Below are positions 1 through 64,000 of a stretch of 64,000 nucleotides of DNA, piece by piece (positions within the stretch are counted from its first letter, which is position 1; each line of letters opens with the position of its first letter). A program made the translations under genes and the position numbers. Below the pieces are notes generated by a model, which saw only the letters and a list, made by a program, of their open reading frames with translations, had not been told where the DNA came from and made no database searches. This stretch comes from Pseudacidovorax sp. (GTDB taxonomy: Bacteria > Pseudomonadota > Gammaproteobacteria > Burkholderiales > Burkholderiaceae_C): assembly GCF_017991995.1 (NCBI RefSeq), contig NZ_JAGOPN010000003.1, positions 62,001 to 126,000 of the forward strand. Reading direction: 5' to 3'.

Positions 1-488
1 ACGAGCTGCTGCTGCGCCTGCTGGCGCGCGAGGATGCGCACCCGACGCTGTTCGACGCCTATGCGGCCGTCGTGCAGGTGCTGGGCACGCCGCACGATCC
101 GGCCTCGCAGCAGGCGGTGCAGGCCTCGGCCCTGCGGGCCTTCGAGCTGCTGCTGCTGCGCGAGACCGGCTTCCTGCCCGACCTGGATGTCCAGACCCTC
201 ACGCTGAGCCCGCTCACGCCGGGCGGCCGCTACCTGCTGGTGCCCGAGGCCGGGCTGCGCGAGGCCGGCGAGGACGAGCCCGCGTCCATCGGTGCCGAAG
301 GCTGGCAGTCGCTGCAGCGCGCACTCGCCGACCATGCCCCCTTCACCCGCACGCTGCGCACCGTGGCCGAGCTGTCGCCCGGCGCCAGTGGCGCGCTGCG
401 CAGCCAGCTGCGCCAGCTGCTCCACTACCATTGCGGCGTCGCCCAGCTGCGCACCCGGCAGATGATGCGCGACCTGCAGGATCTGTGA
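1..488 (+). CDS. recO: DNA repair protein RecO, C-terminal part (5' end outside window)
   Basis: The frame is open from the first bases (codons begin at position 3) to TGA at 486-488, so this is the 3' part of a longer gene. The visible ~161 residues are helical and Leu/Arg rich, with a HYHCG segment near the end, as in the C-terminal domain of RecO. RecO loads RecA on SSB-coated DNA together with RecR in recombinational repair. The call also rests on context: recO-pdxJ-acpS is a common order in beta- and gammaproteobacteria. pdxJ starts 58 bp downstream. The N-terminal OB fold is not visible, so the gene's integrity cannot be judged. Confidence 0.85.
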   Translation, partial: ELLLRLLAREDAHPTLFDAYAAVVQVLGTPHDPASQQAVQASALRAFELLLLRETGFLPDLDVQTLTLSPLTPGGRYLLVPEAGLREAGEDEPASIGAEGWQSLQRALADHAPFTRTLRTVAELSPGASGALRSQLRQLLHYHCGVAQLRTRQMMRDLQDL

Positions 489-546
489 GGCGCGTCCGAC
501 CACCGGTCGCAACGTTCGCCATCCAGGCCAAGCCGAAGGTCCATCC

Positions 547-1311
547 GTGAACACCGCCACTTCCTCCCGCACGGCACTGTCCGTCAACGTCAACAAGGTC
601 GCGCTGCTGCGCAACACCCGCCACCTGGGCATTCCGAGCGTCGCCCGTGCGGCCACGCTGTGCCTGCAGGCCGGGGCGCACGGCATCACCGTGCATCCGC
701 GGCCGGACGCCCGCCACATCCGCGCGGGCGACGTGCACGAACTGCACGCGCTGCTGAAGCAGGACTGGCCGGGCGTCGAGTTCAACATCGAAGGCAACCC
801 CTTCCACAACCTGATGGACTTCGTTCGCGAACTGCGCCCGCATCAGGCCACGTTCGTGCCGGACAGCGAAGACCAGTTCACCAGCGACCATGGCTGGACC
901 TTCCCGCAGGACGCCGAGCGCCTGCGCCCGCTGATCGCCGAGGCGAAGGCCCTCGGCGTGCGCGTGAGCCTGTTCATGGATCCTGTGCCCGAGATGATGG
1001 CCGCGGCCCGCGCCGTGGGAGCCGACCGTGTCGAGCTCTACACCGAAGGCTATGCGGCCTCCCGCGGCCGGTCCGACGCCGATGCCGTGCTGGCCCGCTA
1101 CGCCGCCGCTGCCCGGGCCGCGCAGGCGGTCGGCCTCGAAGTGAACGCCGGCCATGACCTGAGCCAGGACAACCTCACGGACTTCCTGCGCGCCGTGCCG
1201 CAGGTCAAGGAGGTGTCCATCGGACATGCCTTCGTCGCCGACGCGCTCGAAGCCGGTTACGACGCCACCACGCGCGCCTACCTGGGCTGCATCGACGCGG
1301 CTGCCTCGTGA
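547..1311 (+). CDS. pdxJ: Pyridoxine 5'-phosphate synthase PdxJ
   Basis: The 254-residue protein condenses 1-deoxy-D-xylulose 5-phosphate with 3-amino-2-oxopropyl phosphate to give pyridoxine 5'-phosphate, the last step of de novo vitamin B6 synthesis in the cytosol. It shows the family's [13 protein letters not shown] strand near residue 12, the [13 protein letters not shown] active-site segment near 45-57, and EFNIEGNP near 78. The length is normal for PdxJ. The start is GTG at 547, chosen because the conserved N-terminal strand follows about ten residues later. Its stop overlaps the acpS start in a GTGA, which implies translational coupling. Confidence 0.95.
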
Positions 1312-1703
1312 TCCACGGCATCGGCACCGACCTGTGCGACATCCGTCGCATCGAAGCCACCGTCGGCCGGCAGGGCGACCGCTTCGCCGAGCGCGTGCTG
1401 GGCGATGCCGAGCTCGCGATCTGGCGCCAGCGCAGCAGCCGCTGGCCGGCGCGCGGCATGCGCTACCTCGCCACCCGCTTCTCGGCCAAGGAGGCCTTCA
1501 GCAAGGCCATCGGGCTGGGCATGCGCATGCCCATGAGCTGGCGCCTGTGCGAGATCCTCAACGACCGCAGCGGCAAGCCCTACATCGCGCTGCACGATCC
1601 GCTCAAGAGCTGGTTCGAGGCGCAGGGTCTGTCGGCCCATGTGACCGTCACCGACGAGGCCGACTATGCGGCCAGCTTCGTGGTGGTCGAGAAGCGCGAC
1701 TGA
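1308..1703 (+). CDS. acpS: Holo-[acyl-carrier-protein] synthase AcpS
   Basis: This 131-residue phosphopantetheinyl transferase moves 4'-phosphopantetheine from CoA to a serine of apo-ACP, activating fatty acid synthesis. The Mg-binding residues are visible: Asp8 in GIGTDL and Glu62 in the [10 protein letters not shown] motif (59-68). The length is typical. It starts with GTG inside the pdxJ stop (4-bp overlap), so it is probably translated by coupling. The order pdxJ-acpS-nagZ is usual in this group. Confidence 0.95.
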
Positions 1704-1808
1704 GGAGGTGCCGCTCGTTCCTTTGATCGGCGCCCGCCCGGCAGTCTCACAGCGCTTGCCGGTCGCCCCGCCGTCTGTTCTCCGGGCCTCGCGCCGTACC
1801 TTGACCCC

Positions 1809-2912
1809 ATGACCGATTCCCCGCTCATCATCGACGTCGCCGGCACCGCCCTCACGGCCGACGACCGGCGCCGGCTGCAGCATCCGCTTGTCGGCGGCTG
1901 CATCTACTTCAGCCGCAACTTCGAGAGCCGGGCGCAGATCACGGCGCTCTCGGCCGAGATCCAGGCGCTGCGCCCCGACCTGCTGATCGCGGTGGACCAT
2001 GAGGGCGGCCGCGTCCAGCGCTTCCGCACGGATGGCTTCACGGCGCTGCCGTCCATGCGGCCGCTGGGCATGCTGTGGCAGTCGGGGGACGACGGACCGC
2101 AGCGTGCACAGAACGCGGCGGTCGCTCTCGGCCAGGTGCTGGCGGCGGAGCTGCGTGCCTGCGGCATCGGCTTCTCCTTCGCGCCGGTGCTGGACCTGGA
2201 CCATGCCGACGCCGCCGCGGGCGAGACACCGGCCTCGCGCAGCGCCGTCATCGGCAACCGCAGCTTCCACCGCGATCCGGCCATCGTGGCGGCGCTCGCC
2301 CGGGCGGTGATGCACGGCCTGCGCGATGCCGGCATGGCGCATTGCGGCAAGCATTTCCCCGGTCACGGCTTCGCGGCGGCCGATTCGCACGTGGCCGTGC
2401 CGGTCGACCCGCGTGGCCTGGAGGAGATCCTGGCCGACGACGCCGCACCCTATCGCTGGCTCAGCGCGAGCCTGGCGGCGGTGATGCCGGCGCATGTCGT
2501 CTATCCCGCCGTCGATGCGCGGCCGGCAGGCTTCTCGTCGCGCTGGCTGCAGGAGGTGCTGCGCCAGCGCCTGGGCTTCACGGGCGCGGTCATCAGCGAC
2601 GACCTCAGCATGGAAGGTGCCCGCCACCTCGAAGGCCGGCTGCTGCAGCCGGCCCAGGCGGCGCTGCAGGCTCTGCAGGCCGGCTGCGACCTGGCGCTGC
2701 TGTGCAACCAGAGCCTGAACGGCGGCGCGGTGCTGGACGAATTCCTGGATGCGATGACGCAGGCGCGGGCGAGTGGCGAACTCGCGCCGTCGCCCGAACG
2801 CGAAGCCCGCCGCCGGGCCCTGCTGCCGCGCGGGGAGGCACTGGGCTGGGACGCGCTGATGGCCGATCCGGCCTACCGCCACGCCCGCGCGCTGCTGCCC
2901 GCCACCGTCTGA
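1809..2912 (+). CDS. nagZ: Beta-N-acetylhexosaminidase NagZ
   Basis: This is a 367-residue glycoside hydrolase family 3 enzyme of the cytosol. It removes N-acetylglucosamine from anhydromuropeptides in peptidoglycan recycling. Visible motifs are DHEGGRVQRF (63-72), KHFPGHG (181-187) followed by Asp192 and His194 of the family's Asp-His acid/base pair, and SDDLSM (263-268), which carries the nucleophile Asp. The length fits NagZ. The ATG at 1809 has no Shine-Dalgarno; instead TACCTT at 1797-1802 lies 6 nt before it, so the mRNA may start at or next to the start codon. NagZ matters for AmpC beta-lactamase induction in some bacteria, but no ampR or ampC is seen here. Confidence 0.93.
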   Translation: MTDSPLIIDVAGTALTADDRRRLQHPLVGGCIYFSRNFESRAQITALSAEIQALRPDLLIAVDHEGGRVQRFRTDGFTALPSMRPLGMLWQSGDDGPQRAQNAAVALGQVLAAELRACGIGFSFAPVLDLDHADAAAGETPASRSAVIGNRSFHRDPAIVAALARAVMHGLRDAGMAHCGKHFPGHGFAAADSHVAVPVDPRGLEEILADDAAPYRWLSASLAAVMPAHVVYPAVDARPAGFSSRWLQEVLRQRLGFTGAVISDDLSMEGARHLEGRLLQPAQAALQALQAGCDLALLCNQSLNGGAVLDEFLDAMTQARASGELAPSPEREARRRALLPRGEALGWDALMADPAYRHARALLPATV

Positions 2913-2923
2913 GAACGCGGCCC

Positions 2924-3157
2924 ATGGCGACCACCATGCTGCAGGTGAAGGTCAAGCCCAACGCCCGGGCAAGCACGCTGGTGCAACAGGAAGACGGCAC
3001 CTGGCTGGCCCAGCTGAAGTCGCCGCCGGTGGACGGCAAGGCCAATGCCGAGCTGATCGCCCTGGTGGCGAAGCAACTGGGCGTGGCCAAGGCGGCCGTC
3101 GACATCCATGCCGGCGCGGGCGGGCGGATGAAGCTGGTGAAGGTGCATCAGGGCTGA
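2924..3157 (+). CDS. DUF167 (YggU-family) protein
   Basis: This is a 77-residue protein of the YggU/DUF167 family. It has the typical VKVKPNARAS N-terminal strand, the SPPVDGKANAELI core (about 33-45) and a closing GAGGRMKLVKV segment. Members are small single-domain alpha/beta proteins without an established reaction. It starts 11 bp after nagZ and probably shares its transcript. The ATG at 2924 is preferred because it directly precedes the conserved strand; the upstream in-frame extension runs through the nagZ coding sequence in another frame. It converges on lysS. Confidence 0.85.
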   Translation: MATTMLQVKVKPNARASTLVQQEDGTWLAQLKSPPVDGKANAELIALVAKQLGVAKAAVDIHAGAGGRMKLVKVHQG

Positions 3158-3195
3158 GAGCGGCCAGGCCGCCGCGCCGGCCCCGACAGCCCCGT

Positions 3196-4734
3196 TCAGC
3201 CCTCGCGCCGCAGTGCCGGGAACAGGATCACGTCGCGGATGCTGGGCGAGTCGGTCAGCAGCATCATGAAGCGGTCGATGCCGATGCCGCAGCCGCCAGT
3301 GGGGGGCATGCCGTACTCGAGCGCGCGCACGAAGTCGTGGTCGAAGTACATGGCCTCGTCGTCGCCGCTGTCCTTGGCGGCCACCTGCGCATTGAAGCGG
3401 GCGGCCTGGTCCTCGGCGTCGTTCAGCTCCGAGAAGCCGTTGCCGAACTCGCGGCCGGTGATGTAGAGCTCGAAGCGCTCGGTCACTTCGGGCCGCTCGT
3501 CGTTGGCACGGGCCAGCGGCGAGATTTCGGTCGGGTGCTCCATGATGAAGGTGGGCTGCCAGAGCTTCTCTTCGACCACTTCCTCGAAGTACAGCACCTG
3601 CAGGCTGGCGAGGGTGCGGCCGGCCAGGCGGTCCTTTTCTTCGCTCATGCCCAGCTTGCGCAGCGCCGCGATCAGCCAGTCGCGGCTGTCCACGTTGTCG
3701 CCGGCCTCGGTGTGCTTGACGATGGCTTCGCGGATCGTCAGCCGCTCGAAGGGCGCGGCCAGGTCCACCGGCTTGCCCTGGTAGGTCAGCTGCAGCGTGC
3801 CCACGGCCTTGGTGGCGGCGTCGCGGATCAGCGCTTCGGTGAAGTCCATCAGGTCGCGATAGTTCCAGTAGGCCGCGTAGAACTCCATCATCGTGAACTC
3901 GGGGTTGTGGCGGACCGAGATGCCTTCGTTGCGGAAGTTGCGGTTGATCTCGAACACGCGCTCGAAGCCACCCACGATCAGGCGCTTGAGGTAGAGCTCG
4001 GGCGCGATGCGCAGGTACATCTCCTGGTCCAGCGCGTTGTGGTGCGTGACGAAGGGCTTGGCATTGGCGCCGCCGGGAATGGGATGGAGCATGGGCGTCT
4101 CCACTTCCAGGAAGCCATGGCTCACCATGAATTCGCGGATGCCGCTCACGGCCTTGCTGCGGGCGGCGAAGCGGGTGCGGGCGGCCTCGTCGGTGATCAG
4201 GTCCACGTAGCGCTGCCGGTACTTCTGCTCCTGGTCGCTCATGCCGTGGAACTTGTCCGGCAGCGGTCGCAGGCTCTTGGTCAGCAGGCGCAGGCGGCTG
4301 ACCTTGATCGACAGCTCGCCGGTCTTGGTCTTCATCAGCGTGCCTTCGGCACCGACGATGTCGCCCAGGTCCCACTTCTTGAAGTCGGCGTAGGCCTCTT
4401 CGCCCAGGGCGTCGCGGGTGACGTAGAGCTGGATGCGGCCGGTGGCGTCCTGCAGCGTGGCGAAGCTGGCCTTGCCCATCACGCGCTTGAGCATCATGCG
4501 GCCGCCCACGCTGGCGGCCACGGGCGTGGCTTCGAGCGTCTCGGCGGCCGTCTCGCCGTGGGCGGCGAGAAGGGCGTCGGCGCGGTCGGCGGGTTTGAAG
4601 TCGTTGGGGAAGGCGACGCCGCGGCCCTCGGCCTGGCCGGCCCGCAGCGCCTTCAGTTTCTCGCGTCGTTCGGCGATCAGCTGGTTGTCGTCAACGGAAG
4701 GGGCGGCAGCGGCCGGCGTGGTGGGGTCGGACAT
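3196..4734 (-). CDS. lysS: Lysyl-tRNA synthetase, class II
   Basis: This 512-residue enzyme charges tRNA-Lys. The N-terminal OB-fold anticodon domain spans about 70-155. Class II catalytic motifs follow: motif 1 around 190-215, motif 2 with FRNEGIS at 267-273, and motif 3 with [10 protein letters not shown] at 480-489. The length is normal for bacterial LysS. The first ~45 residues are Ala/Pro/Lys-rich, as in many homologues. A possible -10 box (TAAAAT) lies at 4853-4858. The coding end converges on the DUF167 gene. Confidence 0.97.
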
Positions 4735-4852
4735 GGAGGGCGTCGTGCAGTTGGAGGCCGCCGCCGGGCGCGGGGGCGACCGGGGGAGGGCGGCTGTCAG
4801 GGGAAGGGCGCCAGGGTCGCCGGGCGGTGGGCCCGGTGCAGCGCGGCCGGCG

Positions 4853-4858
4853 ATTTTA
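4853..4858 (-). promoter_or_regulatory. Possible -10 box for lysS
   Basis: Read on the minus strand this hexamer is TAAAAT, an AT-rich island in a very GC-rich 231-bp gap between the LON-domain gene and lysS. It would give a 5' UTR of roughly 110 nt. No good -35 is seen at 16-18 bp; TTGCAC is present but only 13 bp upstream. Apart from this box I see nothing specific in 4735-4965. Confidence 0.4.
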
Positions 4859-4965
4859 GCGGGGCCGCGCTGTGCAACGCGGTACGCGCGCCGCGGGAAC
4901 GCCGCCTGGGCGAAGCCTGTGTGCTCGCAGTGTAATAACGGGGGCGGGCGGCCCGCGCCGTTCGC

Positions 4966-5592
4966 TCAGCGCTGGCCCGAGATGCGGGTCTGCGCCAGCA
5001 GGTCGCTCACCAGCTCCAGGCGCAGCAGCGGGCTGTCCAGTGCCAGCAGGCGCTGCCGCATCTCGGAGGGCAAGGGCAGCAGCTCGCACCAGCGGTTGGC
5101 CACCCAGGCGCAGTCGTCGTAGTCCGGCGGCTCGGCCAGGGGCAGCGGCCCGCCGCGCTGGCGCAGGGTCTCGGCGAACTGGCGCAGCGCATCGGCCACG
5201 CCGAGCAGGTCGTCCGGCACGGGCACGCGGGCTTCGGGCGGCAACACCTCGGTGCGCGCCGTCCACAGGCCGTTGTTTTGCTGCCGGCGCTCCAGGATGC
5301 GAAAGCGCTCGGTGCCCACGCATTCGATGACCAGCAGGCCGGATTGAGGCGACTCCAGGTGACGAATGGTGGCCAGCGTGCCCAGGTCCGCAAAGACTTC
5401 GGGCGCGGCGCCGGCAGCGCGCACCTCCGCGCCCCGCATCAGCCCGACCACGCCGAAGGGCGTGCCGGCCTTGTGGCACTCGCCGATCATCTGCAGGTAG
5501 CGCAGCTCGAAGATCCGCAGCGGCAGCAGCCCGCCCGGAAAGAGCACGGTTCCGAGGGGGAAAAGCGGCAGGAAGGCGTTGGCTTCGGACAT
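4966..5592 (-). CDS. LON substrate-binding-domain peptidase-like protein
   Basis: This 208-residue protein consists of the N-terminal substrate-recognition domain of Lon proteases only. It opens with LPLFPLGTVLFPGG and PLRIFELRY (about 7-32), and has a core around GTERFRI. There is no AAA+ ATPase and no Ser-Lys protease domain, so it is not a protease by itself. Such stand-alone LON (YcaC/PUA-like) proteins are common in proteobacteria and their role is not settled. It lies downstream of lysS's promoter region on the minus strand, and is divergent from yggT across 72 bp. Confidence 0.85.
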   Translation of the reverse strand: MSEANAFLPLFPLGTVLFPGGLLPLRIFELRYLQMIGECHKAGTPFGVVGLMRGAEVRAAGAAPEVFADLGTLATIRHLESPQSGLLVIECVGTERFRILERRQQNNGLWTARTEVLPPEARVPVPDDLLGVADALRQFAETLRQRGGPLPLAEPPDYDDCAWVANRWCELLPLPSEMRQRLLALDSPLLRLELVSDLLAQTRISGQR

Positions 5593-5664
5593 GATGGGCG
5601 CAAAAGTGCGTGGCTATCATCGCACTCCCTCCTTGCCCCCTGCGGCGCCTTCGATTTCCTGACG

Positions 5665-6222
5665 ATGCTCTACCAGATCCCTTCGTTCCTGCTGGACGTC
5701 ATCGCCGGCCTGCTGGGCGGCGCCTGCCTGCTGCGCCTGTACATGCAGCTGCACCGCGTGCCCTTCGGCAATCCACTGGGGCGTTTCGTCTTCGCGTTGA
5801 CCGACTGGATCGTGCTGCCCCTGCGCCGCATCCTGCCCGCGGCGGGCCGCTGGGACCTCGCCAGCCTGGTGGCGGCCTGGCTGATCGTCATGCTCAAGTA
5901 CCTGCTGCTGATGCTGCTGGCCGGCGGGCTGCGGCCGGTGGCGCTGCCGCTGCTGTCGCTGTTCGGGCTGCTGCAGCTGGCGGTGTCGGGGTTGACGGCG
6001 CTGCTGATCGTCTATGCGGTGCTGTCGTGGGTGCCCGGTGCCTCGCCGGTGCTGCACGACCTGGTGCAGCGCCTGGCCGAGCCGCTGGTGCGGCCCATCC
6101 GCCGCGTGGTGCCGCTGATCGGCGGCGTGGACCTGTCGCCGCTCGTGGCCATCGTGCTGCTGCAGATCGTGGCGATGGTGCTGGGCAACCTGCTGGTGGG
6201 CATCTACGGCATCGGGCGCTGA
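5665..6222 (+). CDS. YggT family integral membrane protein
   Basis: This 185-residue protein contains two YggT repeats. Each has hydrophobic helices ending in a short amphipathic stretch, seen as PLRRILPAAG (about 52-61) and PIRRVVPLIGGVDLSPL (about 147-163). Four or more membrane segments are evident, near 5-25, 75-95, 100-125 and 165-182. YggT proteins are inner-membrane proteins linked in other bacteria to osmotic tolerance and cell-division gene neighbourhoods. TATCAT near 5614 could be a -10 box. The ATG at 5665 fits the family start; the frame is open further upstream without conserved sequence. Confidence 0.88.
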   Translation: MLYQIPSFLLDVIAGLLGGACLLRLYMQLHRVPFGNPLGRFVFALTDWIVLPLRRILPAAGRWDLASLVAAWLIVMLKYLLLMLLAGGLRPVALPLLSLFGLLQLAVSGLTALLIVYAVLSWVPGASPVLHDLVQRLAEPLVRPIRRVVPLIGGVDLSPLVAIVLLQIVAMVLGNLLVGIYGIGR

Positions 6223-6282
6223 GGCACGGAGCCGGCGCCGAGCCCCACAGGGCGGGCGCCGGGCAACTGCGCCTGAAGCCGC

Positions 6283-8748
6283 TCAGTAGACGTCGCGGCG
6301 CAGCCGGCCTTCCATGAGCAGCGCCTCCACTGCCGCGGCACCGAGCAGCTCGCGCAACGCGGCATCCACGCCCTGCGCCATGCCTGCCAGGCTGCCGCAG
6401 ACATAGAGCACGGCGCCGTCGTCCATCCAGCGGCGCAACGCGTCGCCTGCATCCTTCAGCGCGTCCTGCACATGGCGGCCGGTGGGCGCTACGCGCGACC
6501 AAGCCAGGTCCACCCGCGGTAGGAGGCCGCGAGCCTGCCAGGCCTGCACGTCGTCGGCGAAGAAGGCGTCGTGGTCTGGGTGCCGCTCGCCGAAGACCAG
6601 CCAGTTGCGCCCGTGGCCGCGCTGCGCCCGCTCGCGCAGATGTCCGCGCAGGCCCGCGAAGCCCGAGCCGTTGCCGATGAAGATGCAGGGGCGGTCGTCG
6701 TCGATCAGCCGGAAGCCCGGGTTGTCGACCAGCCGCAGGCGCAGCGGTGCGCCAGGCAGGGTCTGCACCGTGAGCCAGTTGGACATGAGGCCGAGGCGCC
6801 CGTCGTCCAGCACGCGCTGGCGCACCAGCAGGCTGAGGGTGCCGTCGTCCGGGATCGAGGCGACGGAATAGCGCCGTGGCGGCTCGCCGGACGTGGGCGC
6901 TTCGATCTCCACCAGCGCGCCTGGCTGCCAGGCGGTCTCGGGGGGCAGGGCGATCTGTAGCTCGAACAGCGGCGAGCCGGCGCTTCCAGGATTCAGGTGC
7001 GTGCGCAGGCCCAGCTCGGCATGCAGCCAGTCAGGCACGGCCTGGGCCGGGCCCAGCGTTGCGTCCTCGTCCAGCACGACGCCGAAGGCTGCGCCCACTT
7101 CGGCGCGCCAGCGCACGAGGGCGGAGGCGTCCGTCTCGTCCATTTCCACCAGCGGGAACAGCGGTCGCGCGCCCAGACGCCGTAGTTGCCCGTCGAGTGC
7201 ACGACCGAAGCCGCAGAAGGCGCCGTACTGGCGGTTGCCCAGGGCCATCAGGCCGAAGGCGGGCGCCGGCGTCAGCGGCCCGCTCATCGTGCTCAACCGC
7301 CGGGCGAAGGCGCGTGCCGCGTCGGGCGGCTCGCCGTCGCCATAGCTGCTGGCCACGACCAGCACGCGCGGGTGGCGGGACAGATCAGCCGGGGCCAGCG
7401 CCTGCAGCGGCCGGACGTTGGCGGGCACGCCAGCGGCGCCCAGGGCTGCCGCGGTCTGCCAGGCGAGTCGTTCGGCGTGGCCCGTCTGGGTGGCGAAGGC
7501 GATCAGCAGCCCGCCGGTCTCGGGTGTGGCGCTGCCCCCTGCGGCGGCCAGCGAGGCCCGCCGCGCCTGCCGAGCCGCCGCTGCCTCGCGCCGCCGACGC
7601 AGGTACAGCAGCCAGCCCGTCACGGCGAAGAGCAGGAGCCCGGCGCTGGCCAGCACCATCACCACCCGGCCGAGCGGGCCCCAGAAGCTGCCCATGTGCA
7701 GCGGATAGATGCTGTTGACCAGCCGCGCTGGCGCGCTCAGTTCGGCATAGCGGCGATGCTCGATGGGCTCGCCGGTGGCGGCGTCCAGGTAAAGCCGGTT
7801 GCGGGCGCGCTCGTGCTCGGCGTCGCGGCGCAGGTAGGTGACTTCGACCCGCGGATTGGCGCGTGCCGGCAAGCGCAGCGTCACCAGCTGCCAATTGCCG
7901 TCCGATGCGCGCAGGAATCCCTGCCAGAGCCGGTCCAGATCGGGCGCGACGCGGGGTGGCGCAGACCCGGGGCCCGCCGCGGACGACGCGCCGCCAGCGG
8001 CGCCCATGGTGCGGCCGGCCGGGTTGCCGCCGCTGCGCTGCATGCGCACCGCCTGTCCTTCGCCCACCGCGCCGTCCACCGCCGCACGCACGGCGTCGAA
8101 GCCCCAGTAGACGCCGGTCAGCCCCGACACCAGGTAGCACAGCAGCGCCAGCGTGCCCGCCACCGCATGCAGGTTCCACAGCAGCGCGCGGCCGCGCAGG
8201 CGCAAGTCCACGCGCAGCCAGGCGCGCCAGTCCAGCGTCCGGCGCGGCCAGCGCAGCACCAGGCCGGAGAGGGCCAGCAACAACAGCGAGGCCGCGAGCA
8301 CGCCCGTCACCGGCTTGCCGATGTCGCGCGGCAGCAGCAGCCAGCGGTGCAGCGATTCGACGGTCTCGAAGAATTCGTCGCCCTGCGGCTCGGGCAGCGG
8401 CTCGGCGGTCCACGGGTCCAGCCAGTGCTGTGCGCCGCGGCGCTGGCCGGGCGCCGGTGCGAGGCCGATGCGCACGGGCCAGCCGGCCTGCTCGCGCAGG
8501 GTGAGCGTCTGCACCTGTACCTTCGGGTCACGCGCCTGCACGGCGGCGACCAGCGCGGCGGGGTTGAGCGGCGCAGCGCCGGGCATGGGCGGCTGGCGCT
8601 GGAACAGTGCCGGATTCAACGCCTGGACGATCTCCGCGCGGTAGGCCAGCAGCGCGCCGCTGCTGCCGATGACCGCCAGCGCCGTGCCGGCCGTGATGCC
8701 GGCCAGCCAGTGCAACTGGAACAGGACTTGGCGCCAGGTCCAGCGCAT
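6283..8748 (-). CDS. PepSY / flavodoxin / ferredoxin-NADP-reductase fusion (membrane flavoreductase)
   Basis: The 821-residue fusion begins with a PepSY-associated membrane part, with helices near 12-35, 147-166, 188-216 and 361-384 around a periplasmic loop. A flavodoxin-like domain follows at 413-555 (ATQTGHAERLA, ASSYGDGEPP). A CysJ-like FAD/NADPH module completes it: RRYSVAS at 625-631, IGNGSGFAGLRG at 691-702, and a C-terminal RRDVY. Databases often call this architecture sulfite reductase flavoprotein alpha. No hemoprotein subunit or cys gene is nearby, and the gene sits 18 bp behind a siderophore receptor, so ferric-siderophore reduction at the inner membrane is the better inference. 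It would pass electrons from NADPH via FAD and FMN across the membrane. Confidence 0.85.
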   Translation of the reverse strand: MRWTWRQVLFQLHWLAGITAGTALAVIGSSGALLAYRAEIVQALNPALFQRQPPMPGAAPLNPAALVAAVQARDPKVQVQTLTLREQAGWPVRIGLAPAPGQRRGAQHWLDPWTAEPLPEPQGDEFFETVESLHRWLLLPRDIGKPVTGVLAASLLLLALSGLVLRWPRRTLDWRAWLRVDLRLRGRALLWNLHAVAGTLALLCYLVSGLTGVYWGFDAVRAAVDGAVGEGQAVRMQRSGGNPAGRTMGAAGGASSAAGPGSAPPRVAPDLDRLWQGFLRASDGNWQLVTLRLPARANPRVEVTYLRRDAEHERARNRLYLDAATGEPIEHRRYAELSAPARLVNSIYPLHMGSFWGPLGRVVMVLASAGLLLFAVTGWLLYLRRRREAAAARQARRASLAAAGGSATPETGGLLIAFATQTGHAERLAWQTAAALGAAGVPANVRPLQALAPADLSRHPRVLVVASSYGDGEPPDAARAFARRLSTMSGPLTPAPAFGLMALGNRQYGAFCGFGRALDGQLRRLGARPLFPLVEMDETDASALVRWRAEVGAAFGVVLDEDATLGPAQAVPDWLHAELGLRTHLNPGSAGSPLFELQIALPPETAWQPGALVEIEAPTSGEPPRRYSVASIPDDGTLSLLVRQRVLDDGRLGLMSNWLTVQTLPGAPLRLRLVDNPGFRLIDDDRPCIFIGNGSGFAGLRGHLRERAQRGHGRNWLVFGERHPDHDAFFADDVQAWQARGLLPRVDLAWSRVAPTGRHVQDALKDAGDALRRWMDDGAVLYVCGSLAGMAQGVDAALRELLGAAAVEALLMEGRLRRDVY

Positions 8749-8766
8749 GTCAGCCTCTCGCTGCGC

Positions 8767-10860
8767 TCACAGGTCGACCTTCATCAAGGCCTTCACGGTG
8801 CGCGGCGTGCCGACAGCCAGACGCGTCCCGGCGGCCGACCAGTAGCGCTTGTCGCCGGCGTTCTCCACGTTCAGCTGGAACTGGGTGCGCCTGCCGAACA
8901 GCTGCGTCACGTAGCGCGCCCCCACGTCGAACAGCGTGTAGCCGCCGATGAAGCCCTGGTTCAGGTCGTCGATGGGCCGTCGGCCCGTGTAGTAGGCGCC
9001 GCCGTTGATCGAAAGCCCTGGCACGCCTGCGATGTCATACGACAGGAACAGGCTGGCCGTCTTGCGCGCCGTGTTCTCGGGCATCTTGCCGTTGTACTGG
9101 GCGTTGATGTCGCGGAAGGCGGCGTTCAGCAGCTGGCCCGAGGCCTGCCAGGCCAGCTGCTTCGTGATCTGGCCCTGGGCCGACAGCTCCAGCCCGCGGA
9201 AGACCTGCCGGCCGTCGCCCACGAAGGTGTTGGCGCTGTTGGTGTAGGTGCCGGGCCGGTCGATGTCGAACACCGCGGCCGAGAACATCGTGCCGGTGGG
9301 CGCCTGCCAGCGCAGGCCGAGTTCCTTCTGCTTGCTCACGCCCGGGGCCAGCCGCTGGTTCTGGTTGGTGGTGCCGGCGGGCGCCGCCTCGCCTTCCTCC
9401 ACACCCTGCGCATAGGAGCCGTAGACGGCCAGGTCCGGCGTGAACTTGTGGGTCAGCGCGAGCAGCGGCGAGGTCTTGTCGACGTCGTAGGCGATCACCG
9501 GCAGCGTGGTGCTGGCGCCCTGCACGCTCTGGTAACGCGTGTGGCGCACGCCGGCCACCAGTTGCCACTCGGGCGAGATCACGATGCGGTCCAGCGCGTA
9601 CAGGCCCAGGTCGCTGCTGTCCTGGAAGCCGTTGGTGGGCACCAGCGTGCGGCTGCTGAGCGCCAGGGGCGCGATGGGAAGCGGGGCGTACAGGTACTGC
9701 ACCGTGCTGGCGCTGCCGTAGCTGCGGTTGTAGAGCGGTGCCTGGCTCTTGTCGGCCCGTGCCACGCCCAGGGTCAGCTCGTGCTGGAGACTGCCCGTCT
9801 GGAAGGTGCCGAACAGCTCGGTGCGCAGCAGCTGCGAGGTCTGCTCCAGGTGCTGCACGGTGCCGGTGATGCGGCCCCGGCCCGTCGTCACGTTGTAGTT
9901 GCTGAAGGTCGCCAGCCCGCGGTCGCGCTCGGCGTCGGATCGACCGGCCTCGACCATCAGCGCCCAGTCGCCGTTGATCGAGTAGTCGGCGCGCAGCTGG
10001 GTGTTGGTCACCTCGGCGGAGAAAGGCGCCCAGGTGGGGCCGAGCAGCCGGGTGGGGTCGGGCAGGGCCGGCAGCGTGATCACGCCATTGACTGCCGCCG
10101 GCCGGGCGATGCCGGCCTGCTCCACGATGCGCTTCTGGTAGTGCTCGATGTCGGCCTTGAGGGTCAGCTGCGAGTTCACGCGCCAGTCGAAGGCCAGCGA
10201 CTGCATCTGGCGGTTGCCGTCCACGCCGCCGATGGCCGAGCCCAGGCTGCCGCCCGCGGCATTGATGCGCACGCCGAACTGATCGTCCGCGCCGAAGCGC
10301 CGGCCGATGTCCACCAGGCCCTGCGCGCCGCCATGGTCGTCCACCTTCACGCCCACGCTGGTCACCGGCGTGGCGCCGGCCCGCTTGGTCACGAAGTTGA
10401 CGATGCCGGCCGGCGAGGTGAAGCCGTAGTAGAGCGCCGAGGCGCCCTTGAGCACCTCCACCCGCTCCTTGTTCTCCATCGGGATCTCGGAGATGTTGGG
10501 GATGGCCAGCGAGCCGTTGAGCCGGTAGTTGGTGCGGTTCTCGACGCCGATGCCGCGGATGACCAACTGGTCGAAGGTGTCGCCGCCGTTCTGCTGGCGC
10601 GTGACGCCGGCGGTGTTGCGCAGCACGTCGTAGACGCTGTCGGCCGCCTGCAGTTCGATGACGGCGCTGGTGACGGCATTCACGGTGGCCGGAACGTCCA
10701 TCAGCTGTCCGCCGCGGAAGGTGCCCGCCTCCACCGTGTTGGCGACGAAGCCGTTGCTGCGGTCGGCGCGCACGTCCACGGTGTCCAGGGTGGTCTGGGC
10801 CAGGACGGCGCAGGGCAGCGGCAGCGCCAGGGCGGCGGCGACAGGGAGCAGTCTTCTCAT
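8767..10860 (-). CDS. TonB-dependent siderophore receptor
   Basis: This is a 697-residue outer-membrane receptor. A signal peptide (about 1-21, ending in VLAQ) is followed by a TonB-box-like TLDTVDV and a plug domain (about 50-170) with the family pattern FDQLVIRGIG and VEVLKGASALYYG. The rest is a beta-barrel rich in alternating strands. The last residue is Leu rather than the usual Phe. It imports a ferric siderophore using TonB-ExbBD energy; the ligand cannot be named from sequence. A Fur-like palindrome at 10947-10963 lies about 90 bp upstream. It forms a likely operon with the flavoreductase at 6283-8748. Confidence 0.92.
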   Translation of the reverse strand: MRRLLPVAAALALPLPCAVLAQTTLDTVDVRADRSNGFVANTVEAGTFRGGQLMDVPATVNAVTSAVIELQAADSVYDVLRNTAGVTRQQNGGDTFDQLVIRGIGVENRTNYRLNGSLAIPNISEIPMENKERVEVLKGASALYYGFTSPAGIVNFVTKRAGATPVTSVGVKVDDHGGAQGLVDIGRRFGADDQFGVRINAAGGSLGSAIGGVDGNRQMQSLAFDWRVNSQLTLKADIEHYQKRIVEQAGIARPAAVNGVITLPALPDPTRLLGPTWAPFSAEVTNTQLRADYSINGDWALMVEAGRSDAERDRGLATFSNYNVTTGRGRITGTVQHLEQTSQLLRTELFGTFQTGSLQHELTLGVARADKSQAPLYNRSYGSASTVQYLYAPLPIAPLALSSRTLVPTNGFQDSSDLGLYALDRIVISPEWQLVAGVRHTRYQSVQGASTTLPVIAYDVDKTSPLLALTHKFTPDLAVYGSYAQGVEEGEAAPAGTTNQNQRLAPGVSKQKELGLRWQAPTGTMFSAAVFDIDRPGTYTNSANTFVGDGRQVFRGLELSAQGQITKQLAWQASGQLLNAAFRDINAQYNGKMPENTARKTASLFLSYDIAGVPGLSINGGAYYTGRRPIDDLNQGFIGGYTLFDVGARYVTQLFGRRTQFQLNVENAGDKRYWSAAGTRLAVGTPRTVKALMKVDL

Positions 10861-10946
10861 GAGCAGGCGGGCCGGCGTGCGGCCACAAAAAAGCGCGCCG
10901 ATGCGCGCTGTTGGCGAACTGGTAAAAACCCTATTCTGCCTTGCTA

Positions 10947-10963
10947 ATGAGAACTTTTCTCAT
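10947..10963 (-). promoter_or_regulatory. Fur-box-like palindrome upstream of the TonB receptor
   Basis: The sequence is a perfect inverted repeat, ATGAGAA-3 nt-TTCTCAT, in an AT-rich pocket of the gap between accD and the receptor. It matches the half-site style of proteobacterial Fur boxes (TGAGAA/TTCTCA). The only gene it can serve by orientation is the receptor starting at 10860, since accD ends here. Iron-dependent repression is therefore inferred. The remaining gap (10861-11027) shows nothing else. Confidence 0.75.
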
Positions 10964-11027
10964 GTTCGTGGCGATTGTCGCAATCGCACCACGGCCCGGC
11001 CGCTTCGGACCGGGCGCCCAAGGGCGA

Positions 11028-11924
11028 TCAGCCGACCGCGTCGGCCGGCTGGCGCGTGAGCATGGCCAGCACGCTGGCGATGGTCTTGCGAAGCTCGCGG
11101 CGGTCGCTGATGAAGTCGACGGCGCCCTTTTCCTGCAGGAACTCGGCGCGCTGGAAGCCCGCGGGCAGCTTCACCCGCACGGTGGACTCGATCACGCGCG
11201 GGCCGGCGAAGCCGATCAGCGCCTTGGGCTCGGCGATCACCACGTCGCCCACGAAGGCGAAGCCGGCCGAGACGCCACCCATGGTCGGGTCGGTCAGCAC
11301 GCTGATGTACGGCAGGCCCTTCTTGGCCAGGCGGGTGAGGGCGGCGTTGGTCTTGGCCATCTGCATCAGCGACAGCAGGCCTTCCTGCATGCGGGCGCCG
11401 CCGGTGGCGGTGAAGCAGATGAAGGGCACCTTCTGCTCGATGGCGGTTTCGACGCCGCGCACGAAGCGCTCGCCGACCACCGAACCCATGGAGCCGCCCA
11501 TGAACTCGAACTCGAAGCAGGCGGCGACCACGCCGATGTTGAGCACCGAGCCGCCCATCACCACCAGGGCGTCGGTCTCGCCGGTGGACTCCAGCGCTTC
11601 CTTCAGGCGCTCGGGGTACTTGCGGCTGTCCTTGAACTTGAGGGCGTCGACCGGCAGCACTTCCTGGCCCAGCTCGTAGCGGCCTTCGGCATCGAGGAAG
11701 GCGTCGAGCCGCGCGCGGGCGCCGATGCGGTGGTGATGGCTGCAGCTGGGGCAGACGTTCTGGTTCTGCTCCAGGTCGGTCTTGTAGAGCACCGTCTCGC
11801 AGCTCGGGCACTTGATCCACAGGCCCTCGGGCATCTGGCGCCGGGCACCGGGGTCGGTGGGCGCGATCTTGGGGGGGAGGAGTTTTTCGAGCCAGCTCAT
11901 GGTGTGCGTCCGAGTTCTGTGCAA
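11028..11924 (-). CDS. accD: Acetyl-CoA carboxylase carboxyltransferase subunit beta
   Basis: This 298-residue subunit works with AccA to carry the carboxyl group from biotin-AccB to acetyl-CoA, making malonyl-CoA. The zinc ribbon is intact (Cys31, Cys34, Cys50, Cys53). The crotonase-like core follows, with the glycine-rich [12 protein letters not shown] near residue 168. The length is normal. It is downstream of trpA, as in many proteobacteria. A strong GC hairpin (11929-11958) sits directly upstream of the start region. The neighbour after accD is an iron-uptake receptor rather than folC, which often follows accD. Confidence 0.96.
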
Positions 11925-11928
11925 GGAG

Positions 11929-11958
11929 GCGGACGGGGCGGCCAGGCCGCCTGTCCGC
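11929..11958 (-). promoter_or_regulatory. GC-rich hairpin in the trpA-accD gap
   Basis: Arms GCGGAC and GTCCGC enclose GGCGGCC and GGCCGCC around a single-base loop, with a small internal loop, giving about 13 paired bases. It begins 4 bp upstream of the accD start codon region on the minus strand. No T-run follows, so it is not a classic intrinsic terminator. It may separate accD expression from the trp genes or tune accD translation. Confidence 0.45.
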
Positions 11959-12008
11959 GGCGCCTGCCGGGCGCGGTGGCCGGGCAGGGCGGGGAACGAG
12001 GGGACGGA

Positions 12009-12868
12009 TTATCCCGCTTTCGGCCCGGAGACCGGCAGCGCATCCAGCGCGGCGCGGATGCCGCGCAGGAAATCGCCCGCCGCAGCCAGTGCCGCTTCGC
12101 GCGGCTGGCCCTCCAGCAGCTGGATGATCCGCGTGCCGATCACCACCGCGTCGGCCGTGCGGCCCACGGCCTGCGCCGTCTGCGCGTCGCGGATGCCGAA
12201 GCCCACGCCCACCGGCACCGTCACGTGCTGGCGGATGCGCGGCAGCATCTGCTCGACGGCACCGGTGTCCAGGTGGCCGGCGCCGGTCACGCCCTTGAGC
12301 GAGACGTAGTAGACGTAGCCGCTGGCCACCCGAGCCACCTGCGCCATGCGCGCGTCGGTGCTGGTGGGGGCGAGCAGGAAGATCAGGTCCAGCCCATGGG
12401 CGCGCAGGTCGGCGGCGAAGGCTTCGCATTCCTCGGGCGGGTAGTCGACGATGAGCACGCCGTCCACGCCCGCCGCCGCCGCGTCGCGCACGAAGGCGCC
12501 GACGCCATGCTTGAGGTCGTAGCGCTCCACCGGGTTGGCATAGCCCATCAGCACCACGGGCGTCTTCGTGTCCTGGCCGCGGAACTCGGCCACCATGACC
12601 AGCACCTGCGCCATGCCCACACCCATCGCCAGTGCGGCCTCGCCGGCCTTCTGGATCACGGGGCCGTCGGCCATCGGATCGGAGAAGGGCACGCCCAGCT
12701 CGATCACGTCGGCGCCGGCGGCGACCATGGCGTGCATCAGTGCAGGCGTGATGTCGGCCTGCGGAAAGCCGGCGGTGACATAAGGAATCAGCGCCTTGCG
12801 GCTCTCGCCCGCCAGGCGCGCGAAGGTGGACGCGATGCGCCGGCTGTCCGGCGTGGTGCTCGTGCTGC

Positions 12869-12872
<4 letters not shown>
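12009..12872 (-). CDS. trpA: Tryptophan synthase alpha chain
   Basis: This 287-residue subunit cleaves indole-3-glycerol phosphate to indole and glyceraldehyde 3-phosphate and channels the indole to TrpB. The catalytic acids are present: Glu58 in the DVIELG strand and Asp69 in [10 protein letters not shown]. The ATG at 12870-12872 overlaps the trpB stop by 4 bp (ATGA), which supports this start and translational coupling. A longer in-frame extension upstream runs inside trpB and is not credible. The length is normal. Confidence 0.96.
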
Positions 12873-14131
<1,259 letters not shown>

Positions 14132-14197
14132 GGCGATCGTGATGATGGCGCCGGTGCGCAGGCGGGCACCGGCAGAACGATGAGGTCTTCTTGGCAG

Positions 14198-14248
14198 CCG
14201 TCAGGACGCGCAGTGTCCTGACGGTGCAGCCGGCGGGCCCGAAGGCCC
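14198..14248 (-). promoter_or_regulatory. Two hairpins between trpF and trpB
   Basis: The first (14235-14248) lies just after the trpF stop: GGGCC and GGCCC around a UUCG tetraloop as read on the transcript, with further flanking G-C pairs. The second (14198-14224) has 10-bp perfect arms, CCGTCAGGAC and GTCCTGACGG, around a 7-nt loop. Neither is followed by a T-run. They could act as an mRNA-processing or stability barrier, or as a Rho-independent-like pause between trpF and trpBA. Confidence 0.55.
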
Positions 14249-14252
14249 CGGC

Positions 14253-14945
14253 TCAGCGGGCGAGGAGCGCGTCGGCCGCGCGGACGGCGGCGACGAACTC
14301 GCGGATCTTGTCGCCGTCCTTGATGCCCTTGGCCGTCTCGACGCCCGAGCTCACATCAACCGACAGCGACCGGCAGCGCGGGCGCAGCAGCGCGATGCCA
14401 TCGCCCACGTTTGCAGGTGCGAGCCCACCACTCAAGACGAGGTGAGCGTCGACGGCGGCTGGAAGGAGTGACCAATCGAAGACCTTGCCGGCACCGCCAA
14501 AGCCGTCGACATGGGCGTCGAGCAGGATGGCGCTGGCCTGGGAAAAAGAAGCAGCGTAGTTTAAGAGGTCGAAGCCGGCCCCTGCCGCGCCCAGGGGGAT
14601 GCGGGCGGCGCGCAGCCAGCGTTGGCGGCCCTTGCCCGTGGATTGCCAGCACAGTTCGGGCGTCTCGTCGCCGTGGAACTGGGCCATGGAACCCGGCACC
14701 GCCGCCAGCGCAGCCTGCACCCGATCCGGCGCTTCATTGACGAAGAGCAGCACCGGCACCACGAAAGGCGGAAGCCGGCGCGCCAGCTCCGCGGCGCGCT
14801 GCAAGGTCACGGCCCGCGGGCTTTTGGCGTAGAGCACGAAGCCCACCGCATCGGCTCCCGCGTCCACGGCCGCGTCCACGTCCTGCTCGCGCGTGAGACC
14901 GCAGATCTTGATGCGGGTGCGGAAGGTGGCGGACGAAGGTGGCAT
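14253..14945 (-). CDS. trpF: Phosphoribosylanthranilate isomerase
   Basis: This 230-residue TIM-barrel enzyme isomerises phosphoribosylanthranilate to CdRP in tryptophan synthesis. The catalytic Cys15 sits in RIKICGLTRE, and the acid-bearing LLDAHVDGFGGAGK segment is at 141-154. The ATG at 14943-14945 is chosen because the barrel's first strand follows within ten residues. It lies 64 bp after truA, an order (truA-trpF-trpB-trpA) known from beta- and gammaproteobacteria. Codons from 14540 to 14570 are locally less GC-rich, still within the coding frame. Confidence 0.95.
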   Translation of the reverse strand: MPPSSATFRTRIKICGLTREQDVDAAVDAGADAVGFVLYAKSPRAVTLQRAAELARRLPPFVVPVLLFVNEAPDRVQAALAAVPGSMAQFHGDETPELCWQSTGKGRQRWLRAARIPLGAAGAGFDLLNYAASFSQASAILLDAHVDGFGGAGKVFDWSLLPAAVDAHLVLSGGLAPANVGDGIALLRPRCRSLSVDVSSGVETAKGIKDGDKIREFVAAVRAADALLAR

Positions 14946-15009
14946 GGCGTGTGCGGACAGAGGAACAGGGCGCGTGACTGGGCGAGAGGGGGTGAATGCC
15001 CGACGATGT

Positions 15010-15822
15010 TCAGGGCAGGTTCTCGCAGGCACCAGGCTCCACGCCCATGGTGACCTCGGGCGGAAGCCCCCATCCGGCGTCGTACATCGGCCCGAGGAAG
15101 TACAGCCCGTCGGCTGCGAAGGTGGGCGCCGCTGCCTGCCGGCTGCGCGCGTCGCGCACCTCGCGCAGCCAGTCGGGTGTCGCATGGCCCTGGCCCACGC
15201 GCACCAGGCAGCCCATGATGTTGCGGATCATGTGATGCAGGAAGGCGTCGGCCTCGAAGTCGAAGTGCCAGTGGCAGCGCTCTGCCGCACCGACGCGCGC
15301 GATGGCGATGCGCCGCACGGTCTTGACCGGCGATTTGGCTTGGCACGCCGAAGCGCGGAATGAGCTGAAGTCGTGCTCGCCCAGCAGGTGCGCGGCGGCG
15401 GCGCGCATGGCCTCTCCATCCAGCGCATGCATCGACCAGCCCACCTTGCCCGCCTCCAGGCTGGGCCGCACCGGCGACTGCGACAGCACATAACGGTAGC
15501 GCCGCCCCAGGGCCGCGGCGCGGCAGTGGAAGCGGTCGGGCACCGGCTGCGCCCACTGCACGGCGATGTCCTCCGGCAGGAAGCGGTTGGGCCCGCGCAC
15601 CCATGAGAAGGGCACGCGCTCGATGTCGGTGTCGAAGTGCACCACCTGCATCCAGCCATGCACGCCCGCGTCGGTGCGGCCGGCGCACAGCGTGCCGATG
15701 CGCTGCTGCGCAAAGCGTTCGAGCGCCCGTTCGAGCTGGTCCTGCACCGTGCGACCGGAAGGCTGGCTCTGCCAGCCGTCGTAGGCGCGGCCGTTGTAGC
15801 GGACGCCGAGCGCGAGCCTCAT
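15010..15822 (-). CDS. truA: tRNA pseudouridine(38-40) synthase
   Basis: This 270-residue protein converts uridines 38-40 of the tRNA anticodon stem to pseudouridine. The catalytic Asp51 is in the invariant GRTDAGVH motif (48-55). Later family blocks are visible, such as FHCRAAALGRRYRY and the HHMIRNIMG helix near 212. The length is normal. It is transcribed between fimV and trpF; fimV ends with its own terminator at 15894-15940, so truA-trpF probably have a promoter in the short gap 15823-15893. Confidence 0.95.
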   Translation of the reverse strand: MRLALGVRYNGRAYDGWQSQPSGRTVQDQLERALERFAQQRIGTLCAGRTDAGVHGWMQVVHFDTDIERVPFSWVRGPNRFLPEDIAVQWAQPVPDRFHCRAAALGRRYRYVLSQSPVRPSLEAGKVGWSMHALDGEAMRAAAAHLLGEHDFSSFRASACQAKSPVKTVRRIAIARVGAAERCHWHFDFEADAFLHHMIRNIMGCLVRVGQGHATPDWLREVRDARSRQAAAPTFAADGLYFLGPMYDAGWGLPPEVTMGVEPGACENLP

Positions 15823-15893
15823 GCGCGCGACGCGCCTGCAGCGGGCAGGCAGGCGAGGAAGATCGGAGGGCAGGACGGCAGCGCGGGCATGGC

Positions 15894-15940
15894 AGAAAAA
15901 GAGGGCCGGCCACCCTGGGTGGGTGGTACGGCGCGGCCCT
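15894..15940 (-). terminator. Intrinsic terminator after fimV
   Basis: Read on the minus strand, AGGGCC and GGCCCT enclose an inner CCACCC/GGGTGG stem, followed by CTTTTTC. It starts 6 nt after the fimV stop codon, in the right place to end fimV transcripts. Confidence 0.75.
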
Positions 15941-15946
15941 GGAGTA

Positions 15947-18649
15947 TCAGCGCAGTTCGGCCAGCAGGCGGCGTGCGTCTTCCTGCAGGGCGCCGTCGCT
16001 TTCAGCGATCAACTCCTCCAGCAGCATGCGGGCGCCTTCCGGATCGCCCAGCGCGTGCAACTCGCGCGCGAGCGACAGCTTGACGGCGTCGGCACTCTCC
16101 CCGGGGCCAGGGTCGATGCCCGTGGGAATGTGCAGCGGCAGGTCCATGGGCTGCGTGTCGGCCGTGTTGAGCGCGGCGTGGAAGTCGCGGCTGAAGATGT
16201 CCGAGCCTTCCATGGACAGCGGCGCGTGCAGCGTGGCGGGCTGGGTGCGCACCTCGTCGCCGACATGGCGGAACCCTGCCATTGGCTCCAGTTCGGCCGG
16301 GGCGGTGTCGAAGTCGTTGCCCAGATCGCCGACCGGGGCCGAACGCAGGGGCGCCGGAATGGTGGGCTCGTCCGCCGCGCCGCGAAGTCCCGAGGCTGGC
16401 CCGCCGGGGACCGGACGCGCGTCGTCTGCCAGCGCCGACGGGAACAGCGACGAGACCGATGGCGTCGTGGGCGCCGGAGCGGCCGCCGGCGTGCGTGCGG
16501 GCGGCAGGTCCAGATCCAGGTCGAAATCCAGGGGCGCGACCGAAGGCACGAACGCCTGGGGCTTCGGCTCCTCCGGGGGGGCGGACATGGCGCCGGCCGC
16601 GCTGGCGGATGCGGCGATGCCGGCGGCGCTCATGGCAGGCGCCAGGCCGGCAGGCAGGGCGGCTGCCGGGGCGTCGGCCGCATGGGCGCCCTGGTAGAGC
16701 GCGTTGGACGGGTCTAGGCTGCGGCCCAATTCCTGCGCGCGATGCCAGTCGGACCCCTTGCCGCCCGTCTGCCCCTGCAACTCGAGCGCCAGTTGCTCGA
16801 AAGCGCGGGCGTCGCGGCGGCGGGCGTAGATCTCCAGCAGCTTGAGCTGGATGCCGGTGCGTTCCGGCGACGTGCGCAGCGCTTCCTTGAGGATCTCCTC
16901 GGCCTGGAGGTCGCGGCCGTAGGCGAGGTACACGTCCGCCTCCGCCACCGGGTCCACATCGCCTGCATCAAGCTGGCTGGGCGAATAGTTGAGCGAGGAG
17001 GCGCCGCTGTGGTCCTCCTTGGTGTCGACCGTCGCGCCGCCGGAGCCGCCGAAGTAGGAGTCCTTCTGCAGGCTTTCGGGGAACAGGCTCTCGGCCGCGT
17101 CCTTCTTCTGCTGCTGGCGCCGGCGAGCCAGCAGGGCGAGCAGCAACAGCAGCAGGACAATGCCGCCGCCCGCCAGCATCAGCGGATTGGCCAGCAGCGA
17201 ATCCAGCAGGCCTTGTTCTTCCTGCGCGGCGGAGGGGGCAGGCGGGACCGGTGCGGGAGCCACCGCTGCGGAGGCGGGTGGTGCCGGTAGCGCCACGGCG
17301 GCCCCGCCGGACGCGGCGGCTTGCGGCGTTGGCGCCGTGGCTGCGGGTGTCGACGAGGCGGACCCTGTGGTGGAAGGCGCCGTCACGCCTGGTGCGCCCG
17401 TACCGCCCGCCGTTCCCTCGGAGGGCGCCGCGGCCTGAGGGGCGGAAGGCCCGGCAGGTGCAGCCTGTGCGGGCGCCGCCGTGCCTGCGGACGCGCCGCT
17501 TGATGCGCCTTGCAGCCGGTTGAGTTCCTCGATGTTGCGGGAGAGTTCGGCGACCCGGCTGCTGGATTCCTTTGCCTGGCGCTGCTGTGCCAGGCGCTCC
17601 TCGGCCGAGGCCTGGCCCGGCGCCGCGCCCCGCGAGATGGTCAGCCGGTCCGCGGATGCACCCGCGGCCGATCGGTCCTGCACGCGCGCCTGGAGGCCGC
17701 CCGACGCCTGCCGGTCCGCCCCTTCCACGTTCATCGACGGCGCGTTGGTGGCCAGGCGTTGCCGGTAGCTGTTGAAGTCGCGGCTCTGGGCCACGATGGT
17801 GCGGCGGGCTTCTTCCGGCGGTGTGGCCCGGGCCGCATCGGCCGAAGGCATCTGCAGCACGGCGCCGGCGCGCAGCCGGTTGACGTTGCCGTTCATGAAG
17901 GCGCTGGGGTTGGCGCGCAGCATGGCCAGCAGCATCTGGTCGAGCGAGACATCGGCCGGCTTGGCGGCCACGGCCAGGCGGCCGGCGGTGTCGCCCGCGC
18001 GCACGGTGATGGCGCTTGCAGGCCCTGGCGGCGCCGCTGCCGGAGCAGGCGCTGCCGCGCCTTGCAACGAGGTTGCTGCCGGCCGCTCGGCCCTTGCGGC
18101 CTGGCGGGTGGGTGCGGGCGTGATCGGGCGGTCGATGGCTACGCCGGACGATGTCGCGGGCGCCCGGCCCTGCGGCGGATCGATCAGGGCGGTGTAGTCC
18201 CGGACCAGTCGCCCGCTGGGCGAATTGGCTTCGATCAGGATGTCCACGAACGGGTCGTTCATCGGACGCACCCCTTCCAGGCGGACCACGTAGCCGCCGT
18301 CCGCGCGCCGCTGGAGCGTGGTGCGCACGCCCTGGAGCGTATCGGCGAACGTCAAGCCGGCGTTCTGGAAAGTCTGAGGTGCAGCCAGGCGGACCTGCAG
18401 GTTCGTCGCCTCGGCCTGGGTGACGTCGGTGACCTGGACTTCGGCCCGCAGGGGCTCGCCCAGCGCCGACAGCACATTCAGCGCGCCCAGCGTCAGCGCC
18501 TGCGACTGGGTGGACCACAGGCCGAACGCCGCCACCACGGCCCAGCCCAGTGGAGAAATGCGGAAACGGCGAACGGCCGCCGAAGCGGCCGTGTCGCGCC
18601 CGGCGGCCTGCGCAGGCGGCGAGAGTCTGGTCATGCTGTCGCGGGCCAT
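15947..18649 (-). CDS. fimV: FimV/HubP-like polar assembly protein
   Basis: The protein has 900 residues from the ATG at 18647-18649. An N-terminal membrane/signal segment (about 33-52) precedes the conserved LTLGALNVLSALGEPLRAEV domain. A LysM peptidoglycan-binding domain lies at about 213-269 and a low-complexity Ala/Pro/Gly linker at about 380-475. One membrane helix (489-509, poly-Leu) is followed by a cytoplasmic part with a TPR-like region and the FimV C-terminal helix pair (SLARELHALGDPEGARMLL). FimV/HubP proteins organise the cell pole, type IV pili and chemosensory systems. A longer frame opens at TTG (18697), but ATG is preferred; another ATG lies 15 bp downstream. Confidence 0.88.
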   Translation of the reverse strand: MARDSMTRLSPPAQAAGRDTAASAAVRRFRISPLGWAVVAAFGLWSTQSQALTLGALNVLSALGEPLRAEVQVTDVTQAEATNLQVRLAAPQTFQNAGLTFADTLQGVRTTLQRRADGGYVVRLEGVRPMNDPFVDILIEANSPSGRLVRDYTALIDPPQGRAPATSSGVAIDRPITPAPTRQAARAERPAATSLQGAAAPAPAAAPPGPASAITVRAGDTAGRLAVAAKPADVSLDQMLLAMLRANPSAFMNGNVNRLRAGAVLQMPSADAARATPPEEARRTIVAQSRDFNSYRQRLATNAPSMNVEGADRQASGGLQARVQDRSAAGASADRLTISRGAAPGQASAEERLAQQRQAKESSSRVAELSRNIEELNRLQGASSGASAGTAAPAQAAPAGPSAPQAAAPSEGTAGGTGAPGVTAPSTTGSASSTPAATAPTPQAAASGGAAVALPAPPASAAVAPAPVPPAPSAAQEEQGLLDSLLANPLMLAGGGIVLLLLLLALLARRRQQQKKDAAESLFPESLQKDSYFGGSGGATVDTKEDHSGASSLNYSPSQLDAGDVDPVAEADVYLAYGRDLQAEEILKEALRTSPERTGIQLKLLEIYARRRDARAFEQLALELQGQTGGKGSDWHRAQELGRSLDPSNALYQGAHAADAPAAALPAGLAPAMSAAGIAASASAAGAMSAPPEEPKPQAFVPSVAPLDFDLDLDLPPARTPAAAPAPTTPSVSSLFPSALADDARPVPGGPASGLRGAADEPTIPAPLRSAPVGDLGNDFDTAPAELEPMAGFRHVGDEVRTQPATLHAPLSMEGSDIFSRDFHAALNTADTQPMDLPLHIPTGIDPGPGESADAVKLSLARELHALGDPEGARMLLEELIAESDGALQEDARRLLAELR

Positions 18650-18741
18650 GCCCGAAAAATGTAAGTAGACGTTAACACCCGCGCTGCCCAAAAACAAGGC
18701 GAAGGGCCCCGCTCGGTTGGGGCGCCGGCCGTCTCATCCAG

Positions 18742-18771
18742 ATCATGCGTTGCCCCGGGGCAACGCATGAT
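18742..18771. repeat. 30-bp perfect palindrome between asd and fimV
   Basis: ATCATGCGTTGCCCC is followed directly by its exact reverse complement, GGGGCAACGCATGAT. As RNA it would form a 13-bp stem with a CCGG loop. It starts 8 bp after the asd stop (minus strand) and ends 92 bp before the fimV start. It is probably the asd transcription end or an mRNA-stabilising 3' hairpin, although no T-run follows. Confidence 0.8.
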
Positions 18772-18779
18772 GAGGAGTG

Positions 18780-19910
18780 TTAAGCGTCCAGCAGGATGCG
18801 CAGCATGCGGCGCAATGGTTCCGCCGCGCCCCAGAGCAGCTGGTCGCCGATGGTAAAGGCGCCCAGGTACTCGGGGCCCATGGCCATCTTGCGCAGCCGG
18901 CCGACCGGGATCGTCATGGTGCCGGTCACGGCCACGGGCGTCAGGTCCTTGAGGGTGGCTTCGCGCGTGTTGGGCACCACCTTCACCCAGGCGTTGTCGG
19001 CCGCGATCATGGCCTCGATGTCGGCCAGCGGCACGTCCTTCTTGAGCTTGAATGTCAGGGCCTGGCTGTGGCAGCGCATGGCGCCCACGCGCACGCAGAA
19101 GCCGTCGACCGGCACGGCGGGGCTGCCGAAGCCTTCGCCCTGGCCGAGGATCTTGTTGGTCTCGGCCATGCCCTTCCATTCTTCCTTGGACATGCCGTCG
19201 CCCAGGTCCTTGTCGATCCAGGGGATCAGCGAGCCGCCCAGGGGCACGCCGAAGTTGGCCGTCTCTTCGCCCGAGAGGCTGCGCTGCCTGGCGATGACCT
19301 GGCGGTCGATCTCGAGGATGGCGCTCTTGGGGTCGTCCAGCAGGGCCTTCACTTCCGAATAGAGTGTGCCGTACTGCGTCAGCAGCTCGCGCATGTGCTG
19401 CGCGCCGCCGCCCGATGCGGCCTGGTAGGTCTGCGTGCTCATCCACTCGACCAGGCCCGCCTTGTAGAGCGCACCCACGCCCATCAGCATGCAGCTGACG
19501 GTGCAGTTGCCGCCGATCCAGTTGCGGCCGCCGTCGGACAGGGCGTTCTTGATGACCGGCATGTTGACCGGGTCGAGCACGATGACCGCGTCGTCCTTCA
19601 TGCGCAGCGTGGAGGCGGCGTCGATCCAGTGGCCGTTCCAGCCGGCGGCGCGCAGCTTGGGGAAGACTTCGGTGGTGTAGTCGCCGCCCTGGGCCGTGAT
19701 GATGATCTCGCAGCGCTTGAGCTGGTCGATGTCGAACGCGTCCTGGAGTGTGGTCTCGTTCTTCGCCATGGCGGGCGCCTTGCCGCCGGCGTTCGAGGTG
19801 GAGAAGAACAGCGGCTCGATCAGATCGAAATCCTTCTCGGCCACCATGCGGTCCATCAGGACCGAGCCGACCATGCCGCGCCAGCCGACCAAACCTACCA
19901 ACTTGCTCAT
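18780..19910 (-). CDS. asd: Aspartate-semialdehyde dehydrogenase
   Basis: This 376-residue enzyme reduces beta-aspartyl phosphate to aspartate semialdehyde with NADPH. This is the branch point to lysine/diaminopimelate, threonine, isoleucine and methionine. The NADP-binding [13 protein letters not shown] (6-18) and the catalytic Cys136 in GGNCTVS are present; the length matches the gram-negative Asd type. The ATG at 19908-19910 has AAAGGG 8 nt upstream, a good Shine-Dalgarno. Upstream lies a probable attenuation leader (20018-20119) with competing stems, so expression is likely set by Thr/Ile/Lys supply rather than by read-through from leuB, which has its own terminator. Confidence 0.96.
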
Positions 19911-19954
19911 GTCAAAAGCCCTTTCAGAGTCATACAAAGAAGACCGCGGCGAAG

Positions 19955-20024
19955 GGGCTGGCCCGCCTGGCTCGTCCGTGGGCCAGGGGGGAGGCACGCG
20001 CGACGAACCAGGCTGGGTCAGCCC
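19955..20024 (-). promoter_or_regulatory. Mutually exclusive stems between the leader peptide and asd
   Basis: Three pairings compete. Stem A:D joins 20008-20024 (overlapping the leader's last sense and stop codons) with 19955-19970, about 15 pairs with one mismatch and one bulge. Stem B:C joins 20002-20012 with 19966-19976, 11 pairs including one G-U. Stem C:D joins 19980-19986 with 19958-19964, 7 G-C-rich pairs around a 15-nt loop. A ribosome stalled on the Thr/Ile/Lys codons would cover strand A and leave B free to pair with C. No strong T-run follows; the downstream sequence up to the asd Shine-Dalgarno is only moderately T-rich (near 19930-19945). Confidence 0.6.
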
Positions 20025-20119
20025 TTAATGGTCGTCGTGGTTTTGGTGATGGATGCGCGCGCGGTGCTGGCCAGGGCGGCAGGCACGGTGTTCAGGGCGA
20101 ACGGGCGGGCGACAAACAT
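20018..20119 (-). CDS. Putative Thr/Ile/Lys-rich leader peptide of asd
   Basis: This is a 33-codon frame with ATG at 20117-20119 and TGA at 20018-20020. Its last ten residues include five Thr, two Ile and two Lys, with four consecutive Thr codons (residues 27-30). Thr, Ile and Lys are end products of the pathway that Asd supplies. There is no Shine-Dalgarno; TACAAT (20128-20133) is 8 nt before the ATG, so the transcript may begin at or within a base or two of it. It lies in the leuB-asd gap, after the leuB terminator, and its 3' end is part of one of three alternative stems. The layout resembles thrL of enterics in logic, with an unrelated N-terminal half. Function is inferred, not shown. Confidence 0.65.
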
Positions 20120-20127
20120 GGGGCGCG

Positions 20128-20133
20128 ATTGTA
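20128..20133 (-). promoter_or_regulatory. -10 box of the asd leader promoter
   Basis: On the minus strand this is TACAAT (5 of 6 consensus bases), followed after 8 nt by the leader ATG. The -35 region, at 16-18 bp upstream, is poor. The spacing puts the expected transcription start at or within one or two bases of the ATG. Confidence 0.6.
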
Positions 20134-20157
20134 GCCGGCATCGGCGCAGTCCTACAT

Positions 20158-20184
20158 GCAAAACGGCCCGACAGGGCCGCTTTG
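20158..20184 (-). terminator. Intrinsic terminator after leuB
   Basis: On the minus strand a 6-bp CGGCCC/GGGCCG stem with a 4-nt loop is flanked by A-rich and T-rich tracts (GCAAAG before it, TTTTGC after it). It lies 46-72 bp after the leuB stop and separates the leu genes from the asd leader. Confidence 0.75.
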
Positions 20185-20229
20185 CAGTGGGTGTCGCGTG
20201 CGCCCGACGGGCGCAGCGTTTACACCTTT

Positions 20230-21300
20230 TCAGGCCAGAGCCTTCAGAACGGCATCGCCCATTTCCCGGGTGCCAACCTTGGTGGTGCCTTCGCTCCAGA
20301 TGTCGGGCGTACGCAGGCCCTGCGCCAGCACGGCCTTGACGGCGGTCTCGATGCGCTGGGCGGCGTCTTCCTGGTTGAGGGAGAAGCGCAGCATCATCGC
20401 GGCGCTCAGGATGGTGGCCAGCGGATTGGCCACGCCTTTGCCGGCGATGTCGGGTGCGCTGCCGTGGCTGGGCTCGTACAGGCCCTGGTTGCTGTCGTTC
20501 AGGCTGGCCGAGGGCAGCATGCCGATGGAGCCGGTCAGCATCGAGGCCTCGTCCGAGAGGATGTCGCCGAACATGTTGCCGGTCACGATCACGTCGAAAG
20601 CCTTGGGCTTCTTCACGAGCTGCATGGCCGCGTTGTCGACGTATATGTGTTCCAGCTCGATGTCGGGGTAGTCCTTGTGCACCTCGGTGACCACGTCCTT
20701 CCAGAACTGGAAGGTCTCCAGCACGTTGGCCTTGTCCACGCTGGTGACGCGCTTGTTGCGCTTGCGGGCGGCCTCGAAGGCCACGCGGGCGATGCGCTCG
20801 ATCTCCGGGCGCGAGTAGCGCATGGTGTCGAAGGCCTCGTCGGCGCCCGGGAAGTGGCCGTCGGTGGCCACGCGCTTGCCACGCGGCTGGCCGAAGTAGA
20901 TGTCGCCGGTCAGCTCGCGGATGATGAGGATGTCCAGGCCTGCGACCAGCTCGGGCTTGAGGCTGGAGGCATGCGTCAGCTGCTCGTAGCAGATGGCCGG
21001 GCGGAAGTTGGCGAACAGGCCCAGATTCTTGCGCAGGCCCAGGATGGCCTGCTCGGGGCGCAGCGGGCGGTCCAGCTTGTCGTATTTCCAGTCGCCGACG
21101 GCGCCGAAGAGCACCGCATCGGCTTCCTTGGCCAGCTTGAGCGTGGCCTCGGGCAGCGGATGGCCGTGGGCCTCGTAGGCGGCGCCGCCGACCAGGGCGG
21201 TCTCCATCTCGAACTTGAGGTCCAGCGCGTCCAGCACGCGCACGGCCTCCGCGACGATTTCGGTGCCGATGCCGTCGCCGGGCAGAACTGCGATCTTCAT
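20230..21300 (-). CDS. leuB: 3-isopropylmalate dehydrogenase
   Basis: This 356-residue NAD-dependent dehydrogenase converts 3-isopropylmalate to 2-oxoisocaproate in leucine synthesis. The [15 protein letters not shown] start, the substrate-binding Arg segment around 90-105, and the metal-site block with [12 protein letters not shown] (about 240-251) are present. The NAD-binding [10 protein letters not shown] follows near 282-291. The length is normal. It lies 29 bp after leuD in a leuC-leuD-leuB operon. An intrinsic terminator follows at 20158-20184. Confidence 0.96.
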
Positions 21301-21329
21301 AAGTGGTGTTTGGTTGAAAGTGAAATGGG

Positions 21330-21980
21330 TCAGGCCAGCATTTGATGCGCGAGCCAGGGCTTGGCCGCCAGCCGCTCGGCCTCGAAGGCCTTGATCTTGT
21401 CCTTGTGGCGCAGCGTCAGGCCGATGTCGTCCAGGCCGTTCATCAGGCAGTAGCGGCGGAAGGGCTGCACCTCGAAGGGGATCTCCTCGCCATCGGGCTT
21501 GACGACGACCTGGCAATCCAGGTCGACGGTCAGCTCGTAACCCGGGAAGGCGAACACCTCATCGAACAGCTTCGCCACGGTGGCCTCCGGCAGCACGATG
21601 GGCAGCAGGCCGTTCTTGAAGCTGTTGTTGAAGAAGATGTCGGCGAAGCTGGGCGCGAGGATGGCGCGGAAGCCGTACTGGTCCAGTGCCCACGGCGCAT
21701 GCTCGCGGCTGGAGCCGCAACCGAAGTTCTTGCGCGCCAGCAGCACCGAGGCGCCTCGGTAACGCGGCTGGTTCAGCACGAAGTCGGGGTTGGGCTTGCG
21801 GCTGGCCGGATCCATGCCGGGTTCGCCATGGTCCAGGTAGCGCCACTCGTCGAACAGGTTGGGGCCGAAGCCGGTGCGCTTGATCGACTTGAGGAACTGC
21901 TTGGGGATGATGGCGTCGGTGTCGACGTTCTCGCGATCCATCGGGGCCACGAGGCCCTTGTGCACGGTGAATTTCTGCAT
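21330..21980 (-). CDS. leuD: 3-isopropylmalate dehydratase small subunit
   Basis: This 216-residue swivel-domain subunit pairs with LeuC to isomerise 2-isopropylmalate to 3-isopropylmalate. Family blocks are the N-terminal [14 protein letters not shown] (18-31) and the [15 protein letters not shown] motif (85-99). The ATG at 21978-21980 lies 17 bp after the leuC stop and gives the normal length; longer in-frame extensions run inside leuC. Confidence 0.96.
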
Positions 21981-21997
21981 GGTGTCTGCTCCCTGGC

Positions 21998-23419
21998 TCA
22001 GGCGATGGTGCGGATGTCGACGAAGTGGCCACGGATGGCGGCGGCGGCGGCCATGGCCGGGCTCACCAGGTGGGTGCGCCCGCCGGCGCCCTGACGGCCT
22101 TCGAAGTTGCGGTTGCTGGTGGAGGCGCAGCGCTCGCCCGGCTCCAGCCGGTCGGCGTTCATGGCCAGGCACATCGAGCAGCCGGGCTCGCGCCATTCGA
22201 AGCCGGCGGCCTTGAAAACCTCGTGCAGGCCTTCGCGCTCGGCCTGTTCCTTCACCAGGCCGGAGCCGGGCACGACCATCGCCACCTTGATGTTCTTGGC
22301 CACCTTCTGGCCGAGCTTCTTGACCACCGTGGCGGCCTCGCGCATGTCCTCGATGCGGCTGTTGGTGCAGCTGCCGATGAACACCTTGTCCACGAAGATG
22401 TCGTTCATCGCCTTGTTGGGCTCGAGGCCCATGTAGGCCAGGGCACGCTCGATGGCGCCGCGCTTGTTGGCGTCCTTCTCCTTGTCCGGGTCGGGCACGC
22501 GGCCGTCGATGGGCAGCACCATCTCGGGCGAGGTGCCCCAGGTGACCTGCGGCTTGATCTCGGCGGCATTGAGCTCGACCACGGTGTCGAATTTCGCGTC
22601 GGGGTCGGAATGCAGCGTCTTCCAGTAGGCGACGGCCTGGTCCCATTCCACGCCGGTGGGCGCCAGCGGGCGGTTCTTCACGTAGTCGATGGTCTTCTGG
22701 TCCACCGCCACGAGGCCAGCGCGCGCGCCGCCTTCGATGGCCATGTTGCAGACCGTCATGCGGCCTTCCATGGACAGGTCGCGGATGGCGGAGCCGGCGA
22801 ACTCGATGGTGTAGCCCGTGCCGCCCGCCGTGCCGATCTTGCCGATGATGGCCAGCACGATGTCCTTGGCCGTGCAGCCCAGCGGCAGCTTGCCCTCGAC
22901 CTTGACCAGCATGTTCTTGGCCTTCTTGGCCAGAAGGGTCTGCGTGGCCATCACATGCTCGACCTCGCTGGTGCCGATGCCGTGGGCCAGCGCGCCGAAG
23001 GCGCCGTGGGTGGAGGTGTGGCTGTCGCCGCATACGACGGTCATGCCCGGCAGCGTGGCGCCGTTCTCGGGGCCGATCACGTGCACGATGCCCTGGCGCT
23101 TGGACAGGAAGGGGAAGAAGGCGGCGGCGCCGAATTCCTCGATGTTGGTGTTCAGCGTGGTGACCTGTTCCTTGCTGATCGGATCGGCGATGCCGTCGTA
23201 GCCGCGTTCCCAGCCGGTGGTGGGCGTGTTGTGGTCGGCCGTGGCCACCACCGAGCTGACGCGCCACAGCTTGCGGCCGGTCTGGCGCAGGCCTTCGAAG
23301 GCCTGCGGGCTGGTCACTTCGTGCACCAGGTGCCGGTCGATGTAGAGGACGGCGGTGCCGTCTTCCTCGGTGTGGACGACGTGCTCGTCCCAGATCTTGT
23401 CGTAGAGCGTGCGGGCCAT
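21998..23419 (-). CDS. leuC: 3-isopropylmalate dehydratase large subunit
   Basis: This 473-residue aconitase-family subunit carries the [4Fe-4S] cluster. The cluster cysteines are seen in [12 protein letters not shown] and in the [10 protein letters not shown] pair near the C-terminus. The [14 protein letters not shown]-terminus marks the start at 23417-23419. The frame stays open about 50 codons further upstream through the palindrome-bearing region 23468-23628, but that stretch is not part of known LeuC proteins and is treated as 5' UTR. The adjacent LysR gene on the same strand may regulate it. Confidence 0.96.
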
Positions 23420-23465
23420 GGGGTCTCGTCTTTCGTGGGGGATCGGGGTTGGTATTCGGGAGGTC

Positions 23466-23628
23466 TCACAAGGTGTGAATGAATCCGGCGTGGCCGAGCG
23501 GGCTGCGAAAACGCTCCCAATCAAGGAGCAAAGCGCAGCCATAGCTCGGGCTATGGCGAGCATTTGCAACGCGGAGTGGGCGTGTTTTGGCAGGACGGGC
23601 GGGCATGTCGGGTTCGTTCACACCTTGT
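23466..23628 (-). promoter_or_regulatory. leuC upstream region with nested inverted repeats
   Basis: The region is bounded by ACAAGGTGTGAATGAA (23468-23483) and its near-perfect inverse (23613-23628, 15 of 16 matching). The second arm touches the LysR stop codon. The first arm overlaps a small dyad, TCACA-AGG-TGTGA (23466-23478). In the middle is a perfect 8-bp hairpin, GCCATAGC-TCGG-GCTATGGC (23538-23557). These could be binding sites for the neighbouring LysR protein or a structured 5' UTR. No Leu-rich leader peptide is evident. Confidence 0.55.
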
Positions 23629-24599
23629 CAGGCGTCGTCCGCGTCGGCGGGCACCTGTGCGGCTTCTGCCTGCTGCAGGTGCTGAACCAGCGTGCGCGCC
23701 GCCACTGGCAGGGTGGAGAAGTCGCGGGCCACCAGGCGGATCTCGCGGTGCGCCCAGTCGTCGCTGAGGTCCACTGCGGCCAGCCGGCGGCCGATGCCCG
23801 CCTGCATGAGCTCGAAGGCGCGGCGTGGCATCACGCCTACGCCCAGCCCGTTGTCGATCATGCGGCACATGGCGTCCAGCCCGGTGACGTGGATGCGCAG
23901 CCGCACGCTGCGGCCCTCGGCGGTGGCGGCCTGGTACATCGCGCGGTAGATGGAGCTGTGGGTGTGAAGGCCCACGTGGTCCTCGTCCAGCGTCTGGGCG
24001 AAGCCGACGCAGGGCTGCGCGGCCAGGGGATGCTGCTGCGGCAGCACGAGTGCCAATTGGTCGCGCCGGTAAGGCAGGGTCTGCAACTCGCCCGCATCGT
24101 CCTCGGGCACATGGCAGATGCCCAGATCGGCCGCTCCGGCCTGCACCGCGCGCACCACCTCGTGGCTGAGGTGTTCTTCCAGATCGATCTTGATGCCTTC
24201 GTGAAGCCGGGCGAAGGCGCCCAGATCCTCGGGCAAGTACTGCACGATGGCGGAGATGTTGGCATGCACCCGCACATGGCCGCGCACGCCCTCGGCGTAC
24301 TCGGAGAGCTCGCCCTGCATCTTCTCCAGGCTGTAGAGCATGGCGCGGGCGTGGTGCAGAAGGCTTTCGCCAGCGGGCGTCAGGTCCACCCCTCGGGCAT
24401 GGCGGTAGAGCAGGCTGATGCCGAGTGTGGATTCGAGGTCGGACAGCCGCTTGCTGATGGCCGATGCCGCGATGAACTCGCGCTCGGCCGCACGGCCGAT
24501 GCTGCCCAGCTCGCACACGGCCACGAAGAGCTGCAGCGACGTCAGGTCGATGCGGCGCGCAAAACTGCGTTCGAGGGTGAGCGGGGCGGGCGAGGTCAT
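23628..24599 (-). CDS. LysR-family transcriptional regulator
   Basis: This regulator has about 323 residues. The N-terminal winged helix-turn-helix spans about 17-75, with the typical GSIGRAAEREFIAASAISKRLSDLE pattern interrupted by family variants. The effector-binding domain runs from about 95 to 300. It lies directly upstream of leuC on the same strand, in a position where Comamonadaceae often carry a LysR gene, so control of leuCDB is a reasonable inference. The start is ATG at 24597-24599; a GTG sits one codon earlier. The inverted repeat at its 3' end extends into the leuC 5' region. Confidence 0.85.
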   Translation of the reverse strand: MTSPAPLTLERSFARRIDLTSLQLFVAVCELGSIGRAAEREFIAASAISKRLSDLESTLGISLLYRHARGVDLTPAGESLLHHARAMLYSLEKMQGELSEYAEGVRGHVRVHANISAIVQYLPEDLGAFARLHEGIKIDLEEHLSHEVVRAVQAGAADLGICHVPEDDAGELQTLPYRRDQLALVLPQQHPLAAQPCVGFAQTLDEDHVGLHTHSSIYRAMYQAATAEGRSVRLRIHVTGLDAMCRMIDNGLGVGVMPRRAFELMQAGIGRRLAAVDLSDDWAHREIRLVARDFSTLPVAARTLVQHLQQAEAAQVPADADDA

Positions 24600-24728
24600 C
24601 ACGATCCACGAGGGGAGGCGTGATTTTCCTATGGTTTGTCCATGCTAGTCATCGCGGATGGCGATGGGGTGGCTGGCAAGGCGCGAACCCGTTGTGCCCC
24701 GTCGCGCCATGACGGTCGCGGGGTGCCA

Positions 24729-24753
24729 AGAAAAACGGCCCACGAGGGGCCGT
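24729..24753 (-). terminator. Intrinsic terminator after the entericidin gene
   Basis: On the minus strand a 7-bp ACGGCCC/GGGCCGT stem with a 5-nt loop is followed by TTTTTC. It lies 33 bp after the entericidin stop codon. The rest of 24603-24728, upstream of the LysR gene, shows no other feature. Confidence 0.8.
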
Positions 24754-24785
24754 CCGGTGGTGTGGAGCGGCAATGCCGCCCACGG

Positions 24786-24926
24786 TCACTGTCGCTTCTT
24801 TGCAGAATCTTCGATCTTTTCGCCAGCCTTTTGGACGTCCTGGCCCGCACCCTTGAAGGTGTTGCAGCCGGCCAGCGGCACGGAGACGGCGAAAGTGATG
24901 GCGAGCAGGGCGGCGAGTTTCTTCAT
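24786..24926 (-). CDS. Entericidin A/B family small lipoprotein
   Basis: This 46-residue lipoprotein starts with Met-Lys-Lys, has a hydrophobic signal segment (4-17), a lipobox LAGC with the modified Cys21, and a short Gln/Lys/Glu helix containing DVQKAGEKIEDSA. This matches entericidins, small membrane lipoproteins of the ecnAB toxin-antidote type in enterics. In Burkholderiales they are common near leu genes and are not necessarily toxic. An upstream in-frame extension is not family-like. It has its own terminator at 24729-24753. Confidence 0.85.
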   Translation of the reverse strand: MKKLAALLAITFAVSVPLAGCNTFKGAGQDVQKAGEKIEDSAKKRQ

Positions 24927-25025
24927 GGGACGTTTCCTTCCTCTTCGTGGACGATGTGGATGTCGGAGGTCACCCTCCGCAGCGCAATGTGACGACCAGG
25001 AAGTCAGGCGGATGTCAGTCAAGAC

Positions 25026-25051
25026 GCAAAAAGGCCGCCCGAAGGCGGCCT
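25026..25051 (-). terminator. Intrinsic terminator after gltA
   Basis: On the minus strand an 8-bp AGGCCGCC/GGCGGCCT stem with a TTCG tetraloop is followed by TTTTTGCG. It lies about 47 bp after the gltA stop and ends the sdh-gltA transcript. Confidence 0.85.
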
Positions 25052-25097
25052 ATGCATTGCAGGCGGGCACCTCGCGGCACCTGCATGCGGGCGGCGT

Positions 25098-26408
25098 TCA
25101 GCGCTGGGCGATCGGCTTCACGTCGCGCTTGTCGGCGCCGGTGAAGAGCTGACGCGGACGGCCGATCTTGTACTCGGGGTCGCTGATCATTTCGTTCAGC
25201 TGCGCGATCCAGCCCACCGTGCGGGCCAGCGCGAAGATGCCGGTGAACAGGTTGACCGGGATGCCGATGGCGCGCTGCACGATGCCGGAGTAGAAGTCGA
25301 CGTTCGGGTAGAGCTTGCGCTGCACGAAGTAGTCGTCTTCCAAGGCGATCTTTTCCAGCTGCTTCGCCAGGGCGAACAGCGGGTCCTTCTCCAGGCCCAG
25401 CTCGGACAGGACCTCGTTGCAGGTTTCCTGCATCAGCTTGGCGCGCGGGTCGTAGTTCTTGTACACGCGGTGGCCGAAGCCCATCAGCTTGACGCCGGAG
25501 TTCTTGTCCTTGACCTTCTCCATGAACTCGCCAACCTTGGAAACACCGCCATTGCGCTGGATGTCTTCCAGCATATTCAGGCAGGCCTCGTTGGCACCGC
25601 CGTGGGCGGGGCCCCACAGGCAGGCCACGCCGGCCGCGATGGCGGCGAACGGGTTGGTGCCCGAGCTGCCGCACAGGCGCACGGTGGAGGTCGACGCGTT
25701 CTGCTCGTGGTCCGCGTGCAGGATGAAGATGCGGTCGATGGCGCGCTCGATGACCGGGTTGACCTTGTACTCTTCGCACGGCGTGCCGAACATCATGCGC
25801 AGGAAGTTGCCTGAGTAGCTCAGGTCGTTCTTCGGATACATGTACGGCTGGCCGGTGCCGTACTTGTAGGCCATGGCGACCAGCGTGGGCATCTTGGCGA
25901 TCAGGCGGATGGCCGCGATCTCGCGATGCTCGGGGTTATTGATGTCGGTGCTGTCGTGATAGAAGGCCGACAGGGCGCCCACCAAGCCGGTCAGCACGGC
26001 CATCGGGTGCGCGTCGCGGCGGAAGCCACGCAGGAAGAACTGCATCTGCTCGTTCACCATCGTGTGGCGCGTCACCGTGTCGGTGAACTCGGCCTTCTGC
26101 GATTCGTTGGGCAGTTCGCCGTTGAGCAGCAGGTAGCAGGTTTCCAGGAAGTCGCAGTTCACCGCCAGCTGCTCGATGGGGTAGCCGCGGTACAGCAGCT
26201 CGCCCTTGTCGCCGTCGATGTACGTGATGGCCGACTGGCACGACGCCGTGGACAGGAAGCCCGGGTCGTAGGTGAACATGCCCGTCTGCGCGTACAGCTT
26301 GCGGATGTCGATGACGTCCGGACCGACCGTGCCCTTGTAGATCGGCAGATCGATGGCTTGATCGCCATTGCTGAACGCGAGCGTGGCCTTGATGTCGGAG
26401 GCTTTCAT
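25098..26408 (-). CDS. gltA: Citrate synthase (type II, GltA)
   Basis: This 436-residue enzyme condenses acetyl-CoA and oxaloacetate, the entry step of the TCA cycle. The catalytic histidines are seen in [10 protein letters not shown] (231-240), GPAHGGANE (266-274) and [12 protein letters not shown] (311-322). The N-terminal beta-rich extension marks the hexameric, NADH-regulated gram-negative type. It is the last gene of sdhCDAB-sdhE-gltA, 63 bp after sdhE, and is followed by a strong terminator. Confidence 0.97.
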
Positions 26409-26471
26409 GTCGACTTTCTCTTGAGAAGGTGGAGGAAATGGGGAGGGTGGCGAAGGATCGGATGGAGCGGC

Positions 26472-26783
26472 TCAGGCCGCGAGCCGGTCGCCCGGGGGGC
26501 GCATCAGCTCCAGCACCGCCGCCACCTCGGCCCCGGCCCATGCGGGCTCGGGCTCCTTTCGGCGCAGCAGAAGGTCGAGCAGGTCGTTGTCCGGCAGGTC
26601 CATCAGGGTTTCGATCGCCTGGGCCTGGGCCCGGGTCAAGCCAGAACCATGCCGCTCGAAGAAGCGGGTGATGAAGATGTCGTTCTCCAGCAACCCGCGT
26701 CGGCAACGCCACTGCAGCCGGGCCAGGGCGCGCTCGTCGAGTCGTTCGTCGGATGCGCCCGGGGCTGGCTGCGATTGCGGCAT
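26472..26783 (-). CDS. sdhE: FAD assembly factor SdhE
   Basis: This 103-residue protein with five helices belongs to the SdhE/YgfY (Sdh5) family, which promotes covalent attachment of FAD to SdhA. The diagnostic RGLLE motif is at 29-33, followed by NDIFITRFF. It lies between sdhB (34 bp upstream) and gltA (63 bp downstream), the usual place in this group. The first ~15 residues are unconserved. Confidence 0.92.
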   Translation of the reverse strand: MPQSQPAPGASDERLDERALARLQWRCRRGLLENDIFITRFFERHGSGLTRAQAQAIETLMDLPDNDLLDLLLRRKEPEPAWAGAEVAAVLELMRPPGDRLAA

Positions 26784-26817
26784 GGCGTGTCGTCTCCGTT
26801 GCTTCGTTCGGCCAGGA

Positions 26818-27519
26818 TCAGATGGCGCGACGCACCATCAGCTCCTTGATCTTGCCGATCGCCTTGGTGGGATTCAGGTGCTTGGGGCACACGTCCACGC
26901 AGTTCATGATCGTGTGGCAGCGGAACAGGCGGTACGGGTCTTCGAGGTTGTCGAGCCGTTCGCCGGTGGCTTCGTCGCGGCTGTCGGCGATGAAGCGGTA
27001 GGCCTGCAGCAGGCCGGCCGGGCCGACGAACTTGTCGGGGTTCCACCAGAAGCTCGGGCAGCTGGTGGAGCAGCTCGCGCACAAGATGCACTCGTACAGG
27101 CCGTTGAGCTCTTCACGCTCCTCGGGCGACTGCAGCCGCTCGCGCTCGGGCGCCAGGCCCTCGGTGATCAGGTACGGCTTGATCGAGTGGTACTGCTTGA
27201 AGAACTGGGTCATGTCCACGATCAGGTCGCGGATGACCGGCAGCCCCGGCAGCGGCTTGAGCACGATGGTGCCCTTGAGCGTGTTCATGTTGGTCAGACA
27301 CGCCAGGCCGTTCTTGCCGTTGATGTTCATCGCGTCCGAGCCGCACACGCCTTCGCGGCAGGAGCGGCGGAAGGCGATGCTCGGATCCTGGGCCTTGAGC
27401 TTGACCAAGGCGTCCAGCAGCATGCGCTCGTGGCCGTCGAGTTCGATCTCGACGGTCTGCATGTAGGGCTTGGCGTCCTTGTCCGGGTCGTAGCGGTAGA
27501 TCTGGAATGTGCGCTTCAT
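26818..27519 (-). CDS. sdhB: Succinate dehydrogenase iron-sulfur subunit
   Basis: This 233-residue subunit carries three Fe-S clusters linking the flavin to ubiquinone. The [2Fe-2S] ligands are Cys54, Cys59, Asp62 and Cys74, with the Cys-to-Asp replacement also found in E. coli. The ferredoxin-type cysteines start at CILCASCSTSC (144-154), and more follow in MNCVDVCPKHLNP near 200. The length is normal. It lies 28 bp after sdhA. Confidence 0.97.
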   Translation of the reverse strand: MKRTFQIYRYDPDKDAKPYMQTVEIELDGHERMLLDALVKLKAQDPSIAFRRSCREGVCGSDAMNINGKNGLACLTNMNTLKGTIVLKPLPGLPVIRDLIVDMTQFFKQYHSIKPYLITEGLAPERERLQSPEEREELNGLYECILCASCSTSCPSFWWNPDKFVGPAGLLQAYRFIADSRDEATGERLDNLEDPYRLFRCHTIMNCVDVCPKHLNPTKAIGKIKELMVRRAI

Positions 27520-27547
27520 GTCGGTGTCTCGTGGGGTTGCGGCGATG

Positions 27548-29356
27548 TCAGAACGTGCGGACCTTCGGCGGCACGCTGTCGACGGTCAGCGGCTTGAGGT
27601 TGACCGGCTTGTAGGTCAGGTTGTTGCCCGCGCTGTGCCACAGCGTGTGCTTCATCCATTCCTTGTCGTTGCGGCCCAGCGGGAACTCCGGATGGTCGGC
27701 CGGGTGCTCGTAGTCGTCCACCGTATGGGCGCCGCGGCATTCCTTGCGGGCAGCGGCCGAGACCATCGTGGCCTGGGCCACTTCGATCAGGTTGTCGACT
27801 TCGAGCGCTTCCATGCGCGCGGTGTTCCACACCATGGACTTGTCCTTCAGCGTCACCGAAGGAACGCGGCTGCGCAGGTCGGCCACCTTGACCACGCCTT
27901 CGTCCATGCTGGCCTGGGTGCGGAACACGCCGGCGTGCTGCTGCATGGTGGCGCGGATGTCGTTGGCGATGTCCTGCGCGTAGATGCCGTCGTTGGAGTC
28001 CTGCAACTGGTTCAGGCGCGCCAGGGTGCGGTCGGCGCCGTCGGCCGGCAGGGGCTTGTGCTCGCCGCTGTTCTTGACGAAGTCGACGATGTGCTTGCCG
28101 GCCGACTTGCCGAACACCAGCAGGTCCAGCAGCGAGTTGGTGCCGAGGCGGTTGGCGCCGTGCACCGACACGCAGGAGCATTCGCCCACCGCGTACAGGC
28201 CGCCCACGACCTGGTTGTGCACCTCGCCGTTCTGCACCACCACCTGGCCGTTGATGTTGGTCGGGATTCCGCCCATCTGGTAATGGATGGTGGGCACGAC
28301 CGGGATCGGCTCCTTGGTGATGTCGACGTTGGCGAAGTTGTGGCCGATCTCTTCCACCGAAGGCAGGCGCTTGCGGATGGTGTCGGCGCCCAGGTGGTCG
28401 AGCTTCATCAGGATGTAGTCCTTGTTGGGACCGCAGCCGCGACCTTCCTTGATCTCCTGGTCCATCGAACGCGAGACGAAGTCGCGCGGGGCCAGGTCCT
28501 TCAGCGTGGGCGCGTAGCGCTCCATGAAGCGCTCACCATTGCTGTTGAGCAGGATGGCGCCTTCGCCGCGGCAGCCTTCGGTCAGCAGCACGCCTGCGCC
28601 GGCCACGCCGGTGGGGTGGAACTGCCAGAACTCCATGTCCTGCAGCGGGATGCCGGCGCGCGCCGCCATGCCCAGGCCGTCGCCGGTGTTGATGAAGGCA
28701 TTGGTCGACGCGGCAAAGATGCGGCCCGCGCCGCCGGTGGCCAGCAGCACGGCCTTGGCCTGCAGCACGAACAGGTCGCCGGTTTCCAGCTCGATGGCGG
28801 TGACACCCACCACGTCGCCGTCGGCGTCGCGGATCAGGTCCAGGGCCATCCACTCGACGAAGAAGTTCGTCTTGGCCTTCACGTTCTGCTGGTACAGCGT
28901 GTGCAGCATGGCGTGGCCGGTGCGGTCGGCCGCGGCGCAGGCGCGCTGCACGGGCTTCTCGCCGTAGTTGGCGGTGTGGCCGCCGAAGGGGCGCTGGTAG
29001 ATCGTGCCGTCCGGATTGCGGTCGAAGGGCATGCCGAAGTGTTCGAGCTCGATGACGACCTTCGGTGCTTCACGGCACATGAACTCGATGGCGTCCTGGT
29101 CGCCCAGCCAGTCAGAACCCTTGATGGTGTCGTAGAAGTGGTAGTGCCAGTTGTCCTCGGACATGTTGCCGAGCGAGGCCGACACGCCGCCCTGCGCCGC
29201 CACGGTGTGCGAGCGGGTCGGGAAGACCTTGGACAGCGAGGCCACGTTCAGGCCGGCGCGCGAGAGCTCGAGCGCGGCACGCATGCCGGAACCGCCGGCG
29301 CCGACGATGACGACGTCGAACTTGCGCGTCGCGATTTTTGCTTTGGTGTACGACAT
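27548..29356 (-). CDS. sdhA: Succinate dehydrogenase flavoprotein subunit
   Basis: This 602-residue catalytic subunit oxidises succinate to fumarate. The FAD-binding GAGGSGMRAAL (19-29) and the covalent-flavin His50 in SHTVAAQGG are visible. The family's active-site blocks follow, including HPTGV near 240. The ATG at 29354-29356 lies 4 bp after the sdhD stop and gives the standard N-terminus. SdhE, encoded two genes downstream, would help flavinate it. Confidence 0.97.
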   Translation of the reverse strand: MSYTKAKIATRKFDVVIVGAGGSGMRAALELSRAGLNVASLSKVFPTRSHTVAAQGGVSASLGNMSEDNWHYHFYDTIKGSDWLGDQDAIEFMCREAPKVVIELEHFGMPFDRNPDGTIYQRPFGGHTANYGEKPVQRACAAADRTGHAMLHTLYQQNVKAKTNFFVEWMALDLIRDADGDVVGVTAIELETGDLFVLQAKAVLLATGGAGRIFAASTNAFINTGDGLGMAARAGIPLQDMEFWQFHPTGVAGAGVLLTEGCRGEGAILLNSNGERFMERYAPTLKDLAPRDFVSRSMDQEIKEGRGCGPNKDYILMKLDHLGADTIRKRLPSVEEIGHNFANVDITKEPIPVVPTIHYQMGGIPTNINGQVVVQNGEVHNQVVGGLYAVGECSCVSVHGANRLGTNSLLDLLVFGKSAGKHIVDFVKNSGEHKPLPADGADRTLARLNQLQDSNDGIYAQDIANDIRATMQQHAGVFRTQASMDEGVVKVADLRSRVPSVTLKDKSMVWNTARMEALEVDNLIEVAQATMVSAAARKECRGAHTVDDYEHPADHPEFPLGRNDKEWMKHTLWHSAGNNLTYKPVNLKPLTVDSVPPKVRTF

Positions 29357-29360
29357 GGGC

Positions 29361-29726
29361 TCAGATCCTCCAGAGCACTTGAATCGCCCAGCCGGCACAA
29401 CCCACGAGCCAGACGATGGTGAAGATTTGCATGAACAGACGGATGCCGACGGGCTGGACGTAGTCCATCCACACGTCGCGCATGCCCACCCATACGTGCC
29501 AGAGGAGCGCGGCGATCACTGCGAAGGTCAGGACCTTCATCCATTGCGGGGCAAAGATGCCTGCCCACTGGTCGTAGCCGACGGGGCCGCGCGTGAGGAG
29601 AACCTGCGCCAGGACGACGATGGTGAAGACCGCCATCAGCGCGCCGGTGACGCGTTGCGAGAGCCAGTCGCGCAGGCCGTAGTGCGCGCCGACGACGGTG
29701 CGCTTGGAGCCGTAATTCACTGCCAT
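29361..29726 (-). CDS. sdhD: Succinate dehydrogenase membrane anchor subunit SdhD
   Basis: This 121-residue protein has three membrane helices (about 28-47, 62-80, 97-118). Family features are GLRDWLSQRVTG at 17-28 and the WHVWVGMRDVWMDY stretch near 75-88, where heme and quinone contacts lie. The ATG at 29724-29726 fits the family; the frame is open further upstream without conserved sequence. It lies 25 bp after sdhC. Confidence 0.92.
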   Translation of the reverse strand: MAVNYGSKRTVVGAHYGLRDWLSQRVTGALMAVFTIVVLAQVLLTRGPVGYDQWAGIFAPQWMKVLTFAVIAALLWHVWVGMRDVWMDYVQPVGIRLFMQIFTIVWLVGCAGWAIQVLWRI

Positions 29727-29751
29727 GGTGTTGTGTGCCTTCTTCTTGTGA

Positions 29752-30198
29752 TCAGTACAGGCCGAACAGCTTGGCGCCAAGCGCCAGTGTCAGGAGGATG
29801 CTGATGGCCAGGACGACGATGGCGGAGGTCTTGCCGAACTCCTTGGTCACGGCCGCATGGCTGACGTCCATCCAGAGATGGCGCAGGCCCGCGCAGAAGT
29901 GGTGCAGGTAGCCCCAGATCAGAGCCAGGGCCACGAGCTTCAGGAACCATCCCGGCAAAAAACCAAGGCCGCTGTCGAAGGCGGCCTTGAACTTGGCATA
30001 GGAGATTTCCGAAGAGACGGAGGTGTCGAACATCCAGATGATGAAGGGCATCAGCAGGAACATCAGCACGCCGCTGACACGGTGCAGGATGGACACGATG
30101 CCCGCCGGCGGAAGCCGGTAGCCCGTGAGATCCGTGACCACGTTGATGTTGCGGAATTCGCGGCGCGGCGGCCTGGTCTTGGAAGCTAGCTCTGTCAT
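29752..30198 (-). CDS. sdhC: Succinate dehydrogenase cytochrome b556 subunit SdhC
   Basis: This 148-residue protein is the first gene of the sdhCDAB-sdhE-gltA run. It has three membrane helices (about 33-55, 85-105, 123-145). The SILHRVSGVLM motif (36-46) and the histidine-bearing YLHHFCAGLRHLWMD segment near 97-111 mark the heme b and quinone site. A possible promoter (TAGAAT at 30265-30270) lies about 67 bp upstream. Confidence 0.94.
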   Translation of the reverse strand: MTELASKTRPPRREFRNINVVTDLTGYRLPPAGIVSILHRVSGVLMFLLMPFIIWMFDTSVSSEISYAKFKAAFDSGLGFLPGWFLKLVALALIWGYLHHFCAGLRHLWMDVSHAAVTKEFGKTSAIVVLAISILLTLALGAKLFGLY

Positions 30199-30264
30199 GG
30201 GGAGGTTCTTTCTGGGAGGTCGATAGGGCGACTCGTGTCAGGACGTTTATGCAGGCAACTCAAA

Positions 30265-30270
30265 ATTCTA
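30265..30270 (-). promoter_or_regulatory. Possible -10 box for the sdh operon
   Basis: On the minus strand the hexamer is TAGAAT, in an AT-rich stretch of the otherwise GC-rich window, about 67 nt before sdhC. The -35 match at 16-18 bp is weak. Confidence 0.4.
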
Positions 30271-30324
30271 TTGCAATGCACCATGTTGCATGGGCTGTCT
30301 CTGAAGCTTTCTGTCGCCTTGCTC

Positions 30325-30349
30325 TGTTGCTATATTTTTTGGAGCAACA
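30325..30349. repeat. AT-rich inverted repeat between sdhC and gntR
   Basis: TGTTGCT and AGCAACA flank an 11-nt T-rich core. It is much richer in AT than its surroundings. Its TTGCTA start is shared with the element inside the CitE-like gene at 34081-34105, so both may belong to a small dispersed repeat family. It could also end the gntR transcript (minus strand), since gntR stops 37 bp upstream. Confidence 0.5.
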
Positions 30350-30385
30350 TCGTTTCTGCCCATCAGTGTCGGAGGGGGCAGCGGG

Positions 30386-31141
30386 CTAGCCGAGGTCATT
30401 GCGATAGTGGTGCGTGTCGGTGCGGTACAGGCCGCGGCGCAGCTCCATCGGCGCATCGTGATACGTGTGGGCGATGCGTTCCACCGAGAGCAGCGGCGTC
30501 TGCAGTGTCACCTGAAGCAGCGAAGCCTGCTCGGCATCGGGGAGAACGGCGCGCAGCTTCTCCTCTGCCCGCACCATGCGGACGCCGAACTCGGTCTCGA
30601 ACATCTCGTACATGGGGCCGCGCCACTCGGCCAGACGTTCCGCCGTGAGTCCCTTGAAGGGCGCGCCGGGCAGCCAGAGGTCTTCGAGGATCGTGGGAAC
30701 GCCGGCATAGGCCAGCACGCGGCGTACCTGCAACACGGCGTCGCCCGCGCGCAAGGCCAGCGCCCGCGCGACCTCGGCGCTCGCGCGCACCCTTCTGCAG
30801 TCCACGATGGTGCGTTCTGCGGGGCCCTCGCTGGTGGGGCTTCCCTGGTCGGGCACCAGCTTGAGGAAGCGGTATTGCACCTGCTGCTCTGCATGAGTGG
30901 CGACGAAGGTGCCCTTGCCCTGCCGGCGGACCAGCAGGTTGTCGGCCGCCAGCTCGTCGATGGCCTTGCGCACCGTGCCCTGGCTCACACGAAAGCGGGC
31001 GGCAAGTTCGATCTCGCTGGGGATCGGCTCACCCGGCTTCCATTCCCCCGCCTGCAGGCTCTGCAGGATCAAGGCCCGTATCTGCTGGTACAGCGGGCTG
31101 AAGGAAGGCGTGCCGGCATCCGCGGCGGGTGGGGAGGACAT
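30386..31141 (-). CDS. GntR-family regulator (HutC/UTRA type)
   Basis: From the ATG at 31139-31141 the protein has 251 residues. A winged helix-turn-helix (about 15-75) carries the pattern SEIELAARFRVSQGTVRKAID. The UTRA effector-binding domain follows (about 95-240). It is divergent from mdh and next to the sdh operon, so control of these TCA genes is likely. A symmetric AT-rich operator candidate at 31189-31208 lies in the shared gap. Other in-frame starts exist at 31165 and 31189; none has a clear Shine-Dalgarno. The effector is unknown. Confidence 0.88.
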   Translation of the reverse strand: MSSPPAADAGTPSFSPLYQQIRALILQSLQAGEWKPGEPIPSEIELAARFRVSQGTVRKAIDELAADNLLVRRQGKGTFVATHAEQQVQYRFLKLVPDQGSPTSEGPAERTIVDCRRVRASAEVARALALRAGDAVLQVRRVLAYAGVPTILEDLWLPGAPFKGLTAERLAEWRGPMYEMFETEFGVRMVRAEEKLRAVLPDAEQASLLQVTLQTPLLSVERIAHTYHDAPMELRRGLYRTDTHHYRNDLG

Positions 31142-31188
31142 GGGTGGGGTGTGCAAGACGGGCATCGCGAAGCGTGCCAAGTCCCACA

Positions 31189-31208
31189 TCTTATATAAGA
31201 CATAAGAC
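31189..31208. promoter_or_regulatory. Candidate GntR operator in the gntR-mdh gap
   Basis: TCTTATATAAGA (31189-31200) is a perfect 12-bp palindrome. It is followed by CATAAGAC, which repeats the TAAGAC half. It overlaps the -35 region of a mdh promoter with TAGAAT at 31228-31233, and could also supply the gntR -10. GntR dimers bind short symmetric AT-rich sites like this one. Confidence 0.6.
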
Positions 31209-31227
31209 GTGCGCCATGGAATCGGCC

Positions 31228-31233
31228 TAGAAT
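31228..31233 (+). promoter_or_regulatory. -10 box for mdh
   Basis: TAGAAT (5 of 6 consensus) lies about 115 nt before the mdh ATG. The -35 at 17 bp is weak and lies next to the candidate GntR operator, as expected for a regulated promoter. Confidence 0.5.
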
Positions 31234-31347
31234 GAGCGGTTGTTTCCTGCCCCGGGTCGATTGGCGGTGCCGGTCGATGTGCAGATTCCTGCAGGCAGGG
31301 CTCACACGGCACGTTCCGTTTCCTTTCTCTTCGTCTGGAGTCTTCCC

Positions 31348-32334
31348 ATGAGCAAAAAGCCCGTTCGCGTCGCCGTCACCGGCGCCGCCGGCCAAATCGG
31401 TTACGCCCTCCTGTTCCGCATCGCCTCGGGCGAGATGCTCGGCAAGGACCAGCCGGTCATCCTGCAACTGCTGGAAATCCCCGACGAGAAGGCCCAGAAG
31501 GCGCTCAAGGGCGTGATCATGGAGCTGGAAGACTGCGCCTTCCCGCTGCTGGCCGGCGTGATCCCCACCGGTGACCCGGAAGTCGCCTTCAAGGACGCCG
31601 ACTACGCCCTGCTGGTGGGTGCGCGCCCCCGCGGTCCTGGCATGGAGCGCGCCGACCTGCTGGCCGCCAACGCCCAGATCTTCACCGCCCAGGGCAAGGC
31701 CCTGGACAAGGTCGCCAGCCGCGACGTCAAGGTGCTGGTGGTCGGCAACCCCGCCAACACCAACGCCTACATCGCCATGAAGAGCGCGCCCAGCCTGCCG
31801 CGCGAGAACTTCACCGCCATGCTGCGCCTGGACCACAACCGCGCCGCCAGCCAGATCGCCGCCAAGACTGGTGGCCAGGTCGGCGAGATCGAGAAGCTGA
31901 CCGTGTGGGGCAACCACTCGCCCACCATGTACGCCGACTATCGCTTTGCCACCATCGGCGGCAAGAGCGTCAAGGACGCCATCAACGACCAGGTCTGGAA
32001 CGCCGACGTGTTCCTGCCCACCGTGGGCAAGCGCGGCGCCGCCATCATCGATGCGCGCGGTCTGTCGTCGGCTGCTTCGGCGGCCAACGCCGCCATCGAC
32101 CACATGCGCGACTGGGCCCTGGGCTCGCAGGGCAAGTGGGTCACCATGGGCGTGCCCTCCAACGGCGAATACGGCATCCCCAAGGACGTGATCTTCGGCT
32201 TCCCGGTCACCACCGAGAACGGCAAGTACAAGATCGTCGAAGGCCTGGAGATCGACGCCTTCTCGCAAGAGCGCATCAACAAGACCCTGGCCGAACTGCA
32301 GGGCGAGCAGGACGGCGTCAAGCACCTGCTCTGA
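31348..32334 (+). CDS. mdh: Malate dehydrogenase
   Basis: This 328-residue NAD-dependent enzyme interconverts malate and oxaloacetate. The nucleotide-binding [18 protein letters not shown] (11-28), the mobile-loop arginines in [15 protein letters not shown], and the catalytic His in [12 protein letters not shown] (about 187-198) are present. The protein is of the cytosolic-MDH-like type usual for Burkholderiales. It starts a + strand run with tam, the CitE-like gene and acnB, and is divergent from the GntR regulator. Confidence 0.97.
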
Positions 32335-32349
32335 GGCCTTCCGAGGCCA

Positions 32350-32381
32350 CGCGCGTTCCGGCCGGCTCGGCCGGGCGCGCG
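32350..32381 (+). other. Strong GC hairpin after mdh
   Basis: CGCGCG and CGCGCG arms continue into CCGGCCG/CGGCCGG around a 3-nt loop, about 13 pairs with a small asymmetric internal loop. It begins 15 bp after the mdh stop. No T-run follows, so it may protect the mdh mRNA 3' end or act as a partial terminator before tam. Confidence 0.5.
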
Positions 32382-32468
32382 GCGGGAAGGGGTTCCAGCC
32401 GCCTCGCGGACCTTCTTTCCGATGGCCCGGGAACGCGGGGCCCGTTTTCCGACTCTTCCTTCGACACC

Positions 32469-33245
32469 ATGGATTGGGATCCCGCGCTGTACCGCCGCTA
32501 CGAGGATGAGCGGACTCGCCCGGCCGCCGAGTTGCTGGCGCGGGTGCCGTTGACGTGGGCGAGGCGGGTGGTCGACCTGGGTTGCGGCCCGGGCAATTCC
32601 ACCGAGCTCCTGGTGCGCCGCTTCCCGGATGCCGAGGTGATCGGCGTCGACAACGCCGAATCCATGGTCGCCGCCGCGCGCCAGCGGCTGCCGCAGTCCC
32701 GCTTCGAGTTGGGCGACATCGGCACCTGGCAGCCTTCAGGCGACGCGCCCGATCTCATCTATGCCAATGCCGCCCTGCAATGGGTGCCGGGCCACGAGGA
32801 GTTGCTGCCGCGGCTCTTCTCCTCGCTGGCGCCGGGGGGCGTGCTGGCCATCCAGATGCCCGACAACCGCCAGGAGCCCACGCATCGCCTGATGCGCGAG
32901 CTGGCCGGTCGCACGCCCTGGTCCACGCACATCGGCGATGCCGACCGCGTGCGCACCGAGCTGCTGACGATCGGTGGCTATTACGACTTGCTGGCGGCCG
33001 AGGCGGCCGAGGTCGACGTCTGGCACACCGTCTATCAGCACCGCATGGCTTCTGCCGCGGCCATCGTCGAGTGGGTCAGCGGTACCGGCCTTCGCCCTTT
33101 CCTCGATCCTTTGCCAGCGGACCTGCGGGCCAGCTACCTGCAGGCCTACGAGCAGGGCGTCGACGCGGCCTATCCGGTGCGCACCGACGGCCGCCGCCTG
33201 CTGGCCTTTCCGCGCATGTTCATCGTGGCACGCCGTCCCTCATGA
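32469..33245 (+). CDS. tam: Trans-aconitate 2-methyltransferase
   Basis: This 258-residue SAM-dependent methyltransferase esterifies trans-aconitate, a spontaneous by-product of cis-aconitate that inhibits aconitase. The N-terminal [21 protein letters not shown] is the Tam signature (seen at 3-23, residues abbreviated). The SAM-binding [15 protein letters not shown] is at 34-48. The length matches E. coli Tam (about 250). Its position between mdh and acnB fits the role. It overlaps the next gene by 4 bp (ATGA). Confidence 0.88.
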
Positions 33246-34267
33246 GTGCCGATTCCATCGCTGTACGACGCGCCGCGCACCCGGCGGAGGTACTGCTCGG
33301 CGCCCAGGCCGGCGCTATCGCGCTGCCGGTGTGCGACCACTACAGTGGCGTCGAGGCCCGCATGCGCAAGAGCCTGGCGCTGCAGGCCGAGATGGCGGCC
33401 GAATTCGGGGCCTGCGTCTTCGACGTCACGCTCGACTGCGAGGACGGGGCGCCCGTCGGCGGCGAAGTGGATCATGCCCGGCTCGTCGTCGAATTGGCCC
33501 GCAACGCTGCGCCCGGCATGCGAGTGGGCGTTCGCGTTCATCCGGTCGACCATCCTGCGTTCGAGGCCGACGTCGACACCATTGCCGGCCAGGCCGGCGA
33601 CCGCCTGGCCTACCTGATGGTGCCGAAGGTGGAACGGCCGGCCGATGTGGCGCGCGCCGTGGCCGCGCTGGACGCGGCCGGCGCCTCCGGCTTGCCGCTG
33701 CATGTGCTGATCGAGTCTCCCCTGGCGGTGCACCATGCCTTCGACATCGCGGCGCATCCTCGGGTGCAGTCGCTCAGTTTCGGCCTGATGGACTTCGTCT
33801 CGGCCCATGCCGGTGCCATCCCGGCGGACGGCATGGGCGCGCAGGGCCAGTTCTCGCACCCGCTGGTCGTCCGCGCCAAGCTGGCCATCGCGAGTGCCGC
33901 CCACGCCTTTGGCAAGGTCCCGTCCCATTGCGTCGTGACCGAGTTCAACGATGCGCAGGCCATGAAGAGCGCCGCGCGCCGGGCGGCGCGGGAGTTCGGC
34001 TACACGCGGATGTGGAGCATCCATCCGAACCAGATCCGTCCCATCCTCGAGGCCTTTGCGCCGGACGAGGATCAGATTCAAATTGCTACACAAATAATAG
34101 CTTCAGCACAAGAAGCAGATTGGGCGCCCATCAGCTTTGATGGCACATTGCACGACCGCGCGAGCTACCGCCACTTCTGGCAGGTGCTGATGCGCGCACA
34201 CGCCACCGGACGCACATTGCCGGGCCGCGCTGCCGGCTGGTTTGCGACCGACAACGCGTCCACCTGA
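33242..34267 (+). CDS. HpcH/HpaI-CitE family lyase (CoA-ester lyase-like)
   Basis: This 341-residue TIM-barrel protein belongs to the CitE/malyl-CoA lyase superfamily. Recognisable features are the metal-site acid in [10 protein letters not shown] (about 64-73), the PKVERPADV segment near 128, the [11 protein letters not shown] active-site region near 158, and SLSFGLMDF near 178. The substrate is not certain: citramalyl-CoA, malyl-CoA or a related ester are possible. It is translationally coupled to tam. Around residues 280-295 the codon use changes abruptly (ATT, ACA, CAA, ATA, ATA, TCA), which coincides with an AT-rich repeat element at 34081-34105. Confidence 0.8.
34081..34105 (+). repeat. 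AT-rich repeat element inside the CitE-like gene
   Basis: The stretch contains TTGCTA, an AT-rich core and AATAGC, with GCTA/TAGC inverted ends, inside otherwise very GC-rich coding DNA. It stays in frame and adds rare codons to the C-terminal part. It shares TTGCTA with the element at 30325-30349 and looks like a copy of a short dispersed Comamonadaceae-type repeat, from memory rather than from a search. Confidence 0.5.
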
Positions 34268-34298
34268 ACTCCGCCATCCAAGGAAGGTTCCTCTCACC

Positions 34299-34883
34299 AT
34301 GAACAAGACCCTCGCGTTCATCACCGCTGCCGCGCTCGCGCTGCCGCTTTCCACGCTGGCCCAAACCAGCAGTACCGCCGACAAGGCCGCCACCAAGGCC
34401 AAGCCTGCCGCCAAGGCCGCGTCCAAGGACAAGGTCGTGCACGTCAAGGGCAAACAGCACCTCAAGGCCAGCGCCGTCAAGGCGGTGGAAGAGACCACGC
34501 CCGTCGCCGACGACGCCGTGCTCACCGACAACGACATCGAAGTCGCCAAGCGCGTCTTCACCGGCAAGATCCAGTGCGAACTGGGTGCCGACGTGACCGT
34601 CACGGCCGACGATGCCAAGCCCGGCTTCTTCACCGTCAGCACCAAGGGCGCCAAGTACCGCATGCACCCGGTCGAGAGCCGCACCGGCGCCATCCGCCTG
34701 GAAGACAGCCATGCCGGCGCCATGTGGCTGCAGCTGGGCAACAAGTCCATGCTGATGAACCAGAAGCAGGGCGTGCGCATGGCCGACGAATGCCAGGCTG
34801 CACCGCAGGTGGCTTTTGCCGAAGAGATGAAGAAGAACCCGCCCAAGGCGCTGTTCGAAGGCGCCGACGCACCCAAGAAGTAA
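34299..34883 (+). CDS. Secreted protein with an MliC/PliC-like domain
   Basis: The protein has 194 residues. A signal peptide (1-21, cleavage after LAQ) is followed by an Ala/Lys-rich linker (22-65) and a compact C-terminal domain (about 88-170). That domain resembles membrane-bound lysozyme inhibitors of the c-type family. It has Cys93 in an IQC strand, an SRTGA turn (128-132), a Trp143 strand and a closing Cys165 in ADECQ, consistent with one disulfide. AAGGAAGG upstream is a strong Shine-Dalgarno for the ATG at 34299. The name rests on my alignment by eye with E. coli MliC; lysozyme inhibition is inferred. It is otherwise a conserved hypothetical protein just before acnB. Confidence 0.6.
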   Translation: MNKTLAFITAAALALPLSTLAQTSSTADKAATKAKPAAKAASKDKVVHVKGKQHLKASAVKAVEETTPVADDAVLTDNDIEVAKRVFTGKIQCELGADVTVTADDAKPGFFTVSTKGAKYRMHPVESRTGAIRLEDSHAGAMWLQLGNKSMLMNQKQGVRMADECQAAPQVAFAEEMKKNPPKALFEGADAPKK

Positions 34884-35030
34884 CCCACAGCCCGGCTGGT
34901 CACCGGCGCGGCTCTTGCTTGGAGCCCGTCGCCGTGGCCACCGTCGGCGCGCAGGCCCTGGGAGGGCTCGAACCCCTGCGGCTGCCGGCGTGAATGGATG
35001 CTGTCCGAACGTTTTCCGGAGAAAAGAAAG

Positions 35031-37622
35031 ATGTTGCAAGCCTACGTTGACCATGTCGCCGAGCGCGCCGCGCTGGGCATCCCCCCGCTTCCCCTGTCGG
35101 CCAAGCAGACCAGCGAAGTCATCGAACTTCTGAAGTCCGCCACCGCCAAGGATGGCGAATTCCTGCTGAACCTGCTGACCTATCGCGTGCCTGCCGGCGT
35201 GGACGACGCGGCCAAGGTCAAGGCCAGCTACCTCGCCGCCATCGCCCATGGCACCGAGAAGAACGCGCTCATCAGCCGTGCGCACGCCACCGAACTGCTG
35301 GGCACCATGCTGGGCGGCTACAACATCGGCCCGCTGATCGATCTGCTCAAGGACGCCGAGGTCGGCGCCGTGGCGGCCGAAGGCCTCAAGAAGACGCTGC
35401 TGATGTTCGACCAGTTCCATGACGTCAAGGAACTGGCCGATGCCGGCAATGCCAACGCCAAGGCGGTGCTGCAGAGCTGGGCCGACGCGGAATGGTTCAC
35501 CAGCCGGCCCGAAGTGCCCCAGAGCATCACCTTCACCGTCTTCAAGGTGCCCGGCGAGACCAACACCGACGACCTGTCGCCCGCCCCCGACGCCACCACC
35601 CGTCCCGACATCCCGATGCACGCCCTGGCGATGCTGAAGAACAAGCGCGATGGCGCGCCCTTCGAGCCCGAGGAAGACGGCAAGCGCGGCCCGGTCAAGT
35701 TCATCCAGGACCTGGTCTCCCGCGGCCTGCCCGTGGCCTACGTCGGCGACGTGGTCGGCACCGGCTCCTCGCGCAAGTCGGCCACCAACAGCGTGCTGTG
35801 GTGGACGGGCGAGGACATCCCCTACATCCCGAACAAGAAGTTCGGCGGCATCTGCCTGGGCACGAAGATCGCCCCGATCTTCTACAACACCATGGAAGAC
35901 GCCGGCTCCCTGCCCATCGAGCTGGACGTGAGCCAGATGAACATGGGCGACACCGTCGAGCTGCGTCCCTACGAAGGCAAGGCCCTGAAGGACGGCAAGG
36001 TCATCGCAGAGTTCCAGGTCAAGAGCGACGTGCTGTTCGACGAAGTGCGCGCCGGTGGCCGCATTCCGCTGATCATCGGCCGTGGCCTCACCACCAAGGC
36101 ACGCGAGGCGCTGGGCCTGCCGGCCTCCACGCTGTTCCGCCTGCCCAAGGCGCCGGTCGACACCGGCAAGGGCTTCTCGCTGGCGCAGAAGATGGTCGGC
36201 CGCGCCTGCGGCCTGCCCGAAGGCCAGGGCATCCGCCCGGGCACCTACTGCGAGCCCAAGATGACCTCGGTCGGCTCCCAGGACACCACCGGTCCGATGA
36301 CCCGCGACGAGCTGAAGGACCTGGCCTGCCTGGGCTTCTCGGCCGATCTGGTCATGCAGTCCTTCTGCCACACGGCCGCCTACCCCAAGAAGGTGGACGT
36401 GAAGATGCACCACGAGCTGCCCGACTTCATCAGCACCCGTGGCGGCATCTCGCTGCGCCCGGGCGACGGCGTCATTCACAGCTGGCTCAACCGCCTGCTG
36501 ACGCCCGACACCGTCGGTACCGGCGGCGACTCGCACACGCGCTTCCCGATCGGCATCAGCTTCCCCGCAGGCTCCGGCCTGGTGGCCTTCGCGGCCGCCA
36601 CCGGCGTGATGCCGCTGGACATGCCCGAGTCGGTGCTGGTCCGCTTCAAGGGCAAGATGCAGCCCGGCGTCACGCTGCGCGACCTGGTCAACGCCATTCC
36701 GCTCTACGCCATCAAGCAGGGCCTGCTGACGGTCGAGAAGAAGGGCAAGAAGAACATCTTCTCCGGCCGCATCCTCGAGATCGAGGGCCTGCCCGAGCTG
36801 AAGGTGGAGCAGGCCTTCGAACTGTCCGACGCCAGCGCCGAGCGCTCGGCCGCCGGCTGCACGGTGCACCTGAACAAGGAACCGATCATCGAGTACATCA
36901 ACAGCAACATCACGCTGATGAAGTGGATGATCGCGGAGGGCTACGCGGATGCCCGCACGCTGCAGCGCCGCATCGACGCGCAGGAAGCCTGGCTGAAGGA
37001 CCCGCAACTGCTCAAGGCCGACGCGGACGCAGAGTACGCCGCCGTGATCGAGATCGACCTGGCCGACATCCACGAGCCCATCGTGGCCTGCCCGAACGAC
37101 CCGGACGACGTGAAGACGCTGTCCGACGTGGCCGGCGCCAAGATCGACGAGGTGTTCATCGGCTCGTGCATGACCAACATCGGCCACTTCCGCGCGGCGT
37201 CCAAGCTGCTGGAAGGTAAGCGCGACATCCCGGTCAAGCTGTGGATCGCACCGCCGACCAAGATGGATGCCCAGCAACTGACCGAGGAAGGTCACTACGG
37301 CGTGTTCGGCAATGCCGGTGCCCGTACCGAGATGCCGGGCTGCTCGCTGTGCATGGGCAACCAGGCCCAGGTGCGCGAAGGCGCGACGGTGATGTCGACC
37401 AGCACCCGGAACTTCCCCAACCGTCTGGGCAAGAACACCAACGTGTACCTGGGTTCGGCGGAACTGGCCTCCATCTGCTCCAAGCTGGGCCGCATTCCGA
37501 CCAAGGACGAGTACATGGCGGACATCGGCGTCATCAACCAGAACGGCGACAAGATCTACCAGTACCTGAACTTCGACAAGATCGAGGACTACAAGGAAGT
37601 GGCCGACGGCGTCGCTGCCTGA
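35031..37622 (+). CDS. acnB: Aconitate hydratase B
   Basis: This 863-residue bifunctional AcnB isomerises citrate and isocitrate and in many bacteria also 2-methylisocitrate. The N-terminal HEAT-like domain (about 1-160) precedes the swivel domain, the AcnB-specific order. The [4Fe-4S] cysteines are in [10 protein letters not shown] and [11 protein letters not shown] toward the C-terminus. AAAAGAAAG precedes the ATG at 35031. A strong terminator follows at 37661. Confidence 0.97.
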
Positions 37623-37660
37623 TCCTGATCGCCGGCCTCAGCCAGCGCATCGCCAATGCA

Positions 37661-37690
37661 AGGGCCCGCCTTTCGGCGGGCCCTTTTTCG
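37661..37690 (+). terminator. Intrinsic terminator after acnB
   Basis: A 10-bp AGGGCCCGCC/GGCGGGCCCT stem with a TTTC loop is followed by TTTT. It lies 38 bp after the acnB stop. The rest of 37691-37771 shows nothing else. Confidence 0.9.
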
Positions 37691-37771
37691 TTCGTCCGGG
37701 GGCCGCAAACCTGCAGCCTCGCTGTCGTTCGGTTAAAGCCCCGTCGCGCCGAGCAGAAGCGCGCAACGGGA

Positions 37772-38269
37772 TCAGAGATCCAGCTTCTTGTGCTCGCCCA
37801 TCGAGGGCGGCGCCTTGCCGCCCATGGCGGCGCGCGCGATCTTGAGCAGCTGCGTGACCTTGCTCTCGGTCACGTCCCAGTACTCGGCCGCTTCGATACC
37901 CACAGCCAGCAGACCCAGGTTGGGATCGTCCACGCCCTTGGGGAACCAGGCCTCCGCGACCTTGTTGAAGAGCTCGCGCTTCATGGTCTCGTCATTCGAG
38001 AGCACGGCCCGGCCGGCTACCGACACATAGCTGTCGTCGTCCGGATTCGCATAGGCCACGTTCACGACCGGATCGCTGGCGACATGGCGGGCGATCTCGC
38101 CGTCGAGCGGGATGAAGAAGTACAGCGTGGCGTTCTCGTCCACCGAGCGGTTCTGCGTAGTCAGCGGGTGGCTGTGCAGCAGGCCATCGCCATGGCGGTG
38201 CGTGAGCATGCCGAAGCGCGTGTCCTTGATCAGCTCCCAGAGCTTGGCGTGGTCGTCGGTGTGAGTCAT
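37772..38269 (-). CDS. Pyridoxamine 5'-phosphate oxidase-related FMN-binding protein
   Basis: This 165-residue split-barrel protein belongs to the general-stress-protein-26-like branch of the pyridoxamine oxidase family. Typical parts are WELIKDTRFGMLTHR near the start, a TLYFFIPLDGEIARHV strand near 50-65, and the VSVAGRAVLSND strand near 85. Members bind FMN or F420, and the substrate is usually unknown. The ATG at 38267-38269 is chosen to match the family; a 21-codon extension upstream is not conserved. It is convergent with acnB. Confidence 0.8.
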   Translation of the reverse strand: MTHTDDHAKLWELIKDTRFGMLTHRHGDGLLHSHPLTTQNRSVDENATLYFFIPLDGEIARHVASDPVVNVAYANPDDDSYVSVAGRAVLSNDETMKRELFNKVAEAWFPKGVDDPNLGLLAVGIEAAEYWDVTESKVTQLLKIARAAMGGKAPPSMGEHKKLDL

Positions 38270-38386
38270 GGCGAACTTCCTTTGTCCTTCTGATGGGTGG
38301 GTGAGGCGGCGCGTCGTGTGGACGCGTGCCATGCACCGTAGAAGCCCTCCGCGGGGGCGCCTGACGCCTGCAGGCGCGTCCGCCTG

Positions 38387-39247
38387 TCAGCGCATGCCGA
38401 CCCCGCTCGACAGCGGTGCGTCGTCTGCCAGGGCGGCAAGCGCCGCCGAGGTGGCCGCGTCGGCAGGGAAGAAGGATTCGATGGCCAGGTCCTGCAGCGT
38501 GATGTCCACCGGCGTGCCGAAGACGGTGGTGGTGCTGATGAGATTGAGCACCGCCCCGCCATGGCGAAGGCACAAGGGCACGGCGATGCCCGCGAGATCG
38601 CCATCGGCCACCGCCTCGTCCCGGGGCGCCGGCAGGGCGTAGCCGGACAACTCCTGGTGCAGCGCCTGCAGCACCGGATCGCCGGTGGCGCCGATCTGCT
38701 GGGCCAGGCGCTCCAGCAGGTGTGCCCGCCAGGCGCGCCGGTTGGTGATGCGCGGCGCCAGGCCCTGGGGATGCAGGCTCAGGCGCAGCACGTTGACCGG
38801 CGCTGCCAGCAGAAAGGGCGCGACGCCTTCGAGCAGCCGTGGCACGAGCGCATTGGCGGCCACCAGTTGCCAGTGGCGGTCCACTGCCAGTGCGGGGTAG
38901 GGCTCGTGGGCCTGCAGCAGACGGTCGACGGCCTTGCGGGCCATGGCCAGGGCCGGATCGTCGATGGGCCGTTCGCGGTACATCGGCGCATAGCCGGCGG
39001 ACACCAGCCACCGGTTGCGTTCGCGCAGCGGCACCGAGAGCCGCTCGGCCAGCCGCAGCACCATGTCGCGGCTGGGCAGGGCTCGGCCCGTTTCGACACA
39101 GCTGAGGTGGCGCGTGGAGATGTCGGCCTCATGGGCCAGGTCGAGCTGGCTCATTCGCCGGTGCTGGCGCCAGTGGCGCAGATGGGCACCGAAAGACGCG
39201 TCGCTGCCCGGCGGCGGGGAGGAGTCGGGGTGGGGACTGGCGGACAT
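38387..39247 (-). CDS. XRE-family regulator with MmyB-like ligand-binding domain
   Basis: This 286-residue protein has an N-terminal helix-turn-helix (about 20-75; MSQLDLAHEADISTRHLSCVE). It is followed by a PAS-like MmyB-type domain (about 100-270) with NRRAWRAHLLERLAQQ near 165. Such regulators bind fatty-acid-like or other small ligands and commonly control one divergent gene. Here the divergent gene is the small membrane protein at 39384. A perfect palindrome (39281-39301) in the gap is the obvious operator. The ligand is unknown. Confidence 0.85.
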   Translation of the reverse strand: MSASPHPDSSPPPGSDASFGAHLRHWRQHRRMSQLDLAHEADISTRHLSCVETGRALPSRDMVLRLAERLSVPLRERNRWLVSAGYAPMYRERPIDDPALAMARKAVDRLLQAHEPYPALAVDRHWQLVAANALVPRLLEGVAPFLLAAPVNVLRLSLHPQGLAPRITNRRAWRAHLLERLAQQIGATGDPVLQALHQELSGYALPAPRDEAVADGDLAGIAVPLCLRHGGAVLNLISTTTVFGTPVDITLQDLAIESFFPADAATSAALAALADDAPLSSGVGMR

Positions 39248-39280
39248 GCGGCCATTCTGGCGGCCCCCTCCGCGGCCGGA

Positions 39281-39301
39281 CCATGACCTGCCAGGTCATG
39301 G
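39281..39301. promoter_or_regulatory. Palindromic operator between the XRE regulator and its divergent neighbour
   Basis: CCATGACCTG-C-CAGGTCATGG is a perfect 21-bp dyad, extended by matching GCGG/CCGC flanks. It is centred in the 136-bp gap between two divergently transcribed genes. A dimeric XRE protein encoded next door is the likely binder, giving auto-control and control of the gene at 39384. Confidence 0.8.
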
Positions 39302-39383
39302 CCGCGGTGCAGCGGCGGCGGGAGGATGCGTTCGACGGGGTCCCGCGGCCCCGTCGATTCCATCCACCCTGCAAGGAGTTGCC

Positions 39384-39803
39384 ATGTCCCCGATCCTGAC
39401 CTCGCCCCGTTTTCTTTCCCGCGTGATGGGGCTGGATGCCGCGTCCTGCCTGCTCACGGGCGCCATCCAGTGCGCAGCGACCGCGCCGCTGTCCGCGCTG
39501 ACCGGCCTGCCTTCGGCACTGCTTGGCTACAGCGGCCTGTTCCTGCTGGTCTATGCCGCCGCGGCGGCGTGGATGGCCAGCCGCGCCGCGCCGCCCCGCG
39601 TTCTCATCGCCCTGGTGGCCGTCGGCAATCTCGGCTGGGCGCTGGGGTGTTTGGCCTTGCTTGCCGGTGGCCGCCTGCAGCCCACGGCGCTCGGCGCGGC
39701 CTGGGTGGGGTTGCAGGCCGTGGTGGTGCTGGCACTGGCTGCTGCGCAATGGGCCGGCCTGCGCGCCACGTCGCCCCGCCGCCGGCCGGCGCTGCAAGCC
39801 TGA
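39384..39803 (+). CDS. Small membrane protein (four helices), divergent from an XRE regulator
   Basis: This 139-residue protein has four hydrophobic segments, near 12-32, 42-64, 70-95 and 103-122, with little polar sequence between. GCAAGGAG precedes the ATG at 39384. I do not recognise a named family beyond uncharacterised integral membrane proteins of Burkholderiales. Its expression is probably set by the divergent XRE/MmyB-like protein through the palindrome at 39281-39301. acnA follows 90 bp downstream. Confidence 0.8.
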   Translation: MSPILTSPRFLSRVMGLDAASCLLTGAIQCAATAPLSALTGLPSALLGYSGLFLLVYAAAAAWMASRAAPPRVLIALVAVGNLGWALGCLALLAGGRLQPTALGAAWVGLQAVVVLALAAAQWAGLRATSPRRRPALQA

Positions 39804-39893
39804 GCGCCTCGGTAGGAGGGGCATCCCGCTGACGTCCAGTGCCTTCAAAGCCTGCTATCTTGCTCGTTGGTTCGAACAAGAAGGATGCTTTCC

Positions 39894-42641
<2,748 letters not shown>

Positions 42642-42688
42642 AGCGCCCGGCCGCTGCGTCCGATTGGACGCGGTCCCGGTGCCAGCAA

Positions 42689-42729
42689 GGTCGCGGAACG
42701 GTGAGCGCCGGTCCGCGGCCTTTGTTTTG
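42689..42729 (+). terminator. Intrinsic terminator after acnA
   Basis: GGTCGCGG and CCGCGGCC pair over 8 bp (one G-U) around a 16-nt loop, followed by TTTGTTTTG. A smaller GCGTCC/GGACGC hairpin (42656-42671) lies between it and the acnA stop. Confidence 0.7.
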
Positions 42730-42799
42730 CGCGGCCCGCTTTGGCCAGCATTGCCGAATGGCAACGCGGTTTCTGATCCCCGGGACTCCTGCTTGCAAT

Positions 42800-42814
42800 T
42801 GAAAATTGTTAGCA
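42800..42814 (+). promoter_or_regulatory. Fur-box-like site upstream of feoA
   Basis: TGAAAATTGTTAGCA matches the 7-1-7 Fur consensus TGATAATTATTATCA at 12 of 15 positions. It sits in a short AT-rich island 52 bp before the feoA start. Iron-repressed expression of feoAB is the expected outcome. Confidence 0.6.
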
Positions 42815-42865
42815 TCTGGCTTTTGCCAGAGAGAGCTTCGCCTTGCGGCGGGGCCCATTGCTTCC

Positions 42866-43159
42866 GTGTCCACCTCTGCCTCGCGCGCACCGGCCGCCTT
42901 TCTGCCGCTCGACCAACTGCCCGACCGCCAATGGGCGACCGTGATGGATGTCGCCCGCGGCGAAGCCGCGGACGACCGCGACCTGGCGCTGCGCCTGACT
43001 GAAATCGGCTTCGTCCCCGGCGAGCGCGTCTGCGTGGTGGCCAGTGGTCACCCCGGTCGCGAGCCGCTGGCCGTGCGCCTGGGTCACACCACCTTCGCCC
43101 TGCGTCGCTATGAGGCCGCACTGATCCACGTCGCACCTGCGGAGGCCGCCCATGGCTAA
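42866..43159 (+). CDS. feoA: Ferrous iron transport protein FeoA
   Basis: This 97-residue SH3-like protein supports FeoB in Fe(II) uptake. Family features are LRLTEIGFVPGERV (about 42-55), the GREPLAVRLG strand and the closing LRRYEAALIHV. The GTG at 42866 is chosen because it gives a short FeoA N-terminus and lies after a GC-rich purine stretch; the frame is open upstream to 42806. It overlaps feoB by 8 bp, so the two are co-translated. Confidence 0.85.
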   Translation: MSTSASRAPAAFLPLDQLPDRQWATVMDVARGEAADDRDLALRLTEIGFVPGERVCVVASGHPGREPLAVRLGHTTFALRRYEAALIHVAPAEAAHG

Positions 43160-45032
43160 GGCGAGCATCGCGTTCCAGTCGCCCAACCCACCGCGCCGCG
43201 TCGCGCTGCTGGGCAATCCCAACTGCGGCAAGACGGCCCTGTTCAATCTGTTGACGGGCAGCCGCCAGAAGGTGGCCAACTACGCCGGCGTGACCGTCGA
43301 GCGCAAGGAAGGTGAACTGCGCACACCCGGCGGTCGCCACGTGGCGGTGCTGGATCTGCCCGGTGCCTACAGCCTCAATGCGCTGTCGGCCGACGAGGCG
43401 GTGACGCGCGACGTCGTCACTGGCCGGCGCGACCAACTGCCCGACCTGCTGGTGTGCGTGACCGACGCCACCAACCTGCGGCTGAACCTGCGCCTGGTGC
43501 TCGAGGCCAAGCGCCTGGGCGTGCCGATGGTGATGGCGCTGAACATGACCGACATGGCCGAGCGCCAGGGCATCCGCGTCGACACCGACATCCTCTCGCG
43601 CGAGCTGGGCATCCCGGTGATCCGCACCGTGGGCGTGCGCCGCAATGGCGCCACCGACCTGCTGGCCGCGCTCGACATCCCAGTGCCCGCCTCCTCGCCG
43701 CTGCCCTGGGAGGCGCCCTCGATGGACGACGTGCTGGCCTCGCACAGGGAAGTGCGCCGCATCCTCGACCTCGCGGTGCAGACGCCGCAGGGCAGCCTGG
43801 CCACCAGCGACCGCATCGACCGCGTTGTGCTGCACCCGGTGTGGGGCATGCTGGTGCTGGCCGTGACCCTGTTCCTGATGTTCCAGGCCGTGTTCAGCTG
43901 GGCAGCGGTGCCCATGGACGCCATCAAGGCCGGCACCGACGCCATCGGCGGCTGGTTGCAGGGTGTCATGGCCGAGGGCCCGCTGCGCAGCCTGCTGGTC
44001 GACGGCGTGGTGGCGGGCGTGGGCGGCGTGCTGATCTTCCTGCCGCAGATCCTGATCCTGTTCCTCTTCATCCTGGCGCTGGAGGACTCGGGCTACCTGC
44101 CGCGCGCCGCCTTCCTGCTGGACCGGGTGATGGGCACGGTGGGCCTGTCGGGGCGCTCCTTCATTCCGCTGCTGTCCAGCTTCGCCTGCGCCATTCCCGG
44201 CATCATGGCTACGCGCACCATCAGCAACTGGCGCGACCGGCTGACCACCATCCTGATCGCGCCGCTGATGACCTGCTCGGCCCGCCTGCCGGTGTATGCG
44301 CTGCTGATCGGCGCCTTCATCCCGCAGCGCGAGGTGCTGGGCATCTTCAACCTGCAGGGCGTGGTGCTGTTCCTGCTGTATGTCTTCGGCATCGTCTCGG
44401 CCATGGCCGTGGCGTGGGTTCTCAAGCGCCTGCGCACGCAGCAGGGCCATTCGCCGCTGCTGATGGAACTGCCGGCCTACCGCTGGCCCAACCTGCGCAA
44501 TCTGCTGCTGGGGCTGTGGGAGCGGGCGTGGATCTTCCTGCGTCGCGTGGGCACCATCATCCTCACGCTCACCATCCTGCTGTGGTTCCTGTCCAGCTAC
44601 CCGGCGCCGCCCGCCGGTGCCACCGGCCCGGCCATCGAATACAGCTTCGCCGGCCGGCTGGGCCAGTTGCTGGAATACATCTTCGCGCCCATCGGCTTCA
44701 ACTGGCAGATCTCCATCGCCCTCGTGCCCGGCATGGCCGCCCGCGAGGTGGCGGTGGGCGCGCTGGGCACGGTGTATGCGCTGGCGGCCTCCGGCGAAGA
44801 GGTGGCGGGCGCGCTGGAGCCGCTGATCGCCGGCAGCTGGTCGCTGGCCACGGCCCTGTCGCTACTGGTGTGGTTCGTGTTCGCGCCGCAGTGCATCTCG
44901 ACGCTGGCCACCGTGAAGCGCGAGACCAACAGCTGGAAGCAGGTCTTCATCATGGCCGGCTACCTGTTCGGGCTGGCCTACGTGGCCTGCTTCATCACCT
45001 ACCGCGTCGCAGTGGCCCTCGGGGCCGGCTGA
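43152..45032 (+). CDS. feoB: Ferrous iron transporter FeoB
   Basis: This is a 626-residue inner-membrane Fe(II) transporter. The N-terminal G domain has G1 GNPNCGKT (21-28), G3 DLPG (68-71) and G4 NMTD (131-134). It is followed by a helical GDI domain and two Gate regions with about eight to ten membrane helices (about 230-620). CAIPGIMATRTI and GMAAREVAVGALG are conserved Gate segments. The C-terminus is shorter than in E. coli FeoB (773), as in many beta-proteobacteria. It is co-transcribed with feoA and a Cys-rich small protein. Confidence 0.95.
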   Translation: MAKASIAFQSPNPPRRVALLGNPNCGKTALFNLLTGSRQKVANYAGVTVERKEGELRTPGGRHVAVLDLPGAYSLNALSADEAVTRDVVTGRRDQLPDLLVCVTDATNLRLNLRLVLEAKRLGVPMVMALNMTDMAERQGIRVDTDILSRELGIPVIRTVGVRRNGATDLLAALDIPVPASSPLPWEAPSMDDVLASHREVRRILDLAVQTPQGSLATSDRIDRVVLHPVWGMLVLAVTLFLMFQAVFSWAAVPMDAIKAGTDAIGGWLQGVMAEGPLRSLLVDGVVAGVGGVLIFLPQILILFLFILALEDSGYLPRAAFLLDRVMGTVGLSGRSFIPLLSSFACAIPGIMATRTISNWRDRLTTILIAPLMTCSARLPVYALLIGAFIPQREVLGIFNLQGVVLFLLYVFGIVSAMAVAWVLKRLRTQQGHSPLLMELPAYRWPNLRNLLLGLWERAWIFLRRVGTIILTLTILLWFLSSYPAPPAGATGPAIEYSFAGRLGQLLEYIFAPIGFNWQISIALVPGMAAREVAVGALGTVYALAASGEEVAGALEPLIAGSWSLATALSLLVWFVFAPQCISTLATVKRETNSWKQVFIMAGYLFGLAYVACFITYRVAVALGAG

Positions 45033-45057
45033 CGCTTCTCTTGCGGAGATCCGAGTC

Positions 45058-45324
45058 ATGCAGAACGCCGTCGTTGCCCTGATCGTCCTCGTGGCCGCCG
45101 TCTATGCCGCCTGGCACTGGATGCCGGCCGGCTGGCGCCGGTCGCTCGCGCCCCGCATGGCGCGCTGGATGGCGCGCAGCGGCCTGGTGCGCGAGGAGCG
45201 CGAGGCCAAGGTGGCCCGCTCCCTGGGCCAGGCGGGCGGCTGCGGTTCCTGCGACAGCTGCGGCACCTGCGGCCCGACGCCGGTCTCGGGCCGCGACGGT
45301 GCCTCGCCGTCGGCGCGCCGCTGA
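45058..45324 (+). CDS. Small Cys-rich membrane protein downstream of feoB
   Basis: This 88-residue protein has one N-terminal membrane helix (about 4-21), a basic amphipathic stretch (26-55) and a CGSCDSCGTCG motif near 62-72, four cysteines spaced CxxCxxCxxC. It starts 25 bp after feoB. It resembles in position and design the short FeoB-associated Cys-rich membrane proteins and FeoC proteins, which carry a cluster-binding cysteine group, but lacks the FeoC winged helix. Binding of iron or an Fe-S cluster is inferred. Confidence 0.7.
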   Translation: MQNAVVALIVLVAAVYAAWHWMPAGWRRSLAPRMARWMARSGLVREEREAKVARSLGQAGGCGSCDSCGTCGPTPVSGRDGASPSARR

Positions 45325-45360
45325 TCCAGCGCAGCCCGGCCGGCGCGGTCGGGCCGAGAA

Positions 45361-45384
45361 TCGTGGACTTTTTGGGATCCACGA
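45361..45384. promoter_or_regulatory. Inverted repeat just before the FAD monooxygenase
   Basis: TCGTGGA and TCCACGA (7 bp each) flank a 10-nt T-rich core, ending 4 bp before the ATG at 45389. It could be an operator or a start-codon-proximal hairpin. A GC hairpin (45334-45354) upstream, with T5 in the core region, could instead end the feo transcript. Confidence 0.4.
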
Positions 45385-45388
45385 GCGC

Positions 45389-46585
45389 ATGCGCATCCAT
45401 TCCCTCATCGTCGGCGGCGGCATCGGCGGTCTGGCCGCCGCCCTGGCCCTGGCGCGGGCCGGCCACACGGCAGACCTGATGGAACAGGCGCCCGCCTTCA
45501 GCGAGGTGGGCGCGGGCATCCAGCTGGGACCGAACGTGGTCCGGAGGCTGCGCGCTCTGGGGCTTGGCGAGGCGCTGAATGCCATCGTGGCCCATCCCGA
45601 GCGGCTGTGCGTGTCATCGGCGCTGAATGGTGGCCGCATCGCCACCATGCCCCTTGCAGGCGCCATGGAGCAGCGCTACGGCGCGCCCTACTTCACGGTC
45701 CATCGCGCCGATCTGCACGGCCTGCTGCTGGAGGCCGTACGCGCGCAGGCCTCGGGCGCCGTGACGCTCAGCACGGGCGCGCGCATCGAGCGCCTGTCCA
45801 CCCGCGGCGACGAATTCGTCTGCGCCGCCACCGACGATGGCCGCGCCTGGGAAGGCGATGCGCTCATCGGCGCCGATGGTGTGTGGGGTCGTGTCCGGCC
45901 GCGCATCTGGCCCGACGCAGCGCCGGCGCGGCCGACCGGGCACATGGCCTTTCGTGCATTGCTGGAGCAGAACGCCTTGCCCGCGGCACTGCGCAGCCGG
46001 CAGGTGGATGTCTGGCTGGCGCCGCGACTGCACGCCGTGGCCTATCCGGTGCGGGGGGGCGAACGGCTCAATCTGGTGGTGCTGACCGAAACATCGCCGG
46101 ACGAGGTCGGTGCCGATGCGCGCGATTGGGACCAGGCCGCCAGCCGCGCTGCACTCGACCGTGCCACCGGCCATGTCGGCCAGCCGCTGCGGGCGCTGCT
46201 CGATGCCGTTCCGGCGTGGCGAGCCTGGACGTTGTGCGACCGGACGCCGCTGACCGGTCCGCAGGAGATGGTCGACGGCCGTGTGGCGCTGCTGGGCGAT
46301 GCGGCGCACCCGATGCTGCCCTACCTGGCGCAGGGTGCCGGCATGGCGATCGAGGACGCCGTGACGCTGGCGCAGCAGCTCAGTGGCTGCACCTCGGCCG
46401 AGGTGCCCCAGGCCCTGGCGCGCTATGCGCAGGCGCGTTGGGCCCGCAATGCGCAGGTGCAGGCCCGTGCGCGGCGCAACGGGCGCATCTTCCACCTGGG
46501 CGGGCCGGTGCGCTGGGGTCGCGACCTCGCGATGCGCCTGGCCGGTCCGGCCCTGATGGACCAGCCCTGGCTCTACGCGGGCTGA
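45389..46585 (+). CDS. FAD-dependent aromatic monooxygenase (PHBH fold)
   Basis: This 398-residue flavin monooxygenase has GGGIGGLAAALALARAG (9-25) for ADP binding and the second FAD motif GDAAHPMLPYLAQGAG (about 304-319). The DG motif (IGADGVWG) lies at about 155-162. It resembles salicylate or 3-hydroxybenzoate hydroxylases. The true substrate is unknown. Its position next to kynurenine-pathway genes suggests an aromatic breakdown intermediate, but it lacks features that would single out kynurenine 3-monooxygenase. It is convergent with kynA, 7 bp away. Confidence 0.82.
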   Translation: MRIHSLIVGGGIGGLAAALALARAGHTADLMEQAPAFSEVGAGIQLGPNVVRRLRALGLGEALNAIVAHPERLCVSSALNGGRIATMPLAGAMEQRYGAPYFTVHRADLHGLLLEAVRAQASGAVTLSTGARIERLSTRGDEFVCAATDDGRAWEGDALIGADGVWGRVRPRIWPDAAPARPTGHMAFRALLEQNALPAALRSRQVDVWLAPRLHAVAYPVRGGERLNLVVLTETSPDEVGADARDWDQAASRAALDRATGHVGQPLRALLDAVPAWRAWTLCDRTPLTGPQEMVDGRVALLGDAAHPMLPYLAQGAGMAIEDAVTLAQQLSGCTSAEVPQALARYAQARWARNAQVQARARRNGRIFHLGGPVRWGRDLAMRLAGPALMDQPWLYAG

Positions 46586-46592
46586 ATAGCCA

Positions 46593-47477
46593 TCAAAGCT
46601 CCGTCCTCAGCGTCCAGAGTTCAGGGAACAGCACCACGTCCAGCATCTTGCGCAGGTAGCTCACCCCACCGGTGCCGCCAGTGCCGCGCTTGAAGCCGAT
46701 CACCCGTTCCACCGTCGTCACATGGCGGAAGCGCCAGAGGCGGAAGGCGTCCTCGATGTCGGTGAGCTTCTCGCCGAGCTGGTAGAGGTCCCAGTGGGCC
46801 TTCGGGTCGCGGTAGACCGTGAGCCAGGCCTCCTGGACGGCCTCGCTCGCGGTGTAGGGCTGCGTCCAGTCCCGCTCGAGCTTGTCGGCCGGAATGGCGA
46901 GGCCCTCGCGGGCCATGAGTCGCAGGGTCTCGTCGTAGAGCGAAGGGCGGCGCCACGCGGCGTCCACCATGGCCAGCAGGTGCGGCCGGTGGGCATGCGG
47001 CTTGAGCATGGCGGCGTTCTTGTTGCCCAGCGCGAACTCGATGCAGCGGTACTGCGCGCTCTGGAAGCCGCTGGAATTGGCCAGGTAGGGCCGCATGGCG
47101 GTGTACTCCGGCGGCGTCATGGTCGACAGCACCGTCCACGCGCCCACCAGCTGCTCCATGATGCGTGTCACCCGCGCGAGCATCTTGAAGGCCTCGGGCT
47201 TGGTGTTCTCGCTCGGGTTGGCGATGGCGGCCGTGGCGGCCGTCAACTCGTGCAGCATGAGCTTCATCCACAGCTCGCTGGTCTGGTGCTGCACGATGAA
47301 CAGCAGCTCGTCATGCGTGGGCGACAGCGGATGCTGGGCGCTCAGGATCTCGTCCAGATGCAGGTAGTCGCCGTAGCTCATCGACTGGCTGAAGTCGAGC
47401 TGGGCCTTTTCTTCGTGGACGATCTGTTCGGGCAGTGCTCCGCACTCCGCCGGGCCGGCGGATGTCGAGGAATTCAT
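46593..47477 (-). CDS. kynA: Tryptophan 2,3-dioxygenase
   Basis: This 294-residue heme dioxygenase opens the indole ring of tryptophan to N-formylkynurenine, the first step of the kynurenine pathway. The distal His64 is in [13 protein letters not shown] and the heme-ligand His252 in [13 protein letters not shown], followed by KRGTGGTGG (263-271). The length is normal. It lies 26 bp after the aminotransferase gene, probably in one operon. Confidence 0.95.
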
Positions 47478-47503
47478 CGCAAGGCTCCTTGGAGGGGTAG
47501 GGG

Positions 47504-48697
47504 TCAGTCCAGCACGGCGGCCATGGCCTGGGCGACGTAGGCCACGTTCTTGGTCGACAGGCCGGCGATGCACATGCGGCCCGAGCGCACCAGATACACC
47601 GCATGCTCTTCGCGCAGGCGGTCCACCTGCTCGGGCGTGAGACCGGTGTAGCTGAACATGCCGCGCTGGGTCAGGAAGTAGCCGAAGTCGCGGCCGGGCA
47701 GGCGGTCGGCCAGCGTGGCATGCAGGGCCTCGCGCATGGCCTTGATGCGGCCGCGCATCTCGGCGAGCTCGGCGTCCCACTGGGCGTAGAGCTCGGGCGT
47801 GCTCAGCACGCGCGTCACGATGCGCGCGCCGTGCGTCGGCGGGCTGGAGTAGTTGGCGCGCACCGAGCTCTTGAGCTGGCCCAGCACCCGGCCGGCTTCC
47901 TCGGCCGAGCCGCACACCACCGACAGGCCGCCGCAGCGCTCGCCGTACAGCGAGAAGCTCTTGGAGAAGGAGTTGGCCAGGAAGAAGCGCACGCCCGCAT
48001 CGGCCAGCGCGCGCGGCGCGAAGGCGTCCTCGACCAGGCCGTCGCCGAAGCCCTGGTAGGCCATGTCCACATAGGGAATCAGGCCGCGCTCGGCGATCAC
48101 GGGGATCAGCTGCTTCCACTGGTCCTGCGACAGGTCGACGCCCGTGGGGTTGTGACAGCTGGCGTGCATCAGCACGATGCTGCGGGCGGGCAGCGTCTTG
48201 AAGGCCGCCAGCATGTTCTCGAAGCGCAGGCCGCCGGTGGCCGGGTCGTAGTACGGGTACAGGTTCACCTGGAAGCCGGCGCCCTCGAACATGGCGCGGT
48301 GGTTCTCCCAGGTCGGGTCGCTGACCCACACCTGCGAATCGCCGAAGTAGCGCTTGAGGAAGTCGCCGCCCACCTTCAGGCCGCCGGAGCCGCCGATGGT
48401 CTGGATGGTGGCAACGCGGCCGCTGGTGACGGCTTCGTGCGTGGGGCCGAAGGCCAGCTTCTGCACCGCGGCGCGGTAGTCGGCCATGCCTTCCATGGGC
48501 AGGTAGGAGCGCGGGCCGATTTCCTGCAGCAGCGCGGTCTCGGCGGTGCGCACCGCCTTCATCACGGGCAGGCGGCCGTCGTCGTCGAAATAGATGCCGA
48601 TGCTCAGCGACACCTTGTTGGGCCGCGTGTCGCGCTGGAAGTCCTCCATCAGCGAGAGGATCGGGTCACCGGGGTAGGCGGGAATGTGTTCGAACAT
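47504..48697 (-). CDS. Aromatic amino acid aminotransferase (class I)
   Basis: This 397-residue PLP enzyme is of the AspC/TyrB (Ialpha) group. It has the N-terminal PDPILSL-like start, the NPTGVDL motif near residue 185, the PLP lysine in [15 protein letters not shown] (about 244-258) and the C-terminal arginine region RMCIAGLS. Members transaminate Tyr, Phe, Trp and Asp. Grouping with kynA points to aromatic amino acid catabolism; aspartate as the main substrate cannot be excluded. Confidence 0.9.
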
Positions 48698-48873
48698 GGC
48701 GTGGCTTTCGGTGGTGCGGTCCGTGGGCGGAGGGCGGCACGGACGATGCAAGCTGCGGGCCGGGCGGGCTGCCGCGCTCGGGGACGAGCGGCGTAGGACA
48801 GGGCGCTACGGAGCGAAGCGGGGAAGTTATCACCGTCAAAAAATGCGTTGTGTCGCTTATTTCCAACGGTGAC

Positions 48874-48896
48874 CATAAAATAAACGTCGTTTTATG
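48874..48896. promoter_or_regulatory. Inverted repeat between the aminotransferase and RidA genes
   Basis: CATAAAA and TTTTATG (7 bp each) flank 9 nt, in an AT-rich island of the 220-bp divergent gap. The spacing suits a dimeric regulator. Kynurenine genes in some bacteria are controlled by the Lrp/AsnC-type KynR from sites of this kind, but no such gene is seen in the window. Confidence 0.55.
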
Positions 48897-48917
48897 TATG
48901 GAACATCTGGGGCTGTG

Positions 48918-49298
48918 ATGAAGCAAGTGATCGATGTGGGCCTGCCGGCGCTCAAGCAACCTTTTTCTTGGGCCGTGAAGGCCACGGGCGCGATGCTGTT
49001 CACCGCGCATGGGCCCGTCCGCACCGACGGGACCATCGACACCGGGACCATCGAGGCGCAGACGCGCCTGACCTTCGAGAACCTGCGGCGCGCCGTGCAG
49101 GCGGCCGGCGGCACGATGGCCGATGTGACGCAGGTGCTGATCTACATGACCGACGTGGCCGACATGCCGGCCATCGACGCGGTCTACCGCGAGTTCTTCG
49201 AGGCGCCGTATCCCAACCGCTCCAGCGCCGCCGTGGCGGCGCTGGTGGTGCCGGGCATGAAGATAGAGATCGTCGCCTACGCCATGGTGCCGGCCTGA
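48918..49298 (+). CDS. RidA/YjgF family protein (Rid superfamily)
   Basis: This 126-residue protein has the RidA fold. It shows LTFENLRRAVQAAGGTMADVTQVLIYMTD in pieces around 45-75, and the conserved Arg in PNRSSAAVAAL near 100, equivalent to the imine-deaminase arginine of RidA. Rid proteins hydrolyse reactive enamines/imines released by PLP enzymes. It is divergent from an aminotransferase and beside kyn genes, so it may protect or complete aromatic amino acid breakdown. The start at 48918 is preferred over an ATG at 48894 because CTGGGG lies upstream. Confidence 0.85.
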   Translation: MKQVIDVGLPALKQPFSWAVKATGAMLFTAHGPVRTDGTIDTGTIEAQTRLTFENLRRAVQAAGGTMADVTQVLIYMTDVADMPAIDAVYREFFEAPYPNRSSAAVAALVVPGMKIEIVAYAMVPA

Positions 49299-49304
49299 GG
49301 GCCG

Positions 49305-49949
49305 TCAGGTCAGCGCGCGCAGCACGGCGCGCACGGGCGAGGCATCCGCCTGCACAAGCTTGAGTGGCAGCGCGATCAGCTCGTAGTCGCCCTCGGGCAC
49401 GGCGTCGAGCACCAAATTCTCCAGCACGCGCATGTCGTGGCGGCGGATGGTCTGATGGCTGGGCAGGGCCTTGCTGTCGGCCGGGTCGATGCTGGCCGTG
49501 TCGATGCCGATCAGCCGCACGCCCAGCGCGGCGAGGCGCTCGACCGTCTCGGGCGCGTAGGCGGGCAGTTGCGGGTCCCAGCGGTCCACGGGGGCGCGTT
49601 CATAGGTGCGTACCAGCACGCGCGGCGGCAGGTGGTCGTCGACTGCATGAGCGATGTGCCGCCATTCGATGAGCGGCGCCGCGCCGATGGCATGGATCAC
49701 GCGGCAGGTGCCGAGGAAGGCGTCCAGGTCCACCAGGCCGATGGTCGTGCCATCGGCCGCGTAGTGGAGAGGGGCGTCGGCATGCGCGCCCACGTGTGGC
49801 GACATCGTGATCTGGCTGACGTTGACCGGGCAGCCGGGCCCCAGCGTCGCGGCCCATTGCTGTGCATAGGGCGTGTCACCAGGAAAGACGGGGGCGCCGA
49901 CGTAGACGGGCGGCGAAATGTCCCAGAGGCGGGCAGAGGTGGCAGACAT
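49305..49949 (-). CDS. kynB: Kynurenine formamidase
   Basis: This 214-residue metal-dependent hydrolase converts N-formylkynurenine to kynurenine, the step after KynA. The metal-binding [11 protein letters not shown] (52-62, with His52, His56, Asp58) is the cyclase-family signature; [18 protein letters not shown] near the start is typical for KynB. The ATG at 49949 is chosen; another ATG lies 12 bp upstream. kynU is not in the window. kynA, kynB and the RidA gene are close but not in one transcript. Confidence 0.92.
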
Positions 49950-50049
49950 GGGTCGGACCATAGCGCTGCCGCGGCGGGCGTGGTGTCGGTTATTCCCAAC
50001 GCGGACGAAGACGCGACCTGTGCGCGTTGCCCCGGCGTCAGGCGCTCGC

Positions 50050-50358
50050 TCAGCCCTCGAGTGCCGGCAGGCCGTGCCGTGCGCGCGCCTTCTCGCAGCC
50101 GTAGCTCCCGGGCTCGAGTTCGCGACAGGGATTCGGTCGCCACTCGTAGATGCCGCAGCTCACCGATTGCCCCACCTTGCCGGTGAGCGCCGCGCAGCGA
50201 ATCGGCACATGGTCCGTGCCTCGCATGCGGCAGGTGGCGCCGTTGACCTCGACCGTCAGCCCGGCGGGCACCGTGCCGCCCATGTCGTCCAGCTCATAGA
50301 TGCTGAAGTCGACACGGTAGCTGGCGCAGCAGGCACCGCAGCTCTGGCAGGGGCTCAT
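50050..50358 (-). CDS. YkgJ-family zinc/iron-chelating Cys-cluster protein
   Basis: This 102-residue protein has an N-terminal CQSCGACC cluster (Cys4, 7, 10, 11) and further cysteines at about 43, 55, 68, 78 and 87, as in the YkgJ (CxxCxxCC) family. The ending with [21 protein letters not shown] is typical. The bound metal and role are not known. It starts 19 bp after argF and is probably co-transcribed. Confidence 0.85.
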
Positions 50359-50377
50359 GGACGCGCCGCGAACGCCG

Positions 50378-51334
50378 TCAGCCGATGCGGCCGAGCAGCA
50401 GATACTCCATCAGTGCCTTCTGCACATGCATGCGGTTCTCGGCCTCGTCCCAGACGACCGACTGCGGGCCGTCGATGACCTCGCCCGTGACCTCTTCGCC
50501 GCGGTGGGCGGGCAGGCAATGCATGAAGAGGGCGTCGGGCTGGGCGACGGCCATCATGGCCTCGTCCACGCACCAGTCGGCGAAGGCCTGGCGGCGCTGC
50601 TCGTTCTCGGCCTCGTAGCCCATGCTGGTCCACACATCGGTGGTGACCAGATGGGCGTCGCGACAGGCGTCCATCGGGTCCTTGAAGACCTTGTAGCTGT
50701 CGCCGGAGCGGATGCCGGCGACGGCCTGGTCCACCTCGTAGCCGCTGGGCGTGCTCACGTGCACTGCAAAGCCGAGGATCTCGGCAGCCTGCAGCCAGGT
50801 GTTGGCCATGTTGTTGCCGTCGCCCACCCAGGCCACAGTCTTGCCACGCAGCGCCTCGGGGTCCGGCGTGCCGTCGGCGCCGAGACCGCGGTGCTCCAGG
50901 TAGGTGAACAGGTCGGCCAGGATCTGGCAGGGATGGAATTCGTTGGTCAGGCCGTTGATGACCGGCACGCGCGAGTTGGCGGCGAAGCGTTCGATCTTCT
51001 CCTGCTCGTAGGTGCGGATCATGACCAGGTCGGTCATACGGCTGATGACCTTGGCGCTGTCCTCGATGGGCTCGGCGCGACCCAATTGGCTGTCGCCGGT
51101 GGTCAGGTGCACGACGCTGCCGCCGAGCTGGTACATGCCGGCCTCGAAGCTCACGCGGGTGCGGGTGCTGGCCTTCTCGAAGATCATGGCCAGTGTGCGA
51201 TCCGCCAGCGTGTGGTGCTTCTCGTAGGTCTTGAACTTCTTCTTGATGAGCGCCGCGCGTCGGAACAGGTACGCGTACTCGTCGGCCGTGAAGTCGCTGA
51301 ACTGGAGGTAGTGGCGGATCGCAGGAAGGCTCAT
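50378..51334 (-). CDS. argF: Ornithine carbamoyltransferase
   Basis: This 318-residue enzyme makes citrulline from ornithine and carbamoyl phosphate in arginine synthesis. The carbamoyl-phosphate motif STRTR is at 56-60, the HPCQ motif near 134-137 and the HCLPAHRGEEV segment near 273-283. Position 4 bp after argD gives an argDF unit; the order argD-argF is common in Burkholderiales. Confidence 0.96.
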   Translation of the reverse strand: MSLPAIRHYLQFSDFTADEYAYLFRRAALIKKKFKTYEKHHTLADRTLAMIFEKASTRTRVSFEAGMYQLGGSVVHLTTGDSQLGRAEPIEDSAKVISRMTDLVMIRTYEQEKIERFAANSRVPVINGLTNEFHPCQILADLFTYLEHRGLGADGTPDPEALRGKTVAWVGDGNNMANTWLQAAEILGFAVHVSTPSGYEVDQAVAGIRSGDSYKVFKDPMDACRDAHLVTTDVWTSMGYEAENEQRRQAFADWCVDEAMMAVAQPDALFMHCLPAHRGEEVTGEVIDGPQSVVWDEAENRMHVQKALMEYLLLGRIG

Positions 51335-51338
51335 GGGC

Positions 51339-52544
51339 TTATTGTGCCGGCTCGGCCAGGAAGGCCTTCACGATGGGGGCGAGGAGGGCGACGATCTCGT
51401 CGGCTTCGGCCACGGTGAGGACGAGCGGCGGCACCAGGCGGATCACGCTGTCTGCCGTCACCGACAGCAGGAGGCCGGCGTCGCAGGCGCGGGTCAGCAC
51501 GGCGCCGGCGGGCCGGTCGAGTTCGATGCCGAGCATCAGGCCCTGGCCGCGTACCTCCTTCACGCCGGCCACGCCTTCGAAGGCGGCCTGCAGCGCGGCC
51601 TTGAGGTGCGCACCGACATCGGCGGCGTTCTGCAGCAGGCCGTCCTTCTCCATGATGCGCAGCGTCTCGATGCCGGCGCGCATGGCCAGCGGGTTGCCGC
51701 CGAAGGTGGTGCCGTGGTTGCCCGGCTGGAAGATGTTCGCGGCCTTGGGGCCGGCCACCACCGCGCCCACCGGCACGCCCGAACCCAGGCCCTTGGCCAG
51801 CGACATCACGTCCGGCACGATGCCGGCCCACTGGTGGGCGAACCACTTGCCGGTGCGGCCGATGCCGGTCTGGATCTCGTCGATCATCATCAGCCAGTCG
51901 TTGGCGTCGCACAGGGCCCGCACCTGCTGCAGGTAGTCCCAGCGCATCGGGTGGATGCCGCCTTCGCCCTGGATGGTCTCGAACATCACGGCCACCACGT
52001 TGGGGTTTCCCTCGGTCGCCTTCTTCAGCGCCTCGATGTCGTTGAGCGGCACGCGGATGAAGCCCTCGACCAGCGGGCCGAAGCCTTTCTGGATCTTCGG
52101 ATTGCCGGTGGCCGACAGCGTGGCCAGGCTGCGGCCGTGGAAGGCATGCTCGTACACGACGATCTCCGGCCGCTCGATGCCCTTGTCGTGGCCGAACTTG
52201 CGGGCCAGCTTGATGGCGGCCTCGTTGGCCTCCAGCCCGGTGCAGCAGAAGAAGGCGTTGGTCATGCCCGACAGCGCCGTCAGGCGCTCGGCCAGCACTT
52301 CCTGGCCGGGCACGTAGTAGTAGTTGGAGGTGTGGATCAGCTGGGTGAGCTGTTCCTGCAGCGCCGGCACCAGTTCGGGATGGTTGTGGCCCAGCGTGTT
52401 GACGGCGATGCCGCCCAGGCCATCCAGATAGGCCTTGCCATTGACGTCCCACACGCGGCAGCCCTGCCCGCGCACCAGGGCGATGGGCAGCCGGCCATAG
52501 GTGTTCATGACGTGGGGCGAGGTGGGGGCGGCAGTGGCGCTCAT
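51339..52544 (-). CDS. argD: Acetylornithine aminotransferase
   Basis: This 401-residue class III aminotransferase converts N-acetylglutamate semialdehyde and glutamate to N-acetylornithine and 2-oxoglutarate. The core is seen in GLGGIAVNTLGHNHPE (about 42-57), the MIDEIQTGIGRTG block and the PLP lysine in SLAKGLGSGVPVGA (about 252-265). The ATG at 52542-52544 gives the typical N-terminus; the frame is open further upstream without conserved sequence. It is divergent from the DUF3579 gene. Confidence 0.93.
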   Translation of the reverse strand: MSATAAPTSPHVMNTYGRLPIALVRGQGCRVWDVNGKAYLDGLGGIAVNTLGHNHPELVPALQEQLTQLIHTSNYYYVPGQEVLAERLTALSGMTNAFFCCTGLEANEAAIKLARKFGHDKGIERPEIVVYEHAFHGRSLATLSATGNPKIQKGFGPLVEGFIRVPLNDIEALKKATEGNPNVVAVMFETIQGEGGIHPMRWDYLQQVRALCDANDWLMMIDEIQTGIGRTGKWFAHQWAGIVPDVMSLAKGLGSGVPVGAVVAGPKAANIFQPGNHGTTFGGNPLAMRAGIETLRIMEKDGLLQNAADVGAHLKAALQAAFEGVAGVKEVRGQGLMLGIELDRPAGAVLTRACDAGLLLSVTADSVIRLVPPLVLTVAEADEIVALLAPIVKAFLAEPAQ

Positions 52545-52722
52545 GGGTTCTCCTGAAAGTGAAGAAATTCTAGGTGGGGGGCATGACGCCTTCGTTGAGG
52601 ATTGCGCATCACTGCCATGCGCCCCAGTCCCATCGGATGCATGTCCCGCGGCGGTCGCGCGCGGGACACGCTGGGTAGAATCCCTTGTGCGGCGCAACAC
52701 GCCTGCGCCGAACACGAGAACA

Positions 52723-53046
52723 ATGGTTTCCCCCTCTGCCAAAGAAGTCTTCATCCAGGGCGTCACGAGCCAGGGTCGCACCTTTCGGCCCAGCGACTGG
52801 GCCGAGCGGCTGGCCGGCGTGATGAGCCAGTTCCGCCCCGGCGGTGCCCGCCTCGGGGGGCATCTCAGCTATTCGCCCTGGTGCGTGCCGACGGTGATCA
52901 ACGGCGTGAAGTGCGTGGTGGTCCACCGTGACCTGCAGGAGTCCGAACCGATGGCATGGGACTTCGTCATGAACTTCGCCAAGGACAACGACCTCCAGGT
53001 GGCCGAGGCCTGCCTGGTGCCGGACGGGAAGCCCGCCAAGGGCTGA
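52723..53046 (+). CDS. DUF3579 family protein
   Basis: This 107-residue protein belongs to DUF3579, a family largely limited to betaproteobacteria. It has FIQGVTSQGRTFRPSDWAERL in the first third (residues 9-29), and CVPTVINGVKCVVVHRDL in the middle. No reaction is known. ACGAGAACA before the ATG is a modest Shine-Dalgarno. It lies between divergent argD and convergent rpsT, and ends at a bidirectional terminator. Confidence 0.85.
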   Translation: MVSPSAKEVFIQGVTSQGRTFRPSDWAERLAGVMSQFRPGGARLGGHLSYSPWCVPTVINGVKCVVVHRDLQESEPMAWDFVMNFAKDNDLQVAEACLVPDGKPAKG

Positions 53047-53091
53047 TTGCCTCGCCCCTTTGCTGCTCCGGGCCCACCGGGTCCAGAAACG

Positions 53092-53123
53092 AAAAAACCG
53101 CCCGAAGGCGGTTTTTCTTTTTT
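53092..53123. terminator. Bidirectional terminator between DUF3579 and rpsT
   Basis: AAAACCGCC and GGCGGTTTT with a CGAA tetraloop make a 9-bp stem; T-runs follow on both strands. It serves the DUF3579 gene (+) and rpsT (-), whose stops flank it. Confidence 0.9.
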
Positions 53124-53187
53124 CGCTGCAGCGCACCCGATCAAACGGCGGACCGCCTGTCGGCAGTCCGGGCTGACCTGAATTTCG

Positions 53188-53502
53188 TCAGGCGGCGGCC
53201 GCCGGAGCGGCAGTGGCCAGGGCCTTGACCTTGGCGGCCAGGCGGCTCTTGTCGCGCGCGGCCTTGTTCTTGTGGAAGATGCCCTTGTCGGCGATGGTGT
53301 CGACGACGCTCTGGGCCTTGGCGAACAGCTCGGTAGCCTTGGCTTGGTCGCCAGCGGCAACGGCCTTGGCAACGTTCTTCAGGGCCGTGCGGTACTTGGA
53401 GCGCAGCGAGCTGTTGGCGGCATTGAGCTTGGTGTCCTGGCGGACGCGCTTGCGGCCCGACGCGAGGCGCGGGTTCTTCTTTTTGGGCTTGGCGGATGCC
53501 AT
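53188..53502 (-). CDS. rpsT: Small ribosomal subunit protein bS20
   Basis: This 104-residue basic helical protein shows the S20 pattern [19 protein letters not shown] in pieces at its start and [16 protein letters not shown] in the first helix. The C-terminal ATAAPAAAA tail is an Ala-rich extension beyond the ~87-residue E. coli protein. It binds 16S rRNA early in 30S assembly. It is divergent from murJ. Confidence 0.96.
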
Positions 53503-53667
53503 ATTTGTGTTCCTTGAGTGTCTGGGGATGATGCGGCGAACCCGCGAGTATAGCCCACCCGATTCTTGCTCGCCTCGGGCAAGAGTGCCCTGGTCAGCGG
53601 CGGCAACGGGAGCAGGCGGTTGCCCGCGCAGCCAGGCGCCCCAAGGCCCCGCCTACACTGCGCCGCC

Positions 53668-55230
53668 GTGTCGCTCTTCAAATCCGCTTCCACCGTCTCC
53701 CTGCTGACCCTGGCCTCGCGCATCACCGGCCTTGTGCGCGATGTGCTGATGAGCTCGGTGTTCGGCGTGAGCGCGCTGACCGACGCCTTCTACGTCGCCT
53801 TTCGCATTCCCAACCTGTTCCGTCGCGTGCTGGGAGAGGGCGCGTTCAGCCAAGCCTTCGTGCCGGTGCTGTCGGCCACCCGCACCGAGGGTGGCGAGGA
53901 CGCGGCGCGGCAACTGATCGACCATGTCGGTACGCTGCTGCTGTGGGCGTTGGTGCTGCTGTGCGGGGTGGGCGTGATCGCCGCGCCGCTGATGGTGTGG
54001 GCCATGGCCAGCGGCCTGGAACGCTCGGGTAGCTTCGATGCCGCCGTCGTGATGACGCGCTGGATGTTCCCCTACATCGGCTTCATGTCGCTGGTGGCTT
54101 TTGCCGGCGGCATCCTCAACACCTGGAAGCGCTTCGCGGTGCCGGCCGCCTCGCCCGTACTGCTCAACGTGGCGTTGATCCTGTCCATCGTGGCGGGGGC
54201 GCCGCTGTTCCGGCGCTGGGGCATCGAGCCGATCTACGCCCAGTGCGTGGGCGTGATGGTGGGCGGCATGTTGCAGCTGGCGATCCAGATCCCGGCGCTG
54301 CGCCGACTGGGCCTGATGCCGAAGCTGGCGGTGCGCTTCGCAGCCCTGCGCGAGGCCTGGGCCGACCCGGGCACCCGCAAGATCCTCGGCCTGATGCTGC
54401 CGGCCATGATCGGTGTCAGCGGGGCGCAGCTGTCGCTGCTCATCAACACACAGATCGCCTCGCACCTGACCGCCGGCAGCGTCACCTGGATCACCAATGC
54501 CGACCGGCTGATGGAGTTTCCCAGCGCGATGCTGGGCGTGGCCCTGGGCGTGGTGCTGATGCCCCAGCTGGCGGCGGCCCGCGCGGCCCAGGATGCGGAT
54601 CGCTATTCCGCCATGCTGGACTGGGGGCTTCGGCTCATCGTGCTGTTGGCGCTGCCCTGTGCGGCGGCCCTGCTGGTGTTTCCGGTGCCGCTGGTGGCGG
54701 TGCTGTTCCACAACGGCGCCTTCGACGACGCCAGCGTGCTGCGCACGGCGGATGCGCTGGCGGGCTACGGCGTCGGGCTGGTGGGCATCGTGTCGATCAA
54801 AGTGCTGGCTGCCGGTTTCTATGCGCGCCACGACATGCGCACGCCCATGCGCATCAGCCTGGCGGCGCTGGCCATCACCCAGCTGCTCAACCTGGCGTTC
54901 GTTCCCTGGCTGCAGCATGCGGGCCTGACGCTGGCCATCGGCGTGGGGCAACTGGTCAATGCGCTGGCGCTGTGGGTGGGCCTGCGCCGCAGCGGTAGCT
55001 ACCGGTTGGCGCCGGGCTGGGGCCGCTTCCTGCTGCAGGTGCTGGCGGGAACCGTGGTGATGACGACGCTGCTGGTCTGGGGTGCGCACGGTTTCGACTG
55101 GGTGGGCCTGCGCAGCCAGCGGCTGCTGCGCATCGGGCTGCTGGCGGCCTTCGTGGCGGGGGCGGCGGTGCTGTATTTCGGTGTGTTGACCGCCTGCGGC
55201 CTGCGGTTGCGCAGCTTCGTGCGGCGCTGA
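53668..55230 (+). CDS. murJ: Lipid II flippase MurJ
   Basis: This 520-residue inner-membrane MOP-superfamily protein flips lipid II for peptidoglycan assembly. About fourteen helices are visible. Conserved residues include the N-terminal TLASRITGLVRDVLMSSVFG region, the RIPNLFRRVLGEGAFSQAF segment (about 46-64) and the charged RYSAMLDWG region. The start is GTG at 53668; TACACT (53654-53659) lies 8 nt upstream and no Shine-Dalgarno is present, so the transcript may be leaderless. The order rpsT-murJ is common. Confidence 0.94.
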   Translation: MSLFKSASTVSLLTLASRITGLVRDVLMSSVFGVSALTDAFYVAFRIPNLFRRVLGEGAFSQAFVPVLSATRTEGGEDAARQLIDHVGTLLLWALVLLCGVGVIAAPLMVWAMASGLERSGSFDAAVVMTRWMFPYIGFMSLVAFAGGILNTWKRFAVPAASPVLLNVALILSIVAGAPLFRRWGIEPIYAQCVGVMVGGMLQLAIQIPALRRLGLMPKLAVRFAALREAWADPGTRKILGLMLPAMIGVSGAQLSLLINTQIASHLTAGSVTWITNADRLMEFPSAMLGVALGVVLMPQLAAARAAQDADRYSAMLDWGLRLIVLLALPCAAALLVFPVPLVAVLFHNGAFDDASVLRTADALAGYGVGLVGIVSIKVLAAGFYARHDMRTPMRISLAALAITQLLNLAFVPWLQHAGLTLAIGVGQLVNALALWVGLRRSGSYRLAPGWGRFLLQVLAGTVVMTTLLVWGAHGFDWVGLRSQRLLRIGLLAAFVAGAAVLYFGVLTACGLRLRSFVRR

Positions 55231-55316
55231 AGCACGGCGCCCGGCATCGCCGAGGTGGCCGTGGGGCTTCCGCCGGCCGCCTTGACGCTGGCGACGCGGC
55301 TCCACTACAAAGGCCC

Positions 55317-56168
55317 ATGTCTCTTCGATACGACACGCCGACGCCACTGGCCTATTTCGAATCGCTGGTGCAGAGCGACGAGCACTTCCCCCTGCTCGAG
55401 GCCGCCGCCAGCCTCGCGCAGGATGAGTATCCCGAGCTCGACGTCCAGCAGGTGCTGGGCGACATGGACCAGCTGCTGGCCCGCCTCAAGCGGCGCCTGC
55501 CGGCGGACGCCGCGCCGCTGGCGCGGCTTCGGGCGCTGAACCAGTTCTTCTTCCACGACCTGGGTTTCGGCGGCAACGTCAACGACTACTACGACCCCGA
55601 CAACAGCTTCCTGCATGCGGTGCTGCGCACCCGGCGCGGCATCCCGATCTCGCTGGCGGTGCTGTGGATCGAGCTGGCCCAGGGCCTGAACCTGCATGCG
55701 CGCGGCATCAGCTTTCCCGGTCATTTCATGCTGAAGGTGTCGCTGCCCAAGGGGCAGGTCGTGATCGACCCCTTCACCGGCCGTTCGCTGTCGCGGGAGG
55801 AACTGGCCGAACGCCTGGAGCCGTACAAGCGCAGCAACGGCCTGGTGGGCGAATTCGACGTGCCGCTGGGCCTGTACCTGCAGCCCGCGCCTGCACGGGA
55901 GATCATCGCCCGCATGCTGCGCAACCTGAAGGAGATCCACAGCGCGCAGGAGGACTGGGCCCGCCTGATCGCCGTTCTGGACCGCCTGATCGTGCTGCTG
56001 CCCCAGGCCTGGGGCGAGTACCGCGACCGCGGCCTGGCCCGCGCCGAGCAGGGCCATACCGCGCAGGCGGTGCATGACCTCGACACCTACCTCGCCCATG
56101 CCGAGGACGCTCTGGACGTCGATGCCATCACCGAGCGTGCCGCCGAACTCAGACGCGCACTGTCCTGA
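55317..56168 (+). CDS. SirB1-like transglutaminase-fold/TPR protein
   Basis: This 283-residue protein has a transglutaminase-like core (about 60-180). The motif FHDLGFGGNVNDYYDPDN is followed by the GIPISLAVLWIELAQ helix and FPGHFMLKV (about 136-144). A C-terminal TPR-like helical region follows (about 200-280). It belongs to the SirB1 family, often next to prfA or murJ; no catalysis is established. TACAAA at 55306-55311 is 5 nt before the ATG; the ATG is otherwise poorly primed. Confidence 0.85.
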   Translation: MSLRYDTPTPLAYFESLVQSDEHFPLLEAAASLAQDEYPELDVQQVLGDMDQLLARLKRRLPADAAPLARLRALNQFFFHDLGFGGNVNDYYDPDNSFLHAVLRTRRGIPISLAVLWIELAQGLNLHARGISFPGHFMLKVSLPKGQVVIDPFTGRSLSREELAERLEPYKRSNGLVGEFDVPLGLYLQPAPAREIIARMLRNLKEIHSAQEDWARLIAVLDRLIVLLPQAWGEYRDRGLARAEQGHTAQAVHDLDTYLAHAEDALDVDAITERAAELRRALS

Positions 56169-56314
56169 AGAACGGCCGTCACCGCCCGCTCGGGGCTCCG
56201 CGCGCCCGCAAGTGGCGCAATCAGGCCAGAACAACGAGATTCGCGCCGATGCACTGACGACTTGCTGACCACCCCCTGGTCAGCTTCCCTTCGGGTGGGG
56301 TAGCCTTCGCCCCC

Positions 56315-57004
56315 ATGCGAATCCTGTTGGTGGAAGACGATGCGACCCTGCGCGACGTGATGCTGCGCAGCCTGACCGATGCCGGACATCGGGTCGATGT
56401 GGCGGCGAGCATGGAGGAGGCCGATTACCTCTGGCGTGTGCAACCCTTCGATGCCGTGCTGCTGGACCTGAACCTGCCGGCCGGCCCCGGCCCCGGCAGC
56501 CCGCTGGGCAGCGGCCTGACCGTGCTGCGGCAGGCGCGCAGCCGCGGTGACCGTACGCCGGTGCTGGTCCTCACCGCCCGCAACCGCACCGACGAGCGCA
56601 TCGCCGGCCTGGACGCCGGCGCCGACGACTACCTCGGCAAACCCTTCGAACTGCCCGAAGTCGACGCCCGCCTGCGCGCCCTGGTGCGCCGCGCCCAGGG
56701 CACGGATGACGTCGCATTGGTCGGCCAGCTCAAGCTCGACCGCCGGGCGCGCCGTTTCTTCATCGGCAGTGCGCCGCTGGACCTGCCGGCCCGCGAATTC
56801 GAGGTGCTCTGGGAGCTCATGAGCCCGCCGGGCCACGCCGTCAGCAAGCGCGTGCTCTCCAACAAGCTCTCGAGCTTCGACGACGCGCTGGGCGACAACG
56901 CGCTGGAGGCCTTCATCTCGCGCCTGCGCAAGAAGCTGCTCGGCAGCGGTGCCGGCATCCGCACCCTGCGCGGCATCGGCTACCTGCTGGAAGGCGACGC
57001 TTGA
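56315..57004 (+). CDS. OmpR-family response regulator (TctD/QseB-like)
   Basis: This 229-residue regulator has a receiver domain with acidic Asp8/Asp9, phosphoacceptor Asp51 in VLLDLNLP, Thr87 and Lys109. A winged-helix DNA-binding domain follows (about 130-225). Between beta3 and alpha3, directly after the phosphoacceptor, there is an extra loop, AGPGPGSPLGS, about nine residues longer than in typical OmpR receivers. TAGCCT (56301-56306) is 8 nt before the ATG. The stop overlaps the kinase start by 4 bp (TTGA). Confidence 0.9.
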   Translation: MRILLVEDDATLRDVMLRSLTDAGHRVDVAASMEEADYLWRVQPFDAVLLDLNLPAGPGPGSPLGSGLTVLRQARSRGDRTPVLVLTARNRTDERIAGLDAGADDYLGKPFELPEVDARLRALVRRAQGTDDVALVGQLKLDRRARRFFIGSAPLDLPAREFEVLWELMSPPGHAVSKRVLSNKLSSFDDALGDNALEAFISRLRKKLLGSGAGIRTLRGIGYLLEGDA

Positions 57005-58440
57005 GCGCCCGGCCGGCCACCGCCGCGGCAGTTGCGGCGGCCGGGCATCGCCCGCGCCCGTCGCTGCGCGCGCGGGTGCTGCGGCAGGTGATGCTGCCGC
57101 TGGCCCTCACCTGGCTGGCCGGCACGGTGGTGGTGCTGACCATCTCCAACTATTTCGTGCGCCAGGCCTTCGACCGCGCACTGGTGGACGATGCCTACGC
57201 CATCGCCGCCAACATCCAGCCCCAGGGCCGGCCCGACGCGCAGTTGCAGCTCACGGCGCGCGAGATGACGACGCTGCTGTTCGACCAGCGGGAGACGGTG
57301 TACTTCGCCGTCCGTCGGCCCGACGGCAGCCTGCTTTCCGGCGAGCCGACGCTGCAGACGCCCTTCCTGGCCGACGGCGCGACCTGGCATCTGGCGGACG
57401 TGCGCTTCGCCGGCAAGCAATTGCGCGCCGTGGTCCTGCGCCATCCCGCCGGGACGGGCGACTTCACCGTGGTCGTGGCCCAGACGACCGGCTCGCGCAC
57501 GGCGCTGCTGCGGCGCTTGGCGCTCTATGCGACGCTGCCGCAGATCCTGCTGCTGGGCGTGCTCGCCTGGTGGCTGTGGCGTGGCATTGCGCGCGAGCTG
57601 GCCCCGCTGGGCGCGCTCCAGCAGGACCTGGGCCGGCGCGACGCCAGCGACCTCTCGCCGGTGATCGTGGGCGGCGACACACGCGAGGTCGCGCAATTGG
57701 GCGATGCCCTGAACGACCTGTTCGTCCGCCTGGACGGCAGCGTTCGGGCGCAGCGGGAGTTCGCCGGCAACGTGGCGCATGAGCTGCGCACGCCATTGGC
57801 CGGCATCCGCGCGCTGGCGCATTACGGCCTGGGCCATTCCGACCCGGGTGTCGCGCGCGAACAGTTGCAGCGCATCGCCGACAGCGAGGCGCGCGCCAGC
57901 CACCTGGTCGACCAGTTGCTCGCGCTGGCGCTGGCGGCCGAATCCGATGCCGTGCTGCAGCGTGAGCCGGTGGTGCTCGACGAACTGGCCCATGAGGCCG
58001 TGCTGCGCCACCTGACCCGTGCCGACGCCCGCGGCGTCGATCTGGGCGCCCGCGGCCTCGACGAGGCGCAGGAAAGCGGCGGCTTCACCATCAACGGCAG
58101 CGTGGCGCTGGTGGAGGGCATCCTCGACAACCTGATCGACAACGCCCTGCGCTACGGCGGCAGGACCGTGACCATCGAGTTGTCGAAGGAAGAGGTCGAT
58201 GGCGCGATGGTGCCCGTGCTCTCGGTGGCCGACGACGGACCCGGGATTCCCGAGGTGCAGCGGCAGGCGCTGATGCACCGCTGGGCCCAGGGCACCGACG
58301 GACGCAAGCTGGGCGAAGGGTCGGGCCTGGGCCTGTCCATCGTCGCCCGCTATGCGAAGCTGCTGGGCGCGCAGATGCGCCTGGCCGCCACGGCGAGTTC
58401 GGGCGGGCTGCGGGCGAGCATCCTGTTCACGACCCGCTGA
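57001..58440 (+). CDS. Sensor histidine kinase (TctE/QseC-like)
   Basis: This 479-residue kinase has membrane helices near 32-50 and 173-192, framing a periplasmic 2CSK_N-type sensor with AFDRALVDDAYAIAANI. It continues with a HAMP-like linker, the phosphoacceptor His260 in NVAHELRTPL, and an HATPase domain (N-box NLIDNALRYGG, DDGPGIP, GLGLSIV). The TTG start overlaps the regulator stop in TTGA. In the TctDE group the signal is tricarboxylates; no tctCBA transporter is visible here, so the signal remains open. Confidence 0.9.
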   Translation: MSARPATAAAVAAAGHRPRPSLRARVLRQVMLPLALTWLAGTVVVLTISNYFVRQAFDRALVDDAYAIAANIQPQGRPDAQLQLTAREMTTLLFDQRETVYFAVRRPDGSLLSGEPTLQTPFLADGATWHLADVRFAGKQLRAVVLRHPAGTGDFTVVVAQTTGSRTALLRRLALYATLPQILLLGVLAWWLWRGIARELAPLGALQQDLGRRDASDLSPVIVGGDTREVAQLGDALNDLFVRLDGSVRAQREFAGNVAHELRTPLAGIRALAHYGLGHSDPGVAREQLQRIADSEARASHLVDQLLALALAAESDAVLQREPVVLDELAHEAVLRHLTRADARGVDLGARGLDEAQESGGFTINGSVALVEGILDNLIDNALRYGGRTVTIELSKEEVDGAMVPVLSVADDGPGIPEVQRQALMHRWAQGTDGRKLGEGSGLGLSIVARYAKLLGAQMRLAATASSGGLRASILFTTR

Positions 58441-58557
58441 GCCGGCCGGCCATCACCGCCGTCGGTGCGCCGGGCCACCGCCTGCATCGACGGGCGCGCT
58501 GCTTCAACAGACCCGCGGCATGCATCCTGCGTGACCCGGACGACTTTCCGCTCTTCC

Positions 58558-60837
58558 ATGGACTCCCTGATCTCGATCGACGGCCTGCGCGGCCAATGGC
58601 GGCTGCTCTTCCAGCGCGCGCAACCCCTGCGCGTGCTGCTGGCGCTGGCCACGCTGATGGCCGGCGCACGGCTGGCTGGCCACCAGGATGCGGTGATCCC
58701 GCTCTTCCTCGGCACCATCGCCAGCGCGCTGGCCGAGACCGACGACAGCTGGCGCGGCCGTCTGCGTGCGCTCCTGGTGATGCTGGCCTGCTTCGCGGCC
58801 GTGGGCGCGGGGGTGCAGGCCCTGTTCGGCCTGTCGTGGGTCTTCATCGGCGTGTTCTGCCTGGCGGCCTTTGGCATCACCATGCTGGGCGCCATCGGCG
58901 CACGCTACAAGGCCATCGCCTATGGCACGTTGATCCTGGCGATGTACGCCACCATCAGCATGGAGCACGCCGTCGCGGCGCACGGCCCCGGCCACCACTG
59001 GCGCGAGCCGCTGCTGCTGGTGGCCGGCGCGGCCTGGTACGGGGCGATCTCGGTGCTGTGGTGCGCGCTGTTCCCTTCGCTGCCGGTGCAGGCCATGCTG
59101 GTGCGGGTCTATGGCGTGCTGGGCGAGTACGTGCGCTACAAGGCCTCGCTCTTCGAGCCGCTGCGCGGCGTGGACGTGCAGCGCAAGCGGCTGGCGCTGG
59201 CCGGGCTCAACGCGAAGGTGGTCGCCGCTCTCAACGATGCCAAGGAAGCCATCTTCTCGCGCCTCGGCCCGCGGGCGCCCACGGGCCGGCTCGCGCGCTA
59301 CCGCGGTCTCTACCTGATCGCGCAGGACGTGCACGAGCGCGCCAGTTCCTCGCACGAGGACTACAACGCGCTGGCCGAGGCCTTCTTCCACAGCGACCTG
59401 CTCTACCGTTGCCAGCGCGTGCTCTGGTTGCAGGGCGATGCGTGCAGCCAGTTGGCCCGGTCGGTGGAGCGGCGCGAGCCCTTCGTGATGGACGGCCAGA
59501 GCGTGCAGGCCCTGGCCGAACTGCGCAGCGCCATCGTGCATGCGCGTGCGACCGCAGGTGAAGAGGCGCAGCAACGGCTGCCCGCCATCGAGGCACTGGC
59601 GCGCAACCTGGCCCTGCTCGACGGGCAACTGGCCGGCGCCAGCGATACGGCGCATCCCTCGGCCCGGCTCGGCCGCACCGACATGAGCCTGTTCGACCGC
59701 TCGGCCCGCGACTGGCGCGATGCGCTGGCGCGCGTGCGCCGGCAGCTCACGCCCCGCTCGCCGCTGTTCCGCCATGCCGTGCGCCTGGCCGTCGCGCTGG
59801 CCGCCGGCTATGGCGTCATGCATGTGGTGCAGCTGCAGGAGGGCTACTGGATCATGCTGACCACGCTCTTCGTCTGCCAGCCCGGCTATGGCGAGACCAT
59901 CGCTCGCATGGGTCAGCGCGTGGCCGGCACGGCCCTCGGCGTGGTGGCGGGCTGGGCGCTGATCGACCTCTTTCCGCAGCCGCTGCTGCAGTCGGTGTTC
60001 GCCGTGGTGGCGGGCGTGGTGTTCTTTGCCAACCGCAGCACGCGCTACCTGCTGGCCACGGCGGCCATGACCTTGCTGGTGCTGATGTGCTTCAACCAGA
60101 TCACCGACAGCGCGCGCCTGATCGAGCCGCGGCTGATCGACACCGCCATTGGCAGCGTGATCGCCGGCCTGGCCGTGCTGCTGGTGCTGCCGCACTGGCA
60201 GGCCCGGCGCATCCACGAGATCGCCGCGCAGGCCATGCGCCAGCATGCGGCCTACCTGCGCCAGATCGCGAGCCAGTACGACAGTGGCGCACGCGACGAC
60301 CTGGCCTACCGGCTGGCGCGGCGCAACGCCCATAACGCCGACGCGGCGCTGTCCACGGCCGTGACCGAGATGTTCCGCGAGCCCGGCTTCGCCCGCCGCC
60401 GCGCAGGCGTGGCGGTGCGCTTCGTGATCCAGTCGCACACGCTGCTGAGCTACCTCTCGGCGCTCGGCGCGCACCGCGCCGCGGTGCCCGACGGCCCGCA
60501 GGTGGCGGTGCTGCGAGAGGCCGCCCAGCAGGCTGCCGCGGCGCTGGAACAGTTGGCGGCAGACGTCGAGGCGGGCCGGTTGGGTACGGCGCCGCCGCAC
60601 CCGGCGCGCGAAGCGCTGGCCGCCGGCGCCGAGACGGACGCCGGTCGCAACGTCCCCCAAGCGGACGAGGCCGACGAGGTGATGGCCCGCCTGCGGCTGA
60701 TGCGCACCGAGTTGCTGCTGGTGTGGGTGCAGATCGACGTGCTGCGTGCCCATGCCGCCGACTGGCTGGCGGTGGCCGACGCCGCGCCCGATCAGGCGGC
60801 CGAGGGGCGCGCGGGCGTGCCCGGCAGCCCAAACTGA
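58558..60837 (+). CDS. FUSC/YccS-family inner membrane transporter
   Basis: This 759-residue protein has two membrane blocks of about five to six helices each (about 25-170 and 410-560), each followed by a cytoplasmic helical part. This is the layout of YccS/YhfK and aromatic-acid exporter (FUSC) proteins. It has the FUSC-type repeat GYWIMLTTLFVCQPGYGET near 430-450. Its function is unassigned; aromatic or aryl polyene-type efflux is known for relatives. The ATG at 58558 is preferred to an in-frame start at 58465. Its last 46 bp overlap the convergent GlxA-type gene. Confidence 0.85.
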   Translation: MDSLISIDGLRGQWRLLFQRAQPLRVLLALATLMAGARLAGHQDAVIPLFLGTIASALAETDDSWRGRLRALLVMLACFAAVGAGVQALFGLSWVFIGVFCLAAFGITMLGAIGARYKAIAYGTLILAMYATISMEHAVAAHGPGHHWREPLLLVAGAAWYGAISVLWCALFPSLPVQAMLVRVYGVLGEYVRYKASLFEPLRGVDVQRKRLALAGLNAKVVAALNDAKEAIFSRLGPRAPTGRLARYRGLYLIAQDVHERASSSHEDYNALAEAFFHSDLLYRCQRVLWLQGDACSQLARSVERREPFVMDGQSVQALAELRSAIVHARATAGEEAQQRLPAIEALARNLALLDGQLAGASDTAHPSARLGRTDMSLFDRSARDWRDALARVRRQLTPRSPLFRHAVRLAVALAAGYGVMHVVQLQEGYWIMLTTLFVCQPGYGETIARMGQRVAGTALGVVAGWALIDLFPQPLLQSVFAVVAGVVFFANRSTRYLLATAAMTLLVLMCFNQITDSARLIEPRLIDTAIGSVIAGLAVLLVLPHWQARRIHEIAAQAMRQHAAYLRQIASQYDSGARDDLAYRLARRNAHNADAALSTAVTEMFREPGFARRRAGVAVRFVIQSHTLLSYLSALGAHRAAVPDGPQVAVLREAAQQAAAALEQLAADVEAGRLGTAPPHPAREALAAGAETDAGRNVPQADEADEVMARLRLMRTELLLVWVQIDVLRAHAADWLAVADAAPDQAAEGRAGVPGSPN

Positions 60838-61853
60838 TGCCAGGCCCGGCGCAACTGCGTGTCCGTGCCGAAGCCCGAGGCCTCGGCCGCCTGGGTCACG
60901 CTGGCGCCGGCGCCGATGGCCTGCCGCGCCTTTTCGAGCCGCAAGCGCCGCAGGTAGGTCAGGGGCGCCACGCCGGCATGCTGGACGAACAGGCGTGTCA
61001 GGTGCCGTGGTGAGGTGTGGGCCAGGGCGGCCATGCCCGGCACAGTCCAGCCGGCCTGGGGCGCCTCGCTCACTGCGTCCTGCACGCGGTGCACCACGGC
61101 ATGCAGGTGATGGCGGTGGGCCAGGAAGGGCGAGAGTTCCGGATCCTGCGGGCCGCGCCGTAGCGGCATCACCATCGTCTGCGCCACCTGGGCTGCCAGC
61201 GCTTCGCCGCACAGCGTGCCGATGCGGTGCAGCACGAGGTCGATGCCGGTGGTCACGCCGGCGCTGCTGAAGACGGGCGCGTCGAGCACGAAGACCCGGT
61301 TGGCCACCACCTCGCAGGCCGGTTCGCTGGCCTTCAGTTCATCGAGGTGATGGTGGTGCGTGGTGGCGCGCCGGCCCGCCAGCAGGCCCGCGTGGGCCGC
61401 GAGCAGGGCGCCGCCGCAGATGGTCAACAGCTCCAGTTGGCCGGCTTCCAGACGCTGGCCGCGCAGCCAGTGCAGCAGATGACGCGCCTCGGGTGTGTCG
61501 ACGTCGATGTGTCGCCCGGGCAGGCCCACCAGCACGAGCCAGGTCGCCCGCCCATCCCAGGCGCCGGGCAGCGGCATGAGGCCCGCCAGCTGCACGCCAA
61601 CGGAGCTGCGCAGTTCGGGCTGGGCAGCGGCGAACTCCACCTCGAAACGCAACGGCCGGCCGCTGGCCTCGAGCAGCCGGTTGGCGATGCGCAGCGCCTC
61701 GGCGGGCCCGGCCCAGTCCAGCGCCAGGCTGTCGGGCAGCAGGGCAAAGACGACGCGGATGATGGTGTGCGCTTCCTGCGGCTGGCGCGCCGGTGCTGTT
61801 GCGGCCGTGGTTGCGGCGCGTACGTGCGTGGGCGCGGCCGGACGGTCGCTCAT
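60792..61853 (-). CDS. GlxA-family regulator (DJ-1/PfpI domain plus AraC helix-turn-helix)
   Basis: This 353-residue protein has an N-terminal DJ-1/PfpI-like domain (about 32-210) with the nucleophile-elbow Cys in LLTICGGALL. The C-terminal AraC-type double helix-turn-helix (about 245-345) contains LARLFVQHAGVAPLTYLRRLRLEKARQ in pieces. GlxA-type proteins (e.g. GbdR, CdhR) sense metabolites and activate catabolic operons. It overlaps the ABM gene by 4 bp, so it probably controls its own operon with the ABM and isochorismatase genes. It overlaps the FUSC gene tail by 46 bp on the opposite strand. Confidence 0.9.
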   Translation of the reverse strand: MSDRPAAPTHVRAATTAATAPARQPQEAHTIIRVVFALLPDSLALDWAGPAEALRIANRLLEASGRPLRFEVEFAAAQPELRSSVGVQLAGLMPLPGAWDGRATWLVLVGLPGRHIDVDTPEARHLLHWLRGQRLEAGQLELLTICGGALLAAHAGLLAGRRATTHHHHLDELKASEPACEVVANRVFVLDAPVFSSAGVTTGIDLVLHRIGTLCGEALAAQVAQTMVMPLRRGPQDPELSPFLAHRHHLHAVVHRVQDAVSEAPQAGWTVPGMAALAHTSPRHLTRLFVQHAGVAPLTYLRRLRLEKARQAIGAGASVTQAAEASGFGTDTQLRRAWHQFGLPGTPARPSAA

Positions 61854-62221
61854 GGCCGGCCGCTGCCATAGGCCCGTTCGACGCAGGCCACGCGCAGTTC
61901 GAAGGCCGTGTACCAGCGGCTGCGGCCCTGCTCGCGGGCGGCGGCGTGCTCGGCATGGTGGCGCCAGGCGGCGATCGCCTCCTCGCTGGCCCAGTACGAG
62001 ACCGTGATGCCGAAGCCATCGGCGCCGCGTGCGCTTTCCACGCCCAGGAAGCCGGGCTGCGCCGCCGCCAGCTCGACCATGCGGTCGGCGGCCTCGGCGT
62101 AGCCGTCGTCGTCATGCCCAGCACTTCGCTGGGAGGAAAAGATGACGGCGTAGCAGGTGCCGTCGGGCAGGTGCGCAAAGGGGCTGGCGTTCGGGGTCGT
62201 CATGGAGGGGGTCCGGGACAT
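61850..62221 (-). CDS. Antibiotic biosynthesis monooxygenase (ABM) domain protein
   Basis: This 123-residue ferredoxin-like ABM-fold protein has CYAVIFSSQRS near 23-33, RMVELAAAQPGFLGVES in the central helix-strand, and YWASEEAIAAWR near 75-86. Members are small cofactor-free oxygenases or heme-degrading/detox enzymes; the substrate is unknown. The ATG at 62219-62221 is preceded by GAGG; a downstream ATG at 62203 lacks this. It overlaps the GlxA-type gene by 4 bp. Confidence 0.82.
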   Translation of the reverse strand: MSRTPSMTTPNASPFAHLPDGTCYAVIFSSQRSAGHDDDGYAEAADRMVELAAAQPGFLGVESARGADGFGITVSYWASEEAIAAWRHHAEHAAAREQGRSRWYTAFELRVACVERAYGSGRP

Positions 62222-62299
62222 GTGCCCTCGGCGCGCCGTCGCCTGGAGGGCGCAGCGCGGGGCGCCGGGCGTCGAGGTCAGCCTGCGATTCTGTGCGCT

Positions 62300-62872
62300 T
62301 CAGGCCGTTTCGAGCGCGGGCAGACGTGCGAGGGCCTGCGCCGCGCTGCACACCTGCGCGAATCGGCCCTGCAACACGGTGGCCGTCCGGGCCTTGATCT
62401 GCACGGCCGTCAGCGGCTGGCCATCGGGCTGGACCATGTCGAAGGTGAGCGTGGCGTCCAGCGCATAGTCCACCTGCCAGCCGAGATCGCTGGCGTGGCG
62501 TGTCGTCGTCTCGCAGCATTGCTCGGTGCGGATGCCGCTGACGATCAGCCGGCGGACGCCCTGCTGCGTGAGCCAGACGTCGAGCCCGGTGCCCACCAGC
62601 GCGCTGTGCCGGTGCTTGACGAAGGTGGCGTCGGCGGCGAAGTCGGCCAGGCCGTCGAAGGGGCGGACGTGGCCGCTCTCCTCGGCGAAAGGGTTGGCGG
62701 CATCGTGCGGGCCGTCGACGTGGTAGATCCTGACGATGGGCACGCCGGCCTCGCGGCAGCCTGCGATCAGCGCGTTCTGCGCGGCCAGCCACGCGGAAAC
62801 GTCGTCGGGACGGTAGAAGGGGCGGTGGAGAAAGGACGCCTGGGCGTCGATCACGAGCAGGGCGGTGGTCAT
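62300..62872 (-). CDS. Isochorismatase-family cysteine hydrolase
   Basis: This 190-residue hydrolase has the catalytic triad typical of the superfamily: Asp9 in LLVIDAQ, Lys86 in FVKHRHSAL and Cys119 in GIRTEQC, the last followed by a second Cys. Members hydrolyse amides or isochorismate-like ethers; which one is not clear here. It is 78 bp upstream of the ABM gene and probably in the same operon. The ATG at 62870-62872 is chosen as it starts the first strand. Confidence 0.88.
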   Translation of the reverse strand: MTTALLVIDAQASFLHRPFYRPDDVSAWLAAQNALIAGCREAGVPIVRIYHVDGPHDAANPFAEESGHVRPFDGLADFAADATFVKHRHSALVGTGLDVWLTQQGVRRLIVSGIRTEQCCETTTRHASDLGWQVDYALDATLTFDMVQPDGQPLTAVQIKARTATVLQGRFAQVCSAAQALARLPALETA

Positions 62873-62996
62873 GGCTGCTTCCGGTCTGGGCGTTGAGGAA
62901 GCCTGCATTGTTCGGAGCGCCGCGCCCTGCGTCCGCACCGGCTGCGCCCGCTTTCGATCGGAATCGGACATCGGCAGGTCGCGCCCCGTGCCTGCC

Positions 62997-64000
62997 TCAG
63001 ACCAGCTTCGCCGCCTCCAGCTCCTTCTTGAGGTAGGCGTAGAACAGCGGCGCCGCCACCAGCCCGGCCGGCCCGAAGACGGTTTCGGCCACGAACATCA
63101 CCGACAGCAACTCCCACACCGCCATGTGGGTGCGCTTGCCGACCACCTTGGCGTTGATGACGTACTCGGCCTTGTGGATCAGGATCAGGAAGACCAGACA
63201 GGCCGCCGCCGTGAGCGGCGACACCGACAGCCCCACCAGGGTCAGCACCACGTTGCACAGCAGGTTGCCCACGATGGGCACCAGCCCCGCCACGAAGGTG
63301 AAGGTGATCAGCACGGGCGTGTAGGGCAGCCGCGTGTCCCACAGCGGCAGTACCAGCAACAGGAAGGTGGCCGTGAGGGCGGTGTTGAAGCTGGCGATCC
63401 AGAACTGGGCCGCCACGATCTGCTTGAAGGCCAGGCCGAAAGTGGTGATGCGCTGGTGAAGTGCGGCAGCCAGGGGGCGGCGGTGGAGCGGCGGTAGCGC
63501 GACGGCGGCCAGGCCGCCGACGATCAGGCCCACGTAGCCGTGCAGCACGGCGTTGAGCCAGGCCCGGCCGGCCAGGGCGAGCGTGCCCGCTTCGTTGCGC
63601 AGGTAGTTGGCCACCATGCGCTGGACGTCGTCGGCCGCCGCCGGCAGCGAAGCGGCCAGCTCGGGCGGCAGCTTCTGGCGCAGTTCCAGGATGGTGCGGG
63701 CGATGTAGTCGAGCAGTCCGCGGTACTGCTGCGGCGCCTCCACCACGTATTCGCGCGCCTGCGACACACCCAGCGCCAGCAGCGCCAGCGGGCCCAGCAC
63801 CACCAGCAGGATCGCCACGGCCTTGATGATCGATTCGACCCGCGCCCGCGCGCGGGGCGGCAGCCGCCGATGTGCCCACTGCACCGTGAGGCGCGTGAAC
63901 CAGCGCGTGAACAGAAAGCCCACGCAGGCGCACAGCAGGCCCACCAGCAGATGGCTGAGCAGGATGCCCAACAGGCCCAGCCCCATCAGCAGGTAGCTGG
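62997..64000 (-). CDS. AI-2E/PerM family transporter (5' end may lie outside window)
   Basis: About 330 residues are visible. Membrane helices appear at both ends and a central region (about 70-140) has the family's amphipathic helix. The C-terminal block with FVAGLVPIVGNLLC and KVVGKRTHM (about 240-295) is the AI-2E (PerM) signature. The family includes the TqsA AI-2 exporter and Na+/H+-type members. An ATG lies at 63984-63986, but the frame stays open to the window edge, so the true start may be upstream. Confidence 0.85.
   Translation of the reverse strand, partial: SYLLMGLGLLGILLSHLLVGLLCACVGFLFTRWFTRLTVQWAHRRLPPRARARVESIIKAVAILLVVLGPLALLALGVSQAREYVVEAPQQYRGLLDYIARTILELRQKLPPELAASLPAAADDVQRMVANYLRNEAGTLALAGRAWLNAVLHGYVGLIVGGLAAVALPPLHRRPLAAALHQRITTFGLAFKQIVAAQFWIASFNTALTATFLLLVLPLWDTRLPYTPVLITFTFVAGLVPIVGNLLCNVVLTLVGLSVSPLTAAACLVFLILIHKAEYVINAKVVGKRTHMAVWELLSVMFVAETVFGPAGLVAAPLFYAYLKKELEAAKLV

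Follow-up and report, generated by a model that had tools for sequence, protein, structure and literature searches.

Attenuation by short translated leaders is a known kind of control, of which thrL-thrABC and ilv of enteric bacteria are examples. The asd locus analysed here resembles them in that a short reading frame, rich in codons for products of the pathway and predicted to be translated, is followed by alternative hairpins and then by a biosynthetic gene. It differs in the gene that would be controlled (asd), in a codon run that mixes Thr, Ile, Lys and sometimes Met, in a leader that is either predicted to be leaderless or formed by the C-terminus of LeuB, and in the region before asd, where no U-run terminator is kept throughout and pairing reaches the Shine-Dalgarno sequence (SD). 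In translational attenuation of the erm type, a stall in the leader frees the sequestered SD of the next gene. Stalling in the leader would likewise free the SD of asd, but what is sensed would be a shortage of amino acids, through the codons of the run, while in erm the stall depends on a drug. In Escherichia coli, asd is known to be repressed multivalently by Lys, Thr and Met, and to our knowledge no leader peptide has been described there; the gene is the same and the end products overlap, but here a candidate cis mechanism is visible. The trpL leader of Sinorhizobium meliloti is leaderless, as is predicted for one form of the asd leader, but that system is alphaproteobacterial and concerns another gene and another amino acid. 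S. meliloti trpL/peTrpL is presented as an attenuation leader, as is proposed here for asd, in PMC7298713, and the ermC leader is mentioned in PMC2965389.

Literature searches, judged by titles and abstract openings in a coverage with most subscription journals outside it, gave no report of an asd leader peptide, of a leader formed by the LeuB tail, or of the RNA described below. We know of no counterpart of the LeuB-tail leader. As far as the searches show, three things are new: the asd target, a run that mixes codons of the aspartate family and, most of all, a LeuB C-terminus that would serve as a leader exchangeable with a leaderless mini-ORF.

The locus lies on the minus strand of the window, i.e. 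the whole stretch of 64,000 nucleotides that was analysed. Among named genomes, its closest relatives around asd are Pseudacidovorax. Its features, in the direction of transcription, are the following.

20230..21300, minus strand: leuB, 3-isopropylmalate dehydrogenase, 356 aa (NCBIfam TIGR00169 leuB, 506 bits, on a slightly longer reading, 20233-21306)
20160..20179, minus strand: terminator-like hairpin 3' of leuB, CGGCCC TGTC GGGCCG TTTT (direct sequence reading; under the scan threshold)
20128..20133, minus strand: TACAAT, predicted -10 (sequence reading and conserved spacing in relatives)
20018..20119, minus strand: leader ORF, 33 codons, without SD (ATG 20119-20117; stop 20020-20018)
20021..20050, minus strand: putative regulatory codon run, ATC ACC AAA ACC ACG ACG ACC ATT AAG GGC (sequence and family comparison)
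20002..20013, minus strand: arm A of the conserved hairpin, GCCUGGUUCGUC, starting 4 nt past the leader stop (A:C covariation)
19980..19986, minus strand: arm B, CUGGCCC, in the A:C loop, alternative partner of C or D (sequence reading and permutation test)
19965..19976, minus strand: arm C of the conserved hairpin, GACGAGCCAGGC (A:C covariation; present in the MFE fold)
19958..19964, minus strand: arm D, GGGCCAG, complementary to B (sequence reading)
19952..19959, minus strand: anti-SD-like sequence, AGCCCCUU (pairing with the leader end in the MFE fold; SD pairing read from the sequence)
19918..19924, minus strand: asd Shine-Dalgarno sequence, AAAGGGC (sequence; SD-pairing comparison)
18780..19910, minus strand: asd, aspartate-semialdehyde dehydrogenase (NCBIfam TIGR01745 asd_gamma, 602 bits; start at 19910)

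The leader ATG starts 8 nt after TACAAT, and the final ten residues of the leader are 5 Thr, 2 Ile, 2 Lys and 1 Gly, while LeuB of the window ends without a Thr/Ile/Lys tail. The 33-codon frame, its codons, the missing SD and the TACAAT had all been indicated in a preliminary description of this DNA, and were found correct on rereading the sequence. The terminator-like hairpin at 20160-20179 sits between leuB and the leader promoter; in this standalone architecture, it would uncouple asd from the leu operon. A scan for consensus promoters and terminators gave no site of either type in 19500-20600.

As read from the sequence, A and C form a 12 bp stem (20013-20002:19976-19965), and B and D an alternative one of 7 bp (19986-19980:19964-19958). 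The sequence AGCCC at 19959-19955 has two possible partners, GGGCU 20024-20020 at the leader end and GGGCU 19921-19917 at the asd SD. A 120-nt RNA from the window folds at -56.9 kcal/mol, against a mean of -43.2 for shuffled sequences (z -3.6), and none of 200 shuffles is as stable. Rfam release 15 (4227 models) gave no match in the window at the gathering score, only two plus-strand matches at chance level in 19900-20240 (E 0.34 and 4.2), and no match up to E 1 in 12 relatives.

The conservation of the codon run was evaluated in loci sampled from 80 named contigs, from the genus (11 asd loci from 15 genomes, plus the window) and from the host family, where 120 loci were drawn from the 292 of 299 genomes with an asd match. 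The host-family set held 209 loci with an asd start, 208 of which were classed; L053, L229 and L230, where the asd start is unreadable, and L219, with too little upstream sequence, were dropped. A locus was counted as positive when at least 6 of the last ten residues before a stop codon, located 55-175 nt upstream of asd, were Thr, Ile, Lys or Met. By this rule 183 of the 208 host-family loci are positive and 25 fail. Among 63 asd loci of the same order but outside the host family, 2 are positive, and among 3260 shuffled upstream sequences likewise 2. A Thr/Ile/Lys run upstream of asd is thus real and conserved, beyond chance; its conservation in relatives was one of the checks proposed in the preliminary description.

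The positive loci are of two types: in 100 the run ends a standalone leader, as in the window, and in 83 it is the C-terminus of LeuB. They correspond to 163 distinct regions (87 standalone, 76 LeuB-tail); the sample as a whole contains near-copies, and the window twice. Their ten-residue tails are of 106 distinct kinds, none common to both leader types. Thr, Ile and Lys make up 79% of the tails in standalone leaders and 74% in LeuB tails, figures inflated by the rule itself, which selects Thr, Ile, Lys and Met; Met is rare in the runs (1.4% of LeuB-tail residues). The order of the residues varies, as ITTTTKTIKS, AAITKKTITG, GKTITTITKS and AITMTKTIKG show, while the amino acids are kept.

This variability bears on the alternative that a specific nascent peptide stalls the ribosome on a ligand, as in the arrest types represented by SecM and ErmL. 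The recurrence of a C-terminal KTTTIKG among standalone leaders is in line with such an arrest peptide, but the order of the motif differs by lineage, as in the four tails above, a variability in line with codon content and not with one set arrest sequence. We regard nascent-peptide arrest as very improbable.

Codon usage within the run is biased for two of the three amino acids. Ile is encoded by ATT in 52% of the cases in standalone leaders and in 54% in LeuB tails, against 10% and 8% in the body of asd; Lys is encoded by AAA in 56% and 48%, against 11% and 4%. Thr is not rare-coded: ACC accounts for 66% of Thr codons in standalone runs and for 82% in LeuB tails, to be compared with 67% and 62% in asd. 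The rare Ile and Lys codons would suit a stall site, but a richness in A and T, keeping the run unstructured, would look alike. Over 52 standalone leaders whose run has no gaps, the mean entropy rises from 0.07 bits at codon position 1 to 0.17 at position 2 and 0.39 at position 3. Some third positions are nonetheless fixed, since a GGC codon is found in 52 of 52 sequences and one Thr codon ends in C in 51 of 52; at the nucleotide level, the run is more conserved than peptide composition alone requires. Because of these fixed positions, the run is likely to carry a constraint at the RNA level, in addition to its coding role.

In the standalone form, a TANRAT sequence is found 4-11 nt before an in-frame ATG in 85 of the 87 distinct leaders (28 of 1740 for shuffled sequences), the two exceptions being L175 and L227. 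The gap is 8 nt in 52 leaders, 7 in 15, 6 in 12, 9 in 3, 10 in 2 and 11 in 1; a spacing of 6-8 nt is therefore seen in 79 of the 87. SD-like 4-mers occur in only 3 of the 85 leaders that have a -10. Standalone leaders thus feature what is expected of leaderless genes, which lack an SD and have their -10 some 6-8 nt ahead of the start codon. With the customary spacing, such a -10 puts the start of transcription at or beside the ATG; the transcript of the standalone leader is accordingly predicted to start there and, hence, to be leaderless. Both traits, lack of an SD and placement of the -10, had been noticed in the window and are kept in relatives.

In the LeuB-tail form, the tail reaches 10-24 residues (median 12) past a conserved MGDAV of LeuB, while in the 54 standalone loci with a readable LeuB end the protein stops 4-7 residues after MGDAV. 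In all of the 48 LeuB-tail loci long enough for the analysis, the frame runs for 365 codons or more without a stop and is in frame with LeuB. Thr, Ile, Lys and Met form 60% of the tail and 20% of the preceding LeuB sequence. No -10 is found within 20 nt of the MGDAV methionine in any of the 83 LeuB-tail loci. The preliminary description of an asd leader holds for the standalone ORF, to which the LeuB C-terminal tail, used in 83 of the 208 loci and invisible from the window, has to be added.

These data weigh on a second alternative, according to which the run acts as RNA, for instance as a leader that binds a protein or a ligand, and its reading frame is incidental. The strong conservation at the nucleotide level, with the invariant GGC and the nearly invariant third position of a Thr codon mentioned above, may be seen as an indication in its favour. 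The same amino acids, however, occur in 106 distinct arrangements, position 3 is the most variable of the codon, the frame is open and continuous with LeuB wherever a LeuB tail could be followed (48 of 48), and in 85 of 87 standalone leaders the promoter is placed for leaderless translation. On balance, an incidental frame appears very improbable.

The distribution of the two forms was followed on a tree of Asd proteins, built by a quick method, with 138 rows (77 standalone, 46 LeuB-tail, 15 failing the rule) and 55 of its 135 inner branches under a support of 80. On this tree, the three leader states need 19 changes; the well-supported branches alone force at least 4 changes for the standalone form and at least 4 for the LeuB tail. 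The frame that hosts the run has thus been exchanged repeatedly before the same RNA, and no other finding argues as strongly for the codons being the signal.

It might be argued that the tail serves the LeuB enzyme, by a role in assembly or allostery unconnected to asd, since in 83 of the 208 loci the run does belong to the protein. Yet the same run is located outside LeuB in the standalone loci, where LeuB ends shortly past MGDAV (54 loci), and the same RNA element follows in both leader types; a function limited to the enzyme is, on this evidence, extremely improbable. We consider it likely that LeuB doubles as an attenuation leader, whose tail codons past MGDAV sense starvation for another pathway, and that this fused sensor and a leaderless mini-gene have replaced each other repeatedly among lineages, the RNA switch remaining unchanged.

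The RNA following the run was aligned for 93 representatives, less than 88% identical (42 standalone, 51 LeuB-tail). In the A:C helix, 90.4% of 1109 cells are paired (87.0 in shuffles) and 40 cells are changed on both sides (18.3 in shuffles); none of 500 shuffles reaches either value. Compensatory changes, which the preliminary description had left to be looked for in relatives, are therefore present. Double changes affect 6 of the 12 pairs, and as many are found in 13 of 500 shuffles; the count of further pair types is unremarkable (175 of 500 shuffles as high). Helices slid along the alignment pair in 28-57% of the cells, against 90% for A:C. The covariation term given by RNAalifold for the same 93 sequences is weak (-0.54).

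Pairing was also evaluated by comparing each sequence's own arms with permuted pairs, a comparison which leaves shared ancestry in, its counts being indications rather than probabilities. Permuted pairs equal the own ones for A:C in 0 of 5000 cases in standalone and 12 of 5000 in LeuB-tail loci, and for B:C in 0 and 1 of 5000. A:C and B:C, which are mutually exclusive through their common arm C, thus both exceed permuted pairs in both sets, kinship included. Pairing of the loop start with the last 22 nt before asd gives 41 of 5000 in standalone loci, 2 of 5000 in LeuB-tail loci and 0 of 5000 when these are taken together. For B:D the counts are 2901 and 0 of 5000: as a general feature of standalone loci B:D was rejected, and it is retained for LeuB-tail loci. 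A stop-codon hairpin, GRGCU:AGCYC, initially thought to be conserved, gave 3187 of 5000 in standalone and 115 of 5000 in LeuB-tail loci and is, for this reason, not used as evidence.

LeuB-tail sequences with a GGACC arm all have a downstream partner (13 of 13); 11 of these 13 lack the UCGCC:GGCGA pairing to the SD and feature B:D instead. In the window, loop:SD pairing is poor, and AGCCC, outside the loop, would have to serve; the sequestering strand of the window is probably this AGCCC (19959-19955), a variant of the family pattern. The labels given to the three exclusive stems in the preliminary description are not matchable one to one with the arms defined here.

A covariance model of the RNA matches 123 of 150 host-family genomes, with one match in 122 of them and two in the genome of the window. 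The best 10 of these matches are all located just upstream of the asd match listed for that genome; at least one weak match lies away from asd (G035, E 3e-4). The second match in the genome of the window (L309, G000:C13:27718-27769), with 27.8 bits and an E of 0.009, is at chance level and probably due to chance. Over 80 genomes of the order, the model gave 2 matches, both in the host family, and none in the 78 others.

Of the 25 loci failing the run rule, 5 still carry the RNA (E 0.00015 or better). Three loci with the RNA (L228, L210, L213) have 5 of ten run residues, one under the cut-off, and a fourth, L206, has 2 of ten. In L151 the hairpin is present (30.5 bits), LeuB ends without a run and no leader run was found; this locus looks like a decaying copy. 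A further locus, L058, is on a contig titled Luteibacter MAG, and its Asd clusters with Comamonadaceae, beside genomes of the window's genus group; the contig is probably from a misassigned bin.

In the order-wide check, an asd match was present in 66 of 80 genomes, 64 of them outside the host family, and 63 loci were usable, L290 being left out for its unreadable asd start. Outside the host family only L242 and L278, both of one family, pass the strict rule; L247 and L251, which had passed a looser filter by ORFs inside leuB, were dismissed. Three genomes of that one other family (L242, L278, L305) feature a longer Thr/Ile/Lys-rich asd leader, ending in TTTIITKTVMKG, STTIITKKTKTTVLV or SITTIITKKTKTIILV and followed by a different hairpin, whose arms appear by eye to co-vary. 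The covariance model of the host-family RNA gave no match in two of these three genomes that were searched. From its sequence, this leader looks like an independent or strongly diverged solution.

Taken together, the conserved run, the compensatory changes in the stem and the placement of the -10 support well the multi-amino-acid leaderless attenuation leader put forward in the preliminary description. It is highly probable that asd is under ribosome-mediated attenuation by the aspartate-family codon run, be it at the translational or at the transcriptional level. Ribosomes would translate codons for Thr, Ile and Lys, in some cases also for Met, amino acids that all come from the pathway fed by Asd; in the window species they would read the run from a leaderless mini-mRNA, and in other lineages as the last codons of leuB. 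When any of the corresponding charged tRNAs is scarce, the ribosome would stall within the run, leaving arm A free; A:C would then form and hold the anti-SD sequence off the asd SD, and asd would be expressed. When the amino acids are plentiful, the ribosome would reach the stop codon and cover part of arm A, so that C and the loop would re-pair and the asd SD would be sequestered. Direct comparison of sequences gives the run and where it lies, the spacing of the promoter, the LeuB tails, A:C, B:C and the loop:SD complementarity; from these we infer stalling, and which of the two states is ON.

The effect of the ribosome position was modelled by nested folds, with the ribosome footprint blocked, for 42 standalone and 49 of 51 LeuB-tail representatives, the two remaining ones having no recognised SD. 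For the window, the probability that the SD is unpaired is 0.54-0.55 with the A site at -27 to -18, against 0.22 at the stop; for stalls over the later codons of the run (-15 to -9) the SD stays closed (0.22-0.26). Comparing a stall at -21 with the stop, the SD is more open in 16 and less open in 5 of the 42 standalone sequences, and more open in 15 and less open in 7 of the 49 LeuB-tail ones. Across the family, these folds lend the mechanism weak support.

As to the level of control, the sequences inspected share no terminator family-wide and have pairing close to the asd SD; both points favour translation over a transcriptional control like that of thrL, and we lean slightly towards a control acting on asd translation. 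The same sensing could act by classical transcription attenuation, stalling choosing between an antiterminator and a terminator before asd, which is how classical Thr/Ile leaders act; T-rich stretches are indeed found past C in many loci, such as CAGT..ACTGTTT in Acidovorax-like sequences and TTTTTT elsewhere. This version is possible but rather doubtful: the scan shows no terminator-like site in the window, several sequences (the GGACCCC group, e.g. L059 and L173) have no U-run between C and the SD, and loop:SD complementarity exceeds that of permuted pairs. A general terminator platform is not favoured either, as U-runs are not kept in all of the sequences inspected.

The run supplies a candidate cis mechanism for the multivalent control of asd. 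Attenuation leaders are usually regarded as disposable mini-peptides with their own start site, while here the leader may be either a mini-gene or the end of an enzyme. With the LeuB tail as a sensor, asd expression would be read out by the ribosomes finishing leuB. If this is true, a gene can have its end turned into an amino-acid sensor that serves the gene after it, the leucine operon would be coupled to the aspartate pathway, and the odd Thr/Lys/Ile tails of LeuB proteins would find an explanation.
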